Below, one piece after another: positions 1 to 45,062 of a stretch of 45,062 nucleotides of DNA. The notes beneath the pieces are model-generated. The model saw nothing but the letters and a program-made list of their open reading frames with translations, had not been told where the DNA came from and searched no databases. Origin of the DNA: an uncultured Prevotellaceae bacterium (GTDB taxonomy: Bacteria; Bacteroidota; Bacteroidia; Bacteroidales; Muribaculaceae); NCBI GenBank assembly GCA_900318335.1, contig ONKF01000026.1, positions 1-45,062 on the forward strand, read 5' to 3'. The stretch's first letter is position 1. Every line of letters begins with the position of its first letter. The position numbers were made by a program, and so were the translations under genes.

Positions 1-51
1 AGCAGTGGACTGAAAATCCGCGTGTCCCTGGTTCGATCCCCGGAGGTACCA
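1..51 (+). tRNA. tRNA-Phe (GAA), 3' part only
   Basis: The window opens inside a tRNA. The anticodon stem is 5-9 / 17-21 with loop CTGAAAA at 10-16, giving anticodon GAA (Phe). The variable loop is at 22-26 and the T arm at 27-43 has loop TTCGATC at 32-38 with one T:C mismatch. The 3' acceptor strand is 44-50 and the discriminator A is 51. CCA is not encoded. The D arm and 5' acceptor strand lie outside the window. Copies of this gene's 3' end recur downstream. Confidence 0.9.
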
Positions 52-70
52 CATCAAAAACACGAAGCGA

Positions 71-100
71 CCGACTGCCCGCGCAGCCGGCCGTTTTTTT
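71..100 (+). terminator. Rho-independent terminator after tRNA-Phe
   Basis: Stem 71-78 / 83-90 (one A:C mismatch), loop 79-82, then a T run at 94-100. The same hairpin recurs after four downstream genes, so it belongs to a duplicated segment. Confidence 0.85.
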
Positions 101-297
101 GTTTGTGTGTTTGTGCTCGGTCACTCATTCGTTCGTCCATTCATTCATACGAATGGGTACATGATGGCGACTGACCTGACTTTTTCCCTGCTTTCTCACG
201 CATGCATGAATGAACGGTCGAACGGATAGGGACTGTCTAATTTCTTGGCACTTTTTCGTTTTTTTCCTGGCGATTGGCTTTTTTGTTTGTGAAAGGC
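101..297 (+). repeat. Leader repeat copy 1 (upstream of LRR gene 1)
   Basis: This gene-free stretch is the first of four copies of a roughly 200-bp sequence found upstream of each BspA-type gene (others near 2665, 7255 and 8980). It holds an imperfect long-range inverted repeat: a TTCGTTCGTCC-type arm near 128 and a GAACGGTCGAACGG arm near 212. A pyrimidine-rich stretch and a TGGCGATTGGCT block near 267 follow, then the promoter. No coding signal is seen. Confidence 0.75.
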
Positions 298-328
298 TTG
301 TTTACTCTTATGGCTAAGCTTATCTTTG
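298..328 (+). promoter_or_regulatory. Bacteroidetes-type promoter of LRR gene 1
   Basis: TTG at 298-300, 20-nt spacer, then TATCTTTG at 321-328, matching the TAnnTTTG -7 element of the Bacteroidetes primary sigma factor. The start codon is 36 nt after the -7 box. The same TTG-N20-TATCTTTG arrangement precedes the LRR genes at 2915, 7436 and 9229. Confidence 0.8.
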
Positions 329-364
329 CGGCAACAATCAATAACACTTAATACCTAAAGACAA

Positions 365-2398
365 ATGAAAAACTTACTCACATCCACAATCCTGTTGCTG
401 GCACTCCTGTTGCCCGCACTCGCCACGGCCGCCGACATTGAGGTCGATGGCATCTATTACAACATCAACCGCATCAACGCCACCGCCACCGTCACCTTTG
501 GTAATAATGAATACAAAGGCTCAGTAACCATCCCTGCCACCGTCACCCATGACGGTACAACCTACGCCGTCACCACCATTGGCGAATTGGCGTTCTCTCG
601 CTGCATTTACTTGACCGACATCAACATCCCCAACTCCGTTACTGACATCGGCTACGGGGCGTTCTCTCGCTGCAAGAGTTTGACCGAAATCAGCATCCCC
701 AACTCCGTCACTACTATTGATGATGCGGCGTTCAGTGAATGCTCCTTCCTGACTACCATCAGCATTCCCAACTCCGTCACCACCATCGGCGACATGGCAT
801 TCTCTGGCACTGGTTGGTATAGCAACCAACCAGACGGATTGGTCTATGCGGGATTGGTCGCTTATAAATATAAAGGCACAATGCCCCCGGGGACAAGCAT
901 CACACTAAAAGAAGGAACATTAAGTATTTCTGACTATGCGTTCGCTGACTGCACTGGGCTGACCGGCATCGTCATTCCCAACTCGGTAACTTATATCGGT
1001 GATTGGACGTTCGCTTCCTGCGAGAGCCTGACTAGCATGGACATCCCCAAGTCTGTAACAAAGATTGGCGAGGATGCGTTCTATGATACTCCATGGTTCA
1101 ATAACCAGCCCGACGGATTGGTCTATGCCGGCACGGTCGCTTATCAATATAAAGGCACAATGCCAAGCGGAACGAATATAACTTTAAGAAATGGAACCAC
1201 AAGTATAACTGGCGACGCGTTCAGATACTGCACAGGTCTGACCAGCATCGTCATTCCCAACTCGGTAACTGATATCGGTGCCGGGGCGTTCGCACACTGC
1301 ACAGATCTGACCAGCGTCAATATTCCCAACTCGGTAACTGTTATCCGTGGCGATACTTTCGTGTTTTGCAGTGGATTGACCAGCATCGTTATCCCCAACT
1401 CGGTAGATTCTATCGCTGGCGAAGCATTCTCTGGCTGCACGGGGCTGACCAGCATCGTCATTCCCAATTCGGTAACTAGGATTGACCGCAAGGCGTTCGA
1501 TTGGTGCTCAGGTCTGACCAGTATCGTGGTAGAAAGTGGCAATCCAAGATATGATTCGCCCAACGACTGTAATGCAATTATAGAGACCGCCTCTAATACT
1601 TTAATTGCTGGCTGCAAGAACACGATTATCCCCAACTCGGTAACTAAGATTGGCGACTATGCGTTCGATGGCCGCACGGGGCTGACCAGCATCGTCATCC
1701 CCAACTCGGTAACTGCTATCGGTTTCATGGCGTTCAAGGGATGCAGTGGACTGTCCAGCATCGATATCCCCAACTCGGTAACTAAGATCGGCACCCATGC
1801 GTTCGGTAACTGCACTGGGCTGACCAGCATCGTCATTCCCAACTCGATAACTGAGATCGGTGACAATACGTTCTCTGGCTGCAGTGGGCTGACCAGCATC
1901 GTCATCCCCAACTCGGTGACTAGGATCGGTCAACAGGCGTTCGGTGGCTGCACTGGACTGTCCAGCATCGTCATCCCCAACTCGGTGACTAGAATTGACT
2001 TCAAAGCGTTCGATTGGTGCACTGGACTGTCGGATGTGTATAGCTACATTGCTGACCCCTTAAGAGTATCGAACGGGTATGATGATCCATGTTATTGGTG
2101 GTATTTGTATGATGGCGACTACTCAGGTCGCACACTTCATGTTCTACAGGGAATGACTGGTGCCTACCAAGCCGATGAGCGCTGGTACCCCTATTTCGGG
2201 CAGATTGTGGAAGATATATTCCTGGGCGACGTGAATCGTGACCTTGAGGTCAATATTGCTGATGTAAACGCCGCCATCGACATCATCTTGGGCGGAAATG
2301 ATGACACTATTGCTGCCGACGTGAACGGTGACGGAGAAATCAACATCGCCGACATCAACGCCTTGATTGACATCATCTTGAGCGGCACACCGAATTAG
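365..2398 (+). CDS. BspA-type LRR surface protein with dockerin-like C-terminus (array gene 1)
   Basis: A 677-residue secreted protein with a signal peptide (about residues 1-22, cleavage near ALATA). About 18 LRR_5 (BspA-type) repeats of 22-24 residues follow, built on IPNSVTxIGxxAFxxCxGLTSI. Two repeats are interrupted by a W(Y/F)xNQPDGLVYAG...YKGTMP insert (about residues 130-160 and 235-265), and one by a SGNPRYDS...CNAIIETASNTLIAGC insert. The C-terminus has two EF-hand-like dockerin repeats, GDVNRDLEVNIADVN and ADVNGDGEINIADIN. The family is known for surface adhesion and protein or glycan binding; the ligand here is unknown. The start is the ATG just before a typical lysine-containing signal peptide, downstream of a good promoter. 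A tRNA-derived tail and terminator follow. DNA repeats within the gene make length changes likely. Confidence 0.92.
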   Translation: MKNLLTSTILLLALLLPALATAADIEVDGIYYNINRINATATVTFGNNEYKGSVTIPATVTHDGTTYAVTTIGELAFSRCIYLTDINIPNSVTDIGYGAFSRCKSLTEISIPNSVTTIDDAAFSECSFLTTISIPNSVTTIGDMAFSGTGWYSNQPDGLVYAGLVAYKYKGTMPPGTSITLKEGTLSISDYAFADCTGLTGIVIPNSVTYIGDWTFASCESLTSMDIPKSVTKIGEDAFYDTPWFNNQPDGLVYAGTVAYQYKGTMPSGTNITLRNGTTSITGDAFRYCTGLTSIVIPNSVTDIGAGAFAHCTDLTSVNIPNSVTVIRGDTFVFCSGLTSIVIPNSVDSIAGEAFSGCTGLTSIVIPNSVTRIDRKAFDWCSGLTSIVVESGNPRYDSPNDCNAIIETASNTLIAGCKNTIIPNSVTKIGDYAFDGRTGLTSIVIPNSVTAIGFMAFKGCSGLSSIDIPNSVTKIGTHAFGNCTGLTSIVIPNSITEIGDNTFSGCSGLTSIVIPNSVTRIGQQAFGGCTGLSSIVIPNSVTRIDFKAFDWCTGLSDVYSYIADPLRVSNGYDDPCYWWYLYDGDYSGRTLHVLQGMTGAYQADERWYPYFGQIVEDIFLGDVNRDLEVNIADVNAAIDIILGGNDDTIAADVNGDGEINIADINALIDIILSGTPN

Positions 2399-2450
2399 AT
2401 ATAACTGGTTGCCAAAATGACAACCGGGATCGAGACTCATCCGTCCGAGA

Positions 2451-2512
2451 CCGGAGGTACCACATCAATAACACAAAGCGACCGACTGCCCACGCAGCCG
2501 GCCGTTTTTTTG
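2451..2512 (+). repeat. tRNA-Phe 3'-end remnant plus terminator, copy 2
   Basis: CCGGAGGTACCACATC at 2451-2466 matches the end of the tRNA-Phe T arm and acceptor strand (positions 40-55) and is followed by the same terminator: stem 2482-2489 / 2494-2501 and T run 2505-2511. Only the last part of the tRNA is present, so it is not a functional tRNA. It acts as the terminator of the LRR gene at 365 and marks a duplication boundary. Confidence 0.8.
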
Positions 2513-2529
2513 TTGGGAAATGCTGGCCT

Positions 2530-2579
2530 GTTCATCCGTTCGTTCGCTATTATATATAAATATGAACGAACGGATGAAC
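2530..2579. repeat. Perfect 16-bp inverted repeat with AT-rich centre
   Basis: Arms GTTCATCCGTTCGTTC (2530-2545) and GAACGAACGGATGAAC (2564-2579) are exact reverse complements around an 18-nt AT-rich centre. The arm sequence is of the same type as the inverted-repeat arms in the leader repeats but is present as a compact palindrome only here. Function unknown: a recombinase or protein binding site, or a hairpin. Confidence 0.8.
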
Positions 2580-2599
2580 GTATAGAAAGGTTGTGTCAT

Positions 2600-2845
2600 C
2601 GCAAGTTTTGACGCAAACCTATTCTAATCATATATAATTAATTTCTCTCAATACTACAGTTATAATACATTCGTTCGTCCGTTCATACGAATGGGTACGT
2701 GATGGCGACTGAGACCTGACTTTTTCCCTGTTTTCTCACGCATGCATGAATGAACGGATGAACGGATAGGGGCAGTTCACTGACAAAATATTGGACACTT
2801 TTTCTTTTTTTTTCCTGGCGATTGGCTTTTTTGTTTGTGAAAGGC
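2600..2845 (+). repeat. AT-rich spacer and leader repeat copy 2
   Basis: 2600-2665 is AT-rich sequence with no recognised feature. From about 2669 the sequence is a near copy of the leader before the first LRR gene (GAATGGGTAC, GCATGCATGAATGAACGG and TGGCGATTGGCT blocks in the same order). No gene is supported in this gap. Confidence 0.75.
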
Positions 2846-2876
2846 TTGTTTACTCTTATGGCTAAGTTTATCTTTG
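2846..2876 (+). promoter_or_regulatory. Promoter of LRR gene 2
   Basis: TTG 2846-2848, 20-nt spacer, TATCTTTG 2869-2876. The layout is identical to the promoter at 298-328. Confidence 0.8.
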
Positions 2877-2914
2877 CGACAACAATCATTAACGCTTAAA
2901 ACCCAACGACTAAA

Positions 2915-4537
2915 ATGAAAAACATTATCACATCCTCAATCCTGGTGCTGGCCCTCCTGTTGCCTGCACTCGCCACGGCTCACGACTTCGAGGTCGATAG
3001 CATCTATTACAACATCAACGGCAATGAGGCTACCGTGACTTTTAGAACTTACGATCATTCTTATTATCCTTTTTCCGGTGGGTATTCAGGCTCTGTCGTC
3101 ATCCCGGCCACCGTCACCTACAATGGAATCACCTACCCGGTAACTTCTATCGGTGACCAGGCGTTCTATAACTGCCGTGGTCTGACCAGCGTCGACATCC
3201 CCAACTCGGTAACTTCTATCGGTCGCGTGGTGTTCTATAACTGCACTGGACTGACCAGCATAGTCATCCCCAACTCGGTAACAGCAATCGGTGTCCAGGC
3301 GTTCGAGGACTGCACTGGACTGACCAGCATCGACATCCCCAACTCGGTAACAGCAATCGGTGGCTATGCGTTCAATAATACAGCATGGTACAATAACCAG
3401 CCAGACGGAATGGTCTATGCTGGCAAGGTCGCTTATAAGTATAAAGGCACGATGCCAAGCGGAACGAATATGACTTTCAAAGAAGGAACATTAGGCATTG
3501 CTGGCTATGCGTTCGAGGGCTGCATTGGAATGACTGGCATTGTCATCCCCAACTCGGTAACTGAGATCAATGGTATGGCGTTCTTTGACTGCCCCGTGCT
3601 GACCAGCATCGTGGTAGAAAGCGGGAATCCAAGATATGATTCGCGCAACAACTGCAATGCAATTATAGAGACTGCCTCTAATACTTTATTTTTGGGCTGC
3701 GACAACACGATTTTCCCCAACTCGATAACTGCTATCGGTGACGGTGCATTCTCTGGCTGCACTGGGTTGACCAGCATCGATATCCCCAACTCGGTGACTT
3801 CTATCGGTGACGATGCGTTCGCTGACTGCACTGGACTAACAAGTTTCAACATTCCCAACTCGTTAACTTATGTCGGTGGCTATGCGTTCGATAATACAGC
3901 ATGGTACAATAACCAGCCAGACGGATTGGTCTATGTCGGCATGTTCGCTTATGGCTATAAAGGCACGATGCCAAGCGGAACGAATATGACTTTCAAAGAA
4001 GGAACATTAGGCATTGCTGGTGGGGCGTTCCATAGCTGCACTGGATTGGCCAGCATCGTCATCCCCAACTCGGTAACTTATATCGGTGACTATGCGCTCT
4101 ACTACTGCACTGGGTTGACCAGCATCGACATCCCCAACTCGGTAACTTCAATCGGTGACGAGGCGTTCTCCTGGTGCTCGGGGCTGACGGATGTGTATAG
4201 CTACATTGCTGACCTCTCGAGCGTATCGAGCGGGTATGAACAATTTGGTGATTACTATGGCTCTGGCCGTACGCTACATGTGCTGCAGGGGACGGCTGAT
4301 GCCTACCGTGCTAACAAGAACTGGTATCCCTATTTCGTGCAGATTGTGGAAGATATATTCATTGGCGACGTGAATCGTGACCTTGAGGTCAATATTGCTG
4401 ATGTGAATGCCGTCATTAGCATCATCTTGGGTGGAAATGATGACACTATTGCCGCCGACGTGAACGGTGACGGAGAAATCAACATCGCCGACATCAATGC
4501 CTTGATTGACATCATCCTGAGCGGCACACCGAATTAG
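2915..4537 (+). CDS. BspA-type LRR surface protein with dockerin-like C-terminus (array gene 2)
   Basis: A 540-residue paralogue of the protein encoded at 365. It has a signal peptide (about 1-22), about 12 BspA-type LRRs, two WYNNQPDGxVYxG...YKGTMPSGTN inserts (about 150-180 and 330-360) and one SGNPRYDSRNNCNAIIETASNTL insert. The C-terminal segment from the LPYF/VQIVEDIF region through two dockerin-like repeats is almost identical to the first gene. Identity continues past the stop codon for about 68 bp to the tRNA-derived tail, so the two genes share a recent duplication or conversion tract. Role inferred: cell-surface or secreted binding protein. Ligand unknown. Confidence 0.92.
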   Translation: MKNIITSSILVLALLLPALATAHDFEVDSIYYNINGNEATVTFRTYDHSYYPFSGGYSGSVVIPATVTYNGITYPVTSIGDQAFYNCRGLTSVDIPNSVTSIGRVVFYNCTGLTSIVIPNSVTAIGVQAFEDCTGLTSIDIPNSVTAIGGYAFNNTAWYNNQPDGMVYAGKVAYKYKGTMPSGTNMTFKEGTLGIAGYAFEGCIGMTGIVIPNSVTEINGMAFFDCPVLTSIVVESGNPRYDSRNNCNAIIETASNTLFLGCDNTIFPNSITAIGDGAFSGCTGLTSIDIPNSVTSIGDDAFADCTGLTSFNIPNSLTYVGGYAFDNTAWYNNQPDGLVYVGMFAYGYKGTMPSGTNMTFKEGTLGIAGGAFHSCTGLASIVIPNSVTYIGDYALYYCTGLTSIDIPNSVTSIGDEAFSWCSGLTDVYSYIADLSSVSSGYEQFGDYYGSGRTLHVLQGTADAYRANKNWYPYFVQIVEDIFIGDVNRDLEVNIADVNAVISIILGGNDDTIAADVNGDGEINIADINALIDIILSGTPN

Positions 4538-4589
4538 ATATAACTGGTTGCCAAAATGACAACCGGGATCGAGACTCATCCGTCCGAGA

Positions 4590-4650
4590 CCGGAGGTACC
4601 ACATTAAAAACACAAAGCGGCCGACTGCCCGTGCAGCCGGTCGCTTTTTT
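4590..4650 (+). repeat. tRNA-Phe 3'-end remnant plus terminator, copy 3
   Basis: CCGGAGGTACCACAT at 4590-4604 again matches the tRNA-Phe 3' end. The hairpin has longer arms, 4614-4628 / 4633-4647 (15 positions with one mismatch and one G:T), and a T run. It terminates the LRR gene at 2915, and in reverse could also serve the minus-strand gene ending at 4717. Confidence 0.8.
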
Positions 4651-4716
4651 ATTTCCTGACTCGTTACTTTTTCTTAAAAGGACTCAATAAGATAGTCAGT
4701 TCGGTGGATTGCTCGC

Positions 4717-5157
4717 TTAGAACAACTTGTTTATCTCGAGGGTAAGCTTTTCTTCTTCGGGAGCATTGGGTCTGTAGATGAATTCAATCTCCCGGCCACC
4801 AGTCTCGGCAATGTAAATTTGCCTGTCTTCGGCGGGCCATGAAATCTCATTATTGTGATTACGAACGATCCTGAAATAGATTTCGGCACCTTCCTGGAAA
4901 TAACCGCCCTTCCTCAAATGGTAGGAGCCGTCAGCGGCCTTTGTCATTTCGTTGCGCTCGTCGTAGGGATCCCATTCGCTTTCAAACAGGTTGGGGGTGC
5001 CGACAATCGTTCGGCCTGGGCCTGCGGTCAGGGTAATCCGGGCCATGCCCTCGGGGATGGGATCATTGATATTGGCCTTCGTCGGGTAACTCTGCTGGGC
5101 CTGCATCATGGAGAATCCCATAGCTGCCATCAGCGTAATCAAGAAATATTTCTTCAT
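4717..5157 (-). CDS. Small secreted SusE/F-like single-module protein
   Basis: A 146-residue protein with signal peptide MKKYFLITLMAAMGFSMMQAQ, then one module of about 95 residues: TIVGTPNLFESEWDP, an NEMTK...DGSYHLRKGGYFQEG segment, FRIVRNHNNEISWPAED, and a hydrophobic end. The same module recurs at the C-terminus of the frame ending at 7176 and twice in the protein at 11574-12776. It resembles the beta-sandwich modules of SusE/SusF and X25-type starch-binding domains; this is inferred from the W and FKVV/WPAE pattern, and binding is unproven. The ATG at 5157 was chosen because it starts the signal peptide and lies after a promoter. It is transcribed against the LRR genes and lacks a dockerin. 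Confidence 0.8.
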   Translation of the reverse strand: MKKYFLITLMAAMGFSMMQAQQSYPTKANINDPIPEGMARITLTAGPGRTIVGTPNLFESEWDPYDERNEMTKAADGSYHLRKGGYFQEGAEIYFRIVRNHNNEISWPAEDRQIYIAETGGREIEFIYRPNAPEEEKLTLEINKLF

Positions 5158-5225
5158 GAGCCTGTCATTTATAAAAACAATATGAATAATAGTAGTTATT
5201 ATCAGCTGGTCATCAAAGGATTGTG

Positions 5226-5256
5226 CAAAGGTAAAAAGTTCTCTCCCTCCCAACAA
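5226..5256 (-). promoter_or_regulatory. Promoter of the small SusE/F-like gene (minus)
   Basis: On the minus strand, TTG (5256-5254), 20-nt spacer, TACCTTTG (5233-5226). It sits about 69 nt upstream of the start at 5157. The remaining gap from 5257 to 5414 is AT-rich with no other feature seen. Confidence 0.7.
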
Positions 5257-5414
5257 TAGATGATCCAAATAGAATACAAATTTGTTCCGCTAACAAGTGA
5301 TGCACGACACGGTTTTTACAGATTATTATATAATGTTTAACCTTAGCCCCACACGGAAAATGCAGATGCCAGCAAAAATCTAACGCCTAAATAAGATATT
5401 TACAGAATATTTAC

Positions 5415-5422
5415 TAATTTTG
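5415..5422 (+). promoter_or_regulatory. -7 element of the DUF285 gene
   Basis: TAATTTTG fits TAnnTTTG, 40 nt before the ATG at 5462. No clear -33 element is seen. Confidence 0.55.
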
Positions 5423-5461
5423 CGACAAATTTCATTATTTACGTGTTTAATTGTTTGTATT

Positions 5462-6457
5462 ATGAAGAATTCGTTGCTTTTTTGCATGGTCGTCCTGGTG
5501 GCGGCTATGATGTGCTCCCTTGGCGCCAGTGCCAAAGAGGCCTATGCTTGCTACACGTCTGAGAACAAGACGTTCACTTTTTACTACGACGACGAGCGCA
5601 GCACCCGCCCGGACTACACCTGGTTACTGCAAGATGAGCCAGGCCATTTACCCTCGTGGTCTTTGTCGCTTCTTCCTGTGACCAAGGCAGTCTTTGACCG
5701 CTCGTTCGCTAATTACCGCCCGACGACCACCCATGGATGGTTTTACTTTATGCAGAAACTTGAGTCTATCACGGGCATAAGTTACCTGAACACCAGCGAG
5801 GTCACCGATATGGGTGAAATGTTTGTTAATTGTATACAATTGACAAGTCTTGACCTGAACGGTCTCAACACGTCCAAGGTAACCAATATGAGTCACATGT
5901 TCTGTGACTGCACTGCCTTGACAAGTCTTAACCTGAACGGTCTCAACACGTCCAATGTAACCAATATGGGTGGCATGTTCGATGGCTGCACCAGTCTGCA
6001 AACCATCATTGTGGGTGAGCGCTGGAACACAGCCGCAGTGACTTTTTCCAAAGATATGTTCCATAACACCACCAGCCTGGTGGGCGGCATGGGCACGGTA
6101 TATAACGAATCCAACCCGACGGACAAGACCTACGCCCACATCGACGACGGCCCCAGCAACCCGGGCTATTTCACTGCTTCGGGTACCGTGGCCTATGTCT
6201 GCTACACGCCGGAGAACACGACATTATCTTTCTACTACGACAACAAGATTGGCAGTCGCCCGGGCGGTATCTACACCATCGAGGGTCACGAGCCAGGTAT
6301 ACCCATGTGGCATTGGGATTATCCTTATGTGACCAAGGCAGTCATTGACCCCTCGTTTGCTGATTACCGCCCGACGAGCACCAATGGGTGGTTTTATGAT
6401 ATGCCATATCTTAAGTCTATCACGGGCATACAATACCTTTCAACACGGCCAATGTGA
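5462..6457 (+). pseudogene. BspA/DUF285-type protein, N-terminal piece of a broken gene
   Basis: A secreted protein (signal peptide MKNSLLFCMVVLVAAMMCSLGASA) whose repeats read NTSxVTxMxxMFxxCxxLTSLDL, the BspA-like DUF285 surface-repeat family. Two units begin with a YxCYTxENKTFTFYYD strand and an ITGxxYL segment. In the second unit the reading frame passes directly from ITGIQYL into STRPM-stop. In the next frame the DNA continues with FNTANVNTMTRMF, which normally lies about 27 residues further on in such a unit. An out-of-frame internal deletion near 6437 therefore ends this piece. The ATG at 5462 is preferred over an upstream TTG because it starts the signal peptide shared with the gene at 15071. 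Whether the two halves are still expressed is unknown. Confidence 0.8.
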
Positions 6458-7176
6458 ATACCATGACACGCATGTTTACAGACTGTGAACATTTGAAGAC
6501 CATCTATGTGAGTGATGAATGGAGCAATGCTTCGTTGCAATATTCAGGTCGCATGTTCGCTGGCTGTAACAGCCTGGTTGGTGGCCAGGGCACGACCTAT
6601 GATGAAGGTCATGTTGATGGTGTCTACGCCCACATCGATGGAGGCCCGAGCAATCCCGGCTACCTCACCAAGAGGCCTGCCTTCACCCGCGGTGACGTGA
6701 ATGATGACCTCGACATCACCATCGTTGACGTATCCTACTTGATTGACTACCTGCTCTCCAGCAATGTTTCTGGCATCAACATGAGTGGTGCCGATTGCGA
6801 CCTGGACGGTGACGTCTCTGTCAGCGACGTGTCGGTGCTCATCGACTACTTGTTGAATGGCAACTGGCCCGAACCGGTTTACACCGTTGTCGGTACCGCC
6901 AACCTGTTTGAAAGCGAGTGGGACCTCAACGACGAGCGCAATAACATGACTAAGGGCGCTGATGGCATCTACCGTATAAACAAGGCCGGTTGGTTCCCGG
7001 AAGGTACCGAAATCTATTTCAAGATTGTTACTAATCACTCTTATGCCTACTCATGGCCCGCCGAAAGTAGGCTCATTTACATTTACGAGACTGGTGCCTT
7101 CAGCATTGACATCATTTTCGATCCCAATGCTCCCGACAATCAGAAGATTAACATTGATATGAACAAGATTTTCTAA
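6454..7176 (+). pseudogene. DUF285/dockerin/SusE-like protein, C-terminal piece of the broken gene
   Basis: A 240-residue frame continuing the gene at 5462 after the deletion. It has half a DUF285 unit (MTRMFTDC...LKTIYV), a GxxxYDExHVDGVYAHIDGGPSNPGYL closing segment, and two dockerin-like repeats (GDVNDDLDITIVDVS and ADCDLDGDVSVSDVS). It ends in one SusE/F-like module (YTVVGTANLFESEWD ... FKIVTNHSYAYSWPAES). The only upstream start is GTG at 6454, which overlaps the stop of the N-terminal piece (TGA 6455-6457). Reinitiation is possible but it has no signal peptide, so export would fail. Together with the first piece it shows the original architecture: signal, DUF285 repeats, dockerin, SusE-like module. 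Confidence 0.75.
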
Positions 7177-7208
7177 GCGAGAGAAATGTATAAAAAGGGA
7201 TGAAATGA

Positions 7209-7238
7209 CCGGCTGCCCGCGCAGCCGGCCGTTTTTTT
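7209..7238 (+). terminator. Terminator, copy 4
   Basis: Perfect stem 7209-7216 / 7221-7228 with a CCGC loop and a T run at 7232-7238. It is the same hairpin family as after tRNA-Phe, but here without the tRNA-derived bases in front. Confidence 0.85.
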
Positions 7239-7254
7239 GTGTAGAGTGATGCTG

Positions 7255-7368
7255 TGTCTCACGCATGCATGAATGAACGGACGAACGGATAGGGGCTGTT
7301 AAGTGTCTAATTTTTTGGCACTTTTTTGTTTTTTTTCTTGGCGATTGGCTCTATTGTTGCTGAACGGC
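7255..7368 (+). repeat. Leader repeat copy 3 (shortened)
   Basis: Starts at the CTCACGCATGCATGAATGAACGGACGAACGG block and lacks the first arm and the GAATGGGTAC segment present in copies 1, 2 and 4. The TTGGCGATTGGCT block is kept. No coding signal is seen. Confidence 0.7.
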
Positions 7369-7399
7369 TTGTTTGATTTCATGGCTATACTTATCTTTG
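7369..7399 (+). promoter_or_regulatory. Promoter of LRR gene 3
   Basis: TTG 7369-7371, 20-nt spacer, TATCTTTG 7392-7399. Confidence 0.8.
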
Positions 7400-7435
7400 C
7401 GACAACAATCAATAACACGTAATACCTAAAGACAA

Positions 7436-8872
7436 ATGAAAAACTTACTCACATCTACAATCCTGGTGCTGGCCCTCCTGATGCCCGCACTCGCCACGGC
7501 CGCCGACTTCGAGGTCGATGACATCTGTTACAACATCAACGGCAACGAGGCCGCCGTGACTCGCAAAGGTCTTCCTGGTTATCTGTTTATTGGGTATTCA
7601 GGCCCTGTCGTCATCCCAGCCACCGTCACCTACGATGGAATCACCTACCCGGTAACTTCTATCGAAGCCCTTGCGTTCTATCACTGCACTGAGTTGACCA
7701 GCATCGATATCCCCAACTCGGTAACTGAGATCGGTCAAGAGGCGTTCGGGCGCTGCCCTGGGCTGGCCAGCATCGTGGTAGAAAGTGGCAATCCAAGGTT
7801 TGATTCGCGCAACAACTGCAATGCAATTATAGAGACCGCCAATAATGTGTTAATTGCTGGCTGCAAGAATACGATTATCCCCAACTCGGTAACTGAGATA
7901 GGTAACTTTGCGTTCGATGCCTGCGACAGTCTGACCAGTATCGTCATCCCCAACTCGGTGACATCCATCGGTCAATATGCGTTCTATAGCTGCTCGGGGC
8001 TGACCAGCATCAATATTCCTAACTCGGTGACTTCTATCGGTCACGGGGCGTTCGCCTGGTGCAGTGGTCTGACCAGCATCGTCATTCCCAACTCTGTAAC
8101 TGAGATTGGTGTCGGGGTGTTCGATGACTGCACCGAACTGGCCAGCATCGTGGTAGAAAGTGGCAATCCAAGATATGATTCGCGCAACAACTGCAATGCA
8201 ATTATAGAGACCGCCAATAATATGTTAATTGTTGGCTGCATGAACACGACTATTCCCAACTCGGTGACTGTTATCGGTTACTGGGCGTTCTATAGCTGCT
8301 CGGGGCTGACCAGCATCGACATCCCCAACTCGGTAACTGAGATCGGTGAAGGGGCGTTCAGTGATTGCACAGGGCTGGCCAGCATCGTCATCCCCAACTC
8401 AGTAACTGAGATTGGTGGCTGGGCGTTCTATAGCTGCTCGGGGCTGACCAGCATCGACATCCCCAACTCGGTAACTGCTATCGGCGACAGCGCGTTCTAT
8501 GATTGCGGGCGGCTGACAGATGTGTATTGCTACATTGCTGACCTCTCGAAAGTATCGAGCGGGAATGATCAATTCTATAAGCGTAATGGTAGTTACTCTG
8601 GTCGTACACTTCATGTGCGGCAGGGGACGGCTGATGCCTACCGGGCTGATGAGAACTGGTATCCTTATTTCGGACAGATTGTGGAAGATATCATTACGGG
8701 AGACGCGAATCGTGACTTGGAGGTCAACATTGCTGATGTGAATGCCGTCATCGACATGATTCTGGAAGGAAATGATGACACTATTGCTGCCGACGTGAAC
8801 GGTGATGGCGAGATCAACATTGCCGACATCAATGCCTTGATCAGCATTATCCTGAGCGGCAAACAGAATTAG
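7436..8872 (+). CDS. BspA-type LRR surface protein with dockerin-like C-terminus (array gene 3)
   Basis: A 478-residue paralogue of the proteins at 365 and 2915. It has a signal peptide (about 1-22), about 10 BspA-type LRRs, and two copies of the SGNPR(F/Y)DSRNNCNAIIETANN insert (about 120-150 and 240-270). It has none of the WYNNQPDG inserts. The C-terminus has dockerin-like repeats GDANRDLEVNIADVN and ADVNGDGEINIADIN. The usual first-repeat Val is replaced by Ala (GDAN), which leaves the acidic and Asn calcium-ligand positions intact. A degraded tRNA-derived tail and terminator follow. Inferred role: surface or secreted ligand-binding protein. Confidence 0.92.
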   Translation: MKNLLTSTILVLALLMPALATAADFEVDDICYNINGNEAAVTRKGLPGYLFIGYSGPVVIPATVTYDGITYPVTSIEALAFYHCTELTSIDIPNSVTEIGQEAFGRCPGLASIVVESGNPRFDSRNNCNAIIETANNVLIAGCKNTIIPNSVTEIGNFAFDACDSLTSIVIPNSVTSIGQYAFYSCSGLTSINIPNSVTSIGHGAFAWCSGLTSIVIPNSVTEIGVGVFDDCTELASIVVESGNPRYDSRNNCNAIIETANNMLIVGCMNTTIPNSVTVIGYWAFYSCSGLTSIDIPNSVTEIGEGAFSDCTGLASIVIPNSVTEIGGWAFYSCSGLTSIDIPNSVTAIGDSAFYDCGRLTDVYCYIADLSKVSSGNDQFYKRNGSYSGRTLHVRQGTADAYRADENWYPYFGQIVEDIITGDANRDLEVNIADVNAVIDMILEGNDDTIAADVNGDGEINIADINALISIILSGKQN

Positions 8873-8900
8873 ATATAACTGGAGTCTGCTGCAAAACTCT

Positions 8901-8959
8901 GGACGTACCACATCAAAAACACGAAGCGGCCGACTGCCCGTGCAGCCGGCCGTTTTTTT
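8901..8959 (+). repeat. tRNA-Phe 3'-end remnant plus terminator, copy 5
   Basis: GGACGTACCACATC (8901-8914) is the tRNA-tail repeat with one substitution. The terminator stem is 8930-8937 / 8942-8949 with a T run at 8953-8959. Confidence 0.75.
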
Positions 8960-8979
8960 GTGTAGAGTGATGCTGGCCT

Positions 8980-9163
8980 TTTCATCTGTTCGTCCGTTCG
9001 TGCGAATGGGTACGTGATGGCGACTGAGACCTGACATGTTCCCTGCTTTCTCACTCATGCATGAATGAATGAACGGACGAACGGATAGGGGCTGTTCACT
9101 ATCTAATTTTTTGACACTTTTTAGCTTCTTTCTTGACGATTGGCTCTTTTGTTGCTGAAAGGC
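8980..9163 (+). repeat. Leader repeat copy 4
   Basis: The full leader, with both inverted-repeat arms: CTGTTCGTCCGTTC near 8988 and GAACGGACGAACGG near 9072. The ATGA tetranucleotide run is one unit longer than in the other copies. No coding signal is seen. Confidence 0.75.
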
Positions 9164-9194
9164 TTGTTTTATTTCAGGGCTTTACATATCTTTG
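9164..9194 (+). promoter_or_regulatory. Promoter of LRR gene 4
   Basis: TTG 9164-9166, 20-nt spacer, TATCTTTG 9187-9194. Confidence 0.8.
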
Positions 9195-9228
9195 TGGCAA
9201 TCAATCACAAGAAATACCCTAACCGAGG

Positions 9229-11472
9229 ATGAAAAACTTAATTACATCTGTACTCCTTCTGTTAACACTGTTGCTGCCAGCCACCGCCCTGGCCCACGAC
9301 TTTGAGGTGGACGGTATCTACTACAACATCGATGGCAACGAAGCCACTGTCACGTATGGAACAACGAGATATGCTGGTGATGTGATCATTCCCCCGTCTG
9401 TAACTTACGAGGGCACGACCTACTCGGTCACCACCATCGGCGAGCACGCGTTCCGCTACTGCTTCAACACGCTGAGCGTGACCTTGCCCAGCACTATCAC
9501 CACCATTGTCGACGAAGCCTTCTTTAACAGCCTTGGCCTGTCCAGCATCATCGTGGATAACGGTAACCCAAAATTCGATTCCCGCGATGGATGTAACGCC
9601 ATCATTGAGACGTCAACCAGCACATTGATTGTCGGCTGCAAGTGCACTGTCATCCCCAACACTGTCACCGCCATCGGAAACGGAGCATTCGATGCCTGTG
9701 GCCTGACAAGCATTGAAATTCCTAATTCGGTCACTACCATTGGCAACAATGCGTTCAGCCACAATGCCTTGACAAACGTGACAATCGGTAACTCGGTCAC
9801 CTCCATCGGCGACCATGCTTTTTCTCAATGCTATAAACTCACGAGTGTGGTCATCCCCAACTCGGTCATCACCATGGGCAGCTATGTGTTCTGGTGTTGC
9901 AGTGGCCTGAAGAACGTGACCCTGGGCAACGCTCTTACCGCTATCAGCGACCATGCCTTCGATGAATGCAGCAACCTGGCGAGCGTGGACATCCCCAACT
10001 CCGTCACTGCTATCGGCGATGAGGCGTTCGCTGCCTGCCGTGCCATGACGAGCGTGACCTTTCCTAACTCGCTCACCACCATCGGCAACAATGTGTTCTG
10101 GAACTGCAATAATCTAACGGGCGTGACCCTCCCCAACTCGCTTACCACCATTGGCATCGGCACATTTTGGAACTGTGGCGGCCTGACCAGCCTGGTCATT
10201 CCCAATTCGGTCATCAACATCGGTAGCAGTGCATTCTGGAGCTGCAGCAACCTGACGAGCGTTTCCCTGTCCAATTCCCTCACTTCCATCAGCAGTAGTG
10301 TGTTTGAGGACTGCATCGGGTTGACGAGTGTAGAGATTCCTAACTCGGTCACCTCGATTGGTGCAGACGCTTTCACTGGCTGCAGTAGCCTGTCAAGCGT
10401 GACCATCCCTAATTCTGTCATCATCGTTGGCCAAGGAGCATTTGCGGGTACACCATGGTACGACAACCAATCCGACGGGCTTGTATATGCTGGACTGGCG
10501 GCATATAATTATAAAGGCACGATGCCTGACGGCACCAGCATCATTTTGAAAGATGGCACGTTAAGTATCAGTGATTATGCTTTCTCTGGCTGCAGTGGCT
10601 TGACGAGTATAACCATCCCCAACTCGGTCATCGCTATTGGTAACGGGGCGTTTGAGGAATGCAGCGGCCTGACAAACCTGACCATCCCCAACTCCGTGGC
10701 CACTATCGGTCAATGGGCATTCAAGGACTGCAGCGGCCTGTCAAGTGTGGAGATTCCCAACTCGGTCACGGCCGTCGGCTTCGCGGCATTTTCAGGTACA
10801 CCTTGGTACAACAACCTGCCAGATGGAGTTGTATATGTTGGATTGGCTGCTTATGCCTACAAAGGCACGATGCCTGATGATACCAGTATCATCTTGAAGG
10901 ATGGAACAGTGAGTATCACTGATTTTGCTTTCTCTGGCCGCCATGGCTTGACGAGCATAACCCTCCCCAACTCAGTGACCACCATTGGCCAAGAAGCGTT
11001 CGGTGAATGCAGTGGTCTAACGACCTTGACCATCCCCTGTTCCGTTACTTCCCTGGGTGATGGGGCTTTTTGGGGTTGCAATGGCCTGACTGATGTGTAT
11101 AGCTACATCGCCGACCTCTCAAAAGTGAAAAGCGGGAGAACTTTGTTCTATGTATGGTCAGGAAGTTGGATACCTGAAGATAGTTACGACTACTCTGGTC
11201 GCACGCTTCATGTGCTTCAGGGTACAGCCGAGGCCTATCGGGCCGATAAGTGTTGGAATCCCTATTTCGGGCAGATTGTGGATGACTTGAAGCCTGACCT
11301 GCCTGGTGACGTGAATAGCGACCTTGAGATCAGTATTGCTGATGTTAACGCCGTCATTGACATCATCTTGGGAGGAACTGATGGCACTCCTGCTGCCGAC
11401 GTGAACGGTGACGGAGAAATCAACATCGCCGACATCAATGCCCTCATCGACATCATCCTGAGCACCACCTAG
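9229..11472 (+). CDS. BspA-type LRR surface protein with dockerin-like C-terminus (array gene 4)
   Basis: The longest member at 747 residues, with a signal peptide (about 1-23) and about 21 BspA-type LRRs. It has one SGNPKFDSRDGCNAIIETSTSTL-like insert (about 105-130) and two PWY(D/N)N...DGxVYxGLAAYxYKGTMPD inserts (about 405-435 and 525-555). The end has the shared YSGRTLHVLQGTAEAY segment and two dockerin-like repeats (GDVNSDLEISIADVN, ADVNGDGEINIADIN). Its repeats are more diverged at DNA level than those of the other three, and its downstream sequence is different: no tRNA-derived tail, and a separate strong terminator. It therefore looks like the outer, older end of the array. Ligand unknown. 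Confidence 0.92.
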   Translation: MKNLITSVLLLLTLLLPATALAHDFEVDGIYYNIDGNEATVTYGTTRYAGDVIIPPSVTYEGTTYSVTTIGEHAFRYCFNTLSVTLPSTITTIVDEAFFNSLGLSSIIVDNGNPKFDSRDGCNAIIETSTSTLIVGCKCTVIPNTVTAIGNGAFDACGLTSIEIPNSVTTIGNNAFSHNALTNVTIGNSVTSIGDHAFSQCYKLTSVVIPNSVITMGSYVFWCCSGLKNVTLGNALTAISDHAFDECSNLASVDIPNSVTAIGDEAFAACRAMTSVTFPNSLTTIGNNVFWNCNNLTGVTLPNSLTTIGIGTFWNCGGLTSLVIPNSVINIGSSAFWSCSNLTSVSLSNSLTSISSSVFEDCIGLTSVEIPNSVTSIGADAFTGCSSLSSVTIPNSVIIVGQGAFAGTPWYDNQSDGLVYAGLAAYNYKGTMPDGTSIILKDGTLSISDYAFSGCSGLTSITIPNSVIAIGNGAFEECSGLTNLTIPNSVATIGQWAFKDCSGLSSVEIPNSVTAVGFAAFSGTPWYNNLPDGVVYVGLAAYAYKGTMPDDTSIILKDGTVSITDFAFSGRHGLTSITLPNSVTTIGQEAFGECSGLTTLTIPCSVTSLGDGAFWGCNGLTDVYSYIADLSKVKSGRTLFYVWSGSWIPEDSYDYSGRTLHVLQGTAEAYRADKCWNPYFGQIVDDLKPDLPGDVNSDLEISIADVNAVIDIILGGTDGTPAADVNGDGEINIADINALIDIILSTT

Positions 11473-11485
11473 AATTGGATAAAAC

Positions 11486-11533
11486 GAGGATGTGCCATAA
11501 TACGAGCCTGTAATTATGGCACATCCTCTTTTA
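11486..11533 (+). terminator. Strong terminator after LRR gene 4
   Basis: A perfect 16-bp stem, 11486-11501 / 11513-11528, followed by TTTTA. Unrelated in sequence to the tRNA-derived terminators. Confidence 0.85.
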
Positions 11534-11573
11534 TGAGGACTCTAAAAAAGAATCAGTTAAATAGTTTACTCAA

Positions 11574-12776
11574 TTAGAACACCTCGGTAATAACGACGTG
11601 AACCTTGTCTTCGTCGTTATTGTAGGGATTGAAGACGATCTCATAGTTGAAGGCGCCAGTCTTGTAAACGCCAATGGAGAAGTCTTCAGCGGGCCATGAA
11701 TGGGTATAGGAGTGGTCTTGAACGACCTTGAACCTGATGTCGGTACCCTCCTGGAACCAACCGGCCTTGTTCAAACGGTAGATACCGTCAGTACCCTTAA
11801 CCATTTCGTTGCCAGGATAATAGGGGTCCCAGTCGGCTTCAAACAGGTTGGGGGTGCCGACAACGGTGTAAACGTGCTCGATGTCGCCGGTCTTGGTCAA
11901 GGTGCAGGTGATGCGGTTAGCTTCCTCGGCTTCGGGATCGAATGTGATGTCGATGGTGTAGATGCCTTCCTCGGCTACGGTAGCAACATAGTTATTGCCT
12001 TCTCCGATGGGCCACTCATAGATGCTCCAGTTGTGGTCGCCCACCACCTTGAACTCGAAGTTTTCGGTCAGGGCAACGCCAGTCTTGGTCAAATGGTAGA
12101 TACCGTCATCACCCTTAACCATGTTGTTGTTATTATCGGTGGGATCCCAGTTGCTGCCAAAGACAGACTCAGCGCCGGCAACGGTGTAAACCATCTCATG
12201 TGCGGGCCAGGTGCCACTCAGCAGGAAGTTAATGAGGCAGGTCACGTCCGAAATGTTCACCTTGCCGTCATGGTCGCAGTCGGCAGCGGTAGGAGCGGCC
12301 TGGTTCTCCAGCAGAATGTTGATCAGCGCGGTCGCATCCGAGATGTTGACATTGGAATCACCATCCACATCACCACGGGTTCCGCCTTCAATCTTGAACT
12401 TCATGTTCGTCTCGTCAAAGGTGATGGTGTACTCATCGCCAGTACCCTTGAGGCAGTAGGCGCCATTGTTACCAGCAGCCATTTGGGTGTTGTACTCGAC
12501 ACCAGCCACAACGGTCATGTCTCCGTTTATCGGGCCAATACGGTAATTGGCGTTGAAGACGTCCCAATCGGCATCCAGTTGGGTGCCAAACACAAACCAA
12601 ACATTGCCCGAAAGGGTGGCCTTGTAGGTGTAGATCCCATTCTCGTAGGTCATTTCAACACCAGCGTCGGGTTGCCAGTCGCCAAAGGGGTCTTGGCCCA
12701 CGATGTAAATTGCCGCATTAGCATTGAAGGCAATGAGGCTAATCATCATTGATAAAAACAGTGTTAATTTTTTCAT
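11574..12776 (-). CDS. Secreted multi-module protein: N-terminal beta domain, dockerin, two SusE/F-like modules
   Basis: 400 residues with signal peptide MKKLTLFLSMMISLIAFNANA. Residues about 20-130 form a beta-rich module starting IYIVGQDPFGDWQPDAG, like starch- or glucan-binding SusE/F or CBM-type domains. A dockerin pair follows at about 135-195 (GDVDGDSNVNISDAT, ADCDHDGKVNISDVT). Two SusE/F-like modules complete it (YTVAGAESVFGSNWDP and YTVVGTPNLFEADWDP, each with an FKVVxDHxxxxxWP motif). The last module is the closest relative of the 4717 protein and of the end of the broken gene at 6454. Likely an exported carbohydrate-binding or scaffold-associated protein; no catalytic domain is seen. 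The ATG at 12776 was chosen as the signal-peptide start, and the frame extends only a few codons further upstream. Confidence 0.85.
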   Translation of the reverse strand: MKKLTLFLSMMISLIAFNANAAIYIVGQDPFGDWQPDAGVEMTYENGIYTYKATLSGNVWFVFGTQLDADWDVFNANYRIGPINGDMTVVAGVEYNTQMAAGNNGAYCLKGTGDEYTITFDETNMKFKIEGGTRGDVDGDSNVNISDATALINILLENQAAPTAADCDHDGKVNISDVTCLINFLLSGTWPAHEMVYTVAGAESVFGSNWDPTDNNNNMVKGDDGIYHLTKTGVALTENFEFKVVGDHNWSIYEWPIGEGNNYVATVAEEGIYTIDITFDPEAEEANRITCTLTKTGDIEHVYTVVGTPNLFEADWDPYYPGNEMVKGTDGIYRLNKAGWFQEGTDIRFKVVQDHSYTHSWPAEDFSIGVYKTGAFNYEIVFNPYNNDEDKVHVVITEVF

Positions 12777-12847
12777 TGTTAGTTTGATTATTAAGTTAAA
12801 CAATAGGAGTAGGTTTGATTCTTATGCCTGAAACTCTGAAAATCGCA

Positions 12848-12855
12848 CAAAATTA
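12848..12855 (-). promoter_or_regulatory. -7 element of the multi-module gene (minus)
   Basis: Minus-strand TAATTTTG fits TAnnTTTG, about 72 nt upstream of the start at 12776. No clear -33 is seen. The rest of the 12856-13080 gap is AT-rich and featureless to my reading. Confidence 0.55.
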
Positions 12856-13082
12856 CTAAATATTATTATTAATAGTAGTATGTTGTAACCACTTTTTTTT
12901 AATATCTGCGCAATCGCTTGCATTTAGCCAACAGGCCTGGTGTCTGTGATATGTCTTTGCGCCTTTGCTGTTTAAGAGTTTAGCTATCAATTCAAACGGT
13001 AGAGCCTCGGTGATATCTACATAGCACATGGTGAAAATGCGAGCGAAAACGCAAGAAAAGTGGGGATTTTGATGAATTTATA

Positions 13083-13113
13083 TTGGATTTGTAAATATTT
13101 ATCACTATATTTG
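13083..13113 (+). promoter_or_regulatory. Promoter of the classical LRR gene
   Basis: TTG 13083-13085, 20-nt spacer, TATATTTG 13106-13113, with the start codon at 13167. Confidence 0.7.
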
Positions 13114-13166
13114 CAGCATTGCTAAAGAATTGGAACGCATATTTACAAACTAAAAAATGATATATT

Positions 13167-14798
13167 ATGAAACGATTATTACTTTTTTCACTGGTTGTGC
13201 TGATGGCAGCACTCGCTGCCCGTGCCGATGTGACGATCAACGCCACCAACTTCCCTGACGCGAACTTCCGCTCCTACTTGATGAGCGAGTATCCCAGCGG
13301 CACCATCACCACGGCGCAGCTCAATGCCCGCACCGAGCTGAACTTGGAAGCCAAAGGCATCGCCAACATGACGGGTGTGCAGTATTTCACCCAATTGACG
13401 AGGCTGGACCTGTTTAATAACAACCTGACCACGATCAATGTGAGTGCCCTCACCAAGTTGAAATATCTGAATCTCGGATATAACAAGCTGACGTCAATCA
13501 ATGTGGACAACAATACGGCTCTGGAGCAATTGTATCTCCAGAACAACCTGCTGACCAGCGTAACAGTAGAATTCTTAAGTGAACTGAGAACGTTGTGGGT
13601 TCAAAAAAACCCCAACCTGACAAACCTCGAATGCGCCTGCAACGATCTCGATAATCTTGATATATATAATTGTACCGCGTTACAGAACCTCAGCTGTTTC
13701 AACAACCCCAACCTGAACACCATCCACAACCTGGAGAGCTGCACCGCGTTGATCCACCTGGACTGTGAGGACTGTGCCATCACCGAGTTGCCCGGTGTGG
13801 CCAACATGACCAACCTGCAAACGCTGTGGGCCTGCAACAACCAGTTGACCAGCCTCAACGTCAGTAACCTGGGACAGTTGAAGAAACTCAATGTCTCGGG
13901 CAACACAAGCCTGACAGAACTCGACTGCAGTGTATGCTACTTGACCCTCCTTGATGTGACCGACTGCCCAGCACTCATTTTTCTCAACTGCAACCATAAC
14001 GAATTAACCGACTTGGACCTCAGTGGCTGCACAAGCCTTGCATACGTTTGGTGTAGAAGTAACCAGTTGACCTCGCTGGATTTGAGTCCCTGTAATAGTA
14101 ATACTTTGGCATCAATTGACTGCAGGTATAACCAGATCTCGAGTCTTGATGTCGGCAGGTTTGCTAATCTTTACCAACTGGCTTGTACCAGCAACCAGAT
14201 TTCAAGCTTGCAGCTTGCTAACCACACGCAGCTTAAAAACCTGTGGTGTGAAACGAACCATCTCACAAGCCTCGACCTGAGTGGTTGTACCAGCCTTGAA
14301 ACAGTAGAAGCTCTATACAACCAGATTGCAAGCATGAATGTGAGCAATTGCCCGAATCTTAAAACTATGACTATTTATTACAACTACCTCACGGGTTCTG
14401 CGATGGGAAATCTGATTGCCAGTCTGCCCACACGCAGCGGGGAAACGGGGAATGTGTATGCTATCGTTGATCCTGATCCCGATAGTGGTTCAACCGACGA
14501 GGGGAATGTCATCACTGCCGCCCAGGTCAGCCAAGCCAACGCAAAGAATTGGGCTATCTACCATTATAATTGGTATAATAACTCCTGGGAGCCCATTGCC
14601 GGCAGCTCGTCCCAGCGCGGCGACGTGAACGGCGACGGCAGCGTTAACATCAGCGACGTGACGACTCTGATCAACTATCTGCTGGGCGAAACTGGCATCG
14701 AAATCAACTTGGCTGGTGCCGACTGCAATGCCGATGGCAGCGTGAACATCAGCGACGCGACAGCCCTGATCAATTACCTGCTGGGCGGCAACTGGTGA
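13167..14798 (+). CDS. Internalin-like LRR protein with dockerin-like C-terminus
   Basis: 543 residues with signal peptide MKRLLLFSLVVLMAALAARA. It has an N-terminal cap (INATNFPDANFRSYL) and then about 16 LRRs of 20-22 residues, of the type LTxLDLSGCTSLxxLxCxxNQ, found in many Bacteroidales and Clostridia surface proteins. These differ clearly from the BspA LRR_5 type in the genes before it. The C-terminus has two dockerin-like repeats, GDVNGDGSVNISDVTTLINYLL and ADCNADGSVNISDATALINYLL. It shares the dockerin tail style with the genes at 11574 and 15071 rather than the NRDLEVN style of the LRR array. Likely surface or secreted binding protein. Confidence 0.9.
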   Translation: MKRLLLFSLVVLMAALAARADVTINATNFPDANFRSYLMSEYPSGTITTAQLNARTELNLEAKGIANMTGVQYFTQLTRLDLFNNNLTTINVSALTKLKYLNLGYNKLTSINVDNNTALEQLYLQNNLLTSVTVEFLSELRTLWVQKNPNLTNLECACNDLDNLDIYNCTALQNLSCFNNPNLNTIHNLESCTALIHLDCEDCAITELPGVANMTNLQTLWACNNQLTSLNVSNLGQLKKLNVSGNTSLTELDCSVCYLTLLDVTDCPALIFLNCNHNELTDLDLSGCTSLAYVWCRSNQLTSLDLSPCNSNTLASIDCRYNQISSLDVGRFANLYQLACTSNQISSLQLANHTQLKNLWCETNHLTSLDLSGCTSLETVEALYNQIASMNVSNCPNLKTMTIYYNYLTGSAMGNLIASLPTRSGETGNVYAIVDPDPDSGSTDEGNVITAAQVSQANAKNWAIYHYNWYNNSWEPIAGSSSQRGDVNGDGSVNISDVTTLINYLLGETGIEINLAGADCNADGSVNISDATALINYLLGGNW

Positions 14799-14814
14799 TG
14801 CTCGCTGCGCTCGC

Positions 14815-14844
14815 AGTTTAAAGTTTAAAGTTTAATGTTTAAAG
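14815..14844. repeat. Tandem 7-bp repeat (AGTTTAA)
   Basis: Four consecutive heptamers AGTTTAA, AGTTTAA, AGTTTAA, TGTTTAA at 14815-14842. Two further units occur at 32824-32836 downstream of another gene. Confidence 0.8.
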
Positions 14845-14887
14845 AGGCATCCGCGCTCTCCTGGCAACGGGAGGGGTGCGGATGCCT
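14845..14887 (+). terminator. Hairpin after the classical LRR gene
   Basis: Stem 14845-14854 / 14878-14887 (10 bp) with an inner partial pairing of CTCTCC and GGGAG. No long T run follows, so it may be a weak terminator or a 3'-end stabilising hairpin. Confidence 0.55.
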
Positions 14888-15023
14888 TCGTTAAATACGC
14901 TAAATTAGCCGACAAAAATAATAGCGGATTGGTGCTTGGCGTGGTATTAATTCGCATGTGCGTTTTTTTGCCCAAGCAGTGCCCAAATCGGGTAACCTGA
15001 CACGTTGAAACAAATATTTTTAC

Positions 15024-15031
15024 TAAATTTG
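15024..15031 (+). promoter_or_regulatory. -7 element of the large DUF285 gene
   Basis: TAAATTTG fits TAnnTTTG, 40 nt before the preferred start at 15071. A TTG lies at 15005-15007, closer than usual. Confidence 0.55.
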
Positions 15032-15070
15032 CGGCAAAATATATGATTCTCATTTTAAATGGCTGATGAT

Positions 15071-17863
15071 ATGAAAAATTCATTACTTTTTCGCCTGGTC
15101 GTCCTGACTGTGGCCGTGATGTGTGCCCTGGGTGTCAACGCTCAGGAGGCCTATGCCTGGTACTCGCCTGGGGCCAATTCGCTGACGTTCTGCTACGACA
15201 ACGAGCGCAGTCTCTGTGTAGGTACGACCTATGACTTGAACGATGGCGACACCGAGCCAGGTTGGATAACTGATGGCAACATTATCTTTGTGAAGCATGT
15301 TTCCTTTCACCACTCGTTCGCCGATTTCCGCCCGACGTCGACCTACCACTGGTTCTATCAAATGAGTAACCTTGAATCCATCAATGGGATGAGGTACCTG
15401 AACACCAGCGAGGTGACGCGCATGGATTATATGTTTCATGCCTGCTATAAATTGACGAGCATTGACTTGAGTTATTTCAACACTACCAATGTGACAAGCA
15501 TGTCTGGCATGTTCTCCCGTTGCTCCGGCTTGACAACACTTGACTTGAGCACCTTCAACACGGCCAATGTGGAAGCCATGGATTATATGTTCAATGCTTG
15601 TACCAATCTGACAACCATCTATGTCGGTACCGGATGGAGCACCGAGGCTGTGACCAAATCTACAGACATGTTCTACAACTGCACCTGCCTGCTGGGCGGC
15701 AAGGGCACACCCTACGATGCCAACCATGTGGATAAGGCCTATGCCCACCTCGACGGCAAAGATGGCCTCCCAGGCTATTTGAGCGATATCGTTCCTGGGC
15801 CCTATGCCTGCTTCACGACGGAGGACAAGACGCTGACGTTCTACTACGATAACCAACGCAATACTCGCTTGGGCAAGACCTATGACCTGAACGTGGGAAA
15901 CAACAATTCTGGTTGGAGAAATGATGGCACCAACGATTTAGTGAAGAAGGTGGTCTTTGACCCGTCGTTCGCTGAGGCCCGACCCACGACCACCTACGGT
16001 TGGTTTTACGGCATGCAGTGGATGAAATCCATCGAGGGCTTGGAGTATCTGAACACCAGTGAGGTGACTCTTATGAATTACATGTTCTATGACTGCAGTG
16101 ACTTGACGAGCATTGACTTGAGTCATTTCAACACCGACAAGGTGACACGCATGCCTGGCCTGTTCTGCTACTGCCAAAAACTTAAGAGCCTTGACCTGAG
16201 CACCTTCAATACAGCCAAGGTGGAAGCCATGGATTATATGTTCTCTATGTGTGTCAATCTGCAAACCATCTATGTTGGCAGCGGATGGAGCACCGAGGTT
16301 GTGGAAGATTCCGATGATATGTTCTATGGCTGTACGGACCTGGTGGGTGGCAAAGGCACGACCTATGATAGGGACCACATCGGAACAGAATATGCCCATC
16401 TCGACGGCGGTGAGAGCGACCCGGGCTACTTGAGCGATATCATTCCTGCACCCTATGCCTGCTACACCGCCGAGGACGCGACGCTGGTATTCTACTACGA
16501 TAACGTGCGCGGTCCTCGCCCAGGCAAGACCTACGACCTGAACACCGAAAACAACGAAACTGCCTGGCACGCCGATGGCATCAGCACCAATGTGACCAAG
16601 GTGGTGTTTGACCCGTCGTTCGACGAGGCCCGCCCGACGACCACCTGTGGTTGGTTTCGCGGTATGACGTTGCTTCGACCCGTCGAGGGCATGGCGTATT
16701 TGAACACCAGTGAGGTGACCAGTATGAAGCAGATGTTCTATAACTGCAATGAATTGACGAGCCTTGACTTGAGCCATTTCAACACCGCCAAGGTGACAGA
16801 CATGTCGGGCATGTTCTCTCTTTGCGTTTATTTGACGAGCCTTGACTTGAGCACCTTCAACACCGCCAATGTGGAAGCCATGGATTCTATGTTCCATGCC
16901 TGTGTCAGTCTGAAAACTATCTATGTCGGCGACGGATGGAGCACAGCGGCTGTGACCGAATCCGAGAAAATGTTCAATGACTGCATCGACCTGGCGGGCG
17001 ACAAAGGCACGAGCTACGACAGCAACCACATTGACAAAGAATACGCCCACATCGATGGCGGCTCCAGCGACCCGGGCTACTTGAGCTATATCGCGCCCCA
17101 GACCTATGCCTGCTACACAGCCGAGAACACGACGCTGACGTTCTACCACGACTACTATCGCAGTACCCGAACGGGCACGACCTACGACTTGAACGATAGC
17201 GCTGTCGAGCCCGATTGGGCTACCGATGGCACTAATGCCAAGGTGACGCGGGTGGCCTTCGACCCCTCGTTCGCCGACGTCCGCCCGACGTTCACCTGCT
17301 ACTGGTTCTACGAAATGAGGAAACTTGAATCCATCACTGGAATGAACTACCTGAACACCAGCGAGGTGACGCGTATGGATGCCATGTTCAATCGCTGCTA
17401 TAAATTGACGAGCCTGGACTTGAGCAGTTTCAATACCACCAATGTGATGGATTTGAGCGAGATGTTCAGGAACTGCAGTGCGCTGCAGACCATTTATGCG
17501 GGAGACGGTTGGAGGATGAGTGACATGGCTCAAGCGTTCTCTAGAAATGTGTTCAATGACTGCACCAGTCTGGTGGGTGGTCAGGGCACGGCCTACGACG
17601 CCGCCCATGTGGATGCTGGCTATGCCCACATCGATGGCGGCCCCAGCAACCCGGGCTACTTCAGCGAAAAGCCTGATTTCATCCGTGGCGACGTGGATGG
17701 CGACGGCAAAGTTGACATCGCCGACGTGACGGCTCTGATTGACCTGCTGATAGGTGGCGATACTATCAGCAACCTGGCCGCAGACTGCGACCAGAACGGC
17801 AGCATCAACATCAGCGACGCCACCGCCCTTATTGACTACCTGCTGGTCGGCCAGTGGAATTAA
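15071..17863 (+). CDS. Large BspA/DUF285-type surface protein with dockerin-like C-terminus
   Basis: 930 residues from ATG 15071 (an ATG four codons upstream is also possible). The signal peptide MKNSLLFRLVVLTVAVMCALGVNAQ matches that of the broken gene at 5462, which decides the start. It has four long units of about 205 residues. Each begins with YAC(Y/F)TxExxTLxFYYD and a PTxTxxWFYxM segment, then two or three NTSEVTxMxxMFxxCxxLTSLDLS repeats (DUF285), a TIYVGxGWS strand, and a closing GGxGTxYDxxHxDxxYAHxDGGxSDPGYLS segment. The dockerin pair at the end reads GDVDGDGKVDIADVT and ADCDQNGSINISDAT. This is the intact paralogue that shows what the 5462/6454 gene lost. Probable surface-exposed or secreted adhesin-like protein. 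Confidence 0.9.
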   Translation: MKNSLLFRLVVLTVAVMCALGVNAQEAYAWYSPGANSLTFCYDNERSLCVGTTYDLNDGDTEPGWITDGNIIFVKHVSFHHSFADFRPTSTYHWFYQMSNLESINGMRYLNTSEVTRMDYMFHACYKLTSIDLSYFNTTNVTSMSGMFSRCSGLTTLDLSTFNTANVEAMDYMFNACTNLTTIYVGTGWSTEAVTKSTDMFYNCTCLLGGKGTPYDANHVDKAYAHLDGKDGLPGYLSDIVPGPYACFTTEDKTLTFYYDNQRNTRLGKTYDLNVGNNNSGWRNDGTNDLVKKVVFDPSFAEARPTTTYGWFYGMQWMKSIEGLEYLNTSEVTLMNYMFYDCSDLTSIDLSHFNTDKVTRMPGLFCYCQKLKSLDLSTFNTAKVEAMDYMFSMCVNLQTIYVGSGWSTEVVEDSDDMFYGCTDLVGGKGTTYDRDHIGTEYAHLDGGESDPGYLSDIIPAPYACYTAEDATLVFYYDNVRGPRPGKTYDLNTENNETAWHADGISTNVTKVVFDPSFDEARPTTTCGWFRGMTLLRPVEGMAYLNTSEVTSMKQMFYNCNELTSLDLSHFNTAKVTDMSGMFSLCVYLTSLDLSTFNTANVEAMDSMFHACVSLKTIYVGDGWSTAAVTESEKMFNDCIDLAGDKGTSYDSNHIDKEYAHIDGGSSDPGYLSYIAPQTYACYTAENTTLTFYHDYYRSTRTGTTYDLNDSAVEPDWATDGTNAKVTRVAFDPSFADVRPTFTCYWFYEMRKLESITGMNYLNTSEVTRMDAMFNRCYKLTSLDLSSFNTTNVMDLSEMFRNCSALQTIYAGDGWRMSDMAQAFSRNVFNDCTSLVGGQGTAYDAAHVDAGYAHIDGGPSNPGYFSEKPDFIRGDVDGDGKVDIADVTALIDLLIGGDTISNLAADCDQNGSINISDATALIDYLLVGQWN

Positions 17864-17886
17864 TCCTATAACATAATCTACGTTAT

Positions 17887-17925
17887 ATCCCTCATGCTCT
17901 CGCGGGCATGAGGGATTTGTTTCTT
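17887..17925 (+). terminator. Terminator after the large DUF285 gene
   Basis: A perfect 11-bp stem, 17887-17897 / 17906-17916, followed by TTTGTTTCTTC. The sequence from there to 18076 holds nothing recognisable. Confidence 0.8.
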
Positions 17926-18076
17926 CTCACTTGAACTCATCCATCTGGGGCTGGAGGCTACCGCTTCAAAAGCTAAAGAGAGTGTGTCAAAACTCTCGGC
18001 CATTAGGACGATTAAAAATCCAGAGGTCTAAAATAGCACATCCACATTTTGTTATTGTTCGCCTTTATCAGACGAA

Positions 18077-18757
18077 CTACAGTTTCCAACCTTTGCTTTT
18101 GAGAAATTTCTTGCAATCGTTGCAGAAGGATTCCGTTTGGGCAAATTTGTAACCATGCTCGGCATCCACCATCATGCAGCGCTCATCTTTACAGTGAGGC
18201 AGCCCGAAAGCGTGCCCCAACTCATGCAGCATCAGTTCCTGCATGTCATCATCACTTAGCGGCTTTAATGTCCTGGGCCTCAACGATGAAATAACCGATA
18301 CACTATCACCGATGTAGCTGATGCCGAAGATGCCGAATGTGGATGATTTCTCATTTTTATCATAAATGATCTGGCGGGTTAGGCCGAGTGCATAACCTCC
18401 ATTTCTGAACCTCATGAGGTCATCAAGCAGCCCCGTGCCCTTGTATCTGTCGCGAGGCTTGTAATAGTACTTTTGGGGCAGAGGGATTGATGTTTTGATA
18501 AGTATTACCGACGGGTAAAATTTTTGCAACTGATCCCTGAGTTGAGCCGCCTTTGCCTCTGGGAAGTCATCATAGCGGTAGATGTAGATTGTGGCGATTG
18601 ACTGTTCGCGTGATTTCGCTTGTTGAGAGGTGGTTTTGGCTGGTGCCTGTTTTGCTTGCTCTTTTTGGTGGCCACGACTTTGCTTACCGCCACAAGCCAC
18701 CATGATTACACACAGAATAATCGTTGCAATTACCGGAATAATCTTCTTGGTTCTCAT
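18077..18757 (-). CDS. Exported lipoprotein archaemetzincin-family zinc metallopeptidase
   Basis: 226 residues. A lipoprotein signal (hydrophobic 6-20, lipobox MVAC with Cys22) and a low-complexity linker (23-52) precede the catalytic region. The metal site is H178-E179-xx-H182-xx-G185-xx-H188, immediately followed by C189, C194-M195-M196 and C212-ND-C215. That is the archaemetzincin signature HExxHxxGxxHCx4CxM...CxxC, with a 15-residue rather than 17-residue spacer before CxxC. Archaemetzincins bind one catalytic and one structural zinc. Most described members are not lipoproteins, so outer-membrane or periplasmic anchoring here is unusual. It is last in a four-gene minus-strand operon, 23 nt after the PP2C gene. 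Confidence 0.85.
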   Translation of the reverse strand: MRTKKIIPVIATIILCVIMVACGGKQSRGHQKEQAKQAPAKTTSQQAKSREQSIATIYIYRYDDFPEAKAAQLRDQLQKFYPSVILIKTSIPLPQKYYYKPRDRYKGTGLLDDLMRFRNGGYALGLTRQIIYDKNEKSSTFGIFGISYIGDSVSVISSLRPRTLKPLSDDDMQELMLHELGHAFGLPHCKDERCMMVDAEHGYKFAQTESFCNDCKKFLKSKGWKL

Positions 18758-18780
18758 GTCGTGCAGACTTTTATATTTGT

Positions 18781-19446
18781 TTAATCAATCTCAATGATAA
18801 TGGCAGAGTAGTTGTCGGTTGCCTTCTCCCGGCAGATGAGTTTGTATTTTTCAGCAACCTGGTCGACGTCCTTGGCACATTGCAGTGTGTGCAGCAGGAT
18901 TTCGTCATCGATGGCATTATACAGCCCATCGGTGCACAGCAGGATGCGGTCAAGCGGCTCCAACTGCACAGTCTTCACCTCGGGAATGGCACTCTCGGGA
19001 TGGCCCGTGAAGAAGGCGCGGGTTATCTCAGAATGCCCAAAGGGGTTACTGTCCACATGGTCAATGGTGCGGTATTTCACATAGCCCTTGATATCGATGA
19101 CGTAGCAGCGGCTGTCACCAGCGTGGGCGATGGTTGCCTGATTGCCCTCCACACTGGCCATAACCAGGGTTGTGCCCATCTCACTCAAGCCGGATTGCCC
19201 GTCAAGCGCGGTGCTTGCAGCCTTTGCCGCGTTGATTACCTTCTCGCATGAATCCGGCTCATCATGCCCCTGCCAGTAGGCCATGAACGCATCGCTTACC
19301 GCACGGCTTGCCACCTCGCCTCCGAAGTGTCCGCCCATGCCGTCACACACGACAAACAGAGTCCTGTTATTGTGCACCTCAATGATGCCGCAACAGTCCT
19401 CGTTGTTCTGCCGTGGACCTTTCTCTGAAAACTGAACGTATCTCAT
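18781..19446 (-). CDS. PP2C-family serine/threonine phosphatase
   Basis: 221 residues, a stand-alone soluble PPM/PP2C catalytic domain. Visible metal-binding and core motifs are QNNED (13-17), VVCDGMGGHFGG (33-44), GTTLVMA and AHAGDSRCYVI in the middle, LLCTDGLYNAI, and the terminal TDN motif. It removes phosphate from Ser/Thr residues using Mn/Mg. No kinase is encoded nearby, so the substrate is unknown. The ATG at 19446 is preferred; a TTG at 19455 would overlap the upstream stop codon (19450-19448). Tight spacing with both neighbours suggests one transcript and a shared process. Confidence 0.93.
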   Translation of the reverse strand: MRYVQFSEKGPRQNNEDCCGIIEVHNNRTLFVVCDGMGGHFGGEVASRAVSDAFMAYWQGHDEPDSCEKVINAAKAASTALDGQSGLSEMGTTLVMASVEGNQATIAHAGDSRCYVIDIKGYVKYRTIDHVDSNPFGHSEITRAFFTGHPESAIPEVKTVQLEPLDRILLCTDGLYNAIDDEILLHTLQCAKDVDQVAEKYKLICREKATDNYSAIIIEID

Positions 19447-19447
19447 C

Positions 19448-19984
19448 CTACTCAAGGTAGTACAGGTTGCTGTAATTGAAAATGGTCAGTTCGGACTTGA
19501 CGTCGTCCAGTTCCTTCATTCGCATGGGAGTGTCCTTCAGCCCATATTGGTCGATGCAATCCCTCAAGCGTTGGGTGAATTTCACCATTTCCTTGTCAAT
19601 CTCCTCCTGGGTCGCGGTGATGCCATAGTCAATTGCTTCCTGCAACTCTGAGATAATCATCCCCGAGAACAATCCATGAAGGTGGTATTGCTCGGCAAAC
19701 TGATTAGCATAGCACCAGATGCCGATGCAGGTTTTGTCACGCAGGAATTGCACATAGCGTCCATCGACCATAAAACGTCGATATTGGCCATCGCTGTCAG
19801 GCACCGAAAACAAGCCGTACTTGTTACCATGACCCAGCATGAGTACCGTGTCATCATTGCGGATAGCCCGCTGGACAGCGCTATTGGTGCTGGCTTCGGT
19901 GATATGTGCCGAGAGGTCCTCCCGCTGCTCGTACAGTAGCGAGAGGAACTGGGTAGTAGGGTCGTTTGCGTGTATTACAGTCAT
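19448..19984 (-). CDS. Small protein with clan CD (caspase/gingipain-like) His-Cys pattern
   Basis: 178 residues with no signal peptide, so probably cytoplasmic. I do not recognise a named family. A hydrophobic strand ending in a His-Gly (TVLML-G-H52-G53) is followed about 40 residues later by a second hydrophobic strand ending in Cys (CIGIW-C91). This is the arrangement of the catalytic dyad in clan CD cysteine peptidases (caspases, metacaspases, gingipains, CHAT). After Cys91 comes a helical stretch (FAEQYHLHGLFSGMIISELQEAI) and a charged C-terminal half. It could instead be a non-catalytic relative. The ATG at 19984 follows the stop of the upstream lipoprotein by 4 nt and its own stop lies at the PP2C start, so the genes are co-translated. 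Confidence 0.75.
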   Translation of the reverse strand: MTVIHANDPTTQFLSLLYEQREDLSAHITEASTNSAVQRAIRNDDTVLMLGHGNKYGLFSVPDSDGQYRRFMVDGRYVQFLRDKTCIGIWCYANQFAEQYHLHGLFSGMIISELQEAIDYGITATQEEIDKEMVKFTQRLRDCIDQYGLKDTPMRMKELDDVKSELTIFNYSNLYYLE

Positions 19985-19988
19985 AACT

Positions 19989-21110
19989 TTACTCTTCTTC
20001 TTCTTCATAAGGGATAATATCAGCCAACTTGCCAATCAGGCGGCTATATATGTCGGCAGTCATGTTTCCATAGGATATGCCCTGCTTCTCGGGCAATGCA
20101 GCCGCAATGGTCTGGCGTGCTGCCATCCATCGCGAGAATGTGGATTTCAACGTGTTCACGCGCTCGGCGACAATGCTATCGCTCGGCAGATTTTCATCAA
20201 TCCCCATCTCTCTCAGGTCATCAGCATCCTCTGGAACAGAATGATCGGCAATCCACTTCTCCCATTCAGCAGGTGTGACGGTCTTGCCCTGTTGCTGATA
20301 GGCCGTGTTCCCGGAAATAATGCCACGTTCAATCTCCAACTCAGCACGACGGTTGCTCGACAGGTTCTCATAGTAACCTTCCACCTCCATGGGTTTCATG
20401 CTGTACCATTCTTGCTTGTAGGATACTTCATTCCAGAATGCGAAGCGGGCTTTATTCAGGTCGTGCCATGCCTCATATTCCTCTTGAACCAGCGGCTTCA
20501 GCTTTGCGGGTGCAGCCGATATCCATTGCCTGTAGGACTCAATCGTGCGATAATAGTCAACCATCGCATCCACATAGCACATGAAATTCATTTCAAATTG
20601 CGTCTGCGATGAGAATTTATACACGACCTTGCCTATCTCCCCAATGATTGAGTCGGCAGGCACCGATGGCACAGCCTTATGGAAGATATCCATCGCGGAC
20701 TTGACAGCGATGGCCCATTGCAGCTTGTCGTTGGCATTGCCGCTCATGTTGACCAGATTGCCCATTCTCATGAAACGGTTGGCCAAGCGCATGGCAGCCG
20801 AGTCGCGATGTGTTACCGTAAATTCATCAGCATCGTCCAGATATTCCTTGGCAAGTTCGATTTGATTATAAAAAGCGAGAATGTCTTCGATGGAGTGAAC
20901 CTCAGCCAGACCGAGCAAATCGGCAGCAGAAATGGGGCTTTGCGTGATGGCGTTTTCAATATAGGCAATACTATCCTCACCCGTTATACCCTCAGGTACA
21001 TTCACAGTGTCGCGCGGGTCAAGGCTCGATCCGGGGTTGGCAGAGGAGAATCCACTACAGGCTGATGACAGCACTATTGCAAACAGGATGACAATGTATA
21101 TCTTCTTCAT
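19989..21110 (-). CDS. Lipoprotein of unknown function, first gene of the PP2C operon
   Basis: 373 residues. The signal peptide ends in lipobox SSAC (Cys18), followed by an acidic, Ser/Asn-rich linker. The rest is predicted mostly alpha-helical, with no catalytic motif I can name. A C-terminal helical segment (AERVNTLKSTFSRWMAARQTIAAALP) slightly resembles LprI-type helical domains, but this is weak. It ends in a run of five Glu. Cell location is inferred as periplasmic or outer-membrane anchored. It leads an operon with the putative His/Cys protein, PP2C and archaemetzincin, so it may be the envelope sensor or substrate of that module. Confidence 0.8.
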   Translation of the reverse strand: MKKIYIVILFAIVLSSACSGFSSANPGSSLDPRDTVNVPEGITGEDSIAYIENAITQSPISAADLLGLAEVHSIEDILAFYNQIELAKEYLDDADEFTVTHRDSAAMRLANRFMRMGNLVNMSGNANDKLQWAIAVKSAMDIFHKAVPSVPADSIIGEIGKVVYKFSSQTQFEMNFMCYVDAMVDYYRTIESYRQWISAAPAKLKPLVQEEYEAWHDLNKARFAFWNEVSYKQEWYSMKPMEVEGYYENLSSNRRAELEIERGIISGNTAYQQQGKTVTPAEWEKWIADHSVPEDADDLREMGIDENLPSDSIVAERVNTLKSTFSRWMAARQTIAAALPEKQGISYGNMTADIYSRLIGKLADIIPYEEEEE

Positions 21111-21181
21111 AATTACGTATTGTTATTTGTCTTTTGGCTTTATTACACCATTATTTTCCTTGTTATTTGGCAATTCCGATG

Positions 21182-21189
21182 CAAAAGTA
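21182..21189 (-). promoter_or_regulatory. -7 element of the PP2C operon
   Basis: Minus-strand TACTTTTG, about 72 nt upstream of the start at 21110. No convincing -33 is seen. Confidence 0.55.
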
Positions 21190-21282
21190 ATCAAGATTAC
21201 TGAAAATCACATCTTCATTACTCCAAAACTTCAAAAACAGATGTAAATCTATTGTCGCATGGCGGACTATCATCTTAAAGAT

Positions 21283-21317
21283 AAAGCGACCTGCTGACAT
21301 CTTCAGCAGGTCGCTTT
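21283..21317 (-). terminator. Bidirectional-looking terminator of the barrel-protein gene
   Basis: A perfect 15-bp stem, 21283-21297 / 21303-21317, with a 5-nt loop, flanked by A and T runs. It lies 26 nt past the stop of the minus-strand gene ending at 21344. Confidence 0.85.
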
Positions 21318-21343
21318 TGTGATTTCCGATAAGGAGGGCGCCG

Positions 21344-23572
21344 TCAGTTGCCGCTTCTCAGGCCGCCCACCAGGTCGTCATTCTCGACAGTGGTCTCGGT
21401 TTTCTTGACTTGGGTATTGCTGGAACCGAATGCGTAGCTTACCGAGAGTTGCACGTTGCGCTGGTTGAAGTGACCCACGCTGTGGTTCACATAGTCGCCT
21501 TGTGTGATATATCCTTTAGACACCTGGTGCTTGCGCAGGATGGAATTGGCGTTCACTTTCACCGTCAATCGGTTATCTTTCAGGAAAGACCGCGACAGTC
21601 CCAACATGATAGTCGGGTAGGGCATAGCACTGTAGCCATACACATGACGCAGGTCATGGCCGATTTCGTACCACATGCATGTCGCCGTAGCACGCAACTT
21701 CCACGGCAGTTTCTGTGACAATTGGGCATACAGGTTGCCGCCCCAACCGCTGTTGGTCAAGTTCTGTGATGGATTGCGGTAGCGTTTATAGCACACCTCG
21801 CCGTTCATGACAAGGGTGGTCTTGCCTGTCATCATCCACTGCACGAAACCGCCCACGCCGGCCATCAGATAACGGCAGTCGTTGCTGTAGGTCATGTACA
21901 CGATGCCGTCATGGGCGGTGCGATAGGAACCAATGAGATTATTGGTGATGGTTATGGTAGGCTTGACATTGAAGGTCAACCGGTTACCTGTATGCTGGAA
22001 GTTGAGACTCACCACATTGTTGCGTGCGCTGGACAGGTGCGGATTGCCATATTCTATCGTTGATGTGTAGCGCTTCACTGCCGGATTGAGATACTGAATG
22101 CCCGGGCGGTTCAGGCTCGTTGCCCACGATAGACGCAGGCTGTTGAACGGTGTCATCTGCCAGTGAACACTTGCCGAGGGCACCAGGTCATGAAGGTCAC
22201 GCCCGAAGGGTTCCCCGTCGCCATTGGGGTAACTGGCCCGGAAGTGGCTGTACTCGTAACGCACGCCGCCGCGCAGGGTAACATCGCCCACCTTGTATCG
22301 CCATGAGGCATAGGCGGCGCCCACGTGCATATTGTGCCTGAAGCGGGTGTCGGTGTCGAGTTCTTCAGCGCTGTCATACTGCATACGGTTGTGGCTTTTG
22401 TTCAGCCTCAGGATGTACTTGCCGCCCACCTCCAGCAGATGATGGCTCCATAACGGCAGTTGGTAGTCCAATTGCCAAGTGTGTTCGATAAAGCGTTCCT
22501 TACCCCACTTGTTATAACTTGTGTAGTCAAATGGTGGATTAATCAGGTTGATGAGCGTGTCGTACTGTTCCTCTTGTTGGCCTGTGGTCGAGAACATGTA
22601 GGAGGCGGTCAGGACTTCATCCTTGCGGTTGGTGCGGTGCTCCCAGTCGGCACGGCCGTTCCACGACATGCCACCATACCGTGGCACGTTAAACGGGTTG
22701 TCATAAGAAGTAATCAACTGTCCTGCCGCATCGTGATACTCGATGTGGCTGTCGCCGTAGATGTTCAGACCGTAGCGGTAGCCACCGAAAGATGCAGTGA
22801 TTAAGTTCAGCGAATCGATTTCCAGGCTGGCGTTCAGGCTCAGGTTATATACCCACGCTGGTTGCTCGTTGCGATAGAGGTTATACATCGTGTTGCCCGT
22901 GTCCTTATAGGTCGTCCAAGTCTCGTCCTCGCCTGCAAACATACGGCGGGCCTGTTTCTGGAAAAATCCGGTTGCTCCCAGCGTGAATTTACCCGCGCGT
23001 GCTGCAACGTAGGCACTCGCATTGGGCGACCCAAAGGTGTTAATCGAGGCCGACACCGTGCCGTTGACACCCTCGATGCGCACGCCCTCCACGGTGACGA
23101 TATTCAAGATGGCTGTCGCTCCCTCGGCATCATAGCGGGCGCCAGGTTCGGTAATTACCTCGATGCGCTTGATCATGCTGGCTGGCATGGCGCGCAACAC
23201 CTCCCTGGGGTTGGACGACAAGGCGGGGTCGGGGTGGCCGTTCTTGTAAATCTTGAAACTTTCGCCGCCATTGACGCGCACATTGTCTTGGCCGTCAACG
23301 CTCACAAGCGGCACCTTGCGCAACATGTCGAGCACGGTGCTCGTGCGTGCCTCGGGATCGGCCTGCACATTGTAACTCAATCGGTCGTCAAGCGTCTTGA
23401 CCAGTTGGCGCATCGTCACCACCTCCACATCTTTGAGTGCTACGGTATCATTGACGCTTAAAGTGACACTATCCTGTTTTTCTTTGACTGGCACTGCAGT
23501 TTCCTGGGCCAACGTGTTAGCGGCCGTCACCATGACCGCTACCATCACCATGATAATTCTCGACATTTTCAT
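21344..23572 (-). CDS. TonB-dependent-receptor-like outer membrane barrel protein
   Basis: 742 residues from ATG 23572 (another ATG lies at 23566). After a signal peptide (about 1-23, ANTLAQE) and a short linker comes a plug-like domain (LKDVEVVTMRQLV, STVLDMLRKVPLVSVDG, RVNGGESFKIYKNG, IKRIEVITEPGARYDAEG). A large beta-barrel of the OMP_b-brl_3 type follows, ending in a FGSS...GGLRSGN tail. The N-terminal carboxypeptidase-regulatory-like domain usual in this family is missing. The protein is likely an outer-membrane transporter or an exporter-type relative; substrate unknown. It diverges from the histidine kinase gene, which suggests regulation by that two-component system. Confidence 0.87.
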   Translation of the reverse strand: MKMSRIIMVMVAVMVTAANTLAQETAVPVKEKQDSVTLSVNDTVALKDVEVVTMRQLVKTLDDRLSYNVQADPEARTSTVLDMLRKVPLVSVDGQDNVRVNGGESFKIYKNGHPDPALSSNPREVLRAMPASMIKRIEVITEPGARYDAEGATAILNIVTVEGVRIEGVNGTVSASINTFGSPNASAYVAARAGKFTLGATGFFQKQARRMFAGEDETWTTYKDTGNTMYNLYRNEQPAWVYNLSLNASLEIDSLNLITASFGGYRYGLNIYGDSHIEYHDAAGQLITSYDNPFNVPRYGGMSWNGRADWEHRTNRKDEVLTASYMFSTTGQQEEQYDTLINLINPPFDYTSYNKWGKERFIEHTWQLDYQLPLWSHHLLEVGGKYILRLNKSHNRMQYDSAEELDTDTRFRHNMHVGAAYASWRYKVGDVTLRGGVRYEYSHFRASYPNGDGEPFGRDLHDLVPSASVHWQMTPFNSLRLSWATSLNRPGIQYLNPAVKRYTSTIEYGNPHLSSARNNVVSLNFQHTGNRLTFNVKPTITITNNLIGSYRTAHDGIVYMTYSNDCRYLMAGVGGFVQWMMTGKTTLVMNGEVCYKRYRNPSQNLTNSGWGGNLYAQLSQKLPWKLRATATCMWYEIGHDLRHVYGYSAMPYPTIMLGLSRSFLKDNRLTVKVNANSILRKHQVSKGYITQGDYVNHSVGHFNQRNVQLSVSYAFGSSNTQVKKTETTVENDDLVGGLRSGN

Positions 23573-23599
23573 CTTTTGTTTTTTGATTGATTTCGGTGG

Positions 23600-23607
23600 C
23601 AAAATTA
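23600..23607 (-). promoter_or_regulatory. -7 element of the barrel-protein gene
   Basis: Minus-strand TAATTTTG, 28 nt upstream of the start at 23572. Confidence 0.6.
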
Positions 23608-23706
23608 CCGTCATCAATCCTCTCGGCCACGCTCCCGCGACTTACCAAGTCTTAACCAAAAACTTATTTAGTCTTAACGGAGGTGAGGACTAATGGGTTA
23701 TTTGTG

Positions 23707-23714
23707 TATTTTTG
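23707..23714 (+). promoter_or_regulatory. -7 element just before the histidine kinase start
   Basis: TATTTTTG ends only 6 nt before the ATG at 23721, so the transcript would be nearly leaderless. No good -33 is visible, so this is tentative. Confidence 0.4.
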
Positions 23715-23720
23715 CAGGTG

Positions 23721-25166
23721 ATGAATGTGAGGCTGAAATATATAGCAGTGCTGGTGATTGTGGCGCTCTTGGGTGTCGCTGCCTATCAGGCCTATTGGCT
23801 GGAGCAACTGAACTTCAACATGGGTGAGCAACTGGACAACGACATCCGTGAGGCTATGCGTGTTGCCGACCTCAAGGAGGTCTTTCTGCGTCTCAAGAGC
23901 ATTGAGGACAAGGGACCTCATGGCACGATGGACGTGAGCGCTGGCATCGGGGAAGATGGCAGTATCATCGCTAAAAGCGTCACTACTACCCAGGTTACAC
24001 TTGACGGCGAAAAACTTGAACAGAAAACGGGAGTAGTGCTGCGCTCAAGCCCTAAGGCCGATAGTGACAGCACGGCAGGGGACGATGCTTTCATGAAGAT
24101 GCTCGAGGACCAGATATCGGTTACCGAACTGGCTGCGATGATACAACAGGGACTACACTTGGGCGTTGACCGTTTTGAGGGCACCCGATATGAGAAATAT
24201 GATAGTCTGCTCACAGCAGGCTTGCAACAATTGGGGCTGAGCGGTAACCATCAGTTGGTTTGTATTAAGACCGACACCGTCTTCCAGCATACAACAGCAG
24301 GATATACCCCCAGTAAATATGCCAGGCAATTTGTCTATGATTGGGCAGACTATGGACGTTACGAACTCACCATCGAGCCTACCACGGGACTCGTCTTGCG
24401 GGAGATGGCAGGCATCTTGACGGCATCAGGGCTCATTGTGCTGCTGTTGGGACTGGCTTTTCATTTCTTGATCAGGACCATCATCCGTCAGCGCACGCTC
24501 GATGAGATGAAAACTGACTTCACAAATAACATTACCCATGAATTAAAGACACCCATTGCCGTGGCCTATGCGGCCAATGATGCGCTGCTCAACTTCGGTG
24601 AACAAGCCGATGAAGCCAAGCGACGTCATTATTTAACCCTGTGCAGGCAGCAATTGGAACGATTGAGCGGCATGGTCGAGCAAATCCTGTCGATGAGCAT
24701 GGAACGGCGCCGACAGTTCAAACTCAACATCGAGACGTTGAACCTTTCCCAACTGCTGCAGCCCGTTATTGAGCAGCAACAGTTAAAGGCCGATAAGCCC
24801 GTGGTCTTCACTACCCGCATCGAGCCCGAAGACTTGACCGTGCATGCCGATCGCGCCCACTTGAGCAACATATTGAACAATCTGATTGACAATGCCATCA
24901 AGTATTCTCCCGGTGAGGCCCATGTTGAGATTACCGCGACACCCAGCGCCATTACTATTACTGACCATGGCATGGGCATCGCTACCGACAAACTGCCGCA
25001 CATCTATGACAAGTTTTACCGCGTGCCTACGGGTGATCTGCACGATGTCAAGGGGTATGGTTTGGGGCTGTTCTATGTCAAAACGATGGTCGAGAAGCAT
25101 GGTTGGAGCATCGATGTGTCAAGCGTTAAGGGTGAGGGCACAACGTTTACAATCATATTGATATGA
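23721..25166 (+). CDS. Sensor histidine kinase
   Basis: 481 residues. An N-terminal membrane helix (about 5-24), a periplasmic sensor of about 200 residues with no recognised fold, and a second membrane helix (about 229-252, GLIVLLLGLAFHFLI) come first. HisKA follows with the phospho-acceptor His273 in ITHELKTP. The HATPase_c domain has N box NLIDNAIKYSPG, G1 DHGMGIA, F box YDKFYRV and G2 GYGLGLFYV. The kinase autophosphorylates and passes phosphate to the response regulator, whose ATG overlaps this stop codon (ATGA). The ATG at 23721 is preferred over an in-frame upstream TTG. Its likely target is the divergent barrel-protein gene. Confidence 0.93.
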   Translation: MNVRLKYIAVLVIVALLGVAAYQAYWLEQLNFNMGEQLDNDIREAMRVADLKEVFLRLKSIEDKGPHGTMDVSAGIGEDGSIIAKSVTTTQVTLDGEKLEQKTGVVLRSSPKADSDSTAGDDAFMKMLEDQISVTELAAMIQQGLHLGVDRFEGTRYEKYDSLLTAGLQQLGLSGNHQLVCIKTDTVFQHTTAGYTPSKYARQFVYDWADYGRYELTIEPTTGLVLREMAGILTASGLIVLLLGLAFHFLIRTIIRQRTLDEMKTDFTNNITHELKTPIAVAYAANDALLNFGEQADEAKRRHYLTLCRQQLERLSGMVEQILSMSMERRRQFKLNIETLNLSQLLQPVIEQQQLKADKPVVFTTRIEPEDLTVHADRAHLSNILNNLIDNAIKYSPGEAHVEITATPSAITITDHGMGIATDKLPHIYDKFYRVPTGDLHDVKGYGLGLFYVKTMVEKHGWSIDVSSVKGEGTTFTIILI

Positions 25167-25867
25167 ACGAGAACATCAACATACTGCTGGCCGAGGACGA
25201 GCGCACCCTGGCGATGATCATCAAGGACACTCTGGATGGTCAAGGGTTTCATGTGACAGTGGCAGGTGACGGTGAGGAGGCGCTGGAGCTCTATGCTGTC
25301 AATAAACCCGATGTACTCGTGGTGGATGTAATGATGCCGCGGCTTGACGGCTTTGAGTTGGTGAGACGCATCCGCAAGAGCGACGGGCAGACGCCTGTTA
25401 TTTTTCTGACGGCCCGCTCAGCAGTCAACGATGTGGTACATGGTTTTGAAATGGGTGCCAACGATTACCTGAAGAAGCCTTTCGGCATGCAGGAACTCAT
25501 CGTACGCATCAAGGCCCTGTTGGGCCGGGCATGCACTGTCGCAGTTCAACCCGAACAAGTCACGCGTTTCACCATGGGCCAATACCTCTTTGACTCGGTC
25601 ATCCAGCGGTTGACCCATGTGCCGACGGGTAATCGGGCCGAACTCTCCTACCGCGAAAGCGAGATTTTGAGGCGTTTGTGCCTGCGCCCCAGCGAGGTAG
25701 TGACGTCCCAATCACTCCTTCTTGAACTTTGGGGAGATGACAGCTTCTTCAACAACAAGAGTCTGCACGTGTTCATCACCAAACTGCGTCACCGTCTCTC
25801 GCTTGACCCGTCGTTGCGCATCGTCAACGTGCGTGGCATTGGTTACAAATTGATTCTTGGAGAGTGA
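25163..25867 (+). CDS. OmpR/PhoB-type response regulator
   Basis: 234 residues. The receiver domain (about 6-118) has acidic pocket E11-D12, phospho-acceptor Asp55 in VVDVMMP, TAR switch region and Lys in LKKPF. The C-terminal winged-helix DNA-binding domain (about 135-233) has SYRESEILRRLC, VVTSQSLLLELWG, FNNKSLHVFITKLRHRLS and IVNVRGIGYKL. It is translationally coupled to the kinase by a 4-nt overlap. It ends 4 nt from the stop of the convergent L,D-transpeptidase gene. Confidence 0.95.
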   Translation: MNENINILLAEDERTLAMIIKDTLDGQGFHVTVAGDGEEALELYAVNKPDVLVVDVMMPRLDGFELVRRIRKSDGQTPVIFLTARSAVNDVVHGFEMGANDYLKKPFGMQELIVRIKALLGRACTVAVQPEQVTRFTMGQYLFDSVIQRLTHVPTGNRAELSYRESEILRRLCLRPSEVVTSQSLLLELWGDDSFFNNKSLHVFITKLRHRLSLDPSLRIVNVRGIGYKLILGE

Positions 25868-25871
25868 GCCT

Positions 25872-26510
25872 TTAATGGGCGCATGTTCTGCGTGCGGCAG
25901 TTTCCCACGGGAGTAGGGAGATGTCTTCGGCCAGGACGATGACGGGCATGCCAACGTAGGCAAAATGCTCTTTCAGCGTGATAATGTCCTTGTCGAGCAG
26001 GCGGATGCAGCCCTCGCTGGCACGGCCGGGGACGGAATTCTCATTGTTGGTGCTGCCGTGGATGCCTATGCTCTTAAAGCCTGGTGTGGCCAGTCGCAGG
26101 AACCAGTGCCCGTAGGCCCTAATGTTGCCGCGGCCATCGTGGAAATCATGTTTCCAGGTCGAGGCGTCTTGTATCATGGTGATTTTGAAAGGTTTGCCTG
26201 CTGGTGATTCAGGGGTACGCATGTCGCCGCGGCGCTGCTTGTTGCCTTTGTTCTTGCCCATGCAGCAGGGGAACTGGGCCACCATGACGGTGTCGCCCGT
26301 GGTGTTGCGGTCATAGACCGTGAGCGTTTGGTTCAACTTGGAAATCACGATAAAGGCAGTGCGCGTCGGAGTAGCGGGCAGGGGTGGCAGCTGTACTGAC
26401 GTTGCCGAGTCTTGGGCTGTGGCCTCGTTCAGCCCAATGCCATTATGTTGGTTAGCGGCTCCTGCAAAGGGCAGAAACAGCAGGATTACCAGGACGATAT
26501 TCTTGATCAT
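25872..26510 (-). CDS. L,D-transpeptidase (YkuD family)
   Basis: 212 residues from ATG 26510. It has a signal peptide (about 1-18, LLFLPFAGAAN), then a YkuD catalytic domain opening with FIVISKLNQTLTVYD. The active-site block IGIHGSTNNENSVPGRASEGCIRLLDKDI carries the conserved His and the nucleophilic Cys of the HG...SxGCxR motif. It cross-links peptidoglycan or attaches protein to it in the periplasm, or trims it. It is a compact single-domain form without LysM or a peptidoglycan-binding domain, similar to ErfK/YafK-like secreted enzymes. Confidence 0.92.
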   Translation of the reverse strand: MIKNIVLVILLFLPFAGAANQHNGIGLNEATAQDSATSVQLPPLPATPTRTAFIVISKLNQTLTVYDRNTTGDTVMVAQFPCCMGKNKGNKQRRGDMRTPESPAGKPFKITMIQDASTWKHDFHDGRGNIRAYGHWFLRLATPGFKSIGIHGSTNNENSVPGRASEGCIRLLDKDIITLKEHFAYVGMPVIVLAEDISLLPWETAARRTCAH

Positions 26511-26534
26511 AGCGGTTGATGATTGATTTGGTGG

Positions 26535-26565
26535 CAAAGGTACTCATATTCCCCGAAGTGGACAA
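26535..26565 (-). promoter_or_regulatory. Promoter of the L,D-transpeptidase gene
   Basis: Minus strand: TTG (26565-26563), 20-nt spacer, TACCTTTG (26542-26535). It lies 25 nt upstream of the start codon. Confidence 0.75.
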
Positions 26566-26594
26566 GCCGGCAGGCACGGGCCCGATAAAAAGAC

Positions 26595-26626
26595 GTTACG
26601 CCCTCTCTAGCCAGAGAAGGCGTAAC
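26595..26626. other. Stem-loop between divergent promoters
   Basis: Arms 26595-26608 and 26613-26626 pair over 14 positions with one mismatch and a 4-nt loop. No T run follows on either strand and no gene ends here. The rest of the gap up to the eno promoter (26627-26921) is AT-rich, with no feature I can support. Confidence 0.6.
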
Positions 26627-26921
26627 TTAGTGTGTTCCAATAAAAACTATAAACTTGTGGTTATGAAAATGTAACTGATGTCCTCTTGTCATTATGACAG
26701 CGCTTGAGATGCTTATCGCATCGGGCCATGTCCATCCCTTGCGAAATGGAATAGACTTTTTCAAGCTCGCTGACAAAAGTAGAAAATATCACCATTTATT
26801 CGCAAAAAAATTAGACAAAGTAGTCATTTTTATCGACAAACCATTATTACGGCTGCATTTTCATGGTTTAGGACCTTTTCAATCGGTTGCATTGCCGGAT
26901 TTGATAAATCCGTCAAAATAT

Positions 26922-26952
26922 TTTGATTTACAGCTAAAAAACATTACCTTTG
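26922..26952 (+). promoter_or_regulatory. Promoter of eno
   Basis: TTTG 26922-26925, 19-nt spacer, TACCTTTG 26945-26952: a full match to the Bacteroidetes consensus. It implies a 5' leader of about 100 nt before the ATG at 27059. Confidence 0.8.
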
Positions 26953-27046
26953 TGCCCATTAAAGAAGATGTTTTGGATTTATTTGCCGATATACAAACTA
27001 TTACAAGAGATTCAAAGCAACGACTAAATGATATCAACATTTTTAA

Positions 27047-28366
<1,320 letters not shown>

Positions 28367-28393
28367 TATTCGCAATATTAGAGTCAATACCAG

Positions 28394-28430
28394 AATCGGG
28401 GTCGCCTTACTATGGCGGCCCCGATTTTTA
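28394..28430 (+). terminator. Terminator of eno
   Basis: Stem 28394-28406 / 28414-28426 (13 positions, one G:T) and a T run. Confidence 0.88.
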
Positions 28431-28560
28431 TCGATTGCGGGCATTTTTTATGGAGCATTTTAAACTTTATGGTCGTTTTGTTATCTGATAAGCGTGATGA
28501 CAGCATGGTGCATAACATCAAAAAAGTCATCAAGATACGCATTGGATTAAAAAAGATGAT

Positions 28561-28568
28561 TAACTTTG
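28561..28568 (+). promoter_or_regulatory. -7 element of small secreted paralogue A
   Basis: TAACTTTG, 26 nt before the start at 28595. A TTGG lies 16 nt upstream of it; the next paralogue has the same spacing. Confidence 0.6.
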
Positions 28569-28594
28569 CAGTGAAATCAAATATTCAACCAATT

Positions 28595-29128
28595 ATGAAA
28601 AAAATCTTATTATCATTCGTTGCCCTGTTGGCGGTCATGACCGTCCAGGCACAATCCATCAGCGGGTCATGGCAGAGCATGCAGCCCGAAATTAAGAATG
28701 AGGGTGATAACTATGTGATGATTAGTTATATTAACACCTATAACGAGGATGGTACTTTCGTGTCGGACTGCGATGTGACTCTGTCGTCAAAGCCGGCACA
28801 GACCAAGGAAATGGAAGCAGCTCTCACTGGAAGTGTTACGGGAACTTATACGCTAAATGGCGACAAAATGGAGATGTTCTATAACGTGAATACGTTAAAG
28901 GTGGAGTTTGTCAGTTTGTCGGAAAATGGCAAGGTGCTTGATGACCCTAATGTTTTGTCGGTAATCAATGAGAATATCAGCAAGGAGGCCAAGGCCAAAG
29001 TTGCGGAGTCTTTCACTAATGATGAAGCCTTTACCTATAAAATTACCGCTAACGGCTCAATGCTTGAACTGACCGGTAAGGATGGAAAAACAGAAAGGCT
29101 GATGCGTATATCCGACGTTAAGCACTGA
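28595..29128 (+). CDS. Small secreted lipocalin-like protein, paralogue A
   Basis: 177 residues. Signal peptide MKKILLSFVALLAVMTVQAQ, then a beta-rich domain beginning SISGSWQSMQP, with YNEDGTF and GTYTLNGDKMEM strands typical of lipocalin-like small secreted domains of Bacteroidales. No catalytic residues are recognised; ligand unknown. The ATG at 28595 is chosen because the signal peptide starts there and matches the next gene residue for residue in its second half; upstream in-frame codons are not signal-like. Confidence 0.85.
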   Translation: MKKILLSFVALLAVMTVQAQSISGSWQSMQPEIKNEGDNYVMISYINTYNEDGTFVSDCDVTLSSKPAQTKEMEAALTGSVTGTYTLNGDKMEMFYNVNTLKVEFVSLSENGKVLDDPNVLSVINENISKEAKAKVAESFTNDEAFTYKITANGSMLELTGKDGKTERLMRISDVKH

Positions 29129-29199
29129 TGCACAATGTCGATTAGGCGATATGAACTCAAAAAAAGAGCCTAAAAGCGCGTTGGCATGAAAAATGTGAT

Positions 29200-29207
29200 T
29201 ATCTTTG
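29200..29207 (+). promoter_or_regulatory. -7 element of small secreted paralogue B
   Basis: TATCTTTG, 25 nt before the start at 29233. Confidence 0.7.
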
Positions 29208-29232
29208 CGACGTAATATAACTTAATATAATT

Positions 29233-29751
29233 ATGAAAAAGTTTTTATTCTCACTCGTTGCCCTGATGGCGGTCATGACCGTCCAGGCACAATCCATCTG
29301 TGCCACTTGGCGCATGATGCAACCTGTTGTTGAAACTGCCGAGGATGGCTCATTTGAGGCTATGACCGGTACCTACACTTTTAATGAGGACGGCACGTTC
29401 CACTATGCGCTCGAGCTCACCGAGTCCACCGAGCCTGCTCCCACGATGGCCCTCGAGATTGCCACGGTTATCGAAATGAAGGGTACTTATACCCTTGAGG
29501 GCGACCAACTGACTCTCACCCCCAACATGGACACCTACAAAGCCGAGATCCTGAGTATCTCGATGAATGGTAAGGTAGCCGACAATCCCATGATCAAGTC
29601 TCAAATCAGCAGTATGCTCAACAGCGCTGACTTTAAAGCTCAGTTTGCTACCCCCGAGACCAATACGGTCACGGTGAGCGATTCGATGCTCGAGATGAAA
29701 AATGGCGACACTACTCTCACTTTCACTCGCTTCGCAACCATTCAGAACTAA
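29233..29751 (+). CDS. Small secreted lipocalin-like protein, paralogue B
   Basis: 172 residues. Signal peptide MKKFLFSLVALMAVMTVQAQ, then SICATWRMMQP, TGTYTFNEDGTFHYAL and MKGTYTLEGDQLTLTPNMDTYKAEILSIS strands, ending in LTFTRFATIQN. It is a tandem duplicate of the gene at 28595, with about 100 nt between them and a separate promoter, so expression may differ. Function unknown. Confidence 0.87.
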   Translation: MKKFLFSLVALMAVMTVQAQSICATWRMMQPVVETAEDGSFEAMTGTYTFNEDGTFHYALELTESTEPAPTMALEIATVIEMKGTYTLEGDQLTLTPNMDTYKAEILSISMNGKVADNPMIKSQISSMLNSADFKAQFATPETNTVTVSDSMLEMKNGDTTLTFTRFATIQN

Positions 29752-29767
29752 TTCTATTTCCCTAAGA

Positions 29768-29815
29768 AATAATTATCCCGCAGGTCGTAGCCTAACGACT
29801 TGCGGGATAATTATT
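29768..29815. terminator. Bidirectional terminator between convergent genes
   Basis: A 21-bp stem, 29768-29788 / 29795-29815 (one G:T), with A/T-rich ends on both sides. It serves the gene ending at 29751 (+) and the one ending at 29839 (-). Confidence 0.9.
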
Positions 29816-29838
29816 GTATGTGACAGTATGTTGTACTG

Positions 29839-30231
29839 TTAGAGGCTGAAAAGATTGCGGGCAATCCACCATATAAAGAACAGAGCGACATAGGCCTTAA
29901 GGGTAATTGGGTGGAACACGATGCGCTTCAGGCCGTCGAGACGATGCCCGAAGTTGTACCATGAAACCATCACGGCCACACTGGCATAGGGGATTGACAG
30001 GATGAAGAAGTAGTTGTAACTCAGAGCCTGCCCGATATTGCCGTGAACTAGAGCATTCAAGGCACGTTGTGAGCCGCATGCGGGACACAACGTACCCGTC
30101 ACCAAGCGCCAGGGACACTGGATGGGATGCCCCTGTAACGATGGATTGACATAATAATAGATGATGCCTAGCAGTACCAGAATGACAGGAAATGCATAGG
30201 TCATTATTCTGTCAATCTTGACGAGCCTCAT
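29839..30231 (-). CDS. DUF2752 membrane protein
   Basis: 130 residues with about three membrane helices (about 12-28, 72-92 and 112-128). The DUF2752 hallmark CPACGSQRALNALVHG (CPxCGxxR) is present after PIQCPWRLVTGTLC. Function unknown. It follows the CD225-family gene by 6 nt in one transcript, a pairing often seen in Bacteroidetes. Confidence 0.9.
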   Translation of the reverse strand: MRLVKIDRIMTYAFPVILVLLGIIYYYVNPSLQGHPIQCPWRLVTGTLCPACGSQRALNALVHGNIGQALSYNYFFILSIPYASVAVMVSWYNFGHRLDGLKRIVFHPITLKAYVALFFIWWIARNLFSL

Positions 30232-30237
30232 CGTGTG

Positions 30238-30603
30238 TCAATAACTGCTGGCAAAGGCCCCCGTGACACCGAGCACTACAAAGAACAGGATGTAAAGCGC
30301 AATGCCGATGGCAGCGATGATGGCACCCCACATGGCAAATTTCTTGGCTTTATCAGATGCATCCTGGGCCCCGGCATAGTCACCTGAGTTATACAGGCCG
30401 TCGACCTTAGATGAGTAAATAATCGAGACAATGCCTAACGGCAGACAGCAAAAGAGGGTGCTCAGGATAGCCCATACCAGATGATTGTCGGGCCTCATGG
30501 GGCGTTGCCCCTGGGCGTAGTTGGGTTGGTAATAGGGCGCTTGCTGATACTGTGGCGGCTGAATGGACGGCTGCTGGTTGGGTAGTTGATTCTGATTCTC
30601 CAT
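30238..30603 (-). CDS. CD225/dispanin-family membrane protein
   Basis: 121 residues. A Gln/Pro/Tyr-rich cytoplasmic N-terminus (about 1-42) precedes the CD225 domain with two membrane helices: NHLVWAILSTLFCCLPLGIVSIIYS, with the typical CCLPLGI turn, and the second near the C-terminus. The intervening loop carries the conserved VDGLYNSGDYAGAQDASDKAKKFA. Related to eukaryotic IFITM/dispanin proteins by fold; the bacterial function is not established. The start at 30603 was chosen because upstream in-frame residues are not part of the family. Confidence 0.9.
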   Translation of the reverse strand: MENQNQLPNQQPSIQPPQYQQAPYYQPNYAQGQRPMRPDNHLVWAILSTLFCCLPLGIVSIIYSSKVDGLYNSGDYAGAQDASDKAKKFAMWGAIIAAIGIALYILFFVVLGVTGAFASSY

Positions 30604-30660
30604 AATAGAATATGATTTGTTATTATGATACTGACTGCACCAGTGCAGTATACTTAGGTG

Positions 30661-30668
30661 CAAAGTTA
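30661..30668 (-). promoter_or_regulatory. -7 element of the CD225-DUF2752 operon
   Basis: Minus-strand TAACTTTG, 58 nt upstream of the start at 30603. Confidence 0.6.
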
Positions 30669-30714
30669 CGAAAAAAGATGCGACCTGACTTTGTTTTTGT
30701 GCGTTTTTTTGAGA

Positions 30715-31353
30715 TTAAGGGAGCTTGTGGATCAGGGTGAGGCCGTCTCGCAGGGGGATGATGACCTTCTCGACGCGGGGGTCTTCTTTTACCCGGTCGT
30801 TAAAGGCGAGTATGCCGCGGGTCTGTGCCTCGCGTTGCGCCTTGGGATTCACTACCTTGCCTGCCCACAGGGTATTGTCAGCGATGATGAATCCGCCCTC
30901 GTCCAGGTATTCCATCACCAGGTCATAGTATTCGACATATTGTCGCTTGTTGGCGTCAATAAACACGAGGTCATAACGCTCGCCCAGTGTGGGCACGATA
31001 TCGCGGGCATCGCCGATGTGTAGCCTGACGCGTTTGCCATAAGGGGATAACTCCAGATGCTCGCGGATGAAGTCCTCTTGCTCGTCATTGACCTCGATGG
31101 TATCGACGCGGCAGTCATCGTCTTGAAGTCCCTCGGCAAGGCATAGTGCCGAGTAGCCGCTGAATGTGCCCAGTTCAAGCACGCGCCGCGGACCGATCAT
31201 GCGGGTCAACATCTTAATGAGGCGTCCCTGCAGATGCCCCGAGCACATGTGCCAGTAATAGTTCTGCACATGGGTATCATGGTCGATGCGAGCCAGCGCC
31301 GCCGGCTCCTCATCAATATGCCCCAAAATATACTCCTCTAACTCCTCACTCAT
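30715..31353 (-). CDS. SAM-dependent O-methyltransferase (class I, YrrM/COMT-like)
   Basis: 212 residues. Motifs: LELGTFSGYSALCLAEGL (SAM-binding motif I), an acidic loop (DTIEVNDEQ), YDLVFIDANKRQYVEYYDLVMEYLDEGGFIIADNTLWAGKVV (metal-binding Asp and Asn region of O-methyltransferase family 3), and the C-terminal VIIPLRDGLTLIHK. It transfers a methyl group from SAM to a hydroxyl of a small acceptor; the substrate is not predictable. The ATG at 31353 gives the usual family length. It is probably downstream in the aroQ transcript, now separated by the GxxExxY insertion. Confidence 0.92.
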   Translation of the reverse strand: MSEELEEYILGHIDEEPAALARIDHDTHVQNYYWHMCSGHLQGRLIKMLTRMIGPRRVLELGTFSGYSALCLAEGLQDDDCRVDTIEVNDEQEDFIREHLELSPYGKRVRLHIGDARDIVPTLGERYDLVFIDANKRQYVEYYDLVMEYLDEGGFIIADNTLWAGKVVNPKAQREAQTRGILAFNDRVKEDPRVEKVIIPLRDGLTLIHKLP

Positions 31354-31404
31354 AAAGACTATATGTTTTAATTGCCAAGTGCATCTGCCTTCGTCAGCAA
31401 GTTC

Positions 31405-31440
31405 AGAAGACAAGAAAGACAAGAAGGACAATTATTATTT
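31405..31440 (+). repeat. Left inverted repeat flanking the GxxExxY gene
   Basis: AGAAGACAAGAAAGACAAG followed by AAGGACAATTATTATTT. The reverse complement of 31889-31925 matches it with one substitution and one inserted base. The stop codon of the GxxExxY gene lies at its inner edge. Confidence 0.85.
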
Positions 31441-31873
31441 AACGGTAATGGTGGATAGGATGTCCATCAACTGATATGATTTCGTTAGTTTCTTTATCAA
31501 AGAAATAGCGTTCTACATTAACGGTTTTGGAAGCGAAGTTAACTATGATTCCACATGGTAGTTTAAGAAGACGCATGTAATTATATAGTTGAGAACGCAT
31601 ATTATTCGTTAAATCATCCACCGCCTTGCATTCAACAATGATGTCATCTTTACATATGAAGTCCACACGGTATGTTGCTTGCATGGGTTGACCATGATAC
31701 GAGGGATGGAAGGTCATCTCCCTATGATATGGAGTCTTTTGCTCTTCCAGTTGCATCTGCAGTCCCTCTTGATAACAGTACTCATTTAGCCCGGCTCCGA
31801 GTTCTTTATGGACTTCGTAGATGGCGCCGACGATATCATATAGATGCTTTTTTAATGACCCTATATCTATCAT
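31439..31873 (-). CDS. GxxExxY-family protein (PD-(D/E)XK nuclease-like)
   Basis: 144 residues. The hallmark G28-L-N-E31-Y-C-Y34 lies after a helical N-terminus (GAIYEVHKELGAG). A PD-(D/E)XK-like core follows: Asp71 in YRVDFI, then E81-x-K83 in IIVECKAV, and a helix with a Gln-x-x-x-Tyr pattern (RSQLYNYMRLLKL). The family is widespread in Bacteroidetes and other phyla; its role is not established, though its core predicts a nuclease fold. The gene is flanked by inverted repeats and sits between aroQ and an O-methyltransferase gene, which suggests an inserted unit. The ATG at 31873 is chosen over an ATG four codons upstream because it starts the conserved block. Confidence 0.92.
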   Translation of the reverse strand: MIDIGSLKKHLYDIVGAIYEVHKELGAGLNEYCYQEGLQMQLEEQKTPYHREMTFHPSYHGQPMQATYRVDFICKDDIIVECKAVDDLTNNMRSQLYNYMRLLKLPCGIIVNFASKTVNVERYFFDKETNEIISVDGHPIHHYR

Positions 31874-31888
31874 AATTAAAAACAATTA

Positions 31889-31925
31889 AAATAATAAGTT
31901 GTCCTTTTTGTCTTTCTTGTCTTCT
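31889..31925 (-). repeat. Right inverted repeat flanking the GxxExxY gene
   Basis: The reverse complement reads AGAAGACAAGAAAGACAAA followed by AAGGACAACTTATTATTT, pairing with 31405-31440. Its outer end supplies the last two bases (AG) of the aroQ stop codon TAG (31926-31924). Confidence 0.85.
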
Positions 31926-32346
31926 AACGTATAGAGACAATGGAGAGGAGGGCGAGGCGGTAGCTGTCGAGGCCGAAGCCGGCGATGATGCCTTTGCAGA
32001 CGGGGGATAAGAGGGACTTGTGGCGGAAGGGCTCGCGGCTGTAGATGTTGCTGATATGGACCTCCACCACTGGAGCGGTGATGGCGGCTACGGCATCGGC
32101 AATGGCCACCGATGTGTGGGTGTAGCCGCCGGCGTTGAGGATGATGCCGCAATCGTCAAATCCCACGGCCTGCAACCGATCCACGATTTCCCCCTCGATA
32201 TTACTCTGATAGGTGTCGATAGAGTGCTGTGGGAACTGCTCGGCCAGTTCTTGCAGATACTGGTCGAGCGAGCGGTTGCCATACACCTCGGGCTCACGCA
32301 CACCCACGAGGTTCAGGTTAGGGCCGTTGATGATGTGGATGACCAT
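31924..32346 (-). CDS. aroQ: 3-dehydroquinate dehydratase, type II
   Basis: 140 residues, the normal length for the dodecameric type II enzyme of the shikimate pathway, converting 3-dehydroquinate to 3-dehydroshikimate. Motifs: IINGPNLNLVGVREPEVYG with the catalytic Tyr and the flexible Arg loop, YQSNIEGEIVDRLQ, IILNAGGYTHTSVAIADA, and VEVHISNIYSREPFRHKS with the catalytic His. It starts 1 nt after the stop of the MaoC gene (TGA-t-ATG), so they are co-transcribed. Its stop codon is formed at the edge of the inverted repeat of the GxxExxY unit. Confidence 0.96.
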   Translation of the reverse strand: MVIHIINGPNLNLVGVREPEVYGNRSLDQYLQELAEQFPQHSIDTYQSNIEGEIVDRLQAVGFDDCGIILNAGGYTHTSVAIADAVAAITAPVVEVHISNIYSREPFRHKSLLSPVCKGIIAGFGLDSYRLALLSIVSIR

Positions 32347-32347
32347 A

Positions 32348-32809
32348 TCACTTCTTGAAGTAGTACAGGAACGAGGCGATGCCTTGCAAGGCAGGCTTGC
32401 GCTGGCCCTCGATTTCCATCTTGAAGTCGATTTCGGCCTTGCAGATGCCGCGCAGGTCGGCGATGTTGTGCAGCTTGGTCACGAGGCGAACGCGGCTACC
32501 CGTAATCACGGGCTGGCCGAAACGCATCTTGTCCATACCGTAGTTGACCTGCATTTCCAGGTTATTGACCTTGATAATCTGGTTCCACAGGTGGGGAATC
32601 AGCGACATGGTCAGGTAGCCGTGGGCGATGGTGCTGTGATAAGCACTCTCAGCCTTGGCACGCTCCACATCCACGTGAATCCACTGGTGGTCGAGTGTAG
32701 CGTCGGCAAACATGTTGATGCGGTCCTGGTCCACGGTAAGCCACTCACTGGTACCGAGTTCCTCGCCCAGATGGGCGGCAAATTCTTCGTAAGAGTTGAT
32801 GATAAGCAT
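32348..32809 (-). CDS. MaoC-family (R)-hydratase/dehydratase
   Basis: 153 residues, a single hot-dog fold domain. The hydratase-2-type active-site segment FADATLDHQWIHVD carries the Asp and His pair. AHGYLTMSLIPHLW follows, then YGMDKMRFGQPVITGSRVR. It hydrates or dehydrates enoyl thioesters, or acts on a related substrate; the exact one is unknown. It is immediately upstream of aroQ. A 7-bp repeat pair (AGTTTAA) lies 15 nt upstream of the start. Confidence 0.93.
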   Translation of the reverse strand: MLIINSYEEFAAHLGEELGTSEWLTVDQDRINMFADATLDHQWIHVDVERAKAESAYHSTIAHGYLTMSLIPHLWNQIIKVNNLEMQVNYGMDKMRFGQPVITGSRVRLVTKLHNIADLRGICKAEIDFKMEIEGQRKPALQGIASFLYYFKK

Positions 32810-32852
32810 TATATTATGTATTGAGTTTAAAGTTTAATGAAGATGATTTTTC

Positions 32853-34076
32853 TTAATTCCTGAGGCGTCGTCTCATGATCAGGGCGGTGACCATGCTGGT
32901 GAGCAGGCCCACTGCTGCGACAAGGGCAAGCGTGATGACCACGTCCATCCACTGCACTTCGACGGGATAGGCGCTAATGATCATGTTGGCCGGGTCGCCA
33001 CTGAGGCGCAGCCACCCGAATTGCTGCTGGCACAGGCACAATATAAGGCCGATGACCACACCTGTAACAGCTCCTGCCAGGGTGATGAGCCAGCCCTGGA
33101 GGACAAAGATGCGTGAAATCTGCCTGTCATTGGCGCCCAGGGCCCGTAATGTGGCGATGCTCTCGTCCTTCTCGATGATGAGCAGCGACAGGGTGCTGAT
33201 GACATTAAACGTGGCAATGACCAGTATAAAGGCCAGTAGCAGGAACGCCATCCACTTCTCGATATTGACCAGGCTGTAGGCCTCGCGTTGCTGCATCAGG
33301 CGGTTTTTCACCTGATAGCCGCTGCCCAATGCCTGGCTGATAGCACGCATCACCTGCTGTTCACTGGCACCTGGCGTCAACTTGACTTCGATCTGGGTTG
33401 CCTCGGTCTCGTAGTCAAACAGCTGGCGAGCCATGTCCAGCGGCACGTAGATGAGGTCGGCGTCATAACTGTTCTGCTGCAGCTGGAAGATGCCCGAAAT
33501 GAATACCGAGTCTTGCCTGAAAGCGCCCATCGGGTTGGCGATGTTGACCCGCCCCTTGCGTTGTGGAGCGTAGAGGCGCACCATCCCCAGGAACTCGGGC
33601 CTGACACACAGCCTGACGGCAGGCCCCGCACCAGCCACGGCATATTTTGACACCTGGTCGCGCAGCTTCCACTCGCCGTCCACAATGACCGAGTCCATCT
33701 GGTTCATCGTGTTGTAATCGTCGGGCACACCCTTGAGGCGCACGGGCATCTGCAGTTGGACATACATGGCAAGAGCCTGGTCCTCGATGACGGGTATAGC
33801 GCGTTCCACGCCGTCAATGGCACTCACAGCGTCGATGACGCTGTCGGCATCGTTCACCGTCTTGCCCATGGTGGCGGTGATGGCCACTTGCGGGTCAAGC
33901 ATGGCCAGCTTGCCCATGATGAGCCCACGGAAACCATTGAACACGCTCAGTACGCAGATGAGCGCGGCAGTAGCCACCACGACGCCACACACGGCGACAA
34001 TCGAGATGATATTGACGGCCTGATGCCCTTTCTTGGACACCAGGTAGCGCCATGCTATCTTCAATGGAAGGCTCAT
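32853..34076 (-). CDS. LolC/LolE-like ABC transporter permease (FtsX family)
   Basis: 407 residues. An N-terminal cytoplasmic segment IAWRYLVSKKGHQAVNIISIVAVCGV leads into the first membrane helix (about 20-45). A large periplasmic MacB_PCD-like domain (about 50-260) follows, then three C-terminal helices (about 275-300, 320-345 and 370-395) with the FtsX motif IATLRALGANDRQISRIFVLQG. This type exports lipoproteins from the inner membrane with a LolD ATPase, which is not encoded here. It starts 15 nt after rbfA; this gene order is common in Bacteroidales. Confidence 0.9.
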   Translation of the reverse strand: MSLPLKIAWRYLVSKKGHQAVNIISIVAVCGVVVATAALICVLSVFNGFRGLIMGKLAMLDPQVAITATMGKTVNDADSVIDAVSAIDGVERAIPVIEDQALAMYVQLQMPVRLKGVPDDYNTMNQMDSVIVDGEWKLRDQVSKYAVAGAGPAVRLCVRPEFLGMVRLYAPQRKGRVNIANPMGAFRQDSVFISGIFQLQQNSYDADLIYVPLDMARQLFDYETEATQIEVKLTPGASEQQVMRAISQALGSGYQVKNRLMQQREAYSLVNIEKWMAFLLLAFILVIATFNVISTLSLLIIEKDESIATLRALGANDRQISRIFVLQGWLITLAGAVTGVVIGLILCLCQQQFGWLRLSGDPANMIISAYPVEVQWMDVVITLALVAAVGLLTSMVTALIMRRRLRN

Positions 34077-34091
34077 TTTAGTCTTTAGTTT

Positions 34092-34460
34092 TTAGTCCTT
34101 AGTTTCTGACTCGTCTTTGGGCTTGTCTTTAGCAAGGAGTTCGTCGATGTGATCGATGTAGTTGAGCGAGTCGTCGATGTGGAACTTGAGCTCAGGGCAG
34201 CGGCGCAGTTGATAGCGCGTCTGCTGGGCCAGTTCGTGGCGGATGCCACGCTCGTTACGGGTGATGTTGTCAATGATGGCTTGTGCGTTCTCGCTGGGGA
34301 AAATGCTCAAGCGCACGTTGGCCACGCTCAGGTCGGGCGAGACGCGCACGCTGCTCACCGTCACGAGTGTGCCGCGCGTCTTGGCGGTCTCGCGGCGAAA
34401 GATTTCGCTCAGCTCCTTCTGCACGAGGCGGCTGATTTTCTGTTGTCTTGTTGTATCCAT
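34092..34460 (-). CDS. rbfA: Ribosome-binding factor A
   Basis: 122 residues. Family features: RQQKISRLVQKELSEIFRRE at the start, VTVSSVRVSPDLSVANVRLSIFP, and RHELAQQTRYQLRRCPELKFHIDDSLNYIDHIDELL. It binds the 30S subunit and helps mature the 16S rRNA 5' end. An acidic/Lys-rich tail follows. The start at 34460 matches the family; upstream in-frame codons do not. Confidence 0.95.
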   Translation of the reverse strand: MDTTRQQKISRLVQKELSEIFRRETAKTRGTLVTVSSVRVSPDLSVANVRLSIFPSENAQAIIDNITRNERGIRHELAQQTRYQLRRCPELKFHIDDSLNYIDHIDELLAKDKPKDESETKD

Positions 34461-34491
34461 TATTGTTTGATTCTCTATTGTTTTGCGGCTG

Positions 34492-34499
34492 CAAAGGTA
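34492..34499 (-). promoter_or_regulatory. -7 element of rbfA
   Basis: Minus-strand TACCTTTG, 31 nt upstream of the rbfA start. Confidence 0.65.
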
Positions 34500-34559
34500 C
34501 AACTTTTTCTACAAACTTTAGGCATTCTGGATAATCTAGCATGTCTAGATCCTCTAGGG

Positions 34560-34604
34560 AAGAAAAGAGTAACCGAGGATTGCGGTTGCAACGCCTCGGT
34601 TACT
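34560..34604 (-). terminator. Terminator of the M16 peptidase gene
   Basis: An 11-bp stem, 34568-34578 / 34594-34604. On the minus strand it is followed by CTTTTCTTCCC. It lies 37 nt past the stop at 34641. Confidence 0.8.
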
Positions 34605-34640
34605 TGAGTCATTGGCGCCGTGTGGCGCTATGGGATTGGA

Positions 34641-37475
34641 TTACTCCTCGGGGAGCATGACAACCTCTACCTTGTTGCCGGCCGACAACAGCTGCTTAGC
34701 AAATGCGGCAATGCTCTCGGGGGTCTGAGCATTGACAATCTGCTCAAAGCCAGTGAGGCCGTCCGAACCGGTAAACAGATAGTTGTGGATCTGGCGCAGC
34801 CAGTAGCCGTTCTCCTTGAGGCTTGTGCCATGGTCCTTGATCATGAGTTCCTTGATTTCCTTGAGGGTAGTTGCGTCGATGTTCTTGCAAGCCTCATAGA
34901 TTTCCTCGTTCATGATCTTGACGGCCATGTCAGCCATCTCGGGTTTCATCGGGCAGGAAGCCATGACAGCAGTGAAGAAGTTGCTGCCCTCATAGGTGGA
35001 CCAGCCGCGGGCGCCAGCCGAATAGGCAGCACCGGCATCCTCACGGATCTTCTGCAGATAAATCTTGCTCAGTACTTGGCCCAGCATGCTAGCCTTCAAT
35101 TGAGTCTCCAGTGAATAAGGAGTCTTGGTGTCATACCAGTAGATCTCGGCCATAGCCTTCGGTGTCTCACTCTTGCGGGTGAAGTGGGTGACATTCTGGC
35201 CTACGGGATGTGACTCAACATTGGCATAGTTGGACTGTTTGCCCTTCTTGCCAGGCAGGCTGGCGATGTATTGCTCGATGAGGGGACGGATCACGTTCTC
35301 GTCAAATGCACCCACAAACATGAAGGTGTAGTTGGCGGCATTGGCCGTGCGCTCCTTGGCAATCTCCATCATGCGGTCCAGATTTGCCTGGTCCAGATAG
35401 CTGACGTCAAAGGGCCTGCTGCGCCAGTTGTGGTTAGCCAGGATGTAGTTGACAGAATCCTCAAACACATTCTCGGGGTCGAGGTCCTTGTTCTTGAGCA
35501 TGTTCTCCACTTGACCCTTCATCATGTTGAAGCCCTTCTCATCCTTGCGCATGTCGGTGAACCTGAGGTAGGTGAGTTGGAACAAGGTCTCCAGATCCTT
35601 AACGGTGGACTGGCCGCTGAGCTCATCCTCATAGGTATCCATCGAGAAATTGGCACTAGCCTGCTTGCCGGCGAGAGCCTTCGTCAACTCGGTGAAGGAG
35701 AATTCTCCCAAACCGCTGGTCATCGTTGCAAGAGGCAACAACTCGGTGTTCACCCAATCCTTCTCGCCGTAGAGCGAAGCACCACCGCGCTGGAAGGCGG
35801 TCATGCGGATTTCGTCCTCCTTGAAGTCGGTCTTCTTGAGGATGACGCGAGCGCCATTGCTCAACTCGAGCTCCTTGTAACCGAACTGGTTGTTAACGGT
35901 TTCCTTTTTGATCTTGCCGGGCTTGGGCAGCTTGGCAATCAGGGGCTCCTGCTTCACATTATCCACAAATGCCTCAACCTGAGCGTTCAAGCCAGCGTCA
36001 ACAGCGGCTTTCAGGCTCTCGGGGGTGGGATAAACGGCGCCGTCCTTCTCCTGGTTGAAGTTCATGATAACCAGGTTCTGGCCATCGGTCGTGATGAAGC
36101 CGGGCATCATCTGGTTAACGACGTCAACGGGAAGCATGGGCACGTACTGGTTCATGATATTATACTTCTGCTCAATCGAGGGGATGGGCTCGTTGTCCAG
36201 GTAGTTGCGGTAGTACTGTGAAGCAAGACGGGCATTGGAAACCTTGTTGCGCTCGTTGTACTGCTTCTCCAGGCGGCTCATGTACTCTTCCTTGGCACGC
36301 TCATACTCGGTAGCGGTGAAACCGTGCTTGGCGGCACGCATGGCCTCGGTGACAACGGCTTCGGTAGCAGCCTCAAGCTGGCCCTCCTTGGGCAGGACAC
36401 CCAGGGTGAACGCGTCCTTGGTGTTGGCAAACAGATAGTTGCCGTCGTAGGCACTGGCCTGGATGTAGGGGCAATCGGGCTCCTGGGCCTTCTCGGCCAG
36501 GCGCTCGTTGAGCATGCTGGCCATCATATCCTTAGCATAATCGACGATCAGGTACATCTGGTCACCCTTGATTTCCTTGGGCATGGCTTCATGCTTGAAC
36601 ATCACCATTACCTGGCTGTACTGCTGCTCCTTGTCCTTGTCAATAACGATGATGGGAGTCTCGTTATCGGGCACAGGCTCGTCAACCACCTGAGCGGCAT
36701 TGGGATCGGGGGCGGGCATACCCTTGAAGAGTTCCTTGATCTGGGCCTCGATGTGGTCAACATCGACGTCACCCACGATTACCAGAGCCTGGTTGTCGGG
36801 ACGATACCACTTGTGGTAGTAGTTGCGCAGTTCGTCGTACTTGAAATTGTCCACAACGCTCATCAGACCGATGGGCATGCGCTTGCCGTACTTTGAACCC
36901 GGATACAGTGCCTCGAGCTGGTTCTCGAGCATGCGCTGCTGGGCGCTGCGGCGCAGGCGCCACTCCTCGTGAATCACACCACGCTCCTTGTCAATCTCCT
37001 CGTCGGTGAGCAACAGGCCGTTGCTCCAGTCCTTAAGGATGAGCAGACAGGAGTCGATAGCGCTCTGGCGGGTGCTGGGCACGTCGTTGATGTTGTAAAC
37101 GGTCTCGGCAATGCTGGTGTAAGCATTGAGGTCCTTACCGAAGGCCACACCCAGTGAACGGGTGTAGTCGATGATACCCTTGCCCTCGCCGTTGAAGTGC
37201 TCACTGCCGTTGAAGGCCATGTGCTCCAGGAAGTGGGCGAGACCACGCTGGCTCTCCTCCTCCTGGATGGAGCCTACGCGCTGGGCGATGTAGAAATTCA
37301 CACGGTGCTCGGGATAGTCGTTGTGACGGATGTAGTAGGTCAATCCGCAGTCCAACTTGCCGATGCGTACTTGGTCGTCAACGGGGATGGGGCCCATTGA
37401 CTGTGCCTTGAGGGCACTGGTGCTGAACGCCATTATCATCAACAGCATTGCAGCAAAGATTTTCTTCATCTTCAT
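34641..37475 (-). CDS. M16-family zinc metallopeptidase (pitrilysin/insulinase type)
   Basis: 944 residues, exported (signal peptide about 1-25, STSALKAQ). The inverted zinc motif H81-F-L-E-H85 is followed by a downstream Glu in the KERGVIHEEWR segment, as in active M16 N-terminal domains. Two M16-type halves are present, as usual for the roughly 940-residue Bacteroidetes form. The second half has ELSNGARVILKKTDFKEDEIRM and no HxxEH. It degrades peptides in the periplasm. It has its own promoter and terminator. Confidence 0.95.
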   Translation of the reverse strand: MKMKKIFAAMLLMIMAFSTSALKAQSMGPIPVDDQVRIGKLDCGLTYYIRHNDYPEHRVNFYIAQRVGSIQEEESQRGLAHFLEHMAFNGSEHFNGEGKGIIDYTRSLGVAFGKDLNAYTSIAETVYNINDVPSTRQSAIDSCLLILKDWSNGLLLTDEEIDKERGVIHEEWRLRRSAQQRMLENQLEALYPGSKYGKRMPIGLMSVVDNFKYDELRNYYHKWYRPDNQALVIVGDVDVDHIEAQIKELFKGMPAPDPNAAQVVDEPVPDNETPIIVIDKDKEQQYSQVMVMFKHEAMPKEIKGDQMYLIVDYAKDMMASMLNERLAEKAQEPDCPYIQASAYDGNYLFANTKDAFTLGVLPKEGQLEAATEAVVTEAMRAAKHGFTATEYERAKEEYMSRLEKQYNERNKVSNARLASQYYRNYLDNEPIPSIEQKYNIMNQYVPMLPVDVVNQMMPGFITTDGQNLVIMNFNQEKDGAVYPTPESLKAAVDAGLNAQVEAFVDNVKQEPLIAKLPKPGKIKKETVNNQFGYKELELSNGARVILKKTDFKEDEIRMTAFQRGGASLYGEKDWVNTELLPLATMTSGLGEFSFTELTKALAGKQASANFSMDTYEDELSGQSTVKDLETLFQLTYLRFTDMRKDEKGFNMMKGQVENMLKNKDLDPENVFEDSVNYILANHNWRSRPFDVSYLDQANLDRMMEIAKERTANAANYTFMFVGAFDENVIRPLIEQYIASLPGKKGKQSNYANVESHPVGQNVTHFTRKSETPKAMAEIYWYDTKTPYSLETQLKASMLGQVLSKIYLQKIREDAGAAYSAGARGWSTYEGSNFFTAVMASCPMKPEMADMAVKIMNEEIYEACKNIDATTLKEIKELMIKDHGTSLKENGYWLRQIHNYLFTGSDGLTGFEQIVNAQTPESIAAFAKQLLSAGNKVEVVMLPEE

Positions 37476-37592
37476 GTGATTGAAAAATAGGTTGTTATTA
37501 AGTTGTTGATACAGTTATTCTATATGTTGTTAGACTTCTTGAATCACCGTTTGGTTGCAACACAGCCGTGTTAAATCTTCCAAACCAACCTG

Positions 37593-37600
37593 CAAAGATA
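37593..37600 (-). promoter_or_regulatory. -7 element of the M16 peptidase gene
   Basis: Minus-strand TATCTTTG, about 118 nt upstream of the start at 37475. Nothing else is seen between 37476 and 37646. Confidence 0.6.
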
Positions 37601-37646
37601 GTATTTTTCTTTAGATGCGGCCTATAAAAACCTGTTTCTTTTTGTT

Positions 37647-38270
37647 TTACTGTTCGCGGGTGAGGTCGTTGATCTGGTCAATCATCTCGTCGTTGGTGCG
37701 CTGCAGTTTGCGGTAGAAAGACAGCCCGATAGACAAACCGATAACAACACCTGCGGTCATCGAGATGAGGATAATAAGGATGAATGTGGCCAGACTCTCA
37801 GGGCCAAGCTCGCTTGCAGTAGTTTTGTAGATTTCATAGAAGTACCAGGGCAACCAGATGGCGATCGTACAGAATCCAATGATCAACTGTTTCTTGCGGT
37901 TCCGCTTCATCTGCATCAACTTGCGGGCGGTCTCCACGAGGTCATCTCCCATGCCGCTGATTTTCATTCGGTTAATGAGATATTCGGCGACAAACGAGCC
38001 AGCAAACATCACGATGGTGAAAATGATGAATGCCCAAGATATGCCCGACTCAATGAAATCCCAAACCATAAAGGGCACAAACAGACCCACTATCAAGCAG
38101 TACCAGAAGAGGTTGTGATGCAGGCTGCGCATTTTTCCTTGGATAGTTTTCTTCACCAGGGCTTCGTTGAGGCGTCCCTGCTGGTCAACCTTATTCTTGA
38201 GCGCTGCAATCTGCTGGCGCAGGTCATCAAGTTCGGTGAAGTCGTTAAGATTGTCGTTCAGTGTTTCCAT
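37647..38270 (-). CDS. Membrane protein of unknown function paired with an ECF sigma factor
   Basis: 207 residues. A coiled-coil N-terminus (about 10-45, DLRQQIAALKNKVDQQGRLNEAL) precedes two membrane helices (about 56-76 and 78-98). A basic cytoplasmic stretch (MQMKRNRKKQ), two more helices (about 128-148 and 160-185) and a C-terminal coiled coil follow. No family recognised. It begins 14 nt after the sigma-factor stop, so it is co-transcribed and may act as its membrane-bound regulator; this is inference from position only. Confidence 0.82.
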   Translation of the reverse strand: METLNDNLNDFTELDDLRQQIAALKNKVDQQGRLNEALVKKTIQGKMRSLHHNLFWYCLIVGLFVPFMVWDFIESGISWAFIIFTIVMFAGSFVAEYLINRMKISGMGDDLVETARKLMQMKRNRKKQLIIGFCTIAIWLPWYFYEIYKTTASELGPESLATFILIILISMTAGVVIGLSIGLSFYRKLQRTNDEMIDQINDLTREQ

Positions 38271-38284
38271 ATCTTAGGTGTAGT

Positions 38285-38758
38285 TTAGTTCATCTGTTTA
38301 AGTTGTTCCTTGATGCGGTAGAGGCGCACCGACACGTTCTTGACATTGATGCCCACTATCTGGGCAATCTCGTCATAACTCATGTTCTCGAGCCACAGGA
38401 GCACAATGGCACGGTCAAATGGCTGAAGCCGCTGGATGCGTGCGTGCAGCATGTCGGTCTGGCGGTTGTCGGCGTCATTTTTGTCAAACAGGTCGATGCC
38501 TTCCATGAGCGGTTGAGTCTTGCGGCTCTTTTTCTTGCGGTCGATGGAGATACAAGAGTTCAGGGTCACCTTGTAAATCCATGTCTTCAAGTCGCTCTTG
38601 CCCTGAAAGGAGGCGGCTCCCTGCCATAACTTGATGAGCGCTTCCTGGAAGAGGTCATCGACCTCCTCCTTGTCCTTGGAGAACATGTAGCACACCGTGT
38701 AGATGGTGCCCTTGTTCTCGCGGATAATGCGCGCAAATTCGGCTTCGTTGATTTCCAT
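38285..38758 (-). CDS. ECF-type RNA polymerase sigma factor
   Basis: 157 residues. Region 2 (about 12-78): IYTVCYMFSKDKEEVDDLFQEALIKLWQ, LKTWIYKVTLNSCISIDRKKK. Region 4 (about 105-155): LQPFDRAIVLLWLENMSYDEIAQIVGINVKNVSVRLYRIKEQL, with the helix-turn-helix. It directs polymerase to a specific regulon. It is co-transcribed with the membrane protein at 37647. No clear TAnnTTTG promoter is seen upstream, consistent with possible autoregulated or other sigma control. Confidence 0.94.
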   Translation of the reverse strand: MEINEAEFARIIRENKGTIYTVCYMFSKDKEEVDDLFQEALIKLWQGAASFQGKSDLKTWIYKVTLNSCISIDRKKKSRKTQPLMEGIDLFDKNDADNRQTDMLHARIQRLQPFDRAIVLLWLENMSYDEIAQIVGINVKNVSVRLYRIKEQLKQMN

Positions 38759-38873
38759 TTTAAATCATTATCTTGCCCGTTAGACGCAATGGTGAACTAA
38801 AAAACTACACAAAAAATCAATTATTTTTTCTCTTCTTTCTATTTTCTATATGATAAAGATATTATAGAACTTT

Positions 38874-40700
38874 TTAGAACGTCTGCATATCCACGAGGTG
38901 CTTGTAGGCCCCTTGTTGGGCAATCAGTTGGTCGTGGGTGCCGCGTTCGATGATGCGGCCGTCCTGCATGACGCAGATCAGGTCTGCCCCCTTGATGGTG
39001 CTCAGGCGGTGGGCAATGACCAGCGTGGTGCGGCCATGCATGAGTTTGTCGAGGGCGTCCTGCACGAGGTGCTCGCTCTCGGTGTCGAGGGCGCTGGTCG
39101 CTTCGTCAAGGATGAGGATGGGCGGATTCTTAAGGATGGCGCGGGCGATGCTGATGCGCTGGCGCTGACCACCAGACAACTTGCAGCCGCGGTCACCGAT
39201 GTTGGTGTCAAAGCCCTGTTCGCTGGCCATGATGAAGTCATAGGCGTTGGCGATACGTGCCGCCTCTTCGACTTGCTCACGGGTAGCGTTCTCGACACCG
39301 AAGGTGATGTTGTTGTAAAACGAGTCGTTAAACAGGATGGCCTCCTGGTTGACGTTGCCCATCAAGCCGCGCAGGTCGGTGATGTTGAACTGGCGGATGT
39401 CGGTGCCGTCGATGCAGATGGAGCCTTCCTCTACGTCATAGAAACGCGGCAACAGGTCGGCCATGGTTGTCTTGCCGCTGCCGCTCTGTCCCACGAGAGC
39501 CACTGTCTGCCCTCTCTTGATGTCGAGCGACACACCGTCGATGACCCAGGCGTCGCCGTAGCGGAAACGCACGTCCTTGTACTGGATGCCGTCCTTCATT
39601 TCGGTCAGTGGGGTGGGGTGCTCGGGGCTCTTGATGGGGTTTTCGGCGGTGAGGATTTTGTCGATGCGCTGCATCGAGGCCAGACCACGCTGGATGGCGT
39701 AACTCGCCTTTGACAGGTCCTTGGCTGGGTTGATGATGCTGTAGAAGATCACCATGTAGTAGATGAACTTGGGCGCGGTGATGCTGCTGTGGCCGCCCAG
39801 GATGAGGGTGCCGCCAAACCACAGCACGATGGCGATGGTCAAGGTGCCCAGGAACTCGCTCATCGGGTGGGCAAGTTCGTAGCGGCGGCTCAGACGGGTC
39901 ACGATGTTACGGTATTTCTCGTTCTCGCCCTCAAAGCGGTTACGCACCTTGCGTTCGGCGTTGAAAGCCTTGACGATGCGCAGTCCGCCGATGGTCTCCT
40001 CGATGTTGCTCAGCATCACGCCCCACTGGGTCTGTCCTTCCAGGGAAACGCGCTTTAACCGCTTGCCCACACCGCCCATAATCAGGCCTGCAATCGGCAA
40101 CAGTATCAGCACAAACAAGGTCAACTGCCAACTCAGGGCAATCATCATCGTCAGGCAGGCGATAATCATGATGGGATTCTTGAACATCATGTCCAGTGAC
40201 GACATGATAGAGTTCTCGACCTCGGTCACGTCACCGCTCATGCGGGCCATCACGTCACCCTTGCGCTCATTGGAGAAGAAGCCGATGGGCAAGGAGACGA
40301 TTTTGCTGTAAATCTGGTTGCGGATGTCGCGCACCACGCCCGTGCGAATCGGGATCATAAAGAAGGCGCTCAAGTAGGCGCAGCCCGTCTTGAAGGCCGT
40401 CATGATTACCAGTGCCGCTGCAATGCAGGCCAGGGCCGTCGATTGCCCGTAGCGCTCGATGATGCACTGCACGTAGTAGTAGAAGTTGTTGGTCAACACG
40501 GCATCCAGTTTGCCGCTACCCATCTCCATGTAGCTGTAAGTCTGAGTATTGAGTCCAAACAGCATCTCCAGAATCGGGATAATCAGCGCGAATGAGAACA
40601 GCGTCAAGAATGCGGTCAACAGGTTGAACAGGACGTTCAACACAATATATTTCTTATAGGGCGGCACAAATCGCCTCAACAATTGCCAAAAACCTTTCAT
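38874..40700 (-). CDS. ABC exporter, fused permease-ATPase (MsbA-like)
   Basis: 608 residues. The ABC transmembrane domain with six helices (about 20-330) includes the coupling segment NEKYRNIVTRLSRRYELAHPMSEFLG. The nucleotide-binding domain (about 365-605) has Walker A GQSGSGKTT, Q loop GNVNQEAILFND, signature LSGGQRQRISIARAIL, Walker B ILILDEATSALD and H loop VIAHRLST. Complete half-transporter, working as a homodimer at the inner membrane. MsbA-type lipid export is likely but drug or peptide export is possible. The ATG at 40700 is only 5 nt after the -7 box, so it may be leaderless. Confidence 0.93.
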   Translation of the reverse strand: MKGFWQLLRRFVPPYKKYIVLNVLFNLLTAFLTLFSFALIIPILEMLFGLNTQTYSYMEMGSGKLDAVLTNNFYYYVQCIIERYGQSTALACIAAALVIMTAFKTGCAYLSAFFMIPIRTGVVRDIRNQIYSKIVSLPIGFFSNERKGDVMARMSGDVTEVENSIMSSLDMMFKNPIMIIACLTMMIALSWQLTLFVLILLPIAGLIMGGVGKRLKRVSLEGQTQWGVMLSNIEETIGGLRIVKAFNAERKVRNRFEGENEKYRNIVTRLSRRYELAHPMSEFLGTLTIAIVLWFGGTLILGGHSSITAPKFIYYMVIFYSIINPAKDLSKASYAIQRGLASMQRIDKILTAENPIKSPEHPTPLTEMKDGIQYKDVRFRYGDAWVIDGVSLDIKRGQTVALVGQSGSGKTTMADLLPRFYDVEEGSICIDGTDIRQFNITDLRGLMGNVNQEAILFNDSFYNNITFGVENATREQVEEAARIANAYDFIMASEQGFDTNIGDRGCKLSGGQRQRISIARAILKNPPILILDEATSALDTESEHLVQDALDKLMHGRTTLVIAHRLSTIKGADLICVMQDGRIIERGTHDQLIAQQGAYKHLVDMQTF

Positions 40701-40705
40701 AACTG

Positions 40706-40737
40706 CAAAGGTAGTGTAAAATCTAACACATAGCAAA
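40706..40737 (-). promoter_or_regulatory. Promoter of the ABC exporter gene
   Basis: Minus strand: TTTG (40737-40734), 20-nt spacer, TACCTTTG (40713-40706). The start codon follows almost at once, implying a leaderless or near-leaderless mRNA. Confidence 0.7.
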
Positions 40738-40805
40738 ATTATCTTGTTTTCCCTTAGTGGCAACAGTCTGTGGAAAAAGCCTTGTGTGCGTCTTGTTCTG
40801 TATTG

Positions 40806-40843
40806 CGAGCCATTGGCTCGTAAGAAAATTCACCCTACCTTTG
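40806..40843 (+). promoter_or_regulatory. Promoter of the sigma/anti-sigma/receptor operon with overlapping palindrome
   Basis: TTG 40813-40815, 20-nt spacer, TACCTTTG 40836-40843. The -33 TTG lies inside a perfect palindrome CGAGCC-att-GGCTCG (40806-40820), a possible operator. The 5' leader is about 70 nt. Confidence 0.65.
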
Positions 40844-40916
40844 TTGAAAAATTGACCAAATCGGGTTTACATTTCCACGTCCTGAAACGTCTATCAAGTG
40901 TAATTGAACCACGACT

Positions 40917-41408
40917 ATGACAAAAAGTGAATTGGAAATACTGTTCAAAACGCATTACACGGCGATGTATCGGCTGGCGGTCTCCCTGCTCTACGATGCC
41001 GACGAGGCGCGCGATGTCGTGAGCGACATTTTCGCCTCGTTGCTTGGGGGCGGCATGGCAATCCGCAGCGACAATGCTCGCGGCTTCCTGTTGACGTGTG
41101 TGCGCAACAGTTGCATCAGTGTGATCCGGCACAAGCAGATGCGGGAACGCTTCATTAAGCTTTATTCGACAAAAGCCGAGCCACAGGACCATGGCCCCGA
41201 CGACACGATGATGCTTGCCGAGCTGCGGGATTACATCAACACTCAGTTGCCGCCGCTCTCGCGCCGCATTTTCACCCTGCGCTACCTGCAAGACATGACC
41301 TGCCAGCAGGTCGCCGAGGCCGTGGGCGTGAGTCGTGTGACGGTCCATCACCACTTGTCACAGTCACTGGAGAAAATCAATGCCTATTTCAACAATTCAA
41401 AACAATAG
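40917..41408 (+). CDS. ECF sigma factor of a TonB-receptor regulatory trio
   Basis: 163 residues. Region 2: LEILFKTHYTAMYRLAVSLLYDADEARDVVSDIFASLL, then FLLTCVRNSCISVIRHKQM. Region 4: LPPLSRRIFTLRYLQDMTCQQVAEAVGVSRVTVHHHLSQSLEKI. It belongs to the expanded Bacteroidetes sigma-70 group that pairs with FecR/DUF4974 anti-sigma proteins. Five nucleotides separate it from the anti-sigma gene. Expected to switch on the receptor operon in response to a ligand signal through the receptor STN domain. Confidence 0.94.
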   Translation: MTKSELEILFKTHYTAMYRLAVSLLYDADEARDVVSDIFASLLGGGMAIRSDNARGFLLTCVRNSCISVIRHKQMRERFIKLYSTKAEPQDHGPDDTMMLAELRDYINTQLPPLSRRIFTLRYLQDMTCQQVAEAVGVSRVTVHHHLSQSLEKINAYFNNSKQ

Positions 41409-41413
41409 ACGTT

Positions 41414-42037
41414 ATGGAACAGAATGATAAAATCCGTCTCTTGCTCGACATGCACGAGCATCCCGAGAATTACACCGACGAGCAGTTGGCTGCCATGCTT
41501 GATGATGAAATGCAGGAGCACATGGCCACCGCCAAGCGCGCCCTTTCTGATATCCCCGAGCCCGACGTCGATGTCGAATGGCAACGCTTCGAGCAAGAGC
41601 ATTGTGCCGCTGCTCGTGATCACCGCTGGCTCAAGGTTGCTGCGATTTTCCTTGGTGTGATTATGCTCTCGGCCTTCACCTATGCCGCCATCCATGCCGT
41701 GCGTGCCCATCAACCTGAAGTTCAGCAACCCATGACCGAGCAGGTCGAGGGGACGGAAAGTCCTGTAGAAGCATCTTCCTCGACTGAGGCCGAGAAAATC
41801 GATAGCGTTTCACAGGAGCAGCCCGTCACCTTCGACAACGTGGCGCTTGAAACCATCATTGGCGACATCGCGGCCCGTCATCAGATGCAGGTCGAGTTCC
41901 GAAACGAGGATGCCCGCACGCTGCGCTTCTACTTCGTGTGGCAGCCCGATGAGGACCTGGATGCGACGCTGGAGCGTCTCAATCTGTTTGAGAGTGTGAA
42001 TATCAGTAAGGAGGGCAATACAATCGTGGTGGAATGA
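41414..42037 (+). CDS. Short anti-sigma-like membrane protein with DUF4974 domain
   Basis: 207 residues. A cytoplasmic N-terminus (about 1-74, with an acidic helix DEQLAAMLDDEMQEHMATAKRAL) precedes one membrane helix (about 75-95, LKVAAIFLGVIMLSAFTYAAIHAV) and an acidic periplasmic linker. The C-terminal DUF4974 domain (about 136-207) reads VTFDNVALETIIGDIAARHQMQVEF...LRFYFVWQPDEDLDATLERLN. The FecR middle domain found in longer anti-sigma factors is absent. Expected to hold the sigma factor until the receptor signals. Overlaps the receptor start by 4 nt. Confidence 0.9.
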   Translation: MEQNDKIRLLLDMHEHPENYTDEQLAAMLDDEMQEHMATAKRALSDIPEPDVDVEWQRFEQEHCAAARDHRWLKVAAIFLGVIMLSAFTYAAIHAVRAHQPEVQQPMTEQVEGTESPVEASSSTEAEKIDSVSQEQPVTFDNVALETIIGDIAARHQMQVEFRNEDARTLRFYFVWQPDEDLDATLERLNLFESVNISKEGNTIVVE

Positions 42038-43521
42038 TGGCAAGGCGCATGATTTTTATCGTGGTGTGCTGGTGCATCGCCACGGCTGCCTTTGGGCAGC
42101 GTGTGACGCGGTCGTTCAATGACGTGTCGATGAGCGAAGCGCTCAAGTGGCTCAACGAGCGGGGTGGGGAATACAACATCAGTTTCCTGTATAATGAGTT
42201 GGAGGATTTCAGGGTGACGACTGCTGTCAAGAACAAGTCGGTGCCCGATGCCATCCAGCAGCTGATAGGCTTCTATCCCATCAAGATGACCGTGCAGGGC
42301 AAGGAAATTGCCGTCGAGTGCCCGCAGAAGGCTTCCACGCGCTACAAGGGCACCGTCCTCGACGAGACGGGGCAGCCGTTGCCCTATGCCAACGTCGCCC
42401 TGCTCTCGCCGCGCGACTCCACCCTCATCACCGGCGGCGTGACCAACGAGAGCGGCCTCTTTGTCATCCCCTGCGACCAACAGGGTGTGCTGGCCCGCAT
42501 CACCTACGTTGGCTATCGCCCCGTCTATCGCCACTGCAAGACTCCCCATCTGGGCACCATCAAAATGCAGCCCGACCAATACGCCCTCGACGGCGTCACC
42601 GTCAAGGGCGAACGCCCCCAGTACCAGATGACCACGGGTGGCATGACGGTCAATGTCGCGGGCACGGTGCTCAGCGACATGGGTACGGGTATTGACGTGC
42701 TGGGCCAGTTACCGCGAGTCGATGTCAAGGGCGACGGCCAAGTGAGCGTTTTTGGTAGCGGCACACCGCTCATCTATATTAATAACCGCCCGATTCAGAG
42801 CAATACCGAGTTGTCGCGCCTCAAGTCGGGCGACATCAAGTCCATTGACGTGATTACGAGCCCAGGTGCCCGATACAAGAAGAATGTGTCATCCGTCATC
42901 CGCATCTACACGGTCAAGCCTGAGGGCGACGGTTTTAGTATCAGCACCATCACCAACGTGCGCAACAACCACGAGTGGGGCGGATATCAGGATATTAACG
43001 TGAAATACCGCACTCACGGCCTGGAATTGTTTGCCGAGGGTTACTGGCGTAGCGCGTGGATGGGTGAGGACAATGACATCAATAATGACTTGTTCTTGGA
43101 GGATGGCACAGTGCATGTCGATCAGACGGGTGACACTAAGTACCGCAGCAAGTCGCATTATGAGCAAGTAGGTTTCAATTACGATATCAACGACAACCAT
43201 TCGCTGGGCGCGTCTTACACCTTGAGTGGAGTCAACATCAAGAACAGCAGCGTCATCGGTGAGCAACAAATATGGAACAACGGTGTGCTTGAGGGCCATG
43301 TCATGTATGATGCCCTTGTCAACCGCAAGAACAATCCGTTGCACGATGTCAATATGTATTATGTGGGCAAGGTGGGCCAGCTGTCGATTGACTTTAACGG
43401 CACGTGGTATTGTCGCAATGAACGCAATACTGATGAACGCACTGAATTAAGCGATGAACTTGATGACCGCCATGTGCTTGAGTCACCCCTTGTGGAAAGG
43501 TACCGCCAGCATCGGCACTGA
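42034..43521 (+). pseudogene. TonB-dependent receptor with STN domain, N-terminal piece (frameshifted)
   Basis: Residues 1-495 of a receptor. The signal peptide (about 1-21, CIATAAFGQ) precedes an STN/secretin-like domain (about 22-95, RVTRSFNDVSMSEALKWLNERGG). A carboxypeptidase-regulatory-like domain follows (about 103-170, YKGTVLDETGQPLPYANVALLSP...VGYRPVYRH), then a plug domain with IDVITSPGARYKKNVSSVIRI, and the start of the barrel. It runs out of frame after about LDDRHVLESP and stops at 43521. The barrel continues in the next frame (LSHPLWKGTASIGTELTFTR), so the break lies near 43450-43485. The STN domain fits signalling to the upstream anti-sigma factor. May be real decay, phase variation or an assembly error. 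Confidence 0.88.
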
Positions 43522-44458
43522 GTTGACCTTTACCCGCACCGACGGCACCTATTCCAACGACGATCAATCCCATTTGTCATCCGACACGCGCATCCGCGAG
43601 AACAACAGTGCGGGCTTTGCCGAGTATGACTTTACCGTGGGCAATTTTACCTTCGGTGCCGGACTGCGCTTTGAGCACATCAACTCCGACTACTATTCGT
43701 CAGGCATCCGTGAAGCGGAACCCAGCCGCACCTATAATGACTGGTTCCCCAATGCCTCCGTCGCCTGGCAGAAGGACAAGTGGAACTGGCAACTGAACTA
43801 TAGCCGCCGCATCAACCGCCCGAGCTATTTCCAGCTGCGCAATTTCATCCAGTACGATAACCGTTACACCTACGAGGGTGGCAATCCGCTGTTACGCCCG
43901 CAGCTGAACCACCGTTTGGAGTTGTCGGCGATCTACTCGTGGCTGAGTCTGCAAGTGCGCTACACCTACAGCCAGAGCACCATGTGCTGGGTGCCTGTGC
44001 TGGAGCCGGACAAGCGCTATATCTTGCTGTGTACCCGCAACTATGGTGATGCTCAGCGCTTGTTTGCCTCGCTGGTGGCTGCACCTCGCTTCGGTGTCTA
44101 TCGGCCCACGGTGACGCTGAGTTTCAACAAGGTCTTCTTTGATGCAGAGCAATACGGTTCACGATTGACCCATCACAGGCCGTTGTGGCGGTTTGAACTG
44201 AGGAACACCTTTGTGGCCATTCCTGGACAGCTGTGCTGGGCGTGCGTGTCGCAAGTGATGCCGATGACGAGTTTCAGAGCGTCAAGCATTATTGGACGGT
44301 TGGGGCGCGTATCAACAAATCCTTCTTCAACAAGGCGCTGCTGGTCAACCTCTATGCCGACGACATTTTCAAGACCAGTCAGGAACGATGGACCACCTAC
44401 GGCATCGGCACCAATATCACCAAGGATTGCTACAACTTTGACCGCACCATCGGCCTGA
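43454..44458 (+). pseudogene. TonB-dependent receptor, middle barrel piece (frameshifted)
   Basis: Meaningful protein runs from about 43481 (LSHPLWKGTASIG) to about 44225 (RNTFVAIPGQ). It has barrel strands such as GFAEYDFTVGNFTFGAGLRFEHINSDYY, LNYSRRINRPSYFQLRNF and EGGNPLLRPQLNHRLELSA, typical of OMP_b-brl_3 barrels. After 44225 the frame turns into low-complexity Ser/Thr/Arg-rich sequence and stops at 44458, while the real barrel continues one frame over. The apparent ATG at 43454 is not expected to be a true start. Confidence 0.82.
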
Positions 44459-44538
44459 CTGTGACCTACAAATTCAACGTCACCCGCAGCAAGTACAAAG
44501 GCACTGGCGCCGGCAACGACGAGAAATCCCGCCTGTAG
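44233..44538 (+). pseudogene. TonB-dependent receptor, C-terminal barrel piece (frameshifted)
   Basis: 101 residues giving the last barrel strands (LGVRVASDADDEFQSVKHYWTVGARINKSFFNKALLVNLYADDIFKTSQE) and the end strand (IGLTVTYKFNVTRSKYKG). The join with the preceding piece lies near 44225-44235. With all three pieces joined, the receptor would have the usual length of about 830 residues. Confidence 0.82.
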
Positions 44539-44586
44539 AAAAAGCAACGATGTAGTTGCTATATACGTTTTAGTTTGGTAAAAAAA

Positions 44587-44618
44587 GACGGTCGCGGGTG
44601 AATGCACCTGCGACCGTC
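44587..44618 (+). terminator. Terminator of the receptor operon
   Basis: A 14-bp stem, 44587-44600 / 44605-44618 (one G:T), with loop AATG and a T run at about 44628-44633. From here to 44795 the sequence is AT-rich with no feature seen. Confidence 0.82.
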
Positions 44619-44796
44619 AACATGAGGTTTTTTCTGGGTGAAAAAATGATTGTTAGTCTCTTATTTCAAGAAAGGAAAACAATAAGTACAACAAATACAA
44701 TTTAATAATGCATTATGTTGTTGAATCAAATTGTTATTATTGTATTTATTGTTGTTGTTTTAGTTTTTAGTCACTAGTCCCAAGTTAGCGGATGCC

Positions 44797-44828
44797 AACT
44801 TCTAACTCCTAACTTCTAACTTCTAACT
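44797..44828. repeat. Tandem 7-bp repeat (ACTTCTA)
   Basis: Units ACTTCTA, ACTCCTA, ACTTCTA, ACTTCTA and a partial fifth, ending at the stop codon of the gene on the minus strand. Similar heptamer runs occur at 14815. Confidence 0.8.
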
Positions 44829-45062
44829 CACTTAATGATTCCCATCTGCTTGCCGATCTTGATGAAGGCATTGATGCACTTGTCGAGGTGCTCACGCTCG
44901 TGACCGGCCGATACCTGCACGCGGATGCGGGCCTGGCCCTTGGGAACAACGGGATAGTAGAAACCGGTAACGTAGATGCCTTCCTTCTGCAGCTCGGCAG
45001 CGAAGTCCTGCGACAGCTTGGCGTCGTAGAGCATCACGGCGCAGATAGCGCTCTGGGTGGGC
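44828..45062 (-). CDS. kbl: Glycine C-acetyltransferase, C-terminal part
   Basis: The last 78 or so residues of a gene whose 5' part is outside the window. Sequence such as VMLYDAKLSQDFAAELQKEGIYVTGFYYPVVPKGQARIRVQVSA is characteristic of 2-amino-3-ketobutyrate CoA ligase (Kbl), a PLP enzyme of threonine degradation that makes glycine and acetyl-CoA from 2-amino-3-oxobutyrate. The PLP lysine is not in view. An internal ATG at 45037 is not the start: the family sequence continues upstream (SAICAVMLYD). Confidence 0.93.
   Translation of the reverse strand, partial: PTQSAICAVMLYDAKLSQDFAAELQKEGIYVTGFYYPVVPKGQARIRVQVSAGHEREHLDKCINAFIKIGKQMGIIK

Follow-up and report, generated by a model that had tools for sequence, protein, structure and literature searches.

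Why do copies of the 3′ end of a tRNA-Phe gene, together with its terminator, recur behind a row of LRR genes? The question was addressed in a stretch of 45,062 nucleotides (the window), which is contig C47 of a 3.15-Mb draft genome of 70 contigs (G000). A preliminary description had offered two origins, namely that the 3′ end of the tRNA was an integration site used repeatedly, or that the tails underwent unequal crossing-over. ARAGORN makes no tRNA call on the window because the tRNA-Phe gene is cut by the window start. The complete gene (anticodon gaa) was found by ARAGORN at the end of contig C60 (L037:23-95), and window positions 1-74 are identical to the last 74 bases of C60. The features of the locus are as follows.

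1..52, forward strand: 3′ part of tRNA-Phe, cut by the contig edge (74-base identity with L037, where ARAGORN calls the gene)
40..52, forward strand: attachment core CCGGAGGTACCAC, the final 13 bases of tRNA-Phe, attB; present in attB of G013 and in attL and attR of G071 (family II)
66..101, forward strand: intrinsic terminator of tRNA-Phe (-12.9 kcal/mol, z -2.2, then T7)
365..2398, forward strand: gene 1, BspA LRR_5 with dockerin (PF13306 3e-121, PF00404 3.1e-6)
2407..2425, forward strand: inverted arm-type site GGTTGCCAAAATGACAACC, beginning 44 nt upstream of the core
2451..2514, forward strand: displaced tail 1 (core and terminator)
2640..2790, forward strand: leader with palindromic repeat, array-specific
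2915..4537, forward strand: gene 2, BspA LRR_5 with dockerin (Pfam)
4546..4564, forward strand: inverted arm-type site, beginning 44 nt upstream of the core
4590..4653, forward strand: displaced tail 2
5420..7176, forward strand: DUF285/BspA-type gene, split into ORFs 5420-6457 and 6454-7176
7178..7240, forward strand: tail 3, terminator without core (46-nt deletion)
7436..8872, forward strand: gene 4, BspA LRR_5 with dockerin (Pfam)
8899..8962, forward strand: displaced tail 4, with no arm-type site recognised upstream
9229..11472, forward strand: gene 5, BspA LRR_5 with dockerin (Pfam), without a tail behind it
25875..26537, reverse strand: YkuD L,D-transpeptidase, flanking the locus on the right, as in G020, G095 and G084
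27059..28366, forward strand: enolase, right flank in several relatives

The order of elements given in the preliminary description is correct, and the recurrence that it reported for the tRNA-Phe 3′ end and terminator after 2398, 4537 and 8872 was confirmed at 89-95% identity over 64 nt. Measured against 40-103, the copies at 2451-2514, 4590-4653 and 8899-8962 are 95%, 89% and 92% identical respectively, and the one at 7178-7241 is 70% identical. This last copy, described earlier as the terminator alone after 7176, is indeed that, as a deletion derivative: 46 nt including the core are gone here and are kept in L106, L072 and L103. At 3 of the 5 window genes the unit is thus bounded by direct repeats of the end of the tRNA, and behind the fifth gene no tail match was found in either the window or the own-genome comparison. 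A 75-nt tail query matched the own genome at 6 places (E ≤ 0.001), which are 5 places on C47 and the tRNA on C60. Matches to a 14-mer with up to 3 mismatches are not enriched as a class (7 against 3.5 expected, a number reached by 7 of 100 shuffles), the four tails being those with 0-1 mismatch. The unit that exceeds chance is the 60-nt unit and not the 14-mer class.

The array proteins are repeat-rich and probably secreted, going by signal-peptide-like starts judged by eye. The DUF285/BspA-type gene, split in the window, is intact in L072 as one ORF of 619 aa, and L106 carries about 150 nt extra at the break near 6438. Leader repeats GAATGGGTAC..GGCGACTGA stand beside GAACGGAT-type inverted repeats at 102-231, 2640-2790 and 8960-9098; the leader motif occurs in the own genome only at 151, 2689 and 9004 (up to 3 mismatches), all within the array. 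In G095 a different inverted-repeat insert lies behind the tRNA. It may be noted that the window also holds homologous stretches at 4712-5006, 6887-7181 and 11685-11880 (inverted, 76-77%) and a gene at 11577-12776 with an X25 pullulanase-type domain and a dockerin (Pfam).

On searching 101 genomes of the genus, the own one included, the 75-nt query matched in 36. At least 29 of the 101 congeneric genomes (29 of the 36 matching) carry a tail besides the terminator of the tRNA itself, a count taken from 40 fetched loci and the window; in G071 and G100 the sole displaced tail is the right end of an element. Among 198 genomes of the family, tails were confined to this genus, 1 of the 30 genera covered, with 4 matching genomes. 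When the GTDB species genomes were scanned with a 21-mer, 7 stretches in 6 records matched; the records carry the labels Muribaculaceae, Prevotellaceae or Bacteroidales, and some come from goat or buffalo omasum. All six are MAGs and the contig breaks at the repeat, as would be expected if repeats in draft metagenome assemblies had created the array as an assembly artefact. But displaced tails were seen beside different genes in 29 of 101 genomes, the same junction is present on an independent viral contig and the flanks are conserved, and so we consider an artefact extremely improbable. The usual order at the locus is tRNA-Phe, a variable stretch and then, in several genomes, the YkuD gene and enolase. 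In G020 the tRNA, terminator, YkuD gene and enolase follow each other without an intervening LRR gene, which is an empty site for the whole array. Two copies of the tRNA gene itself look unusual and may be real or assembly errors: in G080 the tRNA-Phe ends after 47 nt, where it is fused to the terminator (L099 6176-6249), and in G066 part of the gene is duplicated internally (L087 7899-8038).

The tails have a sharp edge. We found that 49 of the 57 displaced tails examined anchor at q60-67, the 13-bp core CCGGAGGTACCAC, with varied sequence upstream; both counts leave out eight tail places without tRNA-Phe nearby. The 49 anchored tails have CCGGAGGTACCACATC in common (75-100% conserved per position, 21 of 49 exact), and in the remaining 8 the core is lost or diverged. 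The bases directly before the core are GAGA in 27 of the 49 displaced tails, as opposed to ATCC in the tRNAs. Also, the same cassette stands behind a tail in one genome and behind the tRNA in another from q60/61 onwards (L067/L095, L071/L085 and L071/L086). The core is where cassettes change position: by genome, the stretch after tail 2 of G073 resembles the post-tRNA stretch of G091, and the same holds for G089 with G052 and G082. The sharp q61 edge, seen in two genomes, cannot by itself tell an integrase from homologous recombination, and the arm homology described below discriminates more. The core further bears on the idea that the shared 3′ sequence is retained simply as a transcription terminator of the LRR genes, with the tRNA piece hitchhiking and no recombination history. 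The terminator hairpins of the five window copies do fold better than most shuffles (z -2.2 to -4.7), in line with such a role. Termination, however, needs neither core nor arm, yet the core is 75-100% conserved in the 49 displaced tails and coincides with the boundary of inserted elements, so that we regard a terminator-only origin as very improbable.

These elements were found at tRNA-Phe in relatives, where the core CCGGAGGTACCAC bounds two families carrying tyrosine integrases; their position suggests that the integrases of both families share site specificity. In family I the left side reads tRNA-CCGGAGGTACCAC followed by a foreign terminator-like hairpin (identified by eye), and the integrase gene (PF00589) comes after the tRNA-core in L116 and L124. 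L125 has a putative integrase ORF there, which resembles that of family I (similarity only), and the L123 contig stops before that point. At the right end of family I an HTH gene is followed by the tail and LRR genes in L079, L080, L084 and L104. The right junction is also present on an IMG/VR viral contig (L140), together with a phage head-maturation protease. In family II the left end is seen in L113, L122 and L126, and the right end, where a tyrosine recombinase is oriented towards the core with an arm in between, in L141 (the same as L077), L142 and L143; PF00589 is found in the recombinases of L141 and L142, and the core of L143 has one substitution. The recombinases are 100% (L141), 81% (L142) and 78% (L143) identical. 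In all there are six orthologues of the family II integrase at 70% identity or more, three of them with arm and core beside them. For two others, L144 and L145 (70%), neither arm nor core was found in the fetched DNA, and the sixth, G048:C54 (71%), stands outside the arm and core tally.

One occupied/empty pair was obtained for family II. G071 has the element end, the tail and then a stretch X, and G013 has the tRNA directly followed by X; the two are 97.3% identical across 2613 nt, and the core is exactly where this match begins. Identity upstream of the tRNA is about 82%, which makes this a cross-species pair. Since the two ends of the G071 element lie on different contigs, as left and right element ends do throughout these draft genomes, their pairing is one that we infer. 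The preliminary description had pointed to a tyrosine integrase near the other end of the array, and this expectation failed: the own genome has 5 Phage_integrase matches, with none on C47 or C60, and a search of it for a family II integrase at E ≤ 1e-60 found none. In viral contigs no joined attP was found with the patterns tried, nor was a related integrase found there; further attP-pattern matches in these contigs were at chance level and were rejected.

A link between the LRR genes and the integrases comes from the sequence just behind the genes. In family II an inverted repeat GGTTGTCAAAATGACAACC lies between the integrase gene and the core, 137-138 nt upstream of the core (L077 and L098). 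Behind the LRR genes of L071, L075, L076, L078 and L099, GGTTGTCAAAATGACAACC is found at the same 137-138 nt, and the whole stretch can be aligned. Shortened forms of the arm have GGTTGTCAAAATGACAACC at 83, 71, 45, 44 or 28 nt, the window having the 44-nt form. In the best comparison, of the G029 LRR 3′ UTR with the G071 integrase arm, 135 of 138 positions are identical. Of 27 comparisons between LRR 3′ UTRs and family II arms (9 arms by 3 elements), 26 exceed the best of 200 shuffles, the one that does not being L077 10554 against the G048 arm. The arm repeat occurs within 160 nt of 27 of the 57 displaced tails (two of these being the elements' own), and in the controls at none of 29 tRNA copies and in none of 50 shuffles. 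Among other ORF ends it was found at 5 of 262, four of them belonging to LRR genes of the array for which no tail was recognised, and the fifth being an array tail region read from the opposite strand. In the own genome it has 2 places, both in this array. At 30 of the 57 tails, including those at 7207 and 8901 in the window, a recognisable arm repeat is absent. The second arm of family II (TTGACAACC twice) was not seen in the 300 nt behind cassette terminators.

The arm is also what weighs on the second origin named in the preliminary description, when this is taken as the whole explanation. On that account the tRNA end and terminator were copied once by accident behind an LRR gene, then multiplied by tandem duplication and unequal crossing-over and spread homologously, and the integrase elements share the site by coincidence. 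It draws on the 89% identity of the 3′ ends of genes 1 and 2, on a block shared by G000 and G095 that runs from inside gene 1 near position 420 into tail 2, and on the presence of tails at other loci. But it leaves the 138-nt match between LRR 3′ UTRs and the integrase arm unexplained, and does not account for why tails with different preceding sequence begin at the very base that bounds integrated elements. We therefore think it rather unlikely that crossing-over acted alone. Reading the tails as attachment-site remnants, and the LRR genes as passengers accreted at tRNA-Phe and later reshuffled by homologous recombination, appears to us probable. The integration alternative is thus supported as the origin, as the core bounds integrase elements and the LRR 3′ UTRs match the integrase arm, and unequal crossing-over is kept as a later contributor, given the breakpoints inside genes.

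The breakpoints and exchanges were followed between genomes. The G000/G095 block is 90-100% identical per 60-nt step, mostly at or above 95. G000 and G067 have gene 1 in common from about 440 to its tail, and the block shared by G073 and G091 fades within the gene. Over the 400 nt of noncoding leader before gene 2, G000 and G095 are 98.2% identical (98.7% ungapped), as compared with 61.4% and 70.4% in two intergenic controls (80.9% and 85.3% ungapped) and 91.7% in enolase. For the same pair the leader of gene 1 is just 73.5% identical, and the 3′ UTR and tail of gene 2 are 89.0%. With the controls far lower than the gene 2 leader, the gene 2 block was probably exchanged after the two species split. 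Fourfold divergence was less than half that of the flank gene in 14 of the 36 best cross-genome cassette pairs (those with the flank gene in both genomes; 21 of the total of 57, which lack it, were set aside). These synonymous comparisons point the same way, but the case for transfer from them is weakened, as a non-array LRR gene is also only 10.1%/13.5% diverged (G067/G054); a second such control had no full-length orthologue and was left out. We also looked at whether older tails lie farther from the tRNA. There was no significant signal, either in 17 arrays (S=10 of 36, p 0.08) or in the 13 arrays with their own tRNA (S=6 of 28, p 0.19), and an age gradient is not claimed.

Tails away from tRNA-Phe need a separate word. 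The preliminary description had held that tails in related genomes at unrelated loci without tRNA-Phe would speak against its proposal, and such tails do occur in part. In six cases without the tRNA on the stretch (L077, L079, L080, L084, L098 and L104) the tail is explained as the right end of an inserted element. For G048, G059, G078, G100 and G071 the left end is on a different contig, at the tRNA; in G064 no tRNA-Phe match was found for the left end of its element. Another 14 loci without tRNA-Phe on the stretch are unexplained by an inserted element (L090, L091, L093, L096, L103, L106 and L189-L196). Most of them lie close to contig ends, and L090 and L195 are 18.7 kb and 37 kb from the nearest one. 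Because these two lie deep inside contigs (of G094 and G058 respectively), some tails do sit at other loci. The tails at L195 6319-6367 (G058), L090 8717 (G094) and L196 3932-3987 (G015) are far from tRNA-Phe on the stretch; the first has no close LRR neighbour (LRR matches of just 26-31%), and the second is placed between a BspA-type gene and an LRR gene.

Taken in order, the events would be as follows. Tyrosine-integrase elements would enter tRNA-Phe at its 13 final bases (CCGGAGGTACCAC), rebuilding the tRNA at one of their ends, and the former tail of the tRNA would be moved with its terminator to the opposite end (attR). The LRR/BspA genes would be CIME-like units without an integrase, accreted behind tRNA-Phe; they are most likely passengers because they are placed at the right-end position of the elements and because in many of them the 3′ UTR is the integrase arm. 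A core and terminator in each unit would leave the tRNA whole and would terminate the transcript of each gene. Later homologous recombination between tails and inside genes would have reshuffled the array and exchanged blocks between species, and a few tails may have been carried to other loci. Sequence comparison supports the shared core, its sharp boundary, the arm homology, the integrases beside the core, the one cross-species occupied/empty pair and the block exchange; that the integrase moved the LRR units themselves, in cis or in trans, is the step that we infer from these. Judged on this evidence, integrase accretion appears to be the best explanation of the origin of the array, whose genes were probably brought together by insertion and reshuffled afterwards, and mobility of the cassettes at present would be a proposal. 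A stronger version, which we consider unlikely and offer tentatively, is that these are integron-like cassettes without their own integrase: single surface-protein genes with arm, core and tRNA-type terminator behind tRNA-Phe, which would be exchanged between species of one ruminant-gut genus by integrases of phages and islands that share the site.

Integrons hold rows of genes with a recombination site behind each and grow at a primary site. The array resembles them in being a row of genes with a site after the gene and growth at a primary site, and differs in that no integrase gene is adjacent, the site is a tRNA end instead of attC and the cassettes have their own leaders. An intI-type tyrosine recombinase beside the array was found on neither C47 nor C60. 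Tycheposons combine a tRNA border with an internal tyrosine recombinase (PMC10872708), and the window array has no recombinase. Of the features of tandem islands and CIMEs, those present here are direct repeats of the tRNA end, integrases at the same site in the group, units without an integrase and both empty and occupied sites. Behind the ssrA gene of Dehalococcoides lie tandem islands with over a dozen direct repeats of the 3′ end of that gene, and a conserved motif directly precedes the repeat; 15 of these islands have no integration module and were suggested to be cis-mobilizable (PMC3146451). The likeness lies in tandem units behind an RNA gene that are bounded by its 3′-end repeat. In Dehalococcoides the islands target tmRNA, with an integrase that is compared with Ccr recombinases, and carry reductive dehalogenase and other genes (PMC3146451). 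Here most units measure 1.5-3 kb and hold a single LRR/BspA gene, the duplication extends to the terminator and the integrases are tyrosine recombinases. The array is also like CIMEs and accretion in that integrase-less units that keep their attachment sites are stacked with integrase-bearing elements; accretion is described for whole or decayed ICEs and IMEs (PMC5704250), but here there are rows of nearly single-gene units of one protein family. The additive flexible island of Methylopumilus is likewise recognised by a repeated sequence, the final 20 bp of a tRNA-Lys gene; it has metabolic and resistance-related functions, and the available part of its account describes no integrase arm in gene 3′ UTRs (PMC10872708). 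Among the matches listed, no paper describing this array was found in the open literature. Tandem tRNA-targeted islands are already known, and what is new here is the compact unit, mostly of a single gene, in which arm, core and terminator follow the coding sequence.

Other cargo was seen at related loci. Between two tails of G067 (L069 6188-12925) there is foreign cargo with a kinase bearing LRR_5 repeats, a DarT joined to a TerY-like domain, and PP2C-like and DUF6939 proteins, which resembles a TerY-type defence set. In G082 a phage-type endolysin (muramidase) lies between an LRR gene and the tail (L086 7081-8061), in a stretch covered by blocks common with G071 (L098) and G013 (L102), and possibly a decayed prophage.

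For draft genomes of the group, the tails may explain the frequent contig breaks at this locus. A concrete site, arm and integrase are now named for testing the mobilisation of single genes at a tRNA gene. If the account is true, it would be a way in which a repeat-rich, probably secreted protein family stays a replaceable set in uncultured gut Bacteroidales.
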